This document shows, one piece after another, positions 1 through 46,100 of a DNA stretch of 46,100 nt (within the stretch, counting starts at the first letter, position 1; the number at the start of each line of letters is the position of its first letter). The DNA comes from Chitinophaga pinensis. GTDB taxonomy: Bacteria > Bacteroidota > Bacteroidia > NS11-12g > UBA9320. A model generated the notes under the pieces. It did no database searches and had not been told where the DNA came from. It was given only the letters and a program-made list of their open reading frames with translations. The translations under genes and the position numbers were made by a program. The DNA is taken from positions 1 through 46,100 of the forward strand of contig CAMDGU010000020.1 in NCBI GenBank assembly GCA_945897885.1. The letters run 5' to 3'.

Positions 1-102
1 TCAACAAAACTACTTGCGGAAGCAATGTTAAAATCTGTAAAGGTTTTGAAAAATGGAAACTATTCTATAATAGGACAAAATATTTTGAACTTTTTAAAGT
101 GA
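1..102 (+). CDS. C-terminal end of an unidentified protein (partial)
   Basis: An open frame enters from the left edge and closes with TGA at 100-102, leaving 33 residues rich in Leu, Lys and Asn that end in the residues NILNFLK. It is too short to assign to a family. The composition fits the cytoplasmic tail of an ordinary chromosomal gene. It lies just outside the left 44-bp repeat of the hipBST cassette, so it marks the edge of the flanking chromosome. Whether the frame is truly coding cannot be judged from 33 codons. Confidence 0.4.
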   Translation, partial: STKLLAEAMLKSVKVLKNGNYSIIGQNILNFLK

Positions 103-165
103 GAGTAAATTAATATATACAGGCCTTGTACCTTTTCCAGAATTCAAAAATTCAATTCGTTTCCA

Positions 166-209
166 TTAATATTCATTAACATTCATGGTTGTTAATGAAT
201 ATTAACACA
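166..209. repeat. Left 44-bp flanking repeat of the hipBST cassette
   Basis: An inverted repeat with perfect 16-bp arms, TTAATATTCATTAACA at 166-181 and its complement at 190-205, surrounds the 8-bp spacer TTCATGGT. The same 44 bp recurs in direct orientation at 2146-2189 with three differences. This copy ends 4 bp beyond the hipT stop codon, so it could also fold at the end of the hipBST mRNA, although no U-tract follows. The 16-8-16 geometry resembles tyrosine-recombinase core sites, which is an inference only. Confidence 0.85.
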
Positions 210-213
210 TAGT

Positions 214-1260
214 TTAAGCAGTTAAATAATTTCGTTTGGTTTGGTACATCAGTAGATACCCCCTCTTGTTTGGTTCGCTCAAAAAAGAACGGCTTGTGAA
301 TTCATCTACCTGATTTTGCTTTTCTAAAAAAGGAGCCAATAGTTTTTCAATTCTGCTTTCTGAAACGCCTATACGTCTAGCAAATTCAATAAAATCAGCT
401 TTAGACGGGTGTCCGCTAATTTTAAATTTTTCACTTTTAAATCCATCGGCAAATAATCCTTTGCTCAATGCAAAATCTGTATCATCCACATGCAGTTTAG
501 TGTTTATTAAATCATAAGCAGGACTCAACAAATAATCGCCTTTGGTTGATTCCAGTAATGAAAAATTCTTCAAATGGGCATCCCCGTTTGAGAACAAAAA
601 ATTGAATACAATTAACGAAAAATATTTCTCTATTTCTACTCTCCAAGCCGGGACAAATTTCTGTATCAGCATCCCAACCTCTTCATAGCTATATTCATAT
701 TTAAAATCAGCCCCTGCATTATCCTTGGTTTTGCCTGCAAGGATTGCAAAATCTTCAAGGCCCAATTTTCCACCTTCTTTCTTTACATCAAAACGTTTGG
801 TTATATAGGCCGGCAAACCATTCTTAAAAAAAATCATAGCATTTTCGGCTGTATTTATTCCATAAACCTGCCGGGCTATTTGCATTGTTAGATGTTCGTT
901 TGCCGGTACTTGGTTAACTTTTTTTAAGTCTCGTGGTATTGGTTTTAGTATAAAAGTACCTTGTTCACCTTCTTTGGTAAGCCGCAATTGATTTTTTTCA
1001 AGTATAAAACTTAATTTTTCCTGAACTCCTGATATGGAAATACGTTTGCGGTTTTCGATAAATTGCTCTGCGACTTCCTCGCTTTGTTGAGGTGGCTCAT
1101 AGGGCAATACATGGTTTACCTTTTTGCCATTAAACAAATTCCGTAAACAGCTCGGACTATAAGTAGTAAACCCTTCAGCCAATGTTCCGGGACAAACTTC
1201 AGTGGCCACCGGAAAATTGACAATAGTTGTATCTGACTGTGTGTGTTTTTCCTTTTTCAT
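214..1260 (-). CDS. hipT: HipT-like serine/threonine kinase toxin (HipA kinase domain)
   Basis: This is a 348-residue HipA-type kinase without the usual N-terminal subdomain, which is a separate gene just upstream. Kinase landmarks are visible: a Gly-rich loop RISISGVQEKLS (residues 73-84), the ATP-site lysine in FILKP (K106), the catalytic loop NGDAHLKN (D227, N232) and the metal-binding YDL (D250). The Ser-Ile-Ser at 75-77 matches the autophosphorylation motif described for E. coli HipT, which phosphorylates tryptophanyl-tRNA synthetase; the target here is unknown. About 70 residues precede the loop, somewhat more than in E. coli HipT. Its ATG overlaps the hipS stop (ATGA), so translation is probably coupled. 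It could be annotated simply as a HipA domain protein; the toxin role is inferred. Confidence 0.85.
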   Translation of the reverse strand: MKKEKHTQSDTTIVNFPVATEVCPGTLAEGFTTYSPSCLRNLFNGKKVNHVLPYEPPQQSEEVAEQFIENRKRISISGVQEKLSFILEKNQLRLTKEGEQGTFILKPIPRDLKKVNQVPANEHLTMQIARQVYGINTAENAMIFFKNGLPAYITKRFDVKKEGGKLGLEDFAILAGKTKDNAGADFKYEYSYEEVGMLIQKFVPAWRVEIEKYFSLIVFNFLFSNGDAHLKNFSLLESTKGDYLLSPAYDLINTKLHVDDTDFALSKGLFADGFKSEKFKISGHPSKADFIEFARRIGVSESRIEKLLAPFLEKQNQVDEFTSRSFLSEPNKRGYLLMYQTKRNYLTA

Positions 1261-1595
1261 TCTTCACTAATCACTTTTATTGGTTTTACAGTTACCGCAC
1301 CAATGGTATCGAATTGCGCTGTTGCCATCAATAAACCAAAATTGTCTTCCTCATCAATTCGCAATTGTTTGCTTTGCAATTTTTTGTTAACACCTTCGCT
1401 AAGCATGTTAAAAAAACACGGGAATAAAAATTCACTAGAGTATTCCTTTTGGGTTTTCGGAAGTGTTAAACTGATGGCAGGTTTACCTGCATCATTAAAA
1501 TAACTATCATCATACTTAAACACAAAATGCTTGCGGTTGAGTTCGGTCAAAACTCCGGTAAAACTCCCGTCTCTATATATTTCTGCAGCCCTCAT
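1257..1595 (-). CDS. hipS: HipS-like small protein (HipA N-terminal subdomain 1)
   Basis: The 112-residue product corresponds to the couple_hipA domain that forms the N-terminal subdomain of full-length HipA. It begins with a strand-rich segment (AEIYRDGSFTGVLTE), then a Leu-Thr-Leu-Pro motif near residues 43-46 and a Phe-rich helix ending in MLSEGVNKK. In the E. coli HipBST system this domain is a free protein that acts as the antitoxin against HipT; the same role is inferred here. The frame upstream of the ATG is closed at once by TAA, so the start is firm. It overlaps hipT by four bases and is preceded by a 13-codon ORF whose TGA overlaps this ATG. The gene lies 187 bp from hipB, with tandem repeats filling the gap. 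Confidence 0.82.
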   Translation of the reverse strand: MRAAEIYRDGSFTGVLTELNRKHFVFKYDDSYFNDAGKPAISLTLPKTQKEYSSEFLFPCFFNMLSEGVNKKLQSKQLRIDEEDNFGLLMATAQFDTIGAVTVKPIKVISEE

Positions 1596-1633
1596 TTGAA
1601 AATTAATTTATATTTAGTTTTAGTTAGTGGCAT
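1592..1633 (-). other. 13-codon leader ORF overlapping the hipS start
   Basis: Inside the repeat copy closest to hipS, an ATG opens a short frame encoding MPLTKTKYKLIFK. Its TGA stop shares bases with the hipS ATG (AAATGAG). This is the arrangement expected for translational coupling. The two repeat copies further upstream have the same ATG but read on into the next unit and stop after 20 codons. Translation is not demonstrated; the peptide is basic and may only serve to deliver ribosomes to hipS. Confidence 0.45.
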
Positions 1634-1780
1634 TTTCTAATCTTCGATTTGAAAATTAATTTATATCTAGTTTTAGTTAGTGGCATTTTCTAATCTTCGA
1701 TTTGATAATTATTTTATATCTAATTTTAGTTAGTGGCATTTTCTAATCTTCGATTTGATAATTAATTTAGATCAATTTTT
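1595..1780. repeat. 53-bp tandem repeat between hipB and hipS
   Basis: Units begin at 1595, 1648, 1701 and 1754, giving an exact 53-bp period. The first two units differ at one base, the third at a few, and the fourth is a diverged partial copy of about 27 bp that ends just before the hipB stop. Because 53 is not a multiple of three, each copy shifts frame relative to the next. On the transcribed strand each full unit carries AGATTAGAAAATG. There are no unique spacers, so this is not a CRISPR array. Confidence 0.95.
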
Positions 1781-1782
1781 AT

Positions 1783-1992
1783 TTAAAGATTCTTTTTAAC
1801 TTCAAGTTTCAGTTCCATGCCCAACACCTCCGCCAATTTATTAAGAACCTCTAAAGTGGGATTGCCTTGTCCCCGTTCAAGTTTATAGAGAGTGTTTGTA
1901 CTTACTTTTGCCAGTTCGGCTAAGTGGGGTTGGGTTATTCCCAGTCCTTTCCTACGATTTTTTATAGATTCTCCAATTGAATTAAATAACAT
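1783..1992 (-). CDS. hipB: HipB-like XRE-family antitoxin/repressor
   Basis: This 69-residue protein is almost entirely a helix-turn-helix domain of the HTH_3/XRE type: an IGESIKNRRK start, the recognition region GITQPHLAELAKVSTNTLYK (about residues 18-37) and the LERGQGNPTLEVLNKLAEVLG segment. In HipBA and HipBST systems, HipB binds operators upstream of its own gene and represses the operon. Here the first gene of the operon is hipB and several TGTGATT/AATCACA half-sites lie directly upstream. It lacks the C-terminal tail that would extend beyond about residue 69. Assignment as HipB rests on the small HTH size and its position before hipS and hipT. Confidence 0.82.
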   Translation of the reverse strand: MLFNSIGESIKNRRKGLGITQPHLAELAKVSTNTLYKLERGQGNPTLEVLNKLAEVLGMELKLEVKKNL

Positions 1993-2045
1993 TTTAGTGT
2001 GATTTTGCTGTAAAAATAGTGTTTATTTTAATATCACACAAACAA

Positions 2046-2065
2046 AATCACATTATAGTGCGATT
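2046..2065. promoter_or_regulatory. Candidate HipB operator palindrome
   Basis: A near-perfect 20-bp palindrome has half-sites AATCACAT and GTGCGATT around a TATA centre. Related half-sites occur at 1996-2004 (AGTGTGATT, next to the hipB start), 2032-2040 (TATCACAC) and 2117-2126 (TAATGTGATT). Repeated operator half-sites upstream of hipB are typical of HipB autoregulation. Binding by this HipB is inferred. Confidence 0.6.
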
Positions 2066-2145
2066 TAAGCTATAAAAATAAAATTATAACAATGGGAAAA
2101 AGCTAATTTCCCATCATAATGTGATTTATGGATTTTATTATGGCG

Positions 2146-2189
2146 TTACTATTCATTAACATTCATGCGTGTTAATGAATATTAACACA
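2146..2189. repeat. Right 44-bp flanking repeat of the hipBST cassette
   Basis: This is the partner of the repeat at 166-209. The left arm TTACTATTCATTAACA (2146-2161) has one mismatch with the right arm TGTTAATGAATATTAA (2170-2185), and the 8-bp spacer is TTCATGCG. It is a direct repeat of the left copy with three differences in 44 bp, two of them inside the spacer. It sits about 150 bp upstream of hipB and 200 bp from the tRNA-Pro gene. Confidence 0.85.
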
Positions 2190-2347
2190 AAAAAGTAGGA
2201 TGGGCAGGAATCCCTCCTTTTTTGGTTTCTTATCGGCTTTTGCTAATTGGAATAGAGTTGTTTTTATCTGTTCCCTTGATTTTTATCAGAATTGCATTTC
2301 CCAGTGTTTATTCAAACCTGGTGTTTTCGCCCGTAAAAGTCGGCAAA

Positions 2348-2383
2348 TAAAAAAGGGTTGCAGATTTTTAAAGTCTGCAACCC
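2348..2383 (-). terminator. Rho-independent terminator of tRNA-Pro
   Basis: Arms GGGTTGCAGA (2355-2364) and TCTGCAACCC (2374-2383) form a 10-bp stem with a 9-nt loop. On the minus strand the stem is followed by TTTTTTATT. It lies 10 bp past the tRNA CCA end. Confidence 0.85.
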
Positions 2384-2393
2384 TTGGTATTAT

Positions 2394-2470
2394 TGGTCGG
2401 GGTGACAAGATTCGAACTTGCGACCACACGCCCCCCAGACGTGTACTCTACCGGGCTGAGCTACACCCCG
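2394..2470 (-). tRNA. tRNA-Pro (anticodon GGG)
   Basis: Read on the minus strand, the 77-nt gene folds as a cloverleaf. The acceptor strands are CGGGGTG and CACCCCG with discriminator A. The D-arm begins GCTCAGCCCGGTAGAG. The anticodon arm is CACGT-CTGGGGG-GCGTG with GGG at positions 34-36, and the T-arm is GCAAG-TTCGAAT-CTTGT. The CCA end is encoded in the DNA (2394-2396). GGG reads the CCC and CCU proline codons. A strong terminator follows. The gene lies about 200 bp from the right repeat of the hipBST cassette but is not itself interrupted. Confidence 0.95.
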
Positions 2471-2570
2471 TTTTTCAAACGGAGTGCAAAAGTACATTGC
2501 CTTTTGAAAAATTCAATCTACTATTTTGAGTTTTTGTTCTTCCTATGGCATGCTTTACATTGCATCCATG

Positions 2571-2578
2571 TATTTTTG
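2571..2578 (+). promoter_or_regulatory. Putative -7 box of recR
   Basis: TATTTTTG matches the Bacteroidota -7 consensus TAnnTTTG. It would place the transcript start near 2585, about 15 bp before the TTG start chosen for recR. No clear TTG is seen at the expected -33 distance, so the call is tentative. Confidence 0.4.
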
Positions 2579-2599
2579 CTTTCTGAAAATTTAAACTAT

Positions 2600-3202
2600 T
2601 TGAATCTTCCTTCCAAAATACTAGAACAAGCTGTTAATGAACTTTCTCAATTTCCGGGAATTGGCAAAAAAACGGCATTACGCATGGTCATACATTTAAT
2701 GAAACAACCTGAGGAATCGGTTGGTTCCTTGGCCAAAGCCATAATAAATTTAAAGACAAACCTTCAATTTTGCTCCATCTGTCATAATGTTTCAGAAACT
2801 GATACTTGCGATATATGCAAAAGTGTGAACCGTAACAAACGAATAATTTGTGTGGTTAAAGATTTTCAGGATTGTATTTCTATTGAAAGTACCGGACATT
2901 ACAATGGGACGTATCATGTGCTTAACGGACTGGTATCTCCTTTGGATGGCATAGGCCCCGAGGAAATAAATATTGCTTCATTACTAAAAAGAGTAAATGA
3001 AAATGAAACCGACGAGGTAATACTGGCCCTTAGTGCTACTATGGAAGGTGATACAACTTCGTTTTACATAACAAAAAAGCTAAAAGATAAATCCATAAAA
3101 GTTTCCCAAATTTCAAGAGGGATTTCCATAGGAGGAGAACTTGAATTTGCGGATGAAATAACTCTTGGAAGGTCGCTGTTAAGCAGGATTCAGGTAAGTT
3201 AA
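2600..3202 (+). CDS. recR: Recombination mediator RecR
   Basis: RecR acts with RecF and RecO to load RecA at gapped DNA. The 200-residue length is typical. Visible parts are the helix-hairpin-helix QFPGIGKKTALRM near the N terminus, the four-cysteine zinc module CSICHNVSETDTCDIC (about residues 53-68) and the Toprim domain with VVKDFQD. The open frame extends upstream through the tRNA, but family alignment points to the TTG at 2600, giving the usual start (M)NLPSKILEQAV. The gene converges with the M2 peptidase gene and their stop codons overlap by four bases. No Shine-Dalgarno is visible, as is common in this phylum. Confidence 0.93.
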   Translation: MNLPSKILEQAVNELSQFPGIGKKTALRMVIHLMKQPEESVGSLAKAIINLKTNLQFCSICHNVSETDTCDICKSVNRNKRIICVVKDFQDCISIESTGHYNGTYHVLNGLVSPLDGIGPEEINIASLLKRVNENETDEVILALSATMEGDTTSFYITKKLKDKSIKVSQISRGISIGGELEFADEITLGRSLLSRIQVS

Positions 3203-5004
3203 ATATGATTGGGCAGGGTATAGGTTCTTCCTGTATTCACTTTTTTAAGATAAACCAATAAGGGTTCAAAATACTCCAACATTGGTTTTGCACTCATATC
3301 ACTTCCTAGGTGTTTCTTAAGATGCTCGCGCCAATCTACACTTGCTCCCGGATACATTAAATCTTTTAAAAATTGACCGGTAGCTGTGCTTCCCCAATAG
3401 TTGGTATTATGCGGGTCTTGTTTTAGTATTTGTTTGGCTATATGGTCATGAAATTGGAATAAAAGGACGTTGCTCATGGAGTAATCATAATATTGCGCAG
3501 CATCGTCATTAATATGAGTTTTGGTAGCGGCATCACAGTACTTTTCACTTCTTTCGGTTGGAGGTACAATACCTTGATATTTTTTCACCAGGTTCCACCA
3601 AGCTTTATTAAATTCATCTTTGGTTAAATTTTTTGTATAAAGTTCGTTTTCAAACCCGGTCATAACACCTGCCCCCCAAGGAATATGAACGACATAATCT
3701 AAAGCTTCTTTTAACATATTTATGGTATCATTGGTTTTAACCTCTTTACCCACCAATCCGAAATTTTGAAGAAATGGTTTTTGCATGGCTGCCAAACCTA
3801 TTAAACTTCCCATAGCTTCATGATATGCGCGGTTAGCTCCGCCTCTTGATATTATGGGCACATCAGGATTTGAGTAGGTTTGATAATAATAAATGTGTCC
3901 TAATTCATGCAAGGCAGTGCCCCACCACTCAGTGTTTGACTCCACACTCATAAGACTTCTCACATCCTTATCGTTATCAATATGCCAGGCACTGGCATGG
4001 TTATTTTTTTTGTATTTTGCCTCAGCAGGTAATGGGTAAAGGCTCGATTTTTCATAAAAGGATTTTGGCAATGCATTAAATCCGAGACTTTTATAAAAGG
4101 CTTCTCCTTGTTGAACAATCCATTCCGGCGATTTTGTTTTTAAAGCTTTATCCAAGTTTATTCCTTCGGCATTTACCATAGCTGTCCAGTCTTGTCCCCA
4201 GCGATTGGGCAACCAGTGAGCAGGCAAATATTCAGGCACCGGTTGTTTGTATTTTGCTGCCAATTCATACCGTGCCCAGGTGTGCAATTCTCGGTATAAA
4301 GGCCATACGTCATTTATCATTCCTTCACACGATTGAATAACTTCTTTACTTGACATACCATACTCGGCTGCCTGGTAGGCAAAGTAATCTTGGTACTCTA
4401 AAGCCTGAACAGATTTATTTCTCAAATTTCTAAGATTTTCCAATCCTGTTTTTAGAGTTGTGCCTATTTCCTTGCTTGTTATCCAAGCGGCAAGTCTTTC
4501 GTCTAAAATCTTTGAGTTTTTTAAGATTTCATCAATGGCATTGGTAGTTACTTCTTTACCGTTTAAAATATATTTGTAACCATAAAGCAAACCTGTTTGA
4601 TCTGCTTCCGCTTTTATTCTTTGTTTTACGATATCTCCTGCAATTTCGGGACTGCTTCCAGCCATAAATAAAATAATTTCCAGCTGTTTTATCTGTAATG
4701 GTGTGAGTTGGTCTTTGGAATTTAAAAAGGTTTTAGCCTTTTCAATATTCGTTTTACTGCCTGTAAATTTGGCAAAAGCTTCACCTGTTTCAGTGGCAAT
4801 TTTAGTTGTTATAGTATCGCCTTCAATAATCATGGTATTAAGTTTCCATTGGGCTTCATTACTTGAAATAAGCAATTTCTGAAATTGAAGATTATACCCC
4901 ATTAGGTAAGATTGTACCTCATTTTGTAAGTCTTCCTTTTTTGAATTATCTGAACAGCCAAATAATGTAAAAAAACAAACGATAGTTATAATTAATTTTT
5001 TCAT
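3199..5004 (-). CDS. M2-family (ACE-like) zinc dipeptidyl carboxypeptidase lipoprotein
   Basis: M2 peptidases remove dipeptides from peptide C termini. The zinc motif HELGHIYYYQ and the downstream third ligand in YHEAMGSLIGLAA are both present, and the region around PTERSEKYCDAATKTHI is also typical. The start is set at the ATG at 5004 rather than an ATG 24 codons earlier, because it gives a clean lipoprotein signal: KKLIITIVCFFTLFGC with Cys as the lipidation site. The 601-residue mature-length protein fits the family. It lies downstream of susC and susD in the same orientation, with a terminator-like hairpin between, so it may be expressed partly with them and cleave peptides brought in by that pair. 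Substrate is not known. Confidence 0.88.
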   Translation of the reverse strand: MKKLIITIVCFFTLFGCSDNSKKEDLQNEVQSYLMGYNLQFQKLLISSNEAQWKLNTMIIEGDTITTKIATETGEAFAKFTGSKTNIEKAKTFLNSKDQLTPLQIKQLEIILFMAGSSPEIAGDIVKQRIKAEADQTGLLYGYKYILNGKEVTTNAIDEILKNSKILDERLAAWITSKEIGTTLKTGLENLRNLRNKSVQALEYQDYFAYQAAEYGMSSKEVIQSCEGMINDVWPLYRELHTWARYELAAKYKQPVPEYLPAHWLPNRWGQDWTAMVNAEGINLDKALKTKSPEWIVQQGEAFYKSLGFNALPKSFYEKSSLYPLPAEAKYKKNNHASAWHIDNDKDVRSLMSVESNTEWWGTALHELGHIYYYQTYSNPDVPIISRGGANRAYHEAMGSLIGLAAMQKPFLQNFGLVGKEVKTNDTINMLKEALDYVVHIPWGAGVMTGFENELYTKNLTKDEFNKAWWNLVKKYQGIVPPTERSEKYCDAATKTHINDDAAQYYDYSMSNVLLFQFHDHIAKQILKQDPHNTNYWGSTATGQFLKDLMYPGASVDWREHLKKHLGSDMSAKPMLEYFEPLLVYLKKVNTGRTYTLPNHI

Positions 5005-5080
5005 TAGTAATTTTTGGGGAGCTAAATTATGTTTAATTGAGCAATAAAAATAGAAACCGATTTCAAATACTGACAATAAA

Positions 5081-5109
5081 AAGAAAGGTCGTATCTTACG
5101 ACACGACCT
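5081..5109 (-). terminator. Terminator after susD
   Basis: Arms AGGTCGT (5086-5092) and ACGACCT (5103-5109) form a 7-bp stem. On the minus strand it is followed by TTCTTTTT. It would end or attenuate the susCD transcript before the M2 peptidase gene. Confidence 0.7.
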
Positions 5110-5139
5110 ATCAAATAATTATTTTCTATTCCAACAGAG

Positions 5140-6552
5140 TTAGTTTGTATCCCACCAAACAGGAACACTCATATCGGAAACGAGCGTAGCGTTGCTATTG
5201 TACAGTCTTTCTGTCAATACATTAGGCATTCTGCGAGGTATTTCAGTTACAGCACCTGTGGCTTTTGTTAAAGTAGGGAAGCCAGTACGTCTCCAATCGT
5301 TGTATACCTCCAATTGGGTAAATAAGGCGATATACTTTTGATTCATAATTTTTTCTAAAGTTATAGTACTGCTTGTTTCCGAAGCATTAGCAGTAACATA
5401 ACCCGAAGAGGGTGCTGCACCAGTAACCTTAGTTATATGTCCAATTACAGCAGCATTATAGGCCGTTGCAGCAGCAGCTTTATCTGCATTAATGTTGGCT
5501 TCAGCCTCCATGAATTTAGATTCTACATAAGTAATAAGCGGCAATTTAGAATCGGGAGATGCATAATAGCTACCAATTACAGAAACAAATTTTCCATAAG
5601 TGATGCTTTCTGCTTCACCGGCTGGTCCTCCTATATAGGCAGTAGTATCCTGTAATTCGCAATAGAAAGGTAATCTTGGATCGCTGGTAGAGTTCATCAT
5701 ATTAACCAATTTGGCACCCATACGTATATACCCTTCACGGTCAACCTTTGTAAAGGCATACCATTGGTTATATTCATTGGCACTAGTACCAAACATCATC
5801 TCGCAATCGTCACCAGCCGAAAGGCCTGCAGCATTTGCACTAGCCAAAGCAGCTAATGTTTTAGAATAGGCATCAGCCGAATTCTTTTTGCTTAAACGTA
5901 ATGCATAACGTGCTTTTAACATCCAAGCTGTACGAATCCACTTATCAGCATCTCCGCCAAAAATATAATCGTCAGAAGATGGTAAAAGGTTATTATTAGC
6001 TTTAGCTTGACCAAGATCAGCGATAGCTGAAGTTAACACCGCTTGAATAGCATTTAACACATCGGCTTGTTTGTCGTAAGAAGGCTTTAATGACTCTTGA
6101 GTTCCGTCTTCACCATTTAACGCCTTGCTGTAGGGCACATCGCCCCAAAGGTCGGTAGCTGCGCCAATCATCATGGCTTGCAAAATTTTCCCAATCCCTG
6201 CATAATGTGGGTTAGCTGTTCCAGCTTTGTCAATCAATTTTTTGGTGTTTATTAGGCCTGAAGTGTACAAGGAAGACCATTCATTATCAAGGTCACCTTC
6301 AACTATTGAGTATTTTTCAAAAATAAACGCTTGATCGGTGAATCCTGCACTCTGCTGAGTAAGGATAGACGATGTACGTGATAGACTGCCGCCATAAGAA
6401 GCAAATAATGCTACTTCGCAGTTAGATAGAAGCAACGCAGCGGTTACTTCACTTGGCGCATTTGGCGAAATTTTATCTCCTTCAGTAAATTTCTTGCAAC
6501 CTTGTGTTACAAATAAAACTGTTAATGTTGTTAATATTAGTATCTTTTTCAT
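5140..6552 (-). CDS. SusD/RagB-like nutrient-binding outer-membrane lipoprotein
   Basis: SusD proteins are surface lipoproteins that cap a SusC transporter and capture the nutrient. The signal KILILTTLTVLFVTQGC ends in a lipidation Cys. The body is Ala- and Asn-rich helical sequence with typical SusD-like_2 features, such as the repeated LGQAKANNNLLPSSDDYIF segment with DADKWIRTAWMLKARYALRL, and the C-terminal VYNDWRRTGFPTLT and IPRRMPNVLTER motifs. The gene starts 19 bp after the susC stop, so the two are co-transcribed. The SusD-like_2 class is often tied to peptide or unknown ligands rather than starch. The next gene is a peptidase, which favours peptides. Confidence 0.9.
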   Translation of the reverse strand: MKKILILTTLTVLFVTQGCKKFTEGDKISPNAPSEVTAALLLSNCEVALFASYGGSLSRTSSILTQQSAGFTDQAFIFEKYSIVEGDLDNEWSSLYTSGLINTKKLIDKAGTANPHYAGIGKILQAMMIGAATDLWGDVPYSKALNGEDGTQESLKPSYDKQADVLNAIQAVLTSAIADLGQAKANNNLLPSSDDYIFGGDADKWIRTAWMLKARYALRLSKKNSADAYSKTLAALASANAAGLSAGDDCEMMFGTSANEYNQWYAFTKVDREGYIRMGAKLVNMMNSTSDPRLPFYCELQDTTAYIGGPAGEAESITYGKFVSVIGSYYASPDSKLPLITYVESKFMEAEANINADKAAAATAYNAAVIGHITKVTGAAPSSGYVTANASETSSTITLEKIMNQKYIALFTQLEVYNDWRRTGFPTLTKATGAVTEIPRRMPNVLTERLYNSNATLVSDMSVPVWWDTN

Positions 6553-6571
6553 TTTATTTTCCTCCTTTTAA

Positions 6572-9500
6572 TTAAAAGTTTGCTTTTAAACTAAAGATGT
6601 ATGATTTGATACCGGGATTGTTGAAATAATCAAATCCACCAATATTAGAACCTGCACCAGTTAAACTTGTTTCTGGATCTACACCTTTATAATCTGTTTT
6701 CAACCAAAGATTTTTTCCTACAAAACCCAAATCAATTGATTTAATATATTTATCAACTGCTTTAAGTTTTAAGTTATAACTTAAACCTATCTCTCTCAAG
6801 CGTACCCAAGATACATCTTGCATAGCATTTTCGGTAGCATAAGCACCACCGTCACCTTGGTAGGTTGACCAATAGGCATTTGCAGAAATAGCAGTTGTAT
6901 TTGGAGTGCCGTCGGCTTTAACACCTTCGATAACATATGAACGGTTTCTGTCGGTTGACTCTTCTGTTCGTCCCAAACGGTTCAAACGAGCATAAGTTCC
7001 ATTCCAGGTTTTACCACCTTCACGTATATCTAATAGTCCGGTTAGTTTAATGCCTTTGTAATCAATGCTGTTTCTGATACCCATCATCCAATCTGGATAG
7101 GGATTTCCTAAATTACCTTTTTTAGGGTCTAACGTAGGTAAGCCGTTGGCTCCAATTATTAATTGTCCACTGCTATTTCTTTCCCATTTTGTTCCATAAA
7201 TGGCGCCATAAGGTGATCCAACAATTGCATAAGCTCCAGCGGTTGCGAAAGCACTTTCTGGTGAAATTTCGTCTACGCCGTTAGCAAGTTCCAAAACCTC
7301 ATTTTTGTTTTTGCTAAAATTGATTCCGATATCCCAACTGAAGTTCTTTGTTTTTACTGCAGTTCCTGAAGCAAAAAGCTCAATACCTTTATTTTCCATT
7401 CTACCTGAGTTGGTGTAAAAAGAAGAAAATCCAGAGGCAGTTGAAATTGGTAAACTTAGGATAATGTCTTTAGTTTGTGTATTGTAATAAGAAAAGTCTA
7501 AACGCAAACGAGAGTCAAAGAAACGAAGGTCTAACCCAAATTCTTGTGAAGTTGTAGTTTCAGGCTTAATGTTTGGATCATTTAATGTATTGCTGATACC
7601 AAATCCGTTTTGACCTAAATAAGGAAATCCTAACCCATCAGTAAATCCATCGGTAAAGGATGGTTTGCCATAGTAGTTTTGAGTTGCGTAAGGCGAAGGA
7701 CCTTTACCGGCTTGTGCAATAGCAATACGCGCTTTACCAAAATTAAACCAATCTTGTTTTACAAAATCACTGAATAAAAAGGCTAAAGAAGCTGATGGGT
7801 ATGTAATGGTTTTGTTAAAAGAAGACCATTTGTCCTGACGTCCTGTTAAGTTCAAATATAAAAACTCTTTGTAGTTCATATTTAAATCAGCAAATATTCC
7901 TGATTTTTTAAGAATTGAATACCCTGAATTGGCATATAAATTAGACGCATTCGATAAATTATAATAATTTGGAATGGTTAAATCTCTACCTCTTAAATAT
8001 TGATCTTCATTGCGCTCATATTGTAAATTGCTACCAATCATTAAGGTTGCATCAATATCTTTGGTAAGATCTTTTTTGAAGGTTGCAAGAATGTCCTGAT
8101 AAACATATCGGTATGATTGTATGTTTTCGTTTAATTCACCATTAGGTGCACTTGCAGGTTGGTTTGAGCCTATTGAAAAAATTGAGTAACGCTTGTCTGT
8201 ATAAACGTCAGTTCCTAAACGATAAGTTAAATCCATAAAGCTAAATGGAGATGCTTTCATATTGATGTTACCATACATTCTATTCAAATCGGTTGTGAAA
8301 GGATTTTCTCTCACACTCCAGTTTGGATTATCGTATAATGGAAACCATGAACGTTGGGTCCCATCTGCATTGGTCCATCCATTGGCACCACTGCTGTTAG
8401 GATCATTAAGTTGGTAATCGGCAGGTGTACGGGTCAATCCAAGCATTACGCCTGCAAGGTTACTTCCGTTTTGAACTAAAGTACCGCCTGAGTTAACATA
8501 ACTAAATGTAGTACCAAACATAAATTTATCGCTAACTCTATGATCGGCATTCACAGTTACAGTATTTCTTCGGTAGTCGGTATTGGCAATAATACCATCT
8601 TGTTTTAGGTTAGCTAAAGATAAACGCAACGATGATTTTTCATTAAAAGCATTTAATACAACACTGTTGTTATATAAATGACCAGATTGGAAAAATTCCT
8701 CCATGTTGTCGAATGATTTTCCATCGGCAATCTTTGGTCCCCAACTATTTGGTGAAGCAGGATTTTTTGCACCTTCTTCTTTAGGTACACCAGCTACTAA
8801 AGTTCCACCACCTGTGCCTTGACCATACTTGGTTTGCAAATCAGGAAGTTTATTTACTTTTTGTAATTCAAGCGTTGTGCTGTACGTTACATTAAAACCT
8901 TTAGCTTTTCCTCTTGTGCGTCCTTTTTTTGTAGTTATTATTATGGCTCCACTAGCGGCTTGAGCACCATAAAGTGCTGCTGCTGCTGGTCCTTTTAAAA
9001 CAGTAATGGTTTCAATATCGTCTGGATTAATGTCCAATCCTCGGTTAGAGTTTTGAACGCTTTGCAAATTATTATTAAATGGATAATCTCCAGCTGTTGA
9101 GTTACTTGTTTCATTGCTGATTGGTAATCCATCAATTACAATCAACGGTTGGTTACTACCTGAGAAACTTGTGTTTCCACGAAGCAAAATTTTTGATGAT
9201 GCTCCAGGAGTTCCACTGGTTCCTTGAACATAAACACCTGCGGCCTTACTTGACAAGCCTTGAATAATGTTTTGCTCTCCTGATCCAGCTACTTCTTTAC
9301 CAGAAACACTTTGTGTTGAAAACCCAATTGATTTTGAAGATTTTTCAAGACCAATAGCTGTAATAACAACTTCGTCTAAACCCAAGCCGTCGCTTATCAT
9401 GGCTAAATCAACTATTGTGTTGGTGCCGATGGCAACTTCTGTGTTTTTCATACCTACATAGGTAAATACTAAGGTTGATTTGTTAACTGGTACGCTAATA

Positions 9501-9691
9501 GAGTAAATCCCAGATTCATCAGTTGACGTTCCGATGGTTGTTCCCTTAACCGAAACTGTTACACCGATGAGTGCCTCTTTGTCTTTTTCAGAGGAAACTT
9601 TACCAGTAATCGTTCGATTTTGAGCAATGGCGGGGCTTGCCATCCATCCGATGAGAAGAAACCCCAAGAGTAGGTTGATAACTTTTTTCAT
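6572..9691 (-). CDS. SusC/RagA-like TonB-dependent outer-membrane transporter
   Basis: The 1039-residue product has a Sec signal (VINLLLGFLLIGWMASPAIA) and a carboxypeptidase-regulatory-like domain at about residues 25-100 (ITGKVSSEKDKEALIGVTV). The plug domain contains the SusC signature around LLRGNTSFSGSNQPLIVIDG, and a long beta-barrel ends in Phe (SLKANF). SusC proteins import ligands captured by SusD using energy from TonB-ExbBD; a full set of those genes lies at 33.4-36.4 kb. It is the first gene of the susC-susD unit and has a promoter-like sequence 23 bp upstream. The cargo is not shown by the sequence; the downstream M2 peptidase suggests oligopeptides. Confidence 0.93.
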   Translation of the reverse strand: MKKVINLLLGFLLIGWMASPAIAQNRTITGKVSSEKDKEALIGVTVSVKGTTIGTSTDESGIYSISVPVNKSTLVFTYVGMKNTEVAIGTNTIVDLAMISDGLGLDEVVITAIGLEKSSKSIGFSTQSVSGKEVAGSGEQNIIQGLSSKAAGVYVQGTSGTPGASSKILLRGNTSFSGSNQPLIVIDGLPISNETSNSTAGDYPFNNNLQSVQNSNRGLDINPDDIETITVLKGPAAAALYGAQAASGAIIITTKKGRTRGKAKGFNVTYSTTLELQKVNKLPDLQTKYGQGTGGGTLVAGVPKEEGAKNPASPNSWGPKIADGKSFDNMEEFFQSGHLYNNSVVLNAFNEKSSLRLSLANLKQDGIIANTDYRRNTVTVNADHRVSDKFMFGTTFSYVNSGGTLVQNGSNLAGVMLGLTRTPADYQLNDPNSSGANGWTNADGTQRSWFPLYDNPNWSVRENPFTTDLNRMYGNINMKASPFSFMDLTYRLGTDVYTDKRYSIFSIGSNQPASAPNGELNENIQSYRYVYQDILATFKKDLTKDIDATLMIGSNLQYERNEDQYLRGRDLTIPNYYNLSNASNLYANSGYSILKKSGIFADLNMNYKEFLYLNLTGRQDKWSSFNKTITYPSASLAFLFSDFVKQDWFNFGKARIAIAQAGKGPSPYATQNYYGKPSFTDGFTDGLGFPYLGQNGFGISNTLNDPNIKPETTTSQEFGLDLRFFDSRLRLDFSYYNTQTKDIILSLPISTASGFSSFYTNSGRMENKGIELFASGTAVKTKNFSWDIGINFSKNKNEVLELANGVDEISPESAFATAGAYAIVGSPYGAIYGTKWERNSSGQLIIGANGLPTLDPKKGNLGNPYPDWMMGIRNSIDYKGIKLTGLLDIREGGKTWNGTYARLNRLGRTEESTDRNRSYVIEGVKADGTPNTTAISANAYWSTYQGDGGAYATENAMQDVSWVRLREIGLSYNLKLKAVDKYIKSIDLGFVGKNLWLKTDYKGVDPETSLTGAGSNIGGFDYFNNPGIKSYIFSLKANF

Positions 9692-9713
9692 ATTTAAGTG
9701 TTAATTAGTTGGT

Positions 9714-9746
9714 CAAAAATAACAATTATTTAACAACGTGATACAA
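9714..9746 (-). promoter_or_regulatory. Putative susC promoter
   Basis: On the minus strand TATTTTTG (9721-9714) matches the -7 consensus TAnnTTTG. A TTG at 9746-9744 lies 22 bp upstream, close to the usual -33 spacing. The transcript would begin just before the susC ATG at 9691. Confidence 0.5.
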
Positions 9747-9832
9747 TTATGACTATATTATCAATTTTAAAATCTAATTCGCTGAGATTCAGTTCAAATA
9801 TTTTTCAAAAAAATTGAGAAACAAATTTTGTT

Positions 9833-9840
9833 ATCTTTGA
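9833..9840 (+). promoter_or_regulatory. Putative -7 box of the DUF4290 gene
   Basis: TATCTTTG matches TAnnTTTG and would start the transcript near 9847. That is downstream of the GTG at 9844 and supports the ATG at 9856 as the start. A TTG lies at 9815 with a short 15-bp spacing. Confidence 0.45.
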
Positions 9841-9855
9841 GGCGTGCAAAGCCAA

Positions 9856-10518
9856 ATGGAATATAATACCCAAAGACCTAACTTACTGCTGAGTGAGTAT
9901 GGCAGGGGAATGCAGAAAATGGTAGACAAGGTGGTGGAGGTTGAGGATCGTGACTTACGGTCAAAACTATCTGTAAGCCTTATGAATGTTATGATTAACC
10001 TAAATCCGGGAATTAAAGATTTAGATAATTACCAACAAAAACTTTGGGATCATATGCACATCATGTCCGATTTTAAACTTGACATTGACGGGCCTTTTCC
10101 AAAACCGATACCCGAACTTATTCATCAAAAACCTGAACCTATACCTTACAACAACGTAAGGATAAAATTCAGATTTTATGGCCGAAATCTTCAGTACATG
10201 GTTGACCGGGCTACACGGGTAGAAAATGAAGAAGTAAAACAAAGCTTTATAAATATGATTGCTTCGTTTATGACCAATTCATCGCGCAATTGGAATAATG
10301 AGAATCTTACTCCTGAGGTTATTACAGATCATCTTAAAATATTATCAAAAGATAGGTTGCATCTAAATTCGGAAGATTTAAATATTCATGTTGAAAAGGA
10401 TTTTAAACGCCCGAAGGGTCACTTTAAGAGCAATACAAACAACAATAACCGAAATAATAAATTTAGAAATAATAATAATAATAAAAACCGTAACCGCGGA
10501 AAGGATACAAGATTTTAA
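9856..10518 (+). CDS. DUF4290 family protein
   Basis: DUF4290 proteins are a Bacteroidota-specific family of unknown function, usually encoded just before murA, as here. The 220-residue product starts MEYNTQRPNLLLSEYGRGMQ. It contains two similar helical halves: a first with YGRGMQKMVDKVVEVEDRD and a second with YGRNLQYMVDRATRVENEE near residue 110. This suggests an internal duplication. The last 35 residues are almost only Asn, Arg and Lys, so probably a disordered basic tail. No signal peptide or membrane segment is seen, so it is likely cytoplasmic. The next gene, murA, begins 69 bp downstream, probably in the same transcript. Confidence 0.85.
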   Translation: MEYNTQRPNLLLSEYGRGMQKMVDKVVEVEDRDLRSKLSVSLMNVMINLNPGIKDLDNYQQKLWDHMHIMSDFKLDIDGPFPKPIPELIHQKPEPIPYNNVRIKFRFYGRNLQYMVDRATRVENEEVKQSFINMIASFMTNSSRNWNNENLTPEVITDHLKILSKDRLHLNSEDLNIHVEKDFKRPKGHFKSNTNNNNRNNKFRNNNNNKNRNRGKDTRF

Positions 10519-10587
10519 AGCCCACTAACCTCCAAAAGGAAAAATTTACATGCGGCTTGTTCATTTTCAATTTTCAAATTTCAAAAA

Positions 10588-11895
10588 ATGGGTTCATTTA
10601 AAATATCGGGTGGTAATAAACTAAAAGGCGAACTTATTCCACAAGGAGCCAAAAACGAAGCGCTTCAAATTTTGTCAGCCGTTCTGCTAACTGCAGATGA
10701 AGTAATCATCCATAACATCCCTAATATAATTGATGTAAATAAACTTATCGATTTACTAAAGGATTTAGGGGTTAAAGTTTCTAAGCTAAAGAAAGAAGGG
10801 TCCTGGTCATTTAAGGCAGATGATTTAGACCTTAATTTTTTAAATAGTAAAGAGTTTAGAAAAAAAGGGGCAGCCTTAAGAGGCTCCATTATGATTATCG
10901 GCCCGTTATTAACCCGTTTTGGCAAAGGCTATATACCTAGCCCCGGAGGAGACAAAATAGGTCGCCGCCGTTTGGATACCCATTTTATTGGGTTCGAAAA
11001 ATTAGGGGCCAAATTTGAATATTTAAAAGACGAAAATTTTTATAAGGTAAAGGCCGGTAAACTTACAGGCAATTACATGTTACTCGAAGAAGCCTCTGTT
11101 ACCGGCACAGCCAATATTGTAATGGCAGCTACAATGGCAAAGGGAACTACCACCATTTATAATGCTGCCTGCGAACCCTACGTTCAGCAATTATGCAACA
11201 TGCTGGTAAGCATGGGAGCCAAAATTTCAGGCATTGGTTCTAATTTATTAACTATTGATGGGGTAGAATCTTTAAACGGTTGCACCCATACCCTACTTCC
11301 TGATATGATTGAAGTAGGAAGTTTTATGGCTTTGGCTGCTCTTACCGAATCTGAAATAACCATAAAAGGAGCGGGTATTAAACAACTCGGCTTAATTCCA
11401 TTAACCTTTGAAAAACTCGGAATGAGTTTTATTATTAAAGATGACGATATTTTTATTCCTTCCCAAAGGCATTATGAAATTGAATCGTTTATTGATGGCA
11501 GCATGCTAACCATTGCTGATGCACCATGGCCCGGATTAACACCCGATCTTTTGAGCGTAATTTTAGTAATGGCTACACAAGCCAAAGGCAATGTGCTTAT
11601 TCACCAAAAAATGTTTGAAAGCCGCTTATTCTTTGTCGATAATTTGATAGATATGGGCGCTCAAATAATTTTGTGTGACCCACATAGGGCCACTGTTATG
11701 GGCCTTGACAGAAGAATGCCGCTTCGTGGAATTCAAATGACATCGCCTGATATCAGGGCAGGAGTTTCATTGTTAATTGCAGCCCTTTCGGCACAAGGAA
11801 CCAGCACCATTCATAATATTGAACAAATAGATCGCGGTTATCAAAATATTGAAAAAAGGCTAAATGCCTTGGGGGCCGATATTGAGAGAATTTAA
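10588..11895 (+). CDS. murA: UDP-N-acetylglucosamine 1-carboxyvinyltransferase MurA
   Basis: MurA transfers enolpyruvate from PEP to UDP-GlcNAc, the first committed step of peptidoglycan synthesis in the cytoplasm. The 435-residue length and the duplicated inside-out barrel sequence are typical. Visible motifs are PQGAKNEALQIL near the N terminus (catalytic-site Lys/Asn), the loop PGGDKIGRRRLDTH (residues 119-132) and PDMIEVGSFMALAALT. In most MurA enzymes the loop carries the Cys that fosfomycin attacks; here it is Asp122 (codon at 10951). Asp enzymes are active and fosfomycin-insensitive in other bacteria, so resistance is expected. Confidence 0.96.
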   Translation: MGSFKISGGNKLKGELIPQGAKNEALQILSAVLLTADEVIIHNIPNIIDVNKLIDLLKDLGVKVSKLKKEGSWSFKADDLDLNFLNSKEFRKKGAALRGSIMIIGPLLTRFGKGYIPSPGGDKIGRRRLDTHFIGFEKLGAKFEYLKDENFYKVKAGKLTGNYMLLEEASVTGTANIVMAATMAKGTTTIYNAACEPYVQQLCNMLVSMGAKISGIGSNLLTIDGVESLNGCTHTLLPDMIEVGSFMALAALTESEITIKGAGIKQLGLIPLTFEKLGMSFIIKDDDIFIPSQRHYEIESFIDGSMLTIADAPWPGLTPDLLSVILVMATQAKGNVLIHQKMFESRLFFVDNLIDMGAQIILCDPHRATVMGLDRRMPLRGIQMTSPDIRAGVSLLIAALSAQGTSTIHNIEQIDRGYQNIEKRLNALGADIERI

Positions 11896-11935
11896 ATTTA
11901 AATGCAGTTGGTATTAAATTTGTACCACTAAGTAT

Positions 11936-12475
11936 ATGTTTTTAGTAAAGAAAAAAATCTTAATTATCGTTCCTGTTTTGGCATTATTTATGTTGGGGGC
12001 TTTTATATTTAATTCATCGGTAACGGCCAAATTAAGAGTTGGCGATACCGCCCCAAACATAAGTTTGCCATCGCCCGAAGGAACCATGCTTGAGTTGGAA
12101 CCTTTGAAAGGAAAATATGTTTTTGTAGATTTTTGGGCGTCCTGGTGCGGACCATGTCGTAAAGAAAATCAAAATGTGGTAAAGGCTTACAACAAATACA
12201 AGAACCAAAAATTTAAAGGGTCACAAGGATTCACAATTTTTTCGGTATCGCTGGATAATGATGCTGAGGTATGGAAAAAAGCTATAAAAAATGATAGATT
12301 AGCTTGGCCTCATAATGTTTCGGCTTTAAAAAAATGGGATTGCCCTGCAGCTAATGCCTATGGCGTTTCATCATTGCCCAGCAGTTTTTTGTTAGACCCC
12401 TCGGGTAAAATAATAGCTACCGACTTAAGTGGTATCTCATTAGAAACTGAATTAGAAAAATTAGTAGATAAATAA
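11936..12475 (+). CDS. TlpA-like membrane-anchored thioredoxin
   Basis: The 179-residue protein has one N-terminal hydrophobic anchor (ILIIVPVLALFMLGAFIF) followed by a periplasmic thioredoxin fold of the TlpA/ResA type. The redox centre is WASWCGPCRKE (C71, C74), and the cis-Pro segment SLPSSFLLDPSGKI is present. Such proteins reduce disulfides in the cell envelope, for example during cytochrome c maturation. It follows murA by 40 bp, and a TAnnTTTG box (TAAATTTG, 11915-11922) lies just upstream, so it may have its own promoter. The specific partner is unknown. Confidence 0.88.
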   Translation: MFLVKKKILIIVPVLALFMLGAFIFNSSVTAKLRVGDTAPNISLPSPEGTMLELEPLKGKYVFVDFWASWCGPCRKENQNVVKAYNKYKNQKFKGSQGFTIFSVSLDNDAEVWKKAIKNDRLAWPHNVSALKKWDCPAANAYGVSSLPSSFLLDPSGKIIATDLSGISLETELEKLVDK

Positions 12476-12583
12476 TTCTTTTCTAAAAAAATCACGCCAT
12501 TTCTTAATCATCCAAGTACTCAATAGCATGAAATTGTTTGCAGTCAAATTGTCACCCAAATTGCCTTGGCAAAGGTTTTGAGT

Positions 12584-13177
12584 ATGTTTAACAAATTATT
12601 TAAAAATAGAATGCAGGGAAAAAATAAGCACAAGGAGCAAGATATTGAAAAAAATGAAGAGATTATTAGTGATGAGACCGTCAATATTACCGAATCGGAA
12701 GAAACTGCCGCAGAGCAAGAATCTACTGATGAGCTAAGCAAATTAAAATCGGAAATCGAAGAATTGAAAGACAAATACCTGCGTCTTTACAGTGATTTTG
12801 ACAACTACAAACGTCGAACTACCAAAGAACGAATTGATTTATTTAAAATGGCCGGACAGGACGTTTTGAAATCGTTGATCCCTGTGATGGATGATTTTGA
12901 AAGGGCTGAAAAAGCGTTTGAAACATCAACAGACGCTGCATCCTTGGCAGAAGGTGTAAAATTAGTTTCATCAAAATTAAGAAGTACTTTAGAACAACAA
13001 GGTTTAAAATCTTATAGCTCTATTGGTGAAAACTTTGATGCCGACTTGCACGAAGCCATTACCAAAATTCCTGCTCCATCAAATGATCTAAAAGGCAAAA
13101 TAGTAGATGAAGTAGAAAAAGGATATAAACTTCAGGATAAAGTTATTCGGTTTGCCAAAGTAATTATAGGAGAATAA
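12584..13177 (+). CDS. grpE: Nucleotide exchange factor GrpE
   Basis: GrpE releases ADP from DnaK. The N-terminal third is acidic and coiled-coil (about residues 20-75). The core [17 protein letters not shown], the PVMDDFERA hinge and the beta-domain with [16 protein letters not shown] are all characteristic. The open frame begins at a TTG at 12566, but the ATG at 12584 (MFNKLFKN) or even that at 12611 is more plausible because the N-terminus is variable; I use 12584. It ends four bases before dnaJ, so grpE and dnaJ form an operon. Confidence 0.93.
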
Positions 13178-13181
13178 GGAA

Positions 13182-14315
13182 ATGGCAGCAAAACGAGATT
13201 ATTACGAAATACTTGGCGTAAACAAATCGGCTACCGAAGACGAAATAAAAAAAGCTTATCGTAAGATGGCTATTAAATACCATCCTGATAAAAATCCAGG
13301 TGATAAAGCTGCTGAAGAACATTTTAAAGAAGCTGCTCAGGCTTACGAAGTTTTGAGTAATGCTGAAAAACGCAGTGCCTACGACCGTTTTGGTCATGAT
13401 GGGGTGAGAGGTGCCGGCGGCCAAGGTGGCTTCAGTGGCGGTGGAATGAATATGGATGACATATTTAGCCAGTTTGGTGATATTTTTGGAGATAACAGCC
13501 CCTTTGAAAGTTTTTTTGGAGGCCGGGGAAACCGCGGCGGAGGAAGAGCTCCATCGGGTTCTAATATTAGAATAAAACTAAAACTTACCCTTGAAGAAAT
13601 TTGCAGTGGGGTAGAAAAGAAAGTTAAATACACTAAAAAAGTTGCGGCACCTGGTGCCAAGTTTACTACTTGCAATACCTGCCATGGAAGCGGTTCCGTT
13701 ACCCGCATGACCAATACATTTCTAGGTCAAATGCAAACCTCGAGCACCTGCCATACTTGTAATGGATTGGGTCGTAAATTAGAAAACCGCCCAGCGGGTT
13801 CTGATAGCCAGGGATTGATAAATGAAGAAGTAACTACATCCATTAAAATTCCGGCAGGAGTGCAAAACGGCATGCAGTTATCTTTGAGCGGATATGGCAA
13901 CGATTCGCCGATGGGCGGCGGTTCCGGTGATTTATTAGTTTTGATAGAAGAAGCTCCTCATGTTGATTTTCGTCGTGAAAACAATAATTTACTTTATGAT
14001 CTTTTTATCAGCTTTCCTACGGCAGCCTTAGGTGGTGATGTTGAAATACCAACCATTGATAGCAAAGTAAAAGTAAAGATAGACCCTGGCACTCAAGGTG
14101 GTAAAATGCTTCGATTGCGCAATAAAGGTGTGCCAGATATTAATGGCTATGGCCGCGGCGACCAATTGGTTCAAGTAAATGTGTATACCCCAAAAAAGCT
14201 TACTAACGAAGAAAAAGAATTGCTTCGCAAATTAGAAACTGCTGAAAATTTTGTTCCTCCTGCGGAGAATAAAGAGAAAGGATTTTTTGGAAGGATGAAG
14301 GATTTGTTTCATTAA
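13182..14315 (+). CDS. dnaJ: Chaperone DnaJ with a single zinc centre
   Basis: DnaJ delivers unfolded substrates to DnaK and triggers its ATPase. Residues 5-70 form the J domain with HPD at 34-36. A Gly/Phe-rich linker (71-120) and two C-terminal beta domains follow. Normal DnaJ has four CxxCxGxG motifs making two zinc centres. Here only the second and third are present (C164/C167 and C190/C193). The places of motifs one and four read VAAPGAKF and [12 protein letters not shown], so zinc centre I is lost as a pair while centre II, the one needed for handing substrate to DnaK, is kept. The 377-residue length is otherwise normal. It follows grpE by four bases. Confidence 0.95.
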
Positions 14316-14328
14316 AATTCATAAATCT

Positions 14329-14371
14329 AATACTAAATATAGCTAGCAAAATGCCGGCTATATTTAGTATT
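14329..14371. repeat. 15-bp perfect inverted repeat after dnaJ
   Basis: AATACTAAATATAGC (14329-14343) and its exact complement (14357-14371) flank a 13-nt loop. No U-tract follows on either strand, so it is not a canonical terminator. It lies 14 bp beyond the dnaJ stop and may stabilise the mRNA 3' end or be a small mobile repeat. Confidence 0.7.
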
Positions 14372-14423
14372 AAATGTTCTGTTGAACCATGAATAAAAAT
14401 TGGCTAGTCTAAATTTATCGCAT

Positions 14424-14458
14424 AAAAAAAAGCTACCGAACCCGGTAGCTTTTTTTAT
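14424..14458. terminator. Bidirectional terminator between dnaJ and prc
   Basis: AGCTACCG and CGGTAGCT (14431-14450) form an 8-bp stem with a 4-nt loop. There are seven T on the plus side and seven T on the minus side. It serves both dnaJ and the convergent prc gene. Confidence 0.92.
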
Positions 14459-14490
14459 GTTTTAATTTTGAAATCTTGTGTCTGAAAATT

Positions 14491-16563
14491 TTATTTCAAT
14501 TCCTCGGCTATTTGCAAAGCTTCAAAAATATAAGGGTCTTTCTTAAGGTTTTTGTACCAATCCTTGGCTCGGTCATTTCGACCTTTATCGCCATCCAGTG
14601 CCTTTTGGTCTTCGGCAAGTGTAGTTATTATCAATTCGGGGTTTTCGGTATTTAAAACCTCCATTTTCTTCGATTCTTCTTTTCTAAGTTTGTTTTCGGC
14701 CATGTAGGTTTTAAGATTTAAACTTACTTCCTTGCGCTGGTCTTCTTCCTTTATACGCTTGGCATTTTCATCTATTAATTTAAAGATAGGGCTTTCTTTT
14801 ACCCGCTTGTTTGAGTTGGCTTTTACAGCAGAAAAATCTGTAAAATACTTATCATAAGATTTGTAGCCGGCCGGCTTTATTTTATCCCATGCCATTGGAA
14901 AATCCTGTTCTCCCTCGCCTGATTCCAAATAGGTAAAATTATCTGGCAATTCAATATCTGACGAAACGCCTTTTAGCTGAGTGGCGCCACCATCAATTCT
15001 ATAAAACTTTTGAATAGTAATTTTAAGCGAACCAAATTCAGAAGCATCTTTACTCCTTACGGTTTCATTAAGGTCAACAAAACGCTGCACAGTTCCTTTA
15101 CCAAAGGTGTGGTTACTACCAACAATTACTGCCCGCTTGTAATCCTGCATGGCAGCTGCTATAATTTCGCTTGCCGATGCGCTGTATTGATTTACCATTA
15201 ATACTAGTGGACCATCCCACTCTACCGAAGGATCGTAATCCTCTAAAAATTCGGGTTCAGCACCACGCGATTTAACCTGAACGATAGGGCCTTTATCTAT
15301 AAACAAGCCCGACATGGTAACCACATCCTGCAATGAGCCGCCTCCGTTGTTTCTCAAATCAAAAACAATACGACCTACTCCTGCTTTTTTAAGCTTTTTA
15401 ATTTCTTTTCTCACATCATCCCAGCTGGTTCTTCCACCTCTTCCATTCATATCAGTATAAAATGTAGGAAGAAATAAATATCCTGTTTTTTTATGGTCTT
15501 TATCTTCAATTACTACCGATTTGGCAAAGGTTTCTTCTACTATTACCACATCTCTTATAATCTTTATTACCTTGATAGAACCATCTGGTTTTTTAACCGT
15601 CAACCGAACTTCTGTACCTTTTGGGCCACGAATCATTTTAATAGCGTCATCAATAGGCATATTTACTACATCTACCGGTTCGGCAGCTCCCTGAGCTACT
15701 TTAAGTATTAAATCTCCTTCTTTCAGTTCGCCTTGCAATGCTGACGGAGCCCCCGGAACTACCCGTGTTACTTTTATATATCCATCCTTTTCCTGCAATT
15801 GGGCACCTATACCTTCTAACTGACCTGACATAGCAATATCAAAATTTTCCTTATCGGCCGGTGGAAAATAGTTGGTATGCGGATCAAACACCGAAGTAAT
15901 AGCATTAATATAATAACTTTGTTTTTCTTCAGGTTTTACCTTTTTCCAACGGGTTACAAAATCGTCTTGTGATTTTAAAACGCCTTTTCTGGCTTGGGCT
16001 TCTAAAGTATCGGTAGAAACTATTTTTACCGCTGAGTCTTTTGATTCCTGAGCTTCAAGGCTTGCTGCCAAACGGGTCATCACGCCATATTTTAAGGATT
16101 TGCGAACACGTTCTTTTAGTTCAGCATCATTTTTGGCATAAGGCTGTTTATCATCAATTACAAATGTTTCATCAGATGTAAATTCCATTGGTGTTGCCAA
16201 TATTTCTCTATACCACTTTTGGTTTTGATTGATTCGGCTTTCATAAATTTCCATCACCTTATCAAAAAACTCATAGCTACCTTCTTTTGAAAGGTCGTCA
16301 ATCTTAGTTTTATAAACCGATAATTGTTTAATGTCTTCCTGAGTAAAAAAACGCTTATTGGCATCCAATACTCCCAAAAATTCATCAAATACCTTTTTTG
16401 AAAAATCATCATTTACATCCGTAGGGTTATAATGGTAATTTTTAAGATTTTCGAGAATGGCAGGCAACAAAAAACTTTTGCCTGATTCCTGACTTTTCAT
16501 ATAAAAACCGGTTCCCAGTAATGAAACGGGAACAAGTACTAAAAGGATTTTTTTAAGTGTCAT
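14491..16563 (-). CDS. prc: Tail-specific carboxy-terminal processing protease (S41A)
   Basis: This 690-residue periplasmic serine protease family cleaves misfolded or tagged proteins near their C termini. An N-terminal membrane or signal segment (KKILLVLVPVSLLGTGFYM) is followed by the helical TSP N-domain, a PDZ domain (about 240-330, GAQLQEKDGYIKVTRVVPGA) and the S41 core. The catalytic Ser lies in QYSASASEIIAAAMQ and the Lys in FGKGTVQRF, the usual Ser-Lys dyad. A lysine-rich DUF3340-type tail closes the protein. The gene lies downstream of ftsH, 84 bp apart and in the same direction, so both envelope proteases could share a transcript. The symbol prc (also tsp) follows the E. coli homologue. 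Confidence 0.92.
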   Translation of the reverse strand: MTLKKILLVLVPVSLLGTGFYMKSQESGKSFLLPAILENLKNYHYNPTDVNDDFSKKVFDEFLGVLDANKRFFTQEDIKQLSVYKTKIDDLSKEGSYEFFDKVMEIYESRINQNQKWYREILATPMEFTSDETFVIDDKQPYAKNDAELKERVRKSLKYGVMTRLAASLEAQESKDSAVKIVSTDTLEAQARKGVLKSQDDFVTRWKKVKPEEKQSYYINAITSVFDPHTNYFPPADKENFDIAMSGQLEGIGAQLQEKDGYIKVTRVVPGAPSALQGELKEGDLILKVAQGAAEPVDVVNMPIDDAIKMIRGPKGTEVRLTVKKPDGSIKVIKIIRDVVIVEETFAKSVVIEDKDHKKTGYLFLPTFYTDMNGRGGRTSWDDVRKEIKKLKKAGVGRIVFDLRNNGGGSLQDVVTMSGLFIDKGPIVQVKSRGAEPEFLEDYDPSVEWDGPLVLMVNQYSASASEIIAAAMQDYKRAVIVGSNHTFGKGTVQRFVDLNETVRSKDASEFGSLKITIQKFYRIDGGATQLKGVSSDIELPDNFTYLESGEGEQDFPMAWDKIKPAGYKSYDKYFTDFSAVKANSNKRVKESPIFKLIDENAKRIKEEDQRKEVSLNLKTYMAENKLRKEESKKMEVLNTENPELIITTLAEDQKALDGDKGRNDRAKDWYKNLKKDPYIFEALQIAEELK

Positions 16564-16647
16564 ACGAATTACTAAAGGTGAATAAATTAAAAATTATTAT
16601 GAGTTAGCGGTTCTTTTAGGTTATAAAAACGTTTTCTTTCGATAAAA

Positions 16648-18807
16648 TTAAACGACCGGATTTTCCTCTTGGGTTTCTGTTGGTGGTTCAACAGTGCTTT
16701 CCTCTGCAGAAACCTCGGCAGTATCTTCTGTTTTTGGTTCAGTTTCCGTAGGCTCCTCTTCTACTTTTTTGTCGGGAGTATCCATATATTCCTGATAAGT
16801 AGTCTTGGTATCAAATGGGCGTTTTCCTATCAATCCTTCCAAATCCTGTTGAAACAATATTTCTTTGCTTAACAAGGCTTGAGCTAAATTTTCAAGATGT
16901 TCCTTATGTTCTATAATCAAATTTTTAGTTCTGGTGTAGGCTTCATCTATTAATTTACGCACCTCTTCATCAATCATCTGAGAGGTGTTTTCTGAATAGG
17001 GTTTTCCCATAAGTCCATACTCCCCTGTATCATCGCGGAAAGAAACATGACCTACCTTTTCGTTCATACCATAAATAGTAACCATGGCATAAGCCATTTT
17101 GGTTATTTTTTCTAAATCATTTTGAGCTCCGGTGGATATTTTACCAAAGAAAACATCCTCAGCCACACGGCCACCAAGTGTCATACACATCATATCAATC
17201 AATTGCTCGGTTCTATACAAGTATTGCTCTTTAGGTAAATACTGGGCATAACCCAAAGCTGCAACACCGCGTGGAACAATAGATACTTTTACCAAAGGAT
17301 CGGCAAATTCAAGAAACCAACCAACTATAGCATGACCGGCTTCATGGTAAGCCACAATCTTTTTCTCTTCAGGGGAAATTATCTTATTTTTCTTTTCCAA
17401 ACCACCAATAACGCGGTCAACGGCACTTTGAAAATCGGGCATATTAATTTCCGTTTTATTATTTCTGGCAGCTATAAGAGCAGCTTCGTTACAAACGTTA
17501 GCTATTTCAGCTCCTGCAAAACCGGGAGTTTGGGCTGATAATTTCTTGGCATCAATGTCGGTTCCTAATTTTAAACCTTTTAAATGAACCTTAAAAATTT
17601 CTTCACGACCAACCAAATCAGGTTTATCAATAGAAATTTGACGGTCAAATCGTCCAGGTCTTAATAAAGCAGAATCCAAAATATCAGGGCGATTGGTAGC
17701 AGCCAAAAGAATAACTCCAGAATCGGTTCCAAAACCATCCATTTCTGTCAATAATTGATTCAATGTATTTTCACGTTCATCGTTTCCTCCTTGTATGGCT
17801 CCTTTTCCCCTTGCACGACCTACAGCATCTATTTCATCAATGAAAATAATACAAGGTGCTTTTTCTTTGGCTTGGCGGAATAAATCACGAACACGGCTTG
17901 CACCAACACCTACAAACATCTCCACAAAATCAGAACCTGATAACGAGAAAAACGGAACATTGGCTTCACCGGCTACAGCTTTTGCCATAAGTGTTTTGCC
18001 TGTTCCAGGAGGGCCCACCAGCAATGCACCTTTAGGGATTTTACCACCCAAATCGGTATATTTTTTAGGGTTTTTAAGGAAATCTACAATTTCCATAACC
18101 TCTACTTTAGCTTCTTCTAGTCCGGCTACATCTTTAAAAGTAACGTTAACCTTTGTATCTTTATCAAAAAGCTGTGCTTTACTTTTTCCTATGTTAAAAA
18201 TTTGTCCACCCGGGCCACCGCCGCCACCAACACGTCGCATCATAAAAAACCAGAATAACCCAAATATGGAAATCATAATTATCCAAGGCATAAATTCCTG
18301 AAGATAATTGCTTCTAATTTGTGGGTCGATGCTTACGCGTTTTTCCTCAGGCAAATTTTCCTGTGTTTTATCTACCAAGCGGCTAAAGGTCTCGAAATCA
18401 CCAATATCTTCCAACACAAAATTTGGGGCTTTTGTATCCGCAAATACATTTCCTTCGCCCAAATCCTTTTTATATTCCGTTTTGTTTTTGGCCGAATCGG
18501 TTAAAAATATTTCAGCTTTTGACCTATTTACTACAACCACCCTACTCACATCACCCTTATAAAGCATTTGCTTAAGCTCTTTGGTGGTAATAGTTTTGGC
18601 AGTATTGTTTGAAAAATAAGAAAAGAACAAAAACAAAACTGCCAATATGCCATAAATCCAATAGAAACTAAATTTAGGTCCAGTAGGTTTTTTATTTCGG
18701 TCTAAGGGATTATTGTTATCGGGCTTGTTATTAGTATCGTTGGGAGCTTGATTGCGTTTGAAAACGATCCGGGTTTTCTGGGCTGGTTCTTTAGTTGGTT
18801 CTTCCAT
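16648..18807 (-). CDS. ftsH: ATP-dependent zinc metalloprotease FtsH
   Basis: FtsH is a membrane AAA protease that degrades membrane proteins and short-lived regulators. Two transmembrane helices are visible (about residues 46-64 and 172-192) enclosing a periplasmic domain. The AAA module has Walker A GPPGTGKT (about 265-272), Walker [11 protein letters not shown] and the second region of homology [20 protein letters not shown]. The protease zinc motif is HEAGH with a later acidic ligand. The C-terminal 50 residues are Glu/Thr/Pro-rich and probably disordered. The 719-residue size fits the Bacteroidota forms. It is divergent from kbl and probably starts the ftsH-prc unit. Confidence 0.96.
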
Positions 18808-18855
18808 TTAAAATTTTGTAATAATTAGTAAACAATTGATATGCCAAAAGGATTA

Positions 18856-18863
18856 CAAACTTA
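18856..18863 (-). promoter_or_regulatory. Putative -7 box of ftsH
   Basis: On the minus strand TAAGTTTG matches TAnnTTTG, about 50 bp before the ftsH ATG. No exact -33 TTG is visible. Confidence 0.35.
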
Positions 18864-18942
18864 GAGGAAAATAATCAGGAATTGGAAATTAGGAATTGTG
18901 ATTAATCAGCGGACTCTCAATTTTTTTAATGCGGGTTCTATA

Positions 18943-18950
18943 TATCTTTG
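18943..18950 (+). promoter_or_regulatory. Putative -7 box of kbl
   Basis: TATCTTTG matches TAnnTTTG and places the transcript start near 18957, 16 bp before the ATG at 18973. This argues against the longer frame that begins at 18898. Confidence 0.45.
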
Positions 18951-18972
18951 CAAACCATTTAAAGAAAATAAC

Positions 18973-20163
18973 ATGTACGATACATTGAAACCCGTTTTAG
19001 AAAAAGAATTAGCTGAAATAAAAGAAGCCGGCCTATACAAGCGTGAACGAATAATTGCTTCACCACAAGGTGCTGATATTACTTTGGCGGATGGTAGTAA
19101 AGTTATAAATTTTTGTGCTAACAATTATCTTGGCTTATCCTCGCATCCAAAGGTAATTGAAGCAGCTAAAAAAGCCATTGACAGTCATGGATTTGGTATG
19201 AGCAGCGTGAGATTTATATGCGGAACTCAGGATATTCATAAACAACTGGAGCAAAAAATTTCAGAATTTTTGGGAACAGAAGATACCATTCTTTACGCGG
19301 CAGCTTTTGATGCCAACGGAGGTGTATTTGAACCGTTGTTTGATGAACGGGATGCCATTATTAGTGATTCTTTAAACCATGCTTCTATTATTGATGGGGT
19401 AAGACTTTGCAAAGCACAGCGCTATCGTTACAACAATAATGATATGGCAGATTTGGAGCAAAAACTTATTGAAACCCAAAATTTAAGACACCGTATTGTT
19501 GTTACCGATGGTGTTTTTAGTATGGATGGAACCATTGCGCAATTAGATAAAATTGTAGCATTGGCTGAAAAATATACTGCCTTGATAATGATAGACGAAT
19601 GTCACGCCAGCGGGTTTATTGGCAAAACAGGCCGAGGTACTCATGAGCACTGCGGTGTGATGGGCAAAATTGATATTATTACCGGAACTTTAGGAAAAGC
19701 CCTAGGAGGTGCCTCCGGTGGTTTTACAAGCGGGAAAAAGGAAATTATTGACTTATTGCGTCAGCGGTCAAGACCCTATTTATTTAGCAATACACTTGCT
19801 CCTTCTATTGTTGGAGCATCTATAGCCGTGTTTGATATGTTGAGTGAAACAACCGAATTGCGCGATAAATTGGAAGAAAACACCACTTACTTTAGAGCAA
19901 AAATGACGGAGGTCGGATTTGATATTAAACCCGGTGTTCACCCTATTTGCCCCATTATGTTGTATGATGCTAAATTGGCACAAGATTTTGCCGAAAAATT
20001 ATTGGCGGAAGGCATTTATGTTATTGGTTTTTATTTCCCGGTGGTAGCCAAAGGTTTGGCTCGAATCAGGGTTCAAATATCAGCGGGACACGAACGTCAT
20101 CATTTGGATAAAGCCATTGCAGCATTTACAAAAGTGGGCAAAAATTTAGGGGTAATAAAATAA
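18973..20163 (+). CDS. kbl: Glycine C-acetyltransferase (2-amino-3-ketobutyrate CoA ligase)
   Basis: Kbl is a PLP enzyme of the alpha-oxoamine synthase family. It converts 2-amino-3-ketobutyrate and CoA to glycine and acetyl-CoA in threonine breakdown. The 396-residue product has the family start ([18 protein letters not shown]), [15 protein letters not shown], the substrate-loop [21 protein letters not shown] and the PLP lysine in [14 protein letters not shown]. The frame is open for 25 codons upstream, but the ATG at 18973 gives the normal N terminus and sits below a -7 box. Threonine dehydrogenase is not in the window. Related synthases such as BioF are less likely given the close match over the start region. 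Confidence 0.92.
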
Positions 20164-20181
20164 CCGATTGATACAATAAAT

Positions 20182-20271
20182 GAACCACATAGGAGGATAG
20201 AAACATAGGTTTGAAGCTTCAATAAATTCTACCTATGTGAATCCTTGAATAACTATATGCCTATTTGGTTC
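20182..20271. repeat. Nested imperfect inverted repeat in the kbl-SDR gap
   Basis: GAACCACATAGG (20182-20193) pairs with CCTATTTGGTTC (20260-20271), and ACATAGGT (20203-20210) with ACCTATGT (20231-20238). The element fills most of the 150-bp gap. It has no U-tract and looks like a small dispersed intergenic repeat rather than a terminator. Confidence 0.6.
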
Positions 20272-20315
20272 AAAAAATAATAAGTGAAGTCAGGCAAATT
20301 TAAAAAGACTTAAAA

Positions 20316-21104
20316 ATGAATATTGATTTAACAGGAAGGCAAGCCATAGTATGTGGAAGCACCAAAGGAATTGGAAAAGCCATAGCCGTTCAGTTGGCAG
20401 CATCAGGAGCTTCCATAACTTTAATCGCCCGAAATGAATCTGTTTTAAGGGGAACGATGAATGATTTAGATACTTCGAAAGGGCAAACGCATAGTTATTT
20501 GGTGTGTGATTTTTCAAGACCGCTTCAATTGCAGGAAGTTTTGGAAACCTATATTTTAAAACAAAAAACCGTTCATATTCTCATAAACAACACGGGTGGC
20601 CCGCCTCCTGGAACCGTTTCCGTGGCTGATTTGGATGAATTTACCGATGCCTTTAAAGCGCATTTGTTATGCAATCATATTTTGGCCAAGGCGGTTATTC
20701 AAGGAATGAAGGCTGAACATTACGGAAGGATTATAAATATTATTTCCACGTCGGTAAAAATACCATTGAAAGGTTTGGGAGTAAGCAATACTATTCGCGG
20801 AGCGGTGGCTAACTGGAGCAAAACGTTGGCTACGGAATTAGCTCCTTTTGGAATTACAGTAAATAATATTTTGCCCGGAGCTACCAAAACCGAACGTCTT
20901 ACCGGCATTATATCCAACAAAGCCGAAAAAACGAATAAAACACAAGCCGAGGCCGAAGCCGAAATGCTTCAAGAAATACCTGCCGCACGATTTGGAACAC
21001 CGGAAGAACTGGCCTATGCTGCTACCTTTTTAGCATCACCATTGGCGGGTTATATTACCGGAACCAATTTGGTGGTGGATGGTGGAAGGACCGGGTGTTT
21101 GTAG
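20316..21104 (+). CDS. Atypical short-chain dehydrogenase/reductase family protein
   Basis: The 262-residue protein is an SDR by fold: the cofactor loop GSTKGIG (14-20), NNTGGPPPG at 91-99, the strand IINIIST and the C-terminal YITGTNLVVDGGRTG. However the catalytic Tyr-xxx-Lys is not there: the aligned stretch reads SNTIR, with Ser157 and Arg161 in place of Tyr and Lys. The NNAG motif is also changed to NNTG. It resembles the group annotated as 3-oxoacyl-ACP reductase-like SDRs with an imperfect catalytic tetrad. Enzymatic activity is therefore uncertain. It lies between kbl and menA, reading the same way, but is separated by gaps of 152 and 92 bp. Confidence 0.8.
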   Translation: MNIDLTGRQAIVCGSTKGIGKAIAVQLAASGASITLIARNESVLRGTMNDLDTSKGQTHSYLVCDFSRPLQLQEVLETYILKQKTVHILINNTGGPPPGTVSVADLDEFTDAFKAHLLCNHILAKAVIQGMKAEHYGRIINIISTSVKIPLKGLGVSNTIRGAVANWSKTLATELAPFGITVNNILPGATKTERLTGIISNKAEKTNKTQAEAEAEMLQEIPAARFGTPEELAYAATFLASPLAGYITGTNLVVDGGRTGCL

Positions 21105-21171
21105 AACCTCAACTCCAGCCTCTCTCACAAGAAGAGCGGGGATTGTTCTTCGTAGAATCAAGTACTTTACC

Positions 21172-21179
21172 TAATTTTG
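21172..21179 (+). promoter_or_regulatory. Putative -7 box of menA-menC
   Basis: TAATTTTG matches TAnnTTTG, 17 bp before the TTG start of menA. The nearest TTG upstream is 26 bp away, so the -33 element is weak. Confidence 0.4.
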
Positions 21180-21196
21180 AATTTTATAATTAACAA

Positions 21197-22096
21197 TTGA
21201 GTACCGCAAAAATATGGCTTAAAGCCGCCCGACTAAGAACTTTGCCTTTGGCAGCCGGAGGAATATTATTAGGAAGTTTTTTGGCCGCTTATGAATACTC
21301 GTTTTCGTGGCCTGTGTTTTTATTAGCTTTTTTTACAGCGGTTTTACTTCAAATTTTATCCAATTTGGCTAATGATTACGGTGATTATCAGAAAGGAACC
21401 GACCAGGCCGCCGAACGCAATGACCGAGCTCTGGCATCGGGAGCTATTTCATTAAAAGCTATGAAAAATGCGTTGTGGATTGTAGGATTGGCTACATTAT
21501 TTTGTGGTTTGGGATTGCTATTCGCAGCGTTTCAAAAATTGGATTTTAAATTCTTAGTTTGGCTAAGTATTGGATTGGCAGCCATTGCCGCTGCCATGAA
21601 ATATACCGTTGGCAAAAGTGCTTATGGTTACCGGGGATTGGGAGATTTGTTTGTTCTTTTGTTTTTTGGGCCGGTGGCCGTGGGTGGAACCTATATGTTA
21701 ATGACTGGCCAATTGCATGAAAATATCTTTGTAGCTTCCATTGGATTTGGATTGCTGTGTGTGGCAGTGTTAAATATTAACAACCTGCGCGATATTGAAA
21801 GTGATAAGGCAGCAGGTAAAAAAACAATGGCCGTTAGATTGGGCTTTAAAAAAACAATTTGGTACCAATATGGCCTGTTTGGTTCTGCTATTCTGTTGTT
21901 CATATTATTTGCACGAGTTTCCGTTTCTCCCTATGACCATTTTTTACCAATATTAATTGGAACGGCCTATTATTTTATAACCTTTAAATTATCCAAACAA
22001 CCGTTGGGAAGAGAACCCTATAATCAAGCTTTAAAGCAAGTTTCCTTGCTCAATTTGTTATTTGTGATTCTACTTGGGATTTTTTGGTTGGCCTGA
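21197..22096 (+). CDS. menA: 1,4-dihydroxy-2-naphthoate polyprenyltransferase MenA
   Basis: MenA attaches the prenyl tail to dihydroxynaphthoate in menaquinone synthesis at the inner membrane. The 299-residue protein has about eight to nine hydrophobic helices and the UbiA-family aspartate motif NDYGDYQKGTD (residues 59-69). A second motif NNLRDIESDKAAGK lies near residue 195. The start is a TTG at 21197, giving (M)STAKIWLKAARLRTLPLA, which is the usual N terminus; no ATG occurs before the first helix. Its stop overlaps the menC start (TGATG), so the two genes are translationally coupled. Confidence 0.92.
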   Translation: MSTAKIWLKAARLRTLPLAAGGILLGSFLAAYEYSFSWPVFLLAFFTAVLLQILSNLANDYGDYQKGTDQAAERNDRALASGAISLKAMKNALWIVGLATLFCGLGLLFAAFQKLDFKFLVWLSIGLAAIAAAMKYTVGKSAYGYRGLGDLFVLLFFGPVAVGGTYMLMTGQLHENIFVASIGFGLLCVAVLNINNLRDIESDKAAGKKTMAVRLGFKKTIWYQYGLFGSAILLFILFARVSVSPYDHFLPILIGTAYYFITFKLSKQPLGREPYNQALKQVSLLNLLFVILLGIFWLA

Positions 22097-23115
22097 TGAA
22101 ACTTTGCTACTCTGTAGAACTTCATAAACTAAAGTTTAAAAAACCGGCTAAAACTTCACGCAATGTTTTTGAGGAAAAATTGCATTGGATTGTGAAACTT
22201 TGGGTTAAGAAAAACCCCGAAATAATTGGTATAGGCGAAGCTGCTCCCTTAGAATTTTTAAGTCCTGATTATGATGAAGATTTGGGAAGCATTATTGAAT
22301 CTAAACTTGACCAATTGGTAGAAGGTGAAAAATTTGAAGATTTAGATTTTGATGAACTTCCTTCGGTAAAATTTGCCATAGAAAGTGCATTATTGGATTT
22401 AGAAAACGGCGGCAAACAAATCTATTTCAATTCTGAATATTTAACCGGAAAACCAATTGCAATCAATGGTTTGGTGTGGATGAATGATTTGGATGAAATG
22501 CTTAAAGAAGCTATTGCAAAAACTGCCCTTGGTTTTGAGTGCATAAAATTTAAAGTAGGCAGCCATGATTTTGATGCGGAGTGTCGCTTTTTAGAGCAAT
22601 TTAGAAACACACAACAAGGAAAAAATGTAACCATACGGCTAGATGCAAACGGTGCTTTTATGGCGGATGAAGCTTTAGAAAAGCTTAAAGAATTTTCACG
22701 ATTTAATATTCATTCCATTGAACAACCAATAAAGGCGGGTGATTGGGATAATATGGCTAAGATTTGTAAAGATTCAAAAATAGCCATTGCTTTGGATGAG
22801 GAGTTAATCTCTGTAAAATCATCCGAGCGCCAGGACTTATTAAAACACATCTCACCTCATTATATAATTCTTAAGCCAACGCTTTTGGGTGGATTTAAAG
22901 AAAGTGACCATTGGATTTCATTAGCCAATAGGCATAAAATAGGCTGGTGGGCTACATCGGCACTGGAAGCTAATATTGGACTAAATGCCATTGCTCAATG
23001 GGTAGGGAAACACAATACTATTTTACCTCAAGGTTTAGGAACCGGTTTATTATATCAAAATAATTTTGAGCCAAAGTCGGAGATAAAAGGGGGAAATTTA
23101 TATTTTAAAAAATAA
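22096..23115 (+). CDS. menC: o-succinylbenzoate synthase MenC (enolase superfamily)
   Basis: MenC dehydrates SHCHC to o-succinylbenzoate in menaquinone synthesis. The 339-residue protein shows the enolase-superfamily active site: KFK (K151, K153), LDAN (D183), EQP (E209), LDE (D234) and ILKP (K260), followed by TLLGG and TSALE. The start is the ATG at 22096, which shares a base with the menA stop; a GTG four codons earlier is less likely. Some homologues are dipeptide epimerases, and the same scaffold is used for both, but the coupling with menA makes MenC the best call. Confidence 0.9.
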   Translation: MKLCYSVELHKLKFKKPAKTSRNVFEEKLHWIVKLWVKKNPEIIGIGEAAPLEFLSPDYDEDLGSIIESKLDQLVEGEKFEDLDFDELPSVKFAIESALLDLENGGKQIYFNSEYLTGKPIAINGLVWMNDLDEMLKEAIAKTALGFECIKFKVGSHDFDAECRFLEQFRNTQQGKNVTIRLDANGAFMADEALEKLKEFSRFNIHSIEQPIKAGDWDNMAKICKDSKIAIALDEELISVKSSERQDLLKHISPHYIILKPTLLGGFKESDHWISLANRHKIGWWATSALEANIGLNAIAQWVGKHNTILPQGLGTGLLYQNNFEPKSEIKGGNLYFKK

Positions 23116-23158
23116 GAGAATAATCTCCTTGAACCCTCTTTTTCTCTGTGCCTCCGTG

Positions 23159-24118
23159 TTAAATTCTTAGCCAGTCATCCGGAGCGTTTTCAATTTCAAC
23201 GCCAATAGGAATATAAGCAAGATTGATGGCTTTGTTTTCTAAAAAAGGTTTCAGCCGCATCCAATCTTTTTCTGTGGTTAATAGCATAGCATCCTTTTCA
23301 GAATTGGCTTTTGATAAAATGGTTGATATATCAGAACCACTAAAATTGTGATGGTCAGAAAAATTGAAATGATAAACCAGTTCAAAATCCTCCTTTTTTA
23401 AATACCCGATAAGTGGCAATGGATTGGCAATTCCTGTAACCAAAATTATTTTTTTGGATAATTGTCCTTGCAGCAAAATAGGGCTTTTATAAGCTATCCT
23501 TGAAAAATAAACAGGTTTTGATTTAATGCTTTGAGGGATTTTTAAATCAATTGTTTCAGGACATTTGGTTATAATAATGGTATCAGCTCGTTTCCATCCA
23601 AACCTAAACTCTCTTAACCTACCGGCAGGAACCATAAGGTCTGTCCAAAAAGGATTGGAATATTCTGTCAATAAAATATTTAAACTTCTTTTTACATAGC
23701 GGTGCTGAAACGCATCGTCCAATAAAATTAAATTCACCTCATGGTTTTCCTTTAAAACGATTTGAATAGCTTTCACACGGTCTTCGCCAACGGCTACTGT
23801 AATTTCATCAAATTTCTTTTTAATCTGTAACGGTTCATCCCCTACATTTTCTGAAAAATCATTTGAGCTCACATATCTGAAACCCTCTGTTTTTCTACCA
23901 AAGCCCCGACTTACAACCGCAATTTTATGTGTTGCTTTATACTTTGAAATAAAATATTCAATATGCGGGGTTTTGCCGGTTCCCCCCATTGATAAATTAC
24001 CTATGCTTAGTATTGGAACCTCAAATTTAGTTTGTTTTAAAAATCCCCAATCAAACAGTTTGTTCCTCACCCAGGTTATGAGTCCATAAATAAGAGCAAA
24101 AGGGTATAAAAGCTTCAA
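23159..24118 (-). CDS. lpxK: Tetraacyldisaccharide 4'-kinase LpxK
   Basis: LpxK phosphorylates the 4' position of the lipid A disaccharide at the inner membrane. The 319-residue protein has an N-terminal hydrophobic helix (LYPFALIYGLITWVRN), the P-loop SIGNLSMGGTGKTPHIEYF (about 41-59), VVSRGFGRKT, VGDEPLQI and LLDDAFQHRYV, all characteristic. It shows that the organism makes lipid A. The start lies 42 bp from the divergent PLP-enzyme gene, so the two share a short promoter region. Only 43 bp separate its stop from the convergent menC stop. Confidence 0.93.
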   Translation of the reverse strand: MKLLYPFALIYGLITWVRNKLFDWGFLKQTKFEVPILSIGNLSMGGTGKTPHIEYFISKYKATHKIAVVSRGFGRKTEGFRYVSSNDFSENVGDEPLQIKKKFDEITVAVGEDRVKAIQIVLKENHEVNLILLDDAFQHRYVKRSLNILLTEYSNPFWTDLMVPAGRLREFRFGWKRADTIIITKCPETIDLKIPQSIKSKPVYFSRIAYKSPILLQGQLSKKIILVTGIANPLPLIGYLKKEDFELVYHFNFSDHHNFSGSDISTILSKANSEKDAMLLTTEKDWMRLKPFLENKAINLAYIPIGVEIENAPDDWLRI

Positions 24119-24160
24119 AATTCCTATTACTGATGTAATATTGCGAATATTAATTTTTCT

Positions 24161-25063
24161 TTGCTAAGTACCAACGTTTCTATTGAACAAAAAATAAATC
24201 TTCCTGAGTTTGAGGCTGCAGGACTGGATGTATTTGTAAAACGCGATGATATGATTCATCCTTTTATATCAGGCAATAAGTGGCGTAAACTGAAATACAA
24301 TCACCTTAGTTTTTTAAAATCCTGTTGCAAAGGAATTGTCACTTTTGGTGGAGCCTTTTCTAATCACATTGTAGCTACCGCAGCATTTTGCGCTGAAAAA
24401 CAGGTGGAATGTATTGGAATCATTAGAGGAGAGAAACCTTCTGGCATTAATCATGTTTTAATTTTGGCCCAACTTTGGGGGATGAAGCTTGAATTTGTTA
24501 CCAGAGAATCATACAAAAGCAAGGAACTACTGGCTGAACGTTGGAAAAAGGAAGGTTATTTTATTGTTCCCGAAGGTGGTGAAAATGAAGATGGAGTAAA
24601 AGGGTGTGAGGAAATAATAACTGAACTAACTCATACCTATAATCATATTTTTTGTGCTTCGGGCACGGGGTGCACCTTTGCAGGAATTGTTAGCGGAATA
24701 GCTGCGCAAAATTTGGATACCCATTGCCACAGCATACCTGTACTAAAGCAAGGTGAATTTATTACTAATACCGTTTTAGGTTATTTTCCAAAAGCTAAAA
24801 ACTTTACGGTTCATACCGATTATCATTTTGGAGGTTATGCTAAAACAACTCCTGAATTGTTGCAGTTTTTAAAATATTTTGCGTCGCAAACCGGAATTCT
24901 AACCGACCCTGTTTACACAGCAAAGTTGTTTTATTCTATTGCCGATTTAATAAAAAAAGGAGTTTTCAAAAAAGGTGAAACTATTCTTGCAATGCATACC
25001 GGCGGGCTTGCAGGCTTGTTGTCTGAAAAAATGCTCAATGATGTACAGAAAAGTATAGCATAA
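24161..25063 (+). CDS. PLP-dependent ACC deaminase / D-cysteine desulfhydrase family protein
   Basis: The 300-residue protein belongs to the tryptophan synthase beta-like PLP fold. It contains VKRDDMIHPFISGNKWRKLKYN, with the PLP lysine in GNKWRKL, and FGGAFSNHIVATAAFC, ASGTGCTFAG and MHTGGLAGL. The family includes 1-aminocyclopropane-1-carboxylate deaminase and D-cysteine desulfhydrase, and I cannot tell them apart from the sequence. The start is a TTG at 24161, which leaves the usual short N terminus before the first strand; no ATG is available in frame before the KRDD motif. It ends at a bidirectional terminator. Confidence 0.83.
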   Translation: MLSTNVSIEQKINLPEFEAAGLDVFVKRDDMIHPFISGNKWRKLKYNHLSFLKSCCKGIVTFGGAFSNHIVATAAFCAEKQVECIGIIRGEKPSGINHVLILAQLWGMKLEFVTRESYKSKELLAERWKKEGYFIVPEGGENEDGVKGCEEIITELTHTYNHIFCASGTGCTFAGIVSGIAAQNLDTHCHSIPVLKQGEFITNTVLGYFPKAKNFTVHTDYHFGGYAKTTPELLQFLKYFASQTGILTDPVYTAKLFYSIADLIKKGVFKKGETILAMHTGGLAGLLSEKMLNDVQKSIA

Positions 25064-25096
25064 AAAAACCCTCGTCACACACTGACAAGGGTTTTT
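25062..25096. terminator. Bidirectional terminator
   Basis: ACCCTCGTCA and TGACAAGGGT form a 10-bp stem with one mismatch around CACAC, flanked by seven A on the left and five T on the right. It ends the PLP-enzyme gene and the convergent DUF1573 gene. Confidence 0.88.
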
Positions 25097-25132
25097 AACT
25101 GAAAAATTTATTTGCAATCCTATTTGTTCTTT

Positions 25133-25543
25133 TTATGTACCCACCATTCCTTTAATGGTGATATAATCTCTTCCTGATTCTCCGTTATGCTTTACTTCTA
25201 TAGTTTTACTAAAGCTTCCGGGCTTTCCTTTACTATCAAACGTTACCTTTATTTTTGCTGATTTACCGGGCATTAAGGGGTCTTTAGGCCATTCGGGGGT
25301 AGTGCAACTGCATGGTGGCTTGACGTCGGTTAATATCAAGGGGGCTTTACCTGTGTTAGTATAAGTAAAATCATACGTTGCCTGAGTTCCCTCTGTTATA
25401 TTTCCAAAATCATGAACAACTTCCTCAAATTTTATCGAAGCCTGACCTTCTGCTTCTAACGTAATTGTTTTCTTTCCGGGCTGCGCTTTAGCAGCAATTG
25501 AAAATAATGATAAAATAATTAATGTTAACCTTAATTTTTTCAT
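25133..25543 (-). CDS. Secreted DUF1573 protein (copy 1)
   Basis: The 136-residue protein has a Sec signal (KKLRLTLIILSLFSIAAKAQ) and one DUF1573 domain, an immunoglobulin-like fold of unknown function that is abundant in Bacteroidota. Diagnostic motifs are VVHDFGNITEGTQATYDFTY, TNTGKAPL and CSCTTPEWPKDP. It is the shortest of three neighbouring paralogues and lacks the Pro-rich tail seen in the other two. The gene is 38 bp downstream of the second copy. A periplasmic or surface scaffold role is plausible but not shown. Confidence 0.88.
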   Translation of the reverse strand: MKKLRLTLIILSLFSIAAKAQPGKKTITLEAEGQASIKFEEVVHDFGNITEGTQATYDFTYTNTGKAPLILTDVKPPCSCTTPEWPKDPLMPGKSAKIKVTFDSKGKPGSFSKTIEVKHNGESGRDYITIKGMVGT

Positions 25544-25580
25544 TTACCTATAGTTTACAAATTTTATGCCAGAAGGATTT

Positions 25581-26090
25581 TTAGTGATCTGGTATTTCTA
25601 CCGGTGTAGCAGGAATTGATGGGGGAGTATCTACAGTTCCTTTAATTGTTAAATACTCCATTTCACCTGTTGAAAATTTTACCGTAATGGTTTTTGAAAA
25701 ACTACCGGAAGCCACACTGTTATATGTTGCTGTAATTTTCCCGGTACCACCAATGGCAACTGGGTCTCTGGTCCAATCGGGAGTTGTACATCCACAACTA
25801 GCTTGCACAGTTTCAAGTGCTATTACGGTTGTTCCTTTATTTATAAACTCAAAAACGCACGTGGCCGGATTATTTAGCTTTACATTTCCAAAATCATGAA
25901 CAGTTTCTTTGAAACTAATTTTTGAAACACCTACCGTTACCTTTTCTATTTCAGGAGTGTCTATTTTAATAGTTGCATCTGTAGCTTTTGTAGTAGAGTC
26001 ATTTTCAGTGGGGCTTGTTTTAGTCTGAGCCGATACCATACCTTGCAAAACTAAAATGGCGAGGATAAGAGAATATATTTTTTTCATCAT
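25581..26090 (-). CDS. Secreted DUF1573 protein (copy 2)
   Basis: The protein has a signal peptide (KKIYSLILAILVLQGMVSAQ), a Thr/Lys-rich linker, and a DUF1573 domain with TVHDFGNVKLNNPATCVFEF and CGCTTPDWTRDP. The tail TPPSIPATPVEIPDH is nearly the same type as in copy 3. The frame is open to 26129, but the ATGs at 26090 and 26087 give a normal signal peptide; either could be used. It lies 97 bp below copy 3, with a terminator in the gap, so it may have a separate promoter. Confidence 0.86.
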   Translation of the reverse strand: MMKKIYSLILAILVLQGMVSAQTKTSPTENDSTTKATDATIKIDTPEIEKVTVGVSKISFKETVHDFGNVKLNNPATCVFEFINKGTTVIALETVQASCGCTTPDWTRDPVAIGGTGKITATYNSVASGSFSKTITVKFSTGEMEYLTIKGTVDTPPSIPATPVEIPDH

Positions 26091-26125
26091 ACTATTATTT
26101 AACCTTTTATTACAAATTGAATTCC

Positions 26126-26162
26126 ACAAAAAAGGCCGATTAACAATAATTGCTAATCGGCC
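26126..26162 (-). terminator. Terminator of DUF1573 copy 3
   Basis: GGCCGATTA (26134-26142) and TAATCGGCC (26154-26162) form a perfect 9-bp stem. On the minus strand TTTTTTG follows. It ends the copy-3 transcript. Confidence 0.88.
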
Positions 26163-26186
26163 TCCAGTATTTGAGAACTTAGTACC

Positions 26187-26684
26187 TTAGTGATTATCTG
26201 GAACAGCAACCGGAGTTGGAGGAGCAACCGGAGCAGCATCAACAGAACCTTTAATTGTAAGGTAATTTGTATTTGATTCTACAGCACCGTTGTATTTAAC
26301 AGTGATTGTCTTTACAAAAGTTCCAGGACGACCTGAACTATTGAAAGTTGCGATTACTTTACCTGTTTGACCTGGTGCTATTGGATCTTTACTCCACTCA
26401 GGAGTAGTACATCCGCAGCTAGCCTGAACTGATTCTAAAATAAGTGGGGCATTGCCTGTATTTGTAAATTTGAATTCATAAGTAGCTTGAGTTCCTTCCT
26501 TAATGTTTCCAAAATCGTGAGTTTCTTCAACAAATTTAATTTTTGGTAAACCATCAGCAACGATTTCAATTTTCTCTTCTGTAACTTTAACAGGTGCAGG
26601 TGTAGTTGATTTTTTTGTTTTCTGAGCTGATACGAAACCAGAAACGAAAACGCCTAAAATAAGGGTGATTACAATTTTTTTCAT
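26187..26684 (-). CDS. Secreted DUF1573 protein (copy 3)
   Basis: The 165-residue protein has a signal peptide (KKIVITLILGVFVSGFVSAQ), a Thr/Lys-rich linker and a DUF1573 domain with ETHDFGNIKEGTQATYEFKF, TNTGNAPL and CGCTTPEWSKDP. It ends in a short Pro/Val tail (APPTPVAVPDNH). The frame is open for 16 codons upstream, but the ATG at 26684 starts the signal peptide cleanly. A TAnnTTTG box lies 23 bp further upstream. It is the first of the three tandem copies and most similar to copy 1 in the domain. Confidence 0.88.
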   Translation of the reverse strand: MKKIVITLILGVFVSGFVSAQKTKKSTTPAPVKVTEEKIEIVADGLPKIKFVEETHDFGNIKEGTQATYEFKFTNTGNAPLILESVQASCGCTTPEWSKDPIAPGQTGKVIATFNSSGRPGTFVKTITVKYNGAVESNTNYLTIKGSVDAAPVAPPTPVAVPDNH

Positions 26685-26706
26685 TTTACTTTCTCTTTTT
26701 GTGTGA

Positions 26707-26714
26707 CAAATATA
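26707..26714 (-). promoter_or_regulatory. Putative -7 box of DUF1573 copy 3
   Basis: On the minus strand TATATTTG matches TAnnTTTG. A TTTG at 26733-26730 lies 15 bp upstream. The position suits the ATG at 26684. Confidence 0.45.
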
Positions 26715-26742
26715 AGGCAAATTGAATGCCAAATTAAATTTT

Positions 26743-27513
26743 TTAAAAAATCGGTTTTCTTTTCTCTAAAAAAGCAGAGGTTCCTTCTTTAAAGTCAGTA
26801 GTACCAAATGCCTGTCCAAATTCAGCTATCTCTTTTTCAAATCCGGGACTTGTATTTTTAAAATGCTCATTTACACATTTAATAACAGTAGCAATTGCGA
26901 TAGGCGATTTAGTTACAAACTTATTTACGAGTTCCTTGCACGTATCCATTAATTCTTCCAAAGCCACCACTTTGGAAACTAAACCATAATCAAGTGCCTG
27001 TTGGGCATTAATAATATCAGCCGTAAGGAGCATTTCCAATGCTTTTCCTTTGCCAACCAATTGAACCAAACGTTGGGTTCCTGCATATCCTGGAGGCAAT
27101 CCAAGGTTTACTTCAGGTTGTCCAAACTTTGCATTTTCAGAGGCAATGCGAATATGGCAAGCCATTGCCAATTCACAACCTCCGCCCAAACTAAATCCGT
27201 TAACGGCTGCAATTACAGGGATAGCTGATCGTTCAATAGTATTCATAACCTCATGTCCATCGGCACTTAATTGAGTTCCTTGCTCTATACCATAACTTGC
27301 AAATTCTGAAATATCAGCGCCTGCTGCAAATGCCTTTAACCCTGCACCTGTAAGAATAATTCCTCTCACGGTTTTATTGTTTTGTACGGAAATTACTGCT
27401 TGTTTTATTTCCTGAAGTGTTTCGTGATTTAAGGCATTCAGTTTTGTTTCACGATTTATTGTAATGATAAAGGCGCTGTCTTCCTGCCGGGTTATGATAT
27501 TATTGAATGACAT
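26743..27513 (-). CDS. Enoyl-CoA hydratase/isomerase (crotonase) family protein
   Basis: The 256-residue protein has the crotonase oxyanion-hole segments ADISEF and NGFSLGGGCELAMACH. The two catalytic glutamates of enoyl-CoA hydratases are present (E114 and E134), spaced as in the classical enzyme, with GLPPGYAGTQRL following. This supports hydration of 2-enoyl-CoA esters in fatty-acid or amino-acid breakdown. The chain length specificity cannot be read from the sequence. It lies 35 bp below the RidA-like gene in the same direction, so these may be in one transcript. Confidence 0.9.
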   Translation of the reverse strand: MSFNNIITRQEDSAFIITINRETKLNALNHETLQEIKQAVISVQNNKTVRGIILTGAGLKAFAAGADISEFASYGIEQGTQLSADGHEVMNTIERSAIPVIAAVNGFSLGGGCELAMACHIRIASENAKFGQPEVNLGLPPGYAGTQRLVQLVGKGKALEMLLTADIINAQQALDYGLVSKVVALEELMDTCKELVNKFVTKSPIAIATVIKCVNEHFKNTSPGFEKEIAEFGQAFGTTDFKEGTSAFLEKRKPIF

Positions 27514-27548
27514 AAACTATTTGAGTTTGATATGTAAAAAACGAAAAA

Positions 27549-27965
27549 TTAAATTGTAGCAACGACTTTTAGCTCAATGCCAATGGGTGTTGGCAAACAA
27601 TTTATTTCAAGAGTGGTGCGACAAGGGAGATTGTCTTTAAAATATTCCGCCCATAGACGATTGTATATTGGAAAATCATCTTTCATATTGGTAAGAAAAA
27701 CAGTGACATCGACAATATTTTGCCAAGTACTTCCTGCATCTTCCAATATATACTTTACATTTTTAAAAACAGAATGACATTGGGCCTCTATGTCGTAAGA
27801 GATAATATTTCCTTTCTCATCCAATTCTACTCCGGGTATTTTTTTTGTTCCTCTTTCTCGGGGACCCACGCCTGACAAAAATAAAAGGTTTCCTACTCGG
27901 CGTGCATGGGGATATAATCCTACGGGTTCAGGTGCTTTACTGCTCTCAATCCTGTCTGTTATCAT
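27549..27965 (-). CDS. RidA (YjgF) family deaminase
   Basis: The 138-residue protein belongs to the Rid family, which hydrolyses reactive imines or deaminates related compounds. The conserved Arg (R116) in PCRTTLE and the E120 partner are present, as are SGVGPRERG and DVTVFLTNMKDDF. The GVGPRERGTKKIPGVELDEKG stretch and the C-terminal TPIGIELKVVATI fit the subgroup annotated as 2-aminomuconate deaminase, used in the kynurenine/3-hydroxyanthranilate pathway. That is an inference, as no other gene of that pathway is in the window. Its start lies inside the WD40 gene: the two overlap by 20 nt in different frames. Confidence 0.85.
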   Translation of the reverse strand: MITDRIESSKAPEPVGLYPHARRVGNLLFLSGVGPRERGTKKIPGVELDEKGNIISYDIEAQCHSVFKNVKYILEDAGSTWQNIVDVTVFLTNMKDDFPIYNRLWAEYFKDNLPCRTTLEINCLPTPIGIELKVVATI

Positions 27966-29148
27966 CTTTTTTAGGTTCGGGTGTTTTTTTCTTTTCCTCC
28001 GAAATTTCGATTTCGTCAGTCTTTTTTATTATTTGCTTGGTGGTTCCGGGGGTGGGTTCCGGCTTTTTTCCCGGGTCGTTTCCACCTTCCTTTGTCACTC
28101 CTTTTGGAGTTGTACCTTTCGGCATGGGCGCTTTAACAGGACTCTTTGGAAGTTCTTTTTTAGTCTTTTCTATTCCTGAGGCCAAAGCTAATATCCCTTT
28201 TGTTTCAAATGAATCAACCGGGTAGTTCATGGCTGCAAATACTCTTGAATTATCATTACTAAATGCTACACCCCGCACATTGGTTCCTATATTATCATAG
28301 GAACGGATTTCTTTTCCTGTTTCTATATCCCACAATTTGGTACTACCGTCATTACTTCCTGAAATTATATATTTTCCGTTTTGTGAAATAGCCACAGTCA
28401 GTACTTTCCAATCGTGACCAATTAATGTTTTTTCAAGTTTTCCGGTTACGGTATTCCATATTTTAATAGTTTTATCACTGGATGCCGAAACAAGAAATTT
28501 GTTATCCTTACTTAAAGCTATACAATTTACCTGATCGGTATGGCCGGCATAATTAACAACCGGAATATTGACATTTAATAAATCATATTTTTTTATAATA
28601 CTGGTATTGTCAGAACAATAAATCGTTTTTCTATCCATACCCACGGCTATAGATGACACAGGATTGGTATTATTTAATTTTCGCTCTTTATTTTTTGCTA
28701 ATTCGTATTGGATAATTGTGCCATCATTACTTCCGGTATAAATAAATTTAGCACCTGGATCAATGTAAATGGAATTGATGGACATACGATGCAATGACAT
28801 GGATTTGTCTTTGGTAACGTATCCAAAGGTATCAATCAAATAGGTGAAAAATTTTCCATCATTACCACCGGTTACCATGGTTTTACCATTATTTGTAAAA
28901 GCTATACAATTTACTGCTGAAAAATGGTCGGAAAAAGTACCAAGCGGGGTATAATTCGAGTCGGTTCCAAACAGGTTTACTATTCCATCCCATGAACCTG
29001 AAGCAATATATTTTCCATTGCCCGAAACGGCTAAACACTCTAAATCATCAGAATGGCCTTGGAGTTTAAAAAGTATATTTGGATTGGCAGGCTGAGCAAA
29101 AACAGCAGCGGAGCAAAGCAAGACCAATAGTGTCAGAAACTGCTTCAT
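27946..29148 (-). CDS. Secreted WD40-repeat protein (seven blades)
   Basis: The 400-residue protein has a signal peptide (KQFLTLLVLLCSAAVFAQ) and seven WD40-type repeats between about residues 30 and 320. Typical blades read GHTDQVNCIALSKDNKFLVS and GHDWKVLTVAISQNGKYIIS, each followed by SDKTIKIWN or SNDGSTKLWD. Seven blades are enough to close a beta-propeller. The last 80 residues are Pro, Lys and Glu-rich and probably disordered (KKTPEPKKDD). Such propellers are protein-binding scaffolds in the periplasm or at the surface; no enzymatic function is evident. The 3' end overlaps the RidA-like gene. Confidence 0.88.
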   Translation of the reverse strand: MKQFLTLLVLLCSAAVFAQPANPNILFKLQGHSDDLECLAVSGNGKYIASGSWDGIVNLFGTDSNYTPLGTFSDHFSAVNCIAFTNNGKTMVTGGNDGKFFTYLIDTFGYVTKDKSMSLHRMSINSIYIDPGAKFIYTGSNDGTIIQYELAKNKERKLNNTNPVSSIAVGMDRKTIYCSDNTSIIKKYDLLNVNIPVVNYAGHTDQVNCIALSKDNKFLVSASSDKTIKIWNTVTGKLEKTLIGHDWKVLTVAISQNGKYIISGSNDGSTKLWDIETGKEIRSYDNIGTNVRGVAFSNDNSRVFAAMNYPVDSFETKGILALASGIEKTKKELPKSPVKAPMPKGTTPKGVTKEGGNDPGKKPEPTPGTTKQIIKKTDEIEISEEKKKTPEPKKDDNRQD

Positions 29149-29243
29149 AGGATTTTAATTTGACTTTCAATTTTAAAATAATTTACACCAATTACCAAGG
29201 GTGTTTAGAAATATAAATTAATATTGGATTTTTCTTATCATTA

Positions 29244-29350
29244 GGTGGGGACACCAACCGATTCGTTAAAATATGAATTTAATATTTTAAAGAATTATAG
29301 ATATGGGTAATCAATCATTAATGTTTCGGTTGGTGGGGACACCAACCGAT
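29244..29350. repeat. Pair of 19-bp direct repeats, one in a hairpin
   Basis: GGTGGGGACACCAACCGAT occurs at 29244-29262 and again, identically, at 29332-29350. In the second copy it is part of a 9-bp inverted repeat, CGGTTGGTG-GGGA-CACCAACCG (29327-29348). They lie between the WD40 gene and the IS3-type remnant and may be traces of insertion or a small dispersed repeat. Confidence 0.7.
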
Positions 29351-29378
29351 AAGATAATTTGTTTCTTTTGGCAGGGCT

Positions 29379-29645
29379 TTAAAGCTTTTTTTCTATTACA
29401 TATCGCGCTGCTTCCAAGTCTAAAGCTAAATTAGCATACATCCGTTTTAGCTTCACATTTTCTTCCTCCAGCTGTTTGATGCGCTTTAATTCTGTAGCAT
29501 CCATGCCGCCATAACGCTGACGCCATTTGTAAAATGTAGCTCGACTTAAGCCGTGCTCCCTTGAAATTTCTTCAACTTTTTTGCCTGCGTCAAACTCCTT
29601 GAGTATAGCAGAAATCTTTGATGGGGTGAACTTACTTCGTTTCAT
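29379..29645 (-). CDS. IS3-family transposase OrfA (helix-turn-helix subunit)
   Basis: The 88-residue product is a typical OrfA of IS3-family elements. It has a helix-turn-helix (residues 6-50, [20 protein letters not shown]) followed by [20 protein letters not shown], a leucine-zipper region used for dimer formation. In complete elements an OrfB with the DDE catalytic core follows by frameshift. No OrfB frame is present downstream (below 29379), so the element cannot move on its own. The sequence is intact, so the loss is probably recent or a complete element was deleted leaving this end. Confidence 0.88.
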
Positions 29646-29714
29646 TTTTTTACAATTTAAAATTACTATTTTCTTGTCTACTTTTAAATTGTACTATTTT
29701 GGGGGAAGCTTACA
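29379..29714 (-). mobile_element. Truncated IS3-family element
   Basis: The remnant contains orfA only. On the minus strand its left end may be TGTAAGCTTCCCCC (29714-29701), a TG-starting sequence with a C-run that looks like the terminal repeats of IS3-type elements. No matching right inverted repeat or target-site duplication was found, and orfB is missing. The right limit is thus uncertain; 29379 is the end of the coding part. Confidence 0.6.
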
Positions 29715-29803
29715 CTATAGTTTTTAAATAGGCAAGGTGATAATTGTCATAATTTTAGGAAGGTTTGAAAACCACCTATAGCATAAAATTATTTTTTTTA
29801 CCA

Positions 29804-30484
29804 CTAAATTAACCCTTCATCTGCAAAACTAAAGTAGCCGTTGTATGCCACAATAAGATGGTCTTTTACCAAAATATCCATGGTATTTCCGGCTGCTTTC
29901 AGGCTTTTGGTAATTTGCTTATCTGCATCACTCGGATTTAAATTTCCCGAAGGGTGATTGTGGGCTAAAATTATTGATGTAGCATTTTCTTCAAGAGCCA
30001 GTTTAAATATTCGTCTTATATCAACCACCGTGCCGGTTATACCGCCATCACTTATTCGTTTTGCAGATATAAGCACCCCGGCTCTGTTAAGTGAAATCAT
30101 CCAAAATTCTTCATACTGTTTGTCACCCATTATGGGATGTAATATATCAAAGGCATGTTTGCTTGTTGTTATTTTTTGCTTTACAGCTTCGGTTAGTTTT
30201 CTGCGGCTTCCCAATTCTACCGCTGCCATTATGGTAATGGCCTTAGCTTCTCCTATCCCGTTTATTTTTTTAAACTCGGCCACGTTAAACCGTGCTAAAA
30301 TATTTAAATCATTTTGAGCCAATGCCATTATTTCACTTCCCAAATCTACCGCTGATTTGGTTTTGGTACCTGTAGAAAGCAGTATGCCTATGAGTTCAGC
30401 ATTACTTAGGCTTTCTTTGCCTTTTAACGCTAATTTTTCACGTGGTTTTTCGTCATCGGCCCATTGCGGAATCGGTTTATGCAT
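29804..30484 (-). CDS. radC: RadC-family JAB/MPN metalloprotease-like protein
   Basis: The 226-residue protein has an N-terminal UPF0758 region with a helix-hairpin-helix (KINGIGEAKAITIMAAVELG, about 73-92) and a JAMM motif HNHPSGNLNPSDAD (H175, H177, D186). The family was once called a DNA-repair protein, but its function is not settled. The start fits the conserved N terminus with IPQWADDEKPREKL, and ALKGKESLSNAELI follows. It is complete and not linked to a visible plasmid or phage region. It is next to the IS3 remnant, and its transcript probably starts after the terminator at 30.5 kb. Confidence 0.92.
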   Translation of the reverse strand: MHKPIPQWADDEKPREKLALKGKESLSNAELIGILLSTGTKTKSAVDLGSEIMALAQNDLNILARFNVAEFKKINGIGEAKAITIMAAVELGSRRKLTEAVKQKITTSKHAFDILHPIMGDKQYEEFWMISLNRAGVLISAKRISDGGITGTVVDIRRIFKLALEENATSIILAHNHPSGNLNPSDADKQITKSLKAAGNTMDILVKDHLIVAYNGYFSFADEGLI

Positions 30485-30516
30485 AGTTTTGTTTTGTTAA
30501 GAAACGGCTAATTTAT

Positions 30517-30549
30517 AAAAAAAGCCCCGATTATTAATCGGGGCTTTTG
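30517..30549 (-). terminator. Terminator of the exbB-TPR operon
   Basis: AGCCCCGATT (30523-30532) and AATCGGGGCT (30536-30545) form a perfect 10-bp stem with a 3-nt loop, followed on the minus strand by seven T. It lies 28 bp past the stop of the TPR gene. Confidence 0.92.
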
Positions 30550-30576
30550 GTTACATATTTTTAAAGGATATCTCTA

Positions 30577-32232
30577 TTACTTGGTTTTTTCTAAATCTTT
30601 AAAAAAATCGATCACCTTTTTATTGTTAGGGTCTAAATCTTTTATCTTGGTAAAAAATTCAGTGGCTTTGTCTTTATCTTTTAAAATAATAAGATTGTAG
30701 GCACCTAGGTATTCGTATGCCTCAATCAAATCTTTTTTATTATTTCCTTTTTCAAGTAATTCAGGTTTGGCTAATATTAGTTCCATTACCTTTTCGTAGT
30801 GCGGTTTGGCTAATCCAAGTTTTGAATCAGGATCTAACTGAACATTGCATTTAGCGCGGTATTTATAAGCTAATGTTAATTCAGGACTCGCCGTTGTTAC
30901 TTTCTTAAAAGCGCTATCAGCTAAAGCAAACTGTTTTGAAGCATAATATGCTGAACCTAAATAAAGATAATCATTTACTGTTGGGTCTCCGGCTGCAATT
31001 TTGCGGCTGTAATAGTAAATGGCGTCATTGTATTTTTTAATTTTATAATACGCCAAAGCTATATCACTATTCAATATTTTTTTGGTGGTGTCCATTTCCA
31101 AAGCTCTTTTCAATTCTACAATCCCTAATGAGTCTTGTCCGGTTTTTGATAATAATTTTCCTACTACTGAATAGTCGGTAGAAAGGTATTTGAAACCTGC
31201 TTTTTGTGATGTCATATCAAAAAACTTACGCATGGCGTACAATCCCTTTTTATACCCATCGGGGGCAAATTTATCTCCCACTTCTGAATAACTATAACCC
31301 AACAAACGGTAAAGCGTGTAACTTGAACTGTCAGTTAATTGAATTTTTGAAATTTCATTTACAGCATCTTCAAATAATTTATTTAACCACAAAACCTGTG
31401 AAAAACGATCGCGGGCTTCTTTATCATTGTTAAGAATTAAATATTTTTTATACGATTCCAATGCTTTGTTGTTTATAGAAGCCATAATATACAACTCACC
31501 CATTTCAAGATATGCAGGAGCAAACGTTGAATCAATCTTAATAGCTTCCTTATACCAACGTAAAGCCTCGTTTGGGTTTTTTGCACGATAATAAAGTTTA
31601 CCAATTCGTAATATTGGTTTGGCACTATTTACGTCCAAAGCAGCAGCTTCGTTATATTTTTTTACAGGTCCACTACCATCCATTGGGTCAGCTTCCAGCA
31701 TTGCATCACCTATAAGAATATGCACATCCGGATTTTTAGGTTCTAATTTTAAAGCTTTTGCTAAAAGTTCGTTTGCTGCCTTTAAACTTTTAAAATCGGC
31801 ATTAATATAGGTTTCAGCTATTTTAAGCATCACCGTAGCATTTTTACTTTTGGTCATATCCAACGCTTGTTTGAATAAAACTTCTGCCTGATTCTGATAT
31901 TTATTATACCATAATATTTTTCCTAATCCAACAAAATTTAAAGGATTAGCCGGGTCAACTTCTGACCCTTTTTTATACATAATGCTGGCCGAATCTTTTA
32001 ACACACGGGCAAATACGGTATCACGCAATGTTAAGCTTTGGTTAAAGTAGGTTTCACCAAAATAATAGTAAATATCACCATTACTTGGTTCTGCTATTAC
32101 CAAATTACGAAACGAATTTTTGGCACTTTCAAATCGTTCATTCTCTGCCATTCGCATGGTTTCCTTTAACGATTGCGATTGCGACATAAGGCTCAAAAAC
32201 ACTCCTACTCCAACTAAAATTATCTTTTTCAT
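30577..32232 (-). CDS. Secreted tetratricopeptide-repeat protein
   Basis: The 551-residue protein has a signal peptide (KKIILVGVGVFLSLMSQSQ) and TPR repeats over nearly its whole length, for example NPNEALRWYKEAIKIDSTFA, APAYLEMGELYI and KNNDAIYYYSRKIAAGDP. It has no other domain. TPR proteins of this kind are scaffolds; the position as last gene in the exbB-exbD-exbD-tonB operon suggests a periplasmic role in the TonB system, which is inferred. It lies 26 bp below the PstS-like gene. The terminator after it closes the operon. Confidence 0.88.
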   Translation of the reverse strand: MKKIILVGVGVFLSLMSQSQSLKETMRMAENERFESAKNSFRNLVIAEPSNGDIYYYFGETYFNQSLTLRDTVFARVLKDSASIMYKKGSEVDPANPLNFVGLGKILWYNKYQNQAEVLFKQALDMTKSKNATVMLKIAETYINADFKSLKAANELLAKALKLEPKNPDVHILIGDAMLEADPMDGSGPVKKYNEAAALDVNSAKPILRIGKLYYRAKNPNEALRWYKEAIKIDSTFAPAYLEMGELYIMASINNKALESYKKYLILNNDKEARDRFSQVLWLNKLFEDAVNEISKIQLTDSSSYTLYRLLGYSYSEVGDKFAPDGYKKGLYAMRKFFDMTSQKAGFKYLSTDYSVVGKLLSKTGQDSLGIVELKRALEMDTTKKILNSDIALAYYKIKKYNDAIYYYSRKIAAGDPTVNDYLYLGSAYYASKQFALADSAFKKVTTASPELTLAYKYRAKCNVQLDPDSKLGLAKPHYEKVMELILAKPELLEKGNNKKDLIEAYEYLGAYNLIILKDKDKATEFFTKIKDLDPNNKKVIDFFKDLEKTK

Positions 32233-32258
32233 TATTCTATTTTTTGTCTTTATTACTT

Positions 32259-33191
32259 CTATTCTACGTTTGCGTTTATCTCTCTTATGTAAGCATAAAC
32301 TGGTACAAGTCCTGATTTGGTAACAATTTGTTGACCTTTATCAGCTCTGCAAATGAAATTCACAAAACCTGTGCCAAGTCCCATGCGAGTTTGGCGGTTA
32401 ACCAAATACACACTTCTTACAAAAGGATAACTTCCTTCATGCACATAATACTGATAAGGTTGATAATACAGTCCAATGCTTTTATGCCCAACTCCCATGA
32501 CCCTAACACTCTTTAAAAAAGCTTTGGCGGCATTGCTGTAATCATCCGTTATCCATCCTGCACTTAATATCCCTATAGCATTCTTATTGTTCTTCACATA
32601 GTCGATAACTTCCTTGCTGCTATTAACCCCAAAACAATTTTTTTGAAGTTCTTTCCCTCCTAATAAGGTATCTTTCATGTATTTAAAATTGGCTGAATTG
32701 GGTTTGTCAAATACCACGACAACATCTTTATCGCCGTTTTTACCAAGTTGATTCCATTTTGTAATTTTACCGGTAAGTAATGATTTTAAATCCTCTACAT
32801 CAATCGTTGAGTCAGGATTATTGGGATGTATGATTAATGCTACAGCATCGTATGCAAATTTGATAGATTTAGGAAATACATTTTTTGATTCAAATAAGGC
32901 TAGTTCATTTTTTGTAAGCTCTCTGTTCAAAACAATAACTTTACATGAATCATGAAGCAAAGCCTGTATTGCATCTGATTCATTCTTAACCAAAGAAATA
33001 ATGTTTGCTTTTGGATTCTGATCTTCAAATACACGGGAGAGTGTTTCAAACAAAAACGTATAAGAATCATCCATAGCTACTTTTGTTTCACCAGATGTTA
33101 AGGTATCTGTTGGTTCGTTCTTACTAACACGATTGCACGCAACAGCTGCGAACAACAATACCAGCCATAATTTAGTCTTCATCGTTTTCAT
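32259..33191 (-). CDS. PstS-like substrate-binding lipoprotein
   Basis: The 310-residue protein has a lipobox (LWLVLLFAAVAC) and a periplasmic binding fold of the PstS type. It contains VIVLNRELTKNEL, YDAVALIIHPNNPD, ITKWNQLG and GILSAGWI, which line the phosphate site in PstS proteins. A second PstS permease or ATPase is not nearby. In Bacteroidota such a gene often sits in the exbB-exbD-tonB operon, so it may not serve phosphate transport here. The start overlaps the small membrane gene upstream by 20 nt; ATG 33191 or 33182 both give the same signal. Confidence 0.84.
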   Translation of the reverse strand: MKTMKTKLWLVLLFAAVACNRVSKNEPTDTLTSGETKVAMDDSYTFLFETLSRVFEDQNPKANIISLVKNESDAIQALLHDSCKVIVLNRELTKNELALFESKNVFPKSIKFAYDAVALIIHPNNPDSTIDVEDLKSLLTGKITKWNQLGKNGDKDVVVVFDKPNSANFKYMKDTLLGGKELQKNCFGVNSSKEVIDYVKNNKNAIGILSAGWITDDYSNAAKAFLKSVRVMGVGHKSIGLYYQPYQYYVHEGSYPFVRSVYLVNRQTRMGLGTGFVNFICRADKGQQIVTKSGLVPVYAYIREINANVE

Positions 33192-33423
33192 AATTATCCC
33201 TTTTTAATGTTTTAAGATTAAAATATACTCGTCCGATTCTTACCATACCATACATGAAAAGTATTCCTCCCAACAAGTATTTTGTGGTGCCAACCAAAAC
33301 ATAATTATTTTCAAAATTGGCTAGCAGAATATAAATTCCAATTACCAAAAAGAGAATCCCTGCAATAAGTTTAAAGATAACTTTAAAGCTAAGGAGTTCT
33401 TTCTTTTTGAAACTATCGGGCAT
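33172..33423 (-). CDS. Small two-helix membrane protein
   Basis: The 83-residue product has two predicted transmembrane helices, VIFKLIAGILFLVIGIYILL and YLLGGILFMYGMVRIGRVYF, with charged ends (KKKE at the start, DNYENDED at the end). I do not recognise a family. It lies 14 bp below tonB and overlaps the PstS-like gene by 20 nt, so it is part of the operon. It may help assemble the TonB complex, which is inference from position only. Confidence 0.75.
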   Translation of the reverse strand: MPDSFKKKELLSFKVIFKLIAGILFLVIGIYILLANFENNYVLVGTTKYLLGGILFMYGMVRIGRVYFNLKTLKRDNYENDED

Positions 33424-33437
33424 GGTGCCTGAAAAGA

Positions 33438-34274
33438 TTAGAATAATCTAAAGCGAACAGGTAAGTTAAAATAAACTGGTACCGCTTGACCGTTTTGACG
33501 TCCGGGTTTCCATTTAGGCATACTCAATATTACACGAATAGCCTCTTCCTCACACCCTGATCCTAACCTATCCTTGCTAATAATTTTGGCATCCTTTATC
33601 GAACCATCAGCTGTAACGGTAAACTTCACCCTTACACTTCCTTCTACCCCGCCAGCAATGGCTTGCTCAGGATACTTAGTATTTTCAGCAATGTATTTCA
33701 CCATAGCCCCTTCTCCTCCATAAAACTCAGGCATTTCTTCTACAGCCAAAAAAGGTTCTTGTGGCTTAGCCGGTTCAATTGGTTTATCACCATCTCCTCC
33801 TAAATCTATTGGTAAATCGAGATCTCCTTCCCCCTTTTGGGTGGTTGTACCTGCTTGGGTCTCCGCTAGTTTTTCCTGTGGTGGTGGTATCTCATCTTCG
33901 GGAATTGGCTCATCCACTACTATTGGAGGGATAAATTTAACCATTTCCTGCACCGGTGGTGGTGGTGGTGGTGGCGGTGGTGGTGGCTCTGGCTCATTCT
34001 CATCCACAGGAGGTGGAGTTAAATCTACCTGAGTATTATCGTTAGCCACTACCTCTGGAGGGGTAGATAGTACAGTTATCAATTTGGGTATACCAAAACC
34101 AATAACAAACGCTACCACTGTAATAAGTAGAGCGGTAGAATAAACTCGGTTGTACTTTTTACGTAACTGATATGCGCCGTATTCCTTGTTTCTATCGGCA
34201 AATACCAATTCATTTCTTAAATCGGATGTTACATTTATCCAATCATTAAACATTCTATCAAACGAACCTGCCAT
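33438..34274 (-). CDS. TonB energy transducer
   Basis: The 278-residue protein is anchored by one transmembrane helix (VYSTALLITVVAFVIGFGIP, about residues 45-64). A proline-rich spacer with about 11 consecutive prolines follows (33955-33987 encodes it with a GGT-type triplet run), then a C-terminal TonB domain with VKYIAENTKYPEQAIAGGVE, VRVKFTVTADG and MPKWKPGRQNGQAVPVYFNL. It transmits proton-motive force from ExbBD to outer-membrane receptors such as SusC. It lies 7 bp below exbD, so translation is likely coupled. Confidence 0.93.
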   Translation of the reverse strand: MAGSFDRMFNDWINVTSDLRNELVFADRNKEYGAYQLRKKYNRVYSTALLITVVAFVIGFGIPKLITVLSTPPEVVANDNTQVDLTPPPVDENEPEPPPPPPPPPPPVQEMVKFIPPIVVDEPIPEDEIPPPQEKLAETQAGTTTQKGEGDLDLPIDLGGDGDKPIEPAKPQEPFLAVEEMPEFYGGEGAMVKYIAENTKYPEQAIAGGVEGSVRVKFTVTADGSIKDAKIISKDRLGSGCEEEAIRVILSMPKWKPGRQNGQAVPVYFNLPVRFRLF

Positions 34275-34281
34275 ATCTTTC

Positions 34282-34920
34282 TTATTTACTAGTTGCTTGA
34301 TTTAACAAATTTACTTCACTTATCATTATATCCGTAACGGCATATTTACCAATGTTACAAATATTAAACTCATCTATCAAATCGATAAGATTTTTATAAA
34401 CTGCCTTATCATCTGCCTTTATAACAAAAAATGGTGCTTTGGGACTTCCCTTGGCTTCCACTGCGAGTTTTCGGTAAGTGGAATCATCTATCTCCTTATT
34501 AAGACGCTGTTTCTTGTATTCTTTTATACTTTGTTCTATCAAATCATTCTTATCCAAAAGCAATTTATTTAGGTCTTCACCAAATTTTACTTCTGTTAAT
34601 TCTGTAGCTGGTAATCCATTTTTTGGAACTTCCTTAAACTCGCCACTATACCAAAACACACGGTTATCTTTTGTTAACAAAAATGTGTGGCCATTTACGT
34701 TCATTTCAGGTTTTGGAGAACCCGGCGGTGGGGGCACCGGAAAGGTTATCTCCATTGTTTTGGGTTTGCTAAATGTGGAAGTAAGTACAAAGAATGTTAG
34801 AAGTAAAAAAGCCAAATCCACCATTGGTGTCATATCCACCCTAGTGCTTTGTTTCTTTGCCCTTACCGGGCCTTTTTTGCCATGGGCATGTGAGCCCGAG
34901 CCTTCTCCTAATTCTGCCAT
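34282..34920 (-). CDS. exbD: ExbD/TolR-family biopolymer transport protein (copy 2)
   Basis: ExbD and ExbB form the proton channel that drives TonB. This 212-residue protein has a single N-terminal membrane helix containing the essential Asp in DMTPMVDLAFLLLTFFVL, after a Gly/His/Lys-rich head. The periplasmic part ends in ADDKAVYKNLIDLIDEFNIC, as in the family. It is 12 bp below the first exbD and 7 bp above tonB. Bacteroidota often carry two ExbD paralogues that differ in their periplasmic part, as here. Confidence 0.92.
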   Translation of the reverse strand: MAELGEGSGSHAHGKKGPVRAKKQSTRVDMTPMVDLAFLLLTFFVLTSTFSKPKTMEITFPVPPPPGSPKPEMNVNGHTFLLTKDNRVFWYSGEFKEVPKNGLPATELTEVKFGEDLNKLLLDKNDLIEQSIKEYKKQRLNKEIDDSTYRKLAVEAKGSPKAPFFVIKADDKAVYKNLIDLIDEFNICNIGKYAVTDIMISEVNLLNQATSK

Positions 34921-34932
34921 CTCGTTATTTTA

Positions 34933-35592
34933 TTATTCGGTTGGTCCTTGTTCAAAATTGGTCAACAAGTTAAACTTGTATATTTTCAAATCCGTAAAGG
35001 TTTTAATAACCTCCTTTACAATTATATAATTAGCGTTTCCATCTGCTTTTATTGCAAATCGCAGTGGTTCTGTTTGCAGGGTTCTGCCGGCTGCGGCAGC
35101 CTCATCTTTTAACTCTTTAAATTTTACTACTCCTTCATATCCACCATAGCGAATCCAATCACTCAATTGATTATTTAATGAATCCATAGGTATTCCAGTT
35201 GAAGGAAATTTCTCTCTTTGGCCGGGTTCAGTATTTATAAACTTGGCAAGATTTTGCATCGAAACTCCAAAACTTGTCATTTTACCAAACTCTTCAAGTT
35301 CCTTTTCGGTAAACTTCAACTTGTACTTGGCAGCCATTCGTTGCAGGGTTAATTTTCTAACATCAAAACCTGTAATAGTAAAAAACACTTTACCTTCGGG
35401 CGAAATAGTAATTAATACCGCATTTTCTGGCATCATCTTTTCAGAAGTTGAACTAGGCGTTAATACCTGAACGGGCTCCGGATTTTTAAAAGAAGCAGTT
35501 AAAATAAAGAAAGTTACCAAGAGGAAAGCAAGATCCACCATTGGCGTCATGTCCAATGTAGGATTCGATCTTGGCATTTTTATTTTTGGCAT
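34933..35592 (-). CDS. exbD: ExbD/TolR-family biopolymer transport protein (copy 1)
   Basis: This 219-residue ExbD has the membrane helix with essential Asp in DMTPMVDLAFLLVTFFIL, preceded by the short head PKIKMPRSNPTL. The periplasmic domain ends with FAIKADGNANYIIVKEVIKT. It shares the helix closely with the second copy but diverges after it, so the pair may form a heteromeric complex. It follows exbB by 61 bp. Confidence 0.92.
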   Translation of the reverse strand: MPKIKMPRSNPTLDMTPMVDLAFLLVTFFILTASFKNPEPVQVLTPSSTSEKMMPENAVLITISPEGKVFFTITGFDVRKLTLQRMAAKYKLKFTEKELEEFGKMTSFGVSMQNLAKFINTEPGQREKFPSTGIPMDSLNNQLSDWIRYGGYEGVVKFKELKDEAAAAGRTLQTEPLRFAIKADGNANYIIVKEVIKTFTDLKIYKFNLLTNFEQGPTE

Positions 35593-35653
35593 AATCTTAT
35601 CGTTTTAAAAAATGGTTTTTGTAAATATCGTTCTTTAAAAATGGTAAATGTGA

Positions 35654-36448
35654 TTACCCTTTTGATTTTAAAGTTTGCATAATGCTAAACCCTGCTTCAT
35701 CCATACTATAAGTTAATGCATCTATTTTGGTAGAGAAAAAGTTATAAAGTATAATAGCAAATGTAGAGGAGATAATACCCACCATCGTGTTTACCAATGC
35801 CTCAGAAATACCTGTTGCTAGAGCAGCTGTATCTGGCTGACCAGCTACAGCTAGGGCCGCAAACGCACGAATCATACCTACTACCGTACCTATCAGTCCG
35901 ATTAGAGTTCCGATAGAAGCTGATGTAGAAAGAATAGATAAATTTTTTCCCAACATCGGAAGTTCTAAGGCTGTTGCTTCTTCCAATTCTTTCATAATAG
36001 CGGCTTCTTTGGCATTAAAGTCATAAGAATTATCATTATGAACCTCCTTATATCTTCCCAATCCGCAGCGCATTACATTAGCCAATGATCCTTGTTGTTT
36101 GTCGCATTCAGCAATGGCATCATCAATTTTATCTGAGGCCAAAAGACCTTTAATTTTACGAACAAATGCTTCAATAGAACCTTTCCCTTTGGCACGCTGA
36201 ATTGTGATAAAACGTTCAACACCGATGGTGATAACGGTAATTAATAATGCTAAAAGAATTGGAACGATAAATCCACCTTTATACATTACCCCCAAAAAGC
36301 TTCCTGCTTTTGGGTGACCTTCTGCGTCAAAATTGGCTGGATCGCCTAACACAAAGTAAAAAATAAGATGTCCAATGACAAGGGCAAGAAGGATTACCAT
36401 ACCGGCAAAAAATCTGCTTAAATCTGTTGATGATTTTTGACTACTCAT
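35654..36448 (-). CDS. exbB: ExbB/TolQ/MotA-family proton channel protein
   Basis: The 264-residue protein has several membrane helices: an N-terminal one (FFAGMVILLALVIGHLIFYF), one near 60-80 (GGFIVPILLALLITVITIGV) and two C-terminal ones around LSILSTSASIGTLIGLIGTV and LVNTMVGIISSTFAIILYNF. These last two match the MotA/TolQ/ExbB family. It forms the proton-conducting pentamer with ExbD. It is the first gene of the exbB-exbD-exbD-tonB operon, and a TAnnTTTG box lies 48 bp upstream. Confidence 0.94.
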   Translation of the reverse strand: MSSQKSSTDLSRFFAGMVILLALVIGHLIFYFVLGDPANFDAEGHPKAGSFLGVMYKGGFIVPILLALLITVITIGVERFITIQRAKGKGSIEAFVRKIKGLLASDKIDDAIAECDKQQGSLANVMRCGLGRYKEVHNDNSYDFNAKEAAIMKELEEATALELPMLGKNLSILSTSASIGTLIGLIGTVVGMIRAFAALAVAGQPDTAALATGISEALVNTMVGIISSTFAIILYNFFSTKIDALTYSMDEAGFSIMQTLKSKG

Positions 36449-36495
36449 ATTGTCGTGATTGTTTTTTTTAAATTATTCGTTTAATTATCGGATGG

Positions 36496-36521
36496 CAAAA
36501 ATAAAATTTATCCTCTACCAA
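36496..36521 (-). promoter_or_regulatory. Putative exbB promoter
   Basis: On the minus strand TATTTTTG (36503-36496) matches the -7 consensus, with TTG at 36521-36519. The 15-bp spacing is short. It would start the exbB-to-TPR operon transcript. Confidence 0.45.
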
Positions 36522-36642
36522 TCCATTAATTTAACGTTATTAAATTTTGTTTTGTTATCTAATTCCTAAATCAATTTAACTAACTTGTTAATTTTCAGAA
36601 AGGTGAAACAAACCAGAGGCCTATTTTTTTTTACCAACGGTC

Positions 36643-36671
36643 AAAAAAAAATCCGCTTTAGAGCGGATTTT
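36643..36671 (-). terminator. Terminator of rpsT
   Basis: ATCCGCT (36651-36657) and AGCGGAT (36662-36668) make a 7-bp stem with a 4-nt loop, followed on the minus strand by a run of nine T-rich bases. It ends the rpsT transcript before the exbB promoter. Confidence 0.88.
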
Positions 36672-36694
36672 TATGGTTTTTGTTGATAAATATC

Positions 36695-36949
36695 TTAGTT
36701 CATAGCATTTACATGCTTGTATAACTTACTTTTTTGATTGGCTGCTTTGTTTCTATGGATGATATTTTTCTTAACTAATTTATCTAGCATCGAAAATATT
36801 TTTGGTATTAATGAGCTTGCAGCTTTTTTATCCGTTGATTTACGAATAGCTTTGATAACGGTACGGGTTGATTTGTGTTGGTACCTATTTCTTAAACGCT
36901 TGGCGTTGTTTGAGCGAATTCTTTTTAATGATGATTTATGGTTTGCCAT
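36695..36949 (-). CDS. rpsT: Small ribosomal subunit protein S20
   Basis: The 84-residue, strongly basic protein matches S20, which binds 16S rRNA early in 30S assembly. Diagnostic parts are MANHKSSLKRIRSNNAKRL at the start, STRTVIKAIRK, and the end VKKNIIHRNKAANQKSKLYK. The length is normal for the family. It is a single-gene unit, with a consensus promoter at 36971-37001 and its own terminator. A run of basic residues and the absence of Trp and Cys are as expected. Confidence 0.96.
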   Translation of the reverse strand: MANHKSSLKRIRSNNAKRLRNRYQHKSTRTVIKAIRKSTDKKAASSLIPKIFSMLDKLVKKNIIHRNKAANQKSKLYKHVNAMN

Positions 36950-36970
36950 CTATTTTATTATAAAGGGCTG

Positions 36971-37001
36971 CAAAAGTAATTATTTAATTCTAATATTCAA
37001 A
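36971..37001 (-). promoter_or_regulatory. rpsT promoter (Bacteroidota consensus)
   Basis: On the minus strand TTTG (37001-36998) and TACTTTTG (36978-36971) are separated by 19 bp, the canonical -33/-7 arrangement of Bacteroidota housekeeping promoters. The transcript would start about 15 bp before the rpsT ATG. This is the clearest promoter in the window. Confidence 0.75.
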
Positions 37002-37163
37002 TGCTATGTTCTGATTTTTTTTGTTTTAACCATTTTCCTCTATAACTTAGACTTTAAAAATTTATAAAACCTTGTATAAAGTGATATTATTTAAATTTAC
37101 CATTCTAAAAAAATAATTCCAGATCTACCATTCACCTATTACTAGTTATTAGCATTAATTTGC

Positions 37164-37171
37164 TACGTTTG
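37164..37171 (+). promoter_or_regulatory. Putative -7 box of the TPR-CHAT gene
   Basis: TACGTTTG matches TAnnTTTG and lies 22 bp before the ATG at 37194. No TTG at the -33 distance is visible. Confidence 0.35.
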
Positions 37172-37193
37172 AAACTCAATTAAGCGTGACCAT

Positions 37194-40100
37194 ATGAAAT
37201 ATATTTCCAAAAGTTGTTTGATAGCGCTCTTTTGGGCATTATGGCCCAGCGATTCCCATGCTCAAAATTATAAACCCGCCAACCAAAAATTAATTACTGA
37301 AGCTGATAGCTTAGCTGCCATTTATGAACTAACGGGGGATAGCAGCAGCCGCGGTGCTGCATTAGGTATTTATTTGGATTTGGTAAAAGATGAAAAGAAA
37401 ACCGACCATCCCGATACTCAAGCCATTATCCATAGCGAATTTCAAATTGGCTATATTTATATGAAATGGGGTCAATACCGTTGGGGTATGCAAGCTTTTG
37501 AACGCATGATGAACTATGTTCAGCGGCCCCGAGACCGTGAAACAATCAATAAGGCTATTCCTTATCTTGGCTATTGCTAGCGTGAAACCCGCCTCGAAAA
37601 TTTCACCTTCGACCTGCCCGTGTTTGACAAAACTAAACGCCGTGAGTTTTATTTCCCCATCTCAAAGGTTTATCAACGACATGGCAACACGGTAGAAGTA
37701 TAAATAAACTTTGGAACACATGATGGTATTGGTTTGGGGGCCTATGGCAAAGTGGTAGGAGTAAAAAATGAAGATATAAAAGGGCACAACAATATATGGC
37801 TGGGCAATTGCGAAGTAACAGATATAGCCGAAAGTCAGGCTATACTCAAAATTTTTAATATGCTGGATTGGAAAGACTCTTCCAACATGGTTTTGAAAAA
37901 TGATATGGTAAAACTTCCAATAATGTACCCCACAAGGTTTACCGATTTGCTTACCGAATGTACAATAATGTGTTTTACAACACCGATGGCTATCATTTTT
38001 ATGATTACCGCCTATGGTATATACATGGCAATGATACTTTGCTGAATGACATAATTGAAGCCATGGAATATGATATTCATAAGGCATACACAAAATATGA
38101 AACCAGTGATATTGCTGTACTTAAAACCTTGGGCAAAAGTGGTCGTTTTAAAGATGCAACCTTGTTGGAATCGTTTAAAAAAACTACTAAAAAGGATATT
38201 CTGGATTTTATATACTACTCTTCTTTTTATGCATCAAGTTATTACGGTATCAATTCCTTAATTGTTAAATATGCCGATTGGGTGCTTCTAAACTGCCCTG
38301 TGAGCTATGGTGAATTTTTGAAGCCGCAAAAAATGCCACCACCAATACTGAACTCAAAGAAATTGCGGAGCTTTATAAAGCAGAAATACTGGAGAACGAT
38401 TTGTTTACCTACATGGGTAATGATGAAGAATCGATGGTTGAAAACGGACGAGTTGAATTGGCTTTTGCAATAAATGAAAAACACCGCCAAGTGGCAGCTT
38501 ATATGGATTTGCCGGTGCAGGTGGGGTGGAGCTATTTTTTTAAAGCCCGCATGTTTGACCTTCTAAAGGAACACGATTCGGTAGTAGTTGCATACACTAA
38601 TTCTATTGTTTACTTCAAAAAAAGTAAAGATGTGCGGGGGGAAGGGTTTTCCGTAGGTAACCTTGCAGCTAAATATTATGATTTAGAAAACTACAAAAAA
38701 GCATTAGAATATTACAACAAAAGCTATTTACTAAAGATAAAAATTAAAACCACCGACTCATCTGATTTTTATAAGGGATTAGCCATTGCTTGTCATGGAA
38801 TGGGTGATTGTTACTATACACTTTATCAATATGATTCTGCCTTAATTTCCTATACCAAGGCTACTGTATTTTACAATAAAGCTAATAGTGTAGATGCAAA
38901 ATCCCGCTCGTTAAGTGCTTATAAATACATTGCCAAAATTTTAAAAAAACAAGGCAAATACCCTGAAGCATTTAAGGCTTATGAAGCACAACAGTTTAAA
39001 TACAAACAACTGGGCGACCAAAAAAATGTATCCGAAACTTATGATGATTTAGCCGATGCACTGTAAAGCCTGAATGATTATGAAAAATCCATTGAATACT
39101 ATACCAAAGCATGTAAACTAAAGCTTGAATTAGGCAATATAAATGGAGCGGGTTACTCAATGTCTAACGTGGGTCAGGCTTTATATAATCTCGGTGAATT
39201 TGACAAGGCTATAGCTGCTCATGATAGTTCGGTAAGGCATCGCAGTCAGGCCGATGACCAATCAGGTGTAGCTTATTCTTTAGGGCAAATAGGTTCCTTG
39301 TATAAAGAAAATGGTGAATTCACTAAAGCATCAAGTTATTATGATAAGGCTTTTGAGATTTATAAAAAGTTGGAGGACAAATCTAACCTGGCAGGGATGG
39401 CGAATAAACGAGGCAGTTTGGAAAACAAAATCATGAATTATAGCAACGCTTTAAAATATTATAAGGAAGCGTTGAATCTTTATACTGAACTAAATGATAA
39501 AACAGAAATGGGTAATATGTATTACAATATTGCATCTGTTTTTGCGAAGCAAAATAAATTTAAACCTGCTCTCAGTTTTTTAGATACTGCTCTTATAATT
39601 CAAAAGGAAACCGGAGATCAAGGTGGTCAAATGTACACTCTTAACTATATTGGGAACTTAACAGAAGTAAAGTTTAAAAACAATAAAAAGGCTATGGAAA
39701 TTTATCAGCAATCGCTGCAAATAGCCAAATCTACGGGCAGTCCATATAATATTGCTGTATGTCAAAATTCCATTGGTAATTTATATGCAACTATGGGTAT
39801 GTACTCCAAATCCAAACCTTACCTTGACAGTTGCCAGCAGATATACATTAGAATAAAAGACCGACTTCAACAAACCTATAGTTTAGTAAATATTGGCTAC
39901 CACTATTCCAACATTGGGAATTTTAAGGAGGCTGAACGGAAGTTTAATGAAGCCTTAAAATTATCAGAAGAGATAAAAAATAGCAGTGCTATTGCAAATG
40001 CCCTTTCAGCTTTGGGAGGACTAGGAAGAGTAACCGGACATTTCAAGCAATCGGTTGATTATTTAACCAAAAGTGCTGATTTGTATGCCAAGGCTGATAA

Positions 40101-42315
40101 TCCTTGGGGCGTGGCCAGCAATTATATTGAAATGGGAAATTTATATAATGAGCAATCACGCTATACTGCAGCTGTAGCTTATTATATGAGGGCCGACAGT
40201 ATTTATAAAGTTTTAAATAGCGAATATTTCAGAGGTACTCCACTAAACAATGCTGGAACTATTTTTTACCATCAAGGCAATTACGATAGTTCATTAAGTT
40301 ACTTTTTCCCAGCTTTGGATATTTTAAAACGCTTGGACCCTGAAAGTGAATTCTTTAATTTGATTACTATAAATATTGGTGAAGTATATGTTTCAAAAAA
40401 AGAATATACCGAAGCAGAAAAATGGCTTACTCAAGGCCTTGAAAATTCGTTAAAAAGAGAAGACAAGCGTAATAAAGGCATGGCCTACCGAATGTTTGCC
40501 AAATACAATATTGGTCGCCAAAAGTATAAAGAAGCCGAGGTGCAAATTTTTAAAGCTTTGGAAATAGAAGGTGACTCAGGCGAAATAGAAATAACAACTG
40601 ATATTTATAACCTGATAGGCCGAACCAAATATGAATTGAAAGAATATAAGGAAGCTATAAGATGGTTTGACAAAACAATAAAAAAATCGGAACCCATCAG
40701 ATTTTTAAAGTATTTGTATTCTGCCTATTATTACAGTGCACTTAGTTATAATAATCTTGGGCAAAAGGATACGGCATTAAGACGTATAAAACGAGCCATC
40801 GCTGTAATGGAACAAATAAGCAGTCAGATAACGGGAGGTGCCGAGGCTCAAAAAATGTTCACTTCTGGCGATTTGCAACAAAAAATGTATGAAACTGCAG
40901 TTGAATGGTTATTGGCACAAGGCAAAATAGAAGAAGCCATTACCTACCTTGAACGGGGAAATAATGAAGCTTTAAATGCCAAATTCAAACAACTAAAAGG
41001 CGGCGATACGGGTGCATCTGGCGAGACCAAAAAGGCATTGGCTGAGGCCGAAGAAAAGCAAAAAGCTTTAGAAAAAATCAATGCCGAAATTATTAAGGAA
41101 AAATCAAAACCCGCCGAGCTTCAAAAAACTGAATTGATTAAGGAACTAGAAGCCATACAAAAAGTTGGTCAAAAGGAGTACAAAAATTTTGTTCAGGATT
41201 TGGTTAAAAACAATCCAAAAATTCAGGTTTACATAAGTAATAGTGTTAACCCTGATGATTTCAGAGCTGAGAAAAAGAACATTTCACCTGATATGGCCGT
41301 ATTGCTGTATTTGATGGCTGAAAAAAATCTTTATATTTTTTGTGCCACCAAAGATTCGGTTTTTGCCAAAGTTGTAAATATTGAGAGCAAGGTACTAAGC
41401 AAAAAAATTATGATGGTATACAATTTGGTCCGTAATCCCACTTTTTTGCCAACTACCCGCCGGGGTTCTAAAACAATTAATACCCCAAAAGTAGACAACC
41501 CTGAAAAGGTATTGAACGAAACCAGTAAGGAACTTTATGACTTGCTTATTGGCTCGGTAAAAAATGAAATAGGAGCCAAAACCCGATTAGCAATAATACC
41601 TAACGGCGATTTATACTACTTGCCCTTCCATGCTTTAATAGCTAAAGAGGAGAATAAAAAAGTAACCTATCTGATGGATGAGTTTACAGTATTTTACAGC
41701 AACCGACTTAAGTTCTTGGGTAGTTCTCAATCCATAGATTTAGCAAATTTTCATATAATAGCCGTGGGCAATGCCGATAAAAGTCTTCCTGCAGCTGAGG
41801 TGGAAGTTAATGATATTAAAACCCTATTCCCGAGTTCAATGGTACTTAGAGGAAATGAAGCCACCAAGGAACAATTGATAGCACAATCTGGCAACTTCAA
41901 TGTAATGCACCTTGCCACGCACGGTATCTTGGATTATAACAATTTTGATAGTTCGTATCTTGTAATGGCTAACAATGGCCGATTTACCCTTAATGATATT
42001 GGCGAACTAAATAAAATTGATGAATATACTTTGGTTGCATTATCTGCCTGCGAAACTGCTGTAAAAAATGATTTGGTTGAAGGCTGGCCTCAAACCACCG
42101 CTTCAGCATTTTTAACAGCAGGTGTTGAAACTGTAATAGCTTCACTTTGGCAAGTAGATGACAAAGCCACCAGTTTGCTGATGAAAAAGTTTTATGAAAA
42201 CATTTCAACCATGAACAAAGTGGAAGCATTGCATAAAGCTCAAGTTGATTTGAGCAAAATGCAAGGGTTTAACCATCCTTATTATTGGGCTCCGTTTGCC
42301 TATTACGGAAAATAG
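37194..42315 (+). pseudogene. Broken gene for a secreted TPR-CHAT protein
   Basis: One long gene can be traced from 37194 to 42315. The ATG at 37194 starts a signal peptide (ISKSCLIALFWALWPSDSHA). The reading frame then has an in-frame TAG at 37578 and TAA at 37701, while the same frame keeps coding-like sequence (RETRLENFTFDLPVFDKTKR after the TAG). A frameshift lies between about 37904 and 37925. A second lies near 38315 at a run of five T, where one base added would restore the frame. An in-frame TAA follows at 39064 inside a TPR. From 39067 to the end it is open. Five lesions in the first 1.9 kb indicate decay, or poor assembly, of the 5' part. Confidence 0.8.
39160..42315 (+). CDS. Intact TPR-CHAT protease portion of the broken gene
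   Basis: The 1051 open codons encode about a dozen TPR repeats (residues 1-560, such as FTKASSYYDKAFEIYKKLED and YTAAVAYYMRADSIYKVLNS), a coiled-coil (about 605-690) and a C-terminal CHAT domain (about 740-1051). CHAT is a caspase-like cysteine protease fold found with TPRs. The catalytic pair is present: His921 in HLATHG and Cys964 in LSACETA, with GVETVIASLWQVDD following. The chosen ATG is internal to a TPR and is only the first Met after the stop at 39064; without an upstream signal peptide a product from here would stay in the cytoplasm. Whether it is made at all is unknown. Confidence 0.7.
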   Translation: MSNVGQALYNLGEFDKAIAAHDSSVRHRSQADDQSGVAYSLGQIGSLYKENGEFTKASSYYDKAFEIYKKLEDKSNLAGMANKRGSLENKIMNYSNALKYYKEALNLYTELNDKTEMGNMYYNIASVFAKQNKFKPALSFLDTALIIQKETGDQGGQMYTLNYIGNLTEVKFKNNKKAMEIYQQSLQIAKSTGSPYNIAVCQNSIGNLYATMGMYSKSKPYLDSCQQIYIRIKDRLQQTYSLVNIGYHYSNIGNFKEAERKFNEALKLSEEIKNSSAIANALSALGGLGRVTGHFKQSVDYLTKSADLYAKADNPWGVASNYIEMGNLYNEQSRYTAAVAYYMRADSIYKVLNSEYFRGTPLNNAGTIFYHQGNYDSSLSYFFPALDILKRLDPESEFFNLITINIGEVYVSKKEYTEAEKWLTQGLENSLKREDKRNKGMAYRMFAKYNIGRQKYKEAEVQIFKALEIEGDSGEIEITTDIYNLIGRTKYELKEYKEAIRWFDKTIKKSEPIRFLKYLYSAYYYSALSYNNLGQKDTALRRIKRAIAVMEQISSQITGGAEAQKMFTSGDLQQKMYETAVEWLLAQGKIEEAITYLERGNNEALNAKFKQLKGGDTGASGETKKALAEAEEKQKALEKINAEIIKEKSKPAELQKTELIKELEAIQKVGQKEYKNFVQDLVKNNPKIQVYISNSVNPDDFRAEKKNISPDMAVLLYLMAEKNLYIFCATKDSVFAKVVNIESKVLSKKIMMVYNLVRNPTFLPTTRRGSKTINTPKVDNPEKVLNETSKELYDLLIGSVKNEIGAKTRLAIIPNGDLYYLPFHALIAKEENKKVTYLMDEFTVFYSNRLKFLGSSQSIDLANFHIIAVGNADKSLPAAEVEVNDIKTLFPSSMVLRGNEATKEQLIAQSGNFNVMHLATHGILDYNNFDSSYLVMANNGRFTLNDIGELNKIDEYTLVALSACETAVKNDLVEGWPQTTASAFLTAGVETVIASLWQVDDKATSLLMKKFYENISTMNKVEALHKAQVDLSKMQGFNHPYYWAPFAYYGK

Positions 42316-42348
42316 GAAACGAATTTTATGAAAGGCCATAAAACAAAG

Positions 42349-42396
42349 AAACCCTGCTTAAAATTTGTTTTTACACAAATCGTAAGCAGGGTTTTA
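42349..42396. terminator. Terminator between the CHAT gene and csp
   Basis: AAACCCTGCTTA (42349-42360) and TAAGCAGGGTTT (42383-42394) form a perfect 12-bp stem with a 22-nt loop. Short T-runs occur on both sides. It separates the two convergent genes. Confidence 0.8.
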
Positions 42397-42443
42397 AGCC
42401 ATCCATATTATTATATTCCCATAGGGTAGGGATAGAAATAATC

Positions 42444-42635
42444 TTAAGCTCTTTTTACGTTTACGGCTGAAGGACCTTTTTTTCCTACTTCTACATCATA
42501 AGTTACTTGGTCGTCTTGAGAAATTTGGTCAATTAAACCGGTTACGTGTACAAAAACCTCTTGGCCATTGTCATTGTTTTTGATAAAGCCATAGCCTTTT
42601 GACGCGTTAAAAAATTTTACTGTTCCTGTGTTCAT
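42444..42635 (-). CDS. Cold-shock domain protein
   Basis: The 63-residue protein is a single cold-shock domain that binds single-stranded nucleic acid and melts RNA structure. RNP1 KGYGFI (14-19) and RNP2 VFVHV (27-31) are both present, in the start MNTGTVKFFNASKGYGFIKN. The length is normal. About 140 bp of AT-rich sequence separate it from the next gene upstream, consistent with the long 5' leader typical of cold-shock genes, though no specific structure was identified. Its general role is RNA chaperone in the cytoplasm. Confidence 0.94.
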   Translation of the reverse strand: MNTGTVKFFNASKGYGFIKNNDNGQEVFVHVTGLIDQISQDDQVTYDVEVGKKGPSAVNVKRA

Positions 42636-42776
42636 TGGTTAAAAAATTAAGTGTATATAAATATTAAAGTTGCGAAATTACGGCTATTAATTTCCTTTAT
42701 CACACATGTTTTAAAAAATTATTGATAATTTGTCCTTAAAAAAGGCAAAATATAGTTTAATGATACCCATACAAAC

Positions 42777-43268
42777 TTACCTGTCAAAAATGTAAATTCC
42801 GTTAATTGAATAATCCGTTTTTCGAATGTAATATTTACCATTAAATTTTAATTCCTTTAACGGCATATCACAAACACAAGTATTTTGTCCATTCTGATTT
42901 TTAATAATTTCAAAATAATCTGCTATTAAAGTATCTCTCCGCATATTAGGTAAGTGCAAGTAAAATGTTTTTATGTTTTTAACGGCGGATAGATAAACAA
43001 TATCTGCAACTTTTGAAGATATAAAGGACATAGAATCTTTCTGTGAACCTTTCCAAATAGTTCCAGAGAAAAAGGTCTCAGCACCATTTATATTGTAAGA
43101 AAAAAGACTATCATAAATTTTGAATGAGTCACTACATAAAGTATTTAGAATACTTGTGTCTTTAAAAGAAAAATACAAAGGTTTCTGTAATGGCAAATCT
43201 GCTGTTTTGGGTTCATCCTTACAGCCAAAAATACATAAAGCAAGTAATAATACTGATAAATTTTTCAT
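42777..43268 (-). CDS. Small lipoprotein next to the C10 protease
   Basis: The 163-residue product starts with a lipoprotein signal (KNLSVLLLALCIFGC). The rest is a soluble domain of mixed charge with a Cys-x-Cys in NTCVCDMPLKELKFNGKYYI. I do not recognise the family. Its start is 6 bp below the stop of the C10 protease gene, so they are co-transcribed. In other C10 and staphopain loci the neighbour is often a specific inhibitor, so an inhibitor or accessory role is possible, but nothing in the sequence proves it. Confidence 0.75.
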   Translation of the reverse strand: MKNLSVLLLALCIFGCKDEPKTADLPLQKPLYFSFKDTSILNTLCSDSFKIYDSLFSYNINGAETFFSGTIWKGSQKDSMSFISSKVADIVYLSAVKNIKTFYLHLPNMRRDTLIADYFEIIKNQNGQNTCVCDMPLKELKFNGKYYIRKTDYSINGIYIFDR

Positions 43269-43274
43269 GGCTAT

Positions 43275-44606
43275 TTAAGGGTTAAGGTTATATACCATAT
43301 TATTACAATATTTATAATTTCTTCCATTTGGTATAGTCCAGTCCGTATACCTGTACCATCCATTATAATCATTATCATCTGGATCAGGGAGGAGGGTAGT
43401 TGAATCAACCTCATGCCAACCCCAATTCATATGAAACAATTCATAGGTAAACAACCCACAATTATTTTTTGAGGTAACTCCATCACAAACCCAAGCGTGG
43501 CCGTGTTCATAATTATATTTTGGTTTCCAAAATTGCCACCATTTTTTATTTGTTGATGTCTGCACCCTGCAACCATTCAGAACAACAGGCTTGTTATTCA
43601 AAATATTTGAAATAACGGTTGAAGAGTTGTAATTACCATTGTCGCTATTTGAATAATCATACCAAACAGTAAATATATTTTTATAATCGTTCCAACTTGC
43701 TCCTGATTTATCACAACCATAATCCATATTAACCTGATCTCCTACTTGCTTCAGAAACCCTGAAAGATAAGAATTTCCATGATTTAGTGGCATACTACTA
43801 TAGGTATAACCTCCCGTGCAACAACTCGTTTTATTAAAATAATGCAATACCTGCCCAACGGCTACAGCCACACATCCTGCCCACTTGTGTCCACAGACAC
43901 CGCCAGACGAACATGTCGATGTATTGTTATTATATGTACATCCTTGCCCCCATTCAGTTAACAATAATGGCCCCTTTACTTGAGTGTAAGAAGGGCATGG
44001 TGAAGAATAGCCAGTAATTCTTGGCAAACTTGGCTTCCCAACTAGATGGGGTAATAAATTATTTCTAGTTTGTTCTGTCTGCCAAGCATAGACACCTTCT
44101 GGTGTATTATCATGATCTCCAGATCGTAAAAAATTGATGCTTTCTACACTCGCATCAATCCACATTTCTAATCCACCTGGTATTGTATCTGGTGCAAAAC
44201 TTCCAATCGAAGCAAATGCCAATATTGGCTCACATCGGTAGTCAGCACTTAATATAAGCCAACCACCTCCCTCATAATTGAAGACCCACATACAAGGTAT
44301 CTCTTCTTCATCCTCAATTGGATAAACACTTTCAATTTCCCTTTCTTCTTCACCATGATAAGAAGTATCTGCTGCATCCATATGTTCAGCATAAATTTGG
44401 GCAACATCTAAGTCAACAAAAAAACTATCAGCCAAAGTAACATAAGCAACATTGTCAATTTTTTTATCACCTAGATTATTTCTGGCATTAATTTTTTCCT
44501 CTTTACACTGTGGAGTAAAAAGCACAATTAGAAGCAATAAAGTGGTAAAGCGAGAAAAACCTGCTAACCTCTTTATGGTTTGAAGTTTAATGTCTATAAT
44601 TTTCAT
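43275..44606 (-). CDS. C10-family (streptopain-like) cysteine protease precursor
   Basis: The 443-residue protein has an N-terminal hydrophobic segment (TTLLLLIVLFTPQC), a propeptide of the Spi type (about 50-190; WVFNYEGGGWLILSADYRCE) and a C10 papain-like domain. The catalytic Cys is C245 in AGCVAVAVGQVLHYF and the His is H370 in EHGHAWVCDG. The NWGW (394-397) motif in FHMNWGWHEVDS, which holds the third site, is also present. TEWGQGCTYN at 217-226 is the usual start of the mature enzyme. It has many extra Cys residues for the family, perhaps disulfide-linked. It could be a lipoprotein if the Cys at 34 is lipidated, but the lipobox is poor. Confidence 0.88.
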   Translation of the reverse strand: MKIIDIKLQTIKRLAGFSRFTTLLLLIVLFTPQCKEEKINARNNLGDKKIDNVAYVTLADSFFVDLDVAQIYAEHMDAADTSYHGEEEREIESVYPIEDEEEIPCMWVFNYEGGGWLILSADYRCEPILAFASIGSFAPDTIPGGLEMWIDASVESINFLRSGDHDNTPEGVYAWQTEQTRNNLLPHLVGKPSLPRITGYSSPCPSYTQVKGPLLLTEWGQGCTYNNNTSTCSSGGVCGHKWAGCVAVAVGQVLHYFNKTSCCTGGYTYSSMPLNHGNSYLSGFLKQVGDQVNMDYGCDKSGASWNDYKNIFTVWYDYSNSDNGNYNSSTVISNILNNKPVVLNGCRVQTSTNKKWWQFWKPKYNYEHGHAWVCDGVTSKNNCGLFTYELFHMNWGWHEVDSTTLLPDPDDNDYNGWYRYTDWTIPNGRNYKYCNNMVYNLNP

Positions 44607-44697
44607 AAGATTATTTTTCGTTAAAGTAGCGATTAAATACCTTAATGCAAATATTTAAAATTATTTTGGTTCATTTTGAAGAATTTTCTAAACAAAC

Positions 44698-44940
44698 CTA
44701 CGGTACAGGGTCGTGACCATGGCCACCCCATGGATTGCAACTTAAAATACGTTTGGCGGATAGCCTGCTGCCTTTAATTACACCATGTTTCAATAAGGCT
44801 TCTTTAGCATATTGTGAGCAAGTAGGAGTGTAGCGGCATGAGGATGGCAACCAAGGTGAAATGGCTTTTTGATAAAACCAAATGAGTGCCAAAAACGGAT
44901 AGGCCAAAAGCTTAAAAAAATCCTTTATCAATTTAGTCAT
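44698..44940 (-). CDS. yidD: Membrane protein insertion efficiency factor YidD
   Basis: The 80-residue protein matches YidD, which helps insert membrane proteins with YidC. It contains [32 protein letters not shown], and the end [16 protein letters not shown], all conserved. An amphipathic N-terminal helix is visible. It overlaps rnpA by four bases (ATGA), as in the common rpmH-rnpA-yidD cluster. The next gene in many species is yidC; here it is not adjacent. Confidence 0.95.
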
Positions 44941-45359
44941 TCTTTTGTTTCAATTTTTGGGAAATGATGAATTTTTGATTTACTAAACTCATTTAGCAAA
45001 TATTTAATTTTTGAATCTATTTGATCAAAATCGGGAAGCGTGGTAGTGTTATACATTAAACAGCATGCAAACTGACGACCCGGAATTTTGTTGATTACTT
45101 CGTAAAAAGCAGGCTTTTGCAACCTATAGCTTTCTCGCATTAGCCGCTTTATGCGATTGCGGTCATGGGCCTTCTTTATTTTTTTTGCCGGCACAGAGAA
45201 AAGAATTTGAGCCGGCACATTTTCAGTTAGTGAATGCTGTAAAAAAATAAAAGAGAGGGGAAACTTTGAAATCAGTTCACCCTCTCTTTTAAAGATTTTA
45301 TCAATCAGCTTTTGACTGGCTAACCGCTCATTTTTGGATAACGTGTATAACCCTGCCAT
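44937..45359 (-). CDS. rnpA: Ribonuclease P protein component
   Basis: RnpA is the protein subunit of RNase P, which trims the 5' ends of tRNA precursors together with the rnpB RNA. The 140-residue protein has the RNR motif in [18 protein letters not shown] and an N-terminal [17 protein letters not shown]. It is basic as expected. The gene is 20 bp below rpmH and overlaps yidD. No rnpB is seen in the window. Confidence 0.93.
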
Positions 45360-45379
45360 CAGCCAATGGCTATTATTTA

Positions 45380-45541
45380 CTATTGAAATTTATGACGTCC
45401 TTCGTCAGAAACCGTAAGTTTGTGGCGTCCTTTGGCTCTGCGAGCAGCAATAATTTTGCGGCCGTTTTTTGTAGCCATACGCGATTTGAAACCGTGTTTG
45501 TTTCTTCTTTTTCTATTGGATGGTTGAAAGGTCCTCTTCAT
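45380..45541 (-). CDS. rpmH: Large ribosomal subunit protein L34
   Basis: The 53-residue protein begins [20 protein letters not shown] and continues [20 protein letters not shown], which is the unmistakable L34 signature. A bacterial L34 is usually 44-50 residues; the extra C-terminal SDEGRHKFQ is a modest extension seen in this phylum. The gene lies just upstream of rnpA, as in most bacteria. The only frames over this stretch on the opposite strand are shadows. Confidence 0.97.
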
Positions 45542-45659
45542 GTGATGTTATTTTTTAAAAGGAGTGCAAAATTATATTTTTTTACTTAAAAACCAAACCC
45601 ATTTTTATAAATAAATAATTAGCTATTTAATTGAAACCTAATTACAAAATATGGTCCTC

Positions 45660-46100
45660 TCACTGACTAGCTTTTGCAAAAAATAATTTTGCCTTCTCTG
45701 TCTCTCCTAATATCTGGTAAATTTTGGCCATATTAGAGTATACCAAAGAATTTCCTTGGTTTGATGCAATAGCTTTTTCGTAGTAAAACAATGCCTTGGT
45801 AAAATCTCCTTTATTATGGTAGCAGGCTCCTAAGTTGCCATAACCACCTCCTGAGTTGGGGTCTATTTTTATAACTTTTTCAAAATAAACCATTGCACTA
45901 TCATGAATCCCCTTTTCGAAGAAAATAACCCCTGAATTATTGAGGGCATCTTTATAATCAGGCAGCAAATTTAGAGCACCTCGATATGCTTTTAAGGCAT
46001 TATCCTTATCACCAAGATTATAATACGACACTCCTAAATTATAATATGCCTTTTCAAACAGTGGATATATTTTTAGGCTCTTTAGATTCTCGTCAACCGA
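45660..46100 (-). CDS. TPR protein, C-terminal part (runs off the window)
   Basis: At least three TPR repeats are visible, such as DNALKAYRGALNLLPDYKDA, SAMVYFEKVIKIDPNSGGGY and TKALFYYEKAIASNQGNSLV. The frame continues in phase through the right edge (KAYYNLGVSYYNLG), so the gene is incomplete and the GTG near 46031 is not the true start. It ends in KLFFAKASQ. Function beyond protein binding cannot be told. Confidence 0.82.
   Translation of the reverse strand, partial: SVDENLKSLKIYPLFEKAYYNLGVSYYNLGDKDNALKAYRGALNLLPDYKDALNNSGVIFFEKGIHDSAMVYFEKVIKIDPNSGGGYGNLGACYHNKGDFTKALFYYEKAIASNQGNSLVYSNMAKIYQILGETEKAKLFFAKASQ

What the first reader, a model, noticed from the sequence alone, without database searches (positions are those of the whole stretch)
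42777..44606. C10 protease with a co-transcribed small lipoprotein of unknown type
The C10 precursor has its propeptide and all catalytic residues, and a 163-residue lipoprotein starts 6 bp after its stop. C10 and staphopain proteases often come with a dedicated inhibitor gene next to them. This lipoprotein is not recognisable as Spi or staphostatin, so it may be a new inhibitor, anchor or substrate.
Basis: partly seen in the sequence, partly recalled or inferred. Interest (0 to 1): 0.5.

Follow-up and report, generated by a model that had tools for sequence, protein, structure and literature searches.

The report
Protease with its own lipoprotein guard
A freshwater-type Bacteroidota genome carries a membrane-anchored papain-like protease gene directly followed by a small lipoprotein gene of an unnamed family, and this pairing recurs across related genomes in a way that best fits a dedicated inhibitor of the protease.

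Summary
Window 43275-44606(-) encodes a C10 protease with an I69 prodomain, the catalytic residues and a lipobox. A 163-aa lipoprotein starts 6 bp after it. No Pfam or NCBIfam model names the lipoprotein.

In 97 related genomes all 8 short C10 genes have the lipoprotein directly downstream (7 intact, 1 broken); none of 15 long C10 genes does. More widely, 27 of 28 intact lipoprotein-type C10 genes I examined are directly followed by a lipoprotein gene, against 0 of 23 signal-peptidase-I-type short C10 genes (lipoboxes judged by eye). Four of those 27 partners are serpins, a known inhibitor family. Every genome with a window-type C10 keeps an intact lipoprotein; orphan lipoproteins persist where only the C10 tail remains.

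Best reading: a co-transcribed, surface-lipoprotein inhibitor of its C10 partner, not shown biochemically. The layout is known from Bacteroides Bfp/Bfi and Btp/Bti. The sequence family appears new; its fold was not identified. A pseudo-complex model failed.

The parts
43275..44606 (-). C10 (streptopain-type) cysteine protease precursor, 443 aa, predicted lipoprotein
   Evidence: ORF; Pfam Peptidase_C10 7.2e-17 and Inhibitor_I69 9.5e-12; 37-73% identical relatives
44505..44606 (-). signal peptide and lipobox of the protease; Cys34 at 44505-44507, followed by KEE
   Evidence: read from sequence; Cys34 invariant in 8 of 8 relatives
44145..44402 (-). propeptide (I69-like) domain, residues 69-154
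   Evidence: Pfam match
43872..43874 (-). catalytic Cys245 (AGCVAVA)
   Evidence: invariant in 8 of 8; aligned to the streptopain GCVATA motif
43944..43946 (-). Gln221 (WGQ), presumed oxyanion-hole residue
   Evidence: invariant in 8 of 8; role recalled for the papain fold
43497..43499 (-). catalytic His370
   Evidence: invariant in 8 of 8
43425..43427 (-). catalytic Asn394 (MNWGW)
   Evidence: invariant in 8 of 8
43269..43274 (-). 6-bp spacer between the protease stop and the lipoprotein start
42777..43268 (-). 163-aa lipoprotein, proposed cognate inhibitor, unnamed family
   Evidence: AF2 model beta-rich, pLDDT 76, pTM 0.71
43221..43268 (-). lipoprotein signal peptide with lipobox IFGC; Cys16 followed by KDE
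   Evidence: read from sequence; Cys16 invariant in 11 of 11
42858..42884 (-). conserved N-x-C-x-C-x-x-P-L segment (residues 129-137), candidate contact loop
   Evidence: N129, C131, C133, P136, L137 invariant in 11 of 11; coil up to residue 136 in the model; role inferred

Best explanation
The two genes form a co-transcribed protease-inhibitor cassette. The C10 protease is exported as a zymogen, lipidated at Cys34 and held in the outer membrane, probably facing outward. Its small partner is also lipidated and sits in the same membrane, where it binds mature or prematurely activated protease, plausibly with the conserved Cys-bearing loop around residues 129-137, and blocks it. This protects the cell's own envelope proteins. 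Shown here: the genes, their conservation, co-occurrence, clade-specific pairing and asymmetric loss. Inferred: co-transcription, lipidation and topology. Not shown: binding and inhibition.
For: 1) In 97 related genomes the lipoprotein lies directly behind 8 of 8 short C10 genes (one copy broken, G006 C12) and behind 0 of 15 long C10 genes. 2) Those 8 C10 proteins form one clade, support 99/99. 3) The slot behind lipoprotein-type C10 genes generally holds a lipoprotein: 27 of 28 intact ones, 0 of 23 signal-peptidase-I-type short ones. 4) Four of those 27 partners are serpins, Pfam E 5e-87 to 3e-95. 5) Asymmetric decay: all 7 genomes with a window-type C10 keep at least one intact lipoprotein. 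At G006 C17 only the last 16 codons of C10 remain recognisable, identical in peptide to that genome's other C10 tail, with the lipoprotein intact. G000 C15:38980 and G275 C61 also have intact lipoproteins behind C10 tails. Three frameshifted lipoprotein-type C10 genes (L093, L155, L167) still have intact partners. G004 has no C10 and its lipoprotein is frameshifted. 6) The lipoprotein diverges faster than the protease in 19 of 21 comparisons. 7) Precedents: Bfi/Bti with Bacteroides C10 genes and potempins, small lipoproteins said to inhibit the co-expressed protease (PMC7296668).
Against: No binding or inhibition data. The AF2 run on the joined mature protease plus lipoprotein failed (pLDDT 48, protease part unfolded), so it says nothing. 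The fold was not matched to any inhibitor: no Foldseek hit at E<=0.001 and best VIA Z 4.3 to pilin domains. G474 has an intact lipoprotein-type C10 of a neighbouring lineage with no partner. A foldase, activator or adaptor would also be found beside every protease copy. Some orphans (G068, G094, G084, G351) show no C10 tail, so the lipoprotein may have other roles. Two signal-peptidase-I-type C10 genes (L156, L166) also have an adjacent small exported gene.
Confidence: 0.62

Rival explanations
1. The lipoprotein is a dedicated foldase, chaperone or activator needed for the protease to mature at the outer membrane.
For: It is beside every window-type C10 in the 97 relatives and is clade-specific.
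Against: The protease carries its own I69 prodomain, the usual folding aid of C10 enzymes (recalled). Intact lipoproteins remain after the protease is gone or broken. Serpins fill the same slot in other genomes.
Confidence: 0.12
2. The lipoprotein is a surface adaptor or co-anchor that holds the protease or presents substrates to it.
For: Both proteins look lipidated, with negatively charged residues after the Cys, similar to the reported surface export signal (PMC5080379, passages). Some partners of other C10 genes resemble BACON binding domains below cut-off.
Against: The protease has its own lipobox, so no anchor is needed. Orphan copies persist without a protease. Serpin partners are not adaptors.
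Confidence: 0.13
3. The pair is an antibacterial protease with its immunity lipoprotein; orphan lipoproteins protect against the protease of neighbours.
For: Orphan intact copies behind C10 tails, three lipoprotein sites in one genome, two of them full pairs, an empty site in G004 and IS21-like genes beside one copy.
Against: No delivery system or target was identified, and orphans may simply be relics or may guard against a C10 encoded elsewhere in the same genome.
Confidence: 0.1
4. The lipoprotein is unrelated to the protease and only shares an operon (or is a substrate).
For: Orphan copies exist away from any C10.
Against: 8 of 8 adjacency in relatives and clade-specific pairing.
Confidence: 0.03

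Closest known systems
Bfp/Bfi and Btp/Bti (Bacteroides C10 proteases with staphostatin-like putative inhibitors; PMC2873492, PMC3462683)
   Same: C10 lipoprotein zymogen co-transcribed with a small exported or lipoprotein partner a few bp away (btiA 5 bp behind btpA); partner proposed as inhibitor, predominantly beta.
   Different: Bfi/Bti are 116-138 aa and were aligned to staphostatins; the window protein is 163 aa with an NxCxCxxPL motif. I did not hold named Bfi/Bti sequences. Against four partner families from 38 genomes of one genus, profile comparison found at most signal-peptide similarity.
Potempins of Tannerella forsythia KLIKK proteases (PMC7296668, passages)
   Same: Small lipoprotein gene next to a secreted protease, reported to inhibit the co-expressed protease.
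   Different: The proteases are of other families (recalled), and the potempin gene precedes the protease. Sequence relation was not tested directly; no PDB chain matched the family at E below 0.18.
Staphopain/staphostatin and SpeB/Spi
   Same: Papain-like bacterial protease with an adjacent inhibitor gene; the C10 prodomain here matches the Spi family I69.
   Different: Those inhibitors are thought to act in the cytoplasm (PMC3462683, passages), whereas this one is a lipoprotein. No sequence match.
Lipoprotein serpins behind C10 genes (L095, L141, L142, L155)
   Same: Lipidated partner in the same slot directly behind a lipoprotein-type C10.
   Different: Serpin family (Pfam PF00079); unrelated sequence, 413-438 aa.

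Membership tests
Peptidase family C10 | C10 domain over the curated cut-off, with Cys/His and Asn/Gln | tested here: met
   62.7 bits against cut-off 26; catalytic residues invariant in 8 of 8
Peptidase family C10 | N-terminal propeptide | tested here: met
   Inhibitor_I69 45.7 bits against cut-off 25, residues 69-154
Spi (I69) inhibitor, for the lipoprotein | sequence similarity to the C10 propeptide | tested here: not met
   No I69 match for the lipoprotein at E<=1
Staphostatin (I57/I58) | staphostatin sequence family | tested here: not met
   No staphostatin Pfam or PDB-chain match listed
Staphostatin (I57/I58) | lipocalin-like barrel | tested here: inconclusive
   Beta-rich AF2 model; no confident fold match
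Bfi/Bti-type partner of Bacteroides C10 | small exported protein in an operon with a C10 lipoprotein | tested here: met
   6-bp spacing, lipobox, conserved adjacency; transcript not tested
Bfi/Bti-type partner of Bacteroides C10 | sequence homology to Bfi/Bti | tested here: inconclusive
   Named Bfi/Bti not in hand; four unnamed partner families showed no homology beyond signal peptides
Serpin | serpin domain | tested here: not met
   No match for the window lipoprotein; serpins occur in the slot elsewhere
Protease inhibitor (function) | inhibits the cognate protease | not testable with these tools
   Needs an assay
Bacteroidota lipoprotein | signal peptide with lipobox Cys | tested here: met
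   IFG-C16, invariant in 11 of 11; judged by eye, no SignalP
Surface-exported lipoprotein (LES) | negative charges just after the +1 Cys | tested here: inconclusive
   CKDE and CKEE put acids at +3/+4, as in B. fragilis SDDDD; the optimum in C. canimorsus is C-X-K-(D/E)2

The most novel reading that the evidence does not exclude
Lipoprotein-anchored C10 proteases and their downstream lipoproteins form a mobile, modular protease-antidote system across Bacteroidota. Unrelated inhibitor families (serpins, the window's family and several unnamed ones) fill one fixed slot, and solitary antidotes are kept after protease loss as immunity against proteases of neighbours.
Probability: 0.18. Interest if true: 0.68.

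Novelty: new variant of a known kind. Interest (0 to 1): 0.43.

Why it matters
It gives a testable rule: a lipoprotein-type C10 protease comes with its own lipoprotein partner directly downstream, and signal-peptidase-I-type C10 does not. If the partners inhibit, this slot is a systematic source of new cysteine-protease inhibitors of unrelated families, some of them serpins. It would also settle a proposal made for Bacteroides in 2010-2012 on transcription and alignment data.

Tried and rejected
Pfam SUB1_ProdP9 (E 0.0025, under its cut-off) for the lipoprotein, and the weak Pfam matches of its relatives, were rejected as chance. The PDB profile search gave only unrelated chains at E 0.18 or worse. 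Foldseek against PDB gave nothing at E<=0.001. VIA best Z was 4.3 (pilin domains), under the level the tool calls meaningful; staphostatins and potempins are not in the list, which excludes nothing. Folding a joined mature protease plus lipoprotein failed. Weak class-level hits of the lipoprotein profile at E 3.7e-4 to 6.5e-4: L048-L050 read as other lipoproteins that share only the signal peptide; L051 and L055 were read in the wrong frame or strand and stay unjudged. The G050/G074/G091 hits at E about 1e-5 were not examined. A six-frame profile search returned nothing even where a C10 tail is known, so I discard it; the tail test replaces it. Its null draws include the true sites, so its counts are upper bounds. 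G052 (E 2.8e-4, 249-aa ORF) was dropped from the family alignment. In the tree 7 of 44 chosen rows were dropped because a motif cut-out failed: L144, L153, L100, L156, L115, L114, L066. Short-C10 loci were picked by open-frame length, not by neighbours. Set aside as incomplete or near contig ends: L099, L160, L164, L165, L168 and the second C10 of L161. Not fetched: G627 C4, G627 C11, G641 C344 and G277 (short frames), and G626 C155:56892 (579 aa).

Full report
What is there. On the minus strand the order is rnpA (44937-45359), yidD (44698-44940), C10 (43275-44606), lipoprotein (42777-43268), cold-shock protein (42444-42635). The C10 protein has an I69 prodomain and a C10 domain over their Pfam cut-offs. 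It carries the residues Q221, C245, H370 and N394, invariant in 8 of 8 relatives. It also has a conserved Cys34 after a hydrophobic stretch (LLLIVLFTPQC-KEE) and so is probably a lipoprotein. The 163-aa partner (LCIFGC-KDE) starts 6 bp later. It matches no Pfam model over cut-off and no NCBIfam model.

Co-occurrence in relatives. The own genome holds two more relatives of the lipoprotein: one 4 bp behind a second C10 (C15:21115), one alone (C15:38980). In a search of 97 related genomes the lipoprotein occurs in 12 (one of these, G052, I judge unrelated) and C10 in 18. There are two kinds of C10. All 8 short ones (open frames 418-459) have the lipoprotein directly downstream on the same strand; in G006 C12 that copy is broken. 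None of 15 long ones (open frames 865-1015) has it. In a class sample of 395 genomes, 11 match the lipoprotein profile, of which I accept 7: G000, G006, G004, G017, G275, G215 and G351. The other four sit at E 3.7e-4 to 6.5e-4, and three of their loci (L048-L050) read as unrelated lipoproteins. The family is thus small and patchy. A scan of GTDB species genomes found 7 loci, titled as Bacteroidetes, Bacteroidia or 'Chitinophaga pinensis' MAGs. 'Freshwater-type' is my inference from isolate names; no call states the habitat.

The wider rule. I read the surroundings of short C10 genes from the class sample and from 38 genomes of one genus around G212, splitting them by eye into lipoprotein-type and signal-peptidase-I-type. 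Of 28 intact lipoprotein-type C10 genes (8 of them the window type), 27 are followed at -35 to +17 bp by a lipoprotein gene on the same strand; G474 is the miss, and one of the 27 partners (G006 C12) is truncated. Of 23 signal-peptidase-I-type short C10 genes none is followed by a clear lipoprotein, though two (L156, L166) have a small exported gene 11 or 6 bp behind. Three frameshifted lipoprotein-type C10 genes (L093, L155 second copy, L167) all keep intact partners. These loci are not independent and the lipobox calls were manual. The partners belong to several sequence families: four are serpins at Pfam E 5e-87 to 3e-95 (L095, L141, L142, L155), and most have no Pfam family. Profile comparison of the window's family with four of the other families found only signal-peptide similarity or a probability of about 2-4%. 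In a tree of 37 C10 domains the eight C10 proteins paired with the window's family form one clade (99/99), three of the four serpin-paired ones group together (99/91), and the signal-peptidase-I and long ones form a separate clade (98/96). Partner family therefore tracks protease clade for these two groups; L155's serpin-paired C10 is not placed with the other three.

Gain and loss. In G004 the same chromosomal site is empty: yidD and the cold-shock gene are 133 bp apart, and most of that spacer aligns with the stretch behind the lipoprotein in the window and in G006. In G006 the site has the lipoprotein (69% identical) and only the last codons of C10, 16 of 16 residues identical to the tail of that genome's other C10. 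C10 tails also precede the lipoproteins at G000 C15:38980, G004 C1 and G275 C61; no tail is seen at G068, G094, G084 or G351. All 7 genomes with a window-type C10 hold at least one intact lipoprotein. G004, with no C10, has a frameshifted one. In the 97 relatives a window-type C10 without an intact lipoprotein in its genome was not seen, while lipoprotein without C10 is common. That asymmetry is what a guard protein would give; a foldase could give the first half but less easily the second.

The protein itself. Eleven lipoproteins share C16, S94, K100, P107, D112, N129, C131, C133, P136, L137, N143, K150, G157 and F161; the C-terminal half is best conserved. Members with an extra Cys near the N terminus also have a third Cys in the CCC motif, which suggests disulfides (inference). 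AF2 gives a beta-rich domain (pLDDT 76, pTM 0.71) with residues 119-136 as coil. No fold was identified. The lipoprotein is less conserved than its protease in 19 of 21 comparisons, mean 35% against 43%.

Mechanism. Most likely an outer-membrane lipoprotein inhibitor of the co-produced C10 lipoprotein protease. Shown: genes, adjacency, clade-specific pairing, asymmetric loss. Inferred: lipidation, surface exposure (LES-like acids after the Cys, PMC5080379 passages), one transcript, the contact loop. Not shown: inhibition.

Literature. The passages read in PMC2873492 and PMC3462683 describe Bacteroides C10 lipoproteins co-transcribed with small staphostatin-like putative inhibitors; those passages report transcription and alignments, and I saw no inhibition assay in them. 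PMC8264420 (passage) repeats the assignment. PMC7296668 (passages) reports potempins. In my seven paper searches I saw nothing on C10-serpin operons or on this lipoprotein family; the library lacks most subscription journals.

Noticed in passing
window 37734-42315: The TPR/CHAT-like gene next to the cassette is split into several frames here (37958-38473, 38401-39066, 39160-42315), while G006 has one 1709-aa frame (L024:127-5256).
   Followed up: partly
L035:7178-9511 (G006 C12): IS21-like istB and transposase genes lie directly upstream of the C10 copy whose lipoprotein is broken (Pfam).
   Followed up: partly
L095:5096-6349, L141:1518-2759, L142:1242-2510, L155:1478-2794: Lipoprotein serpins overlap or directly follow C10 lipoprotein genes, an arrangement I did not find described in my paper searches.
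   Followed up: partly
L026 about 2400-2870 (G003 C23): A second, decayed copy of the lipoprotein lies behind the intact one.
   Followed up: partly
L144 and L153: Two partner-bearing C10 homologues lack my catalytic-Cys motif in the tree script and may be inactive, as reported for BtpZ; not checked further.
   Followed up: no
L160:1005-1454: A META-domain lipoprotein (Pfam 7.3e-8) lies 45 bp behind an incomplete C10 in G376.
   Followed up: no
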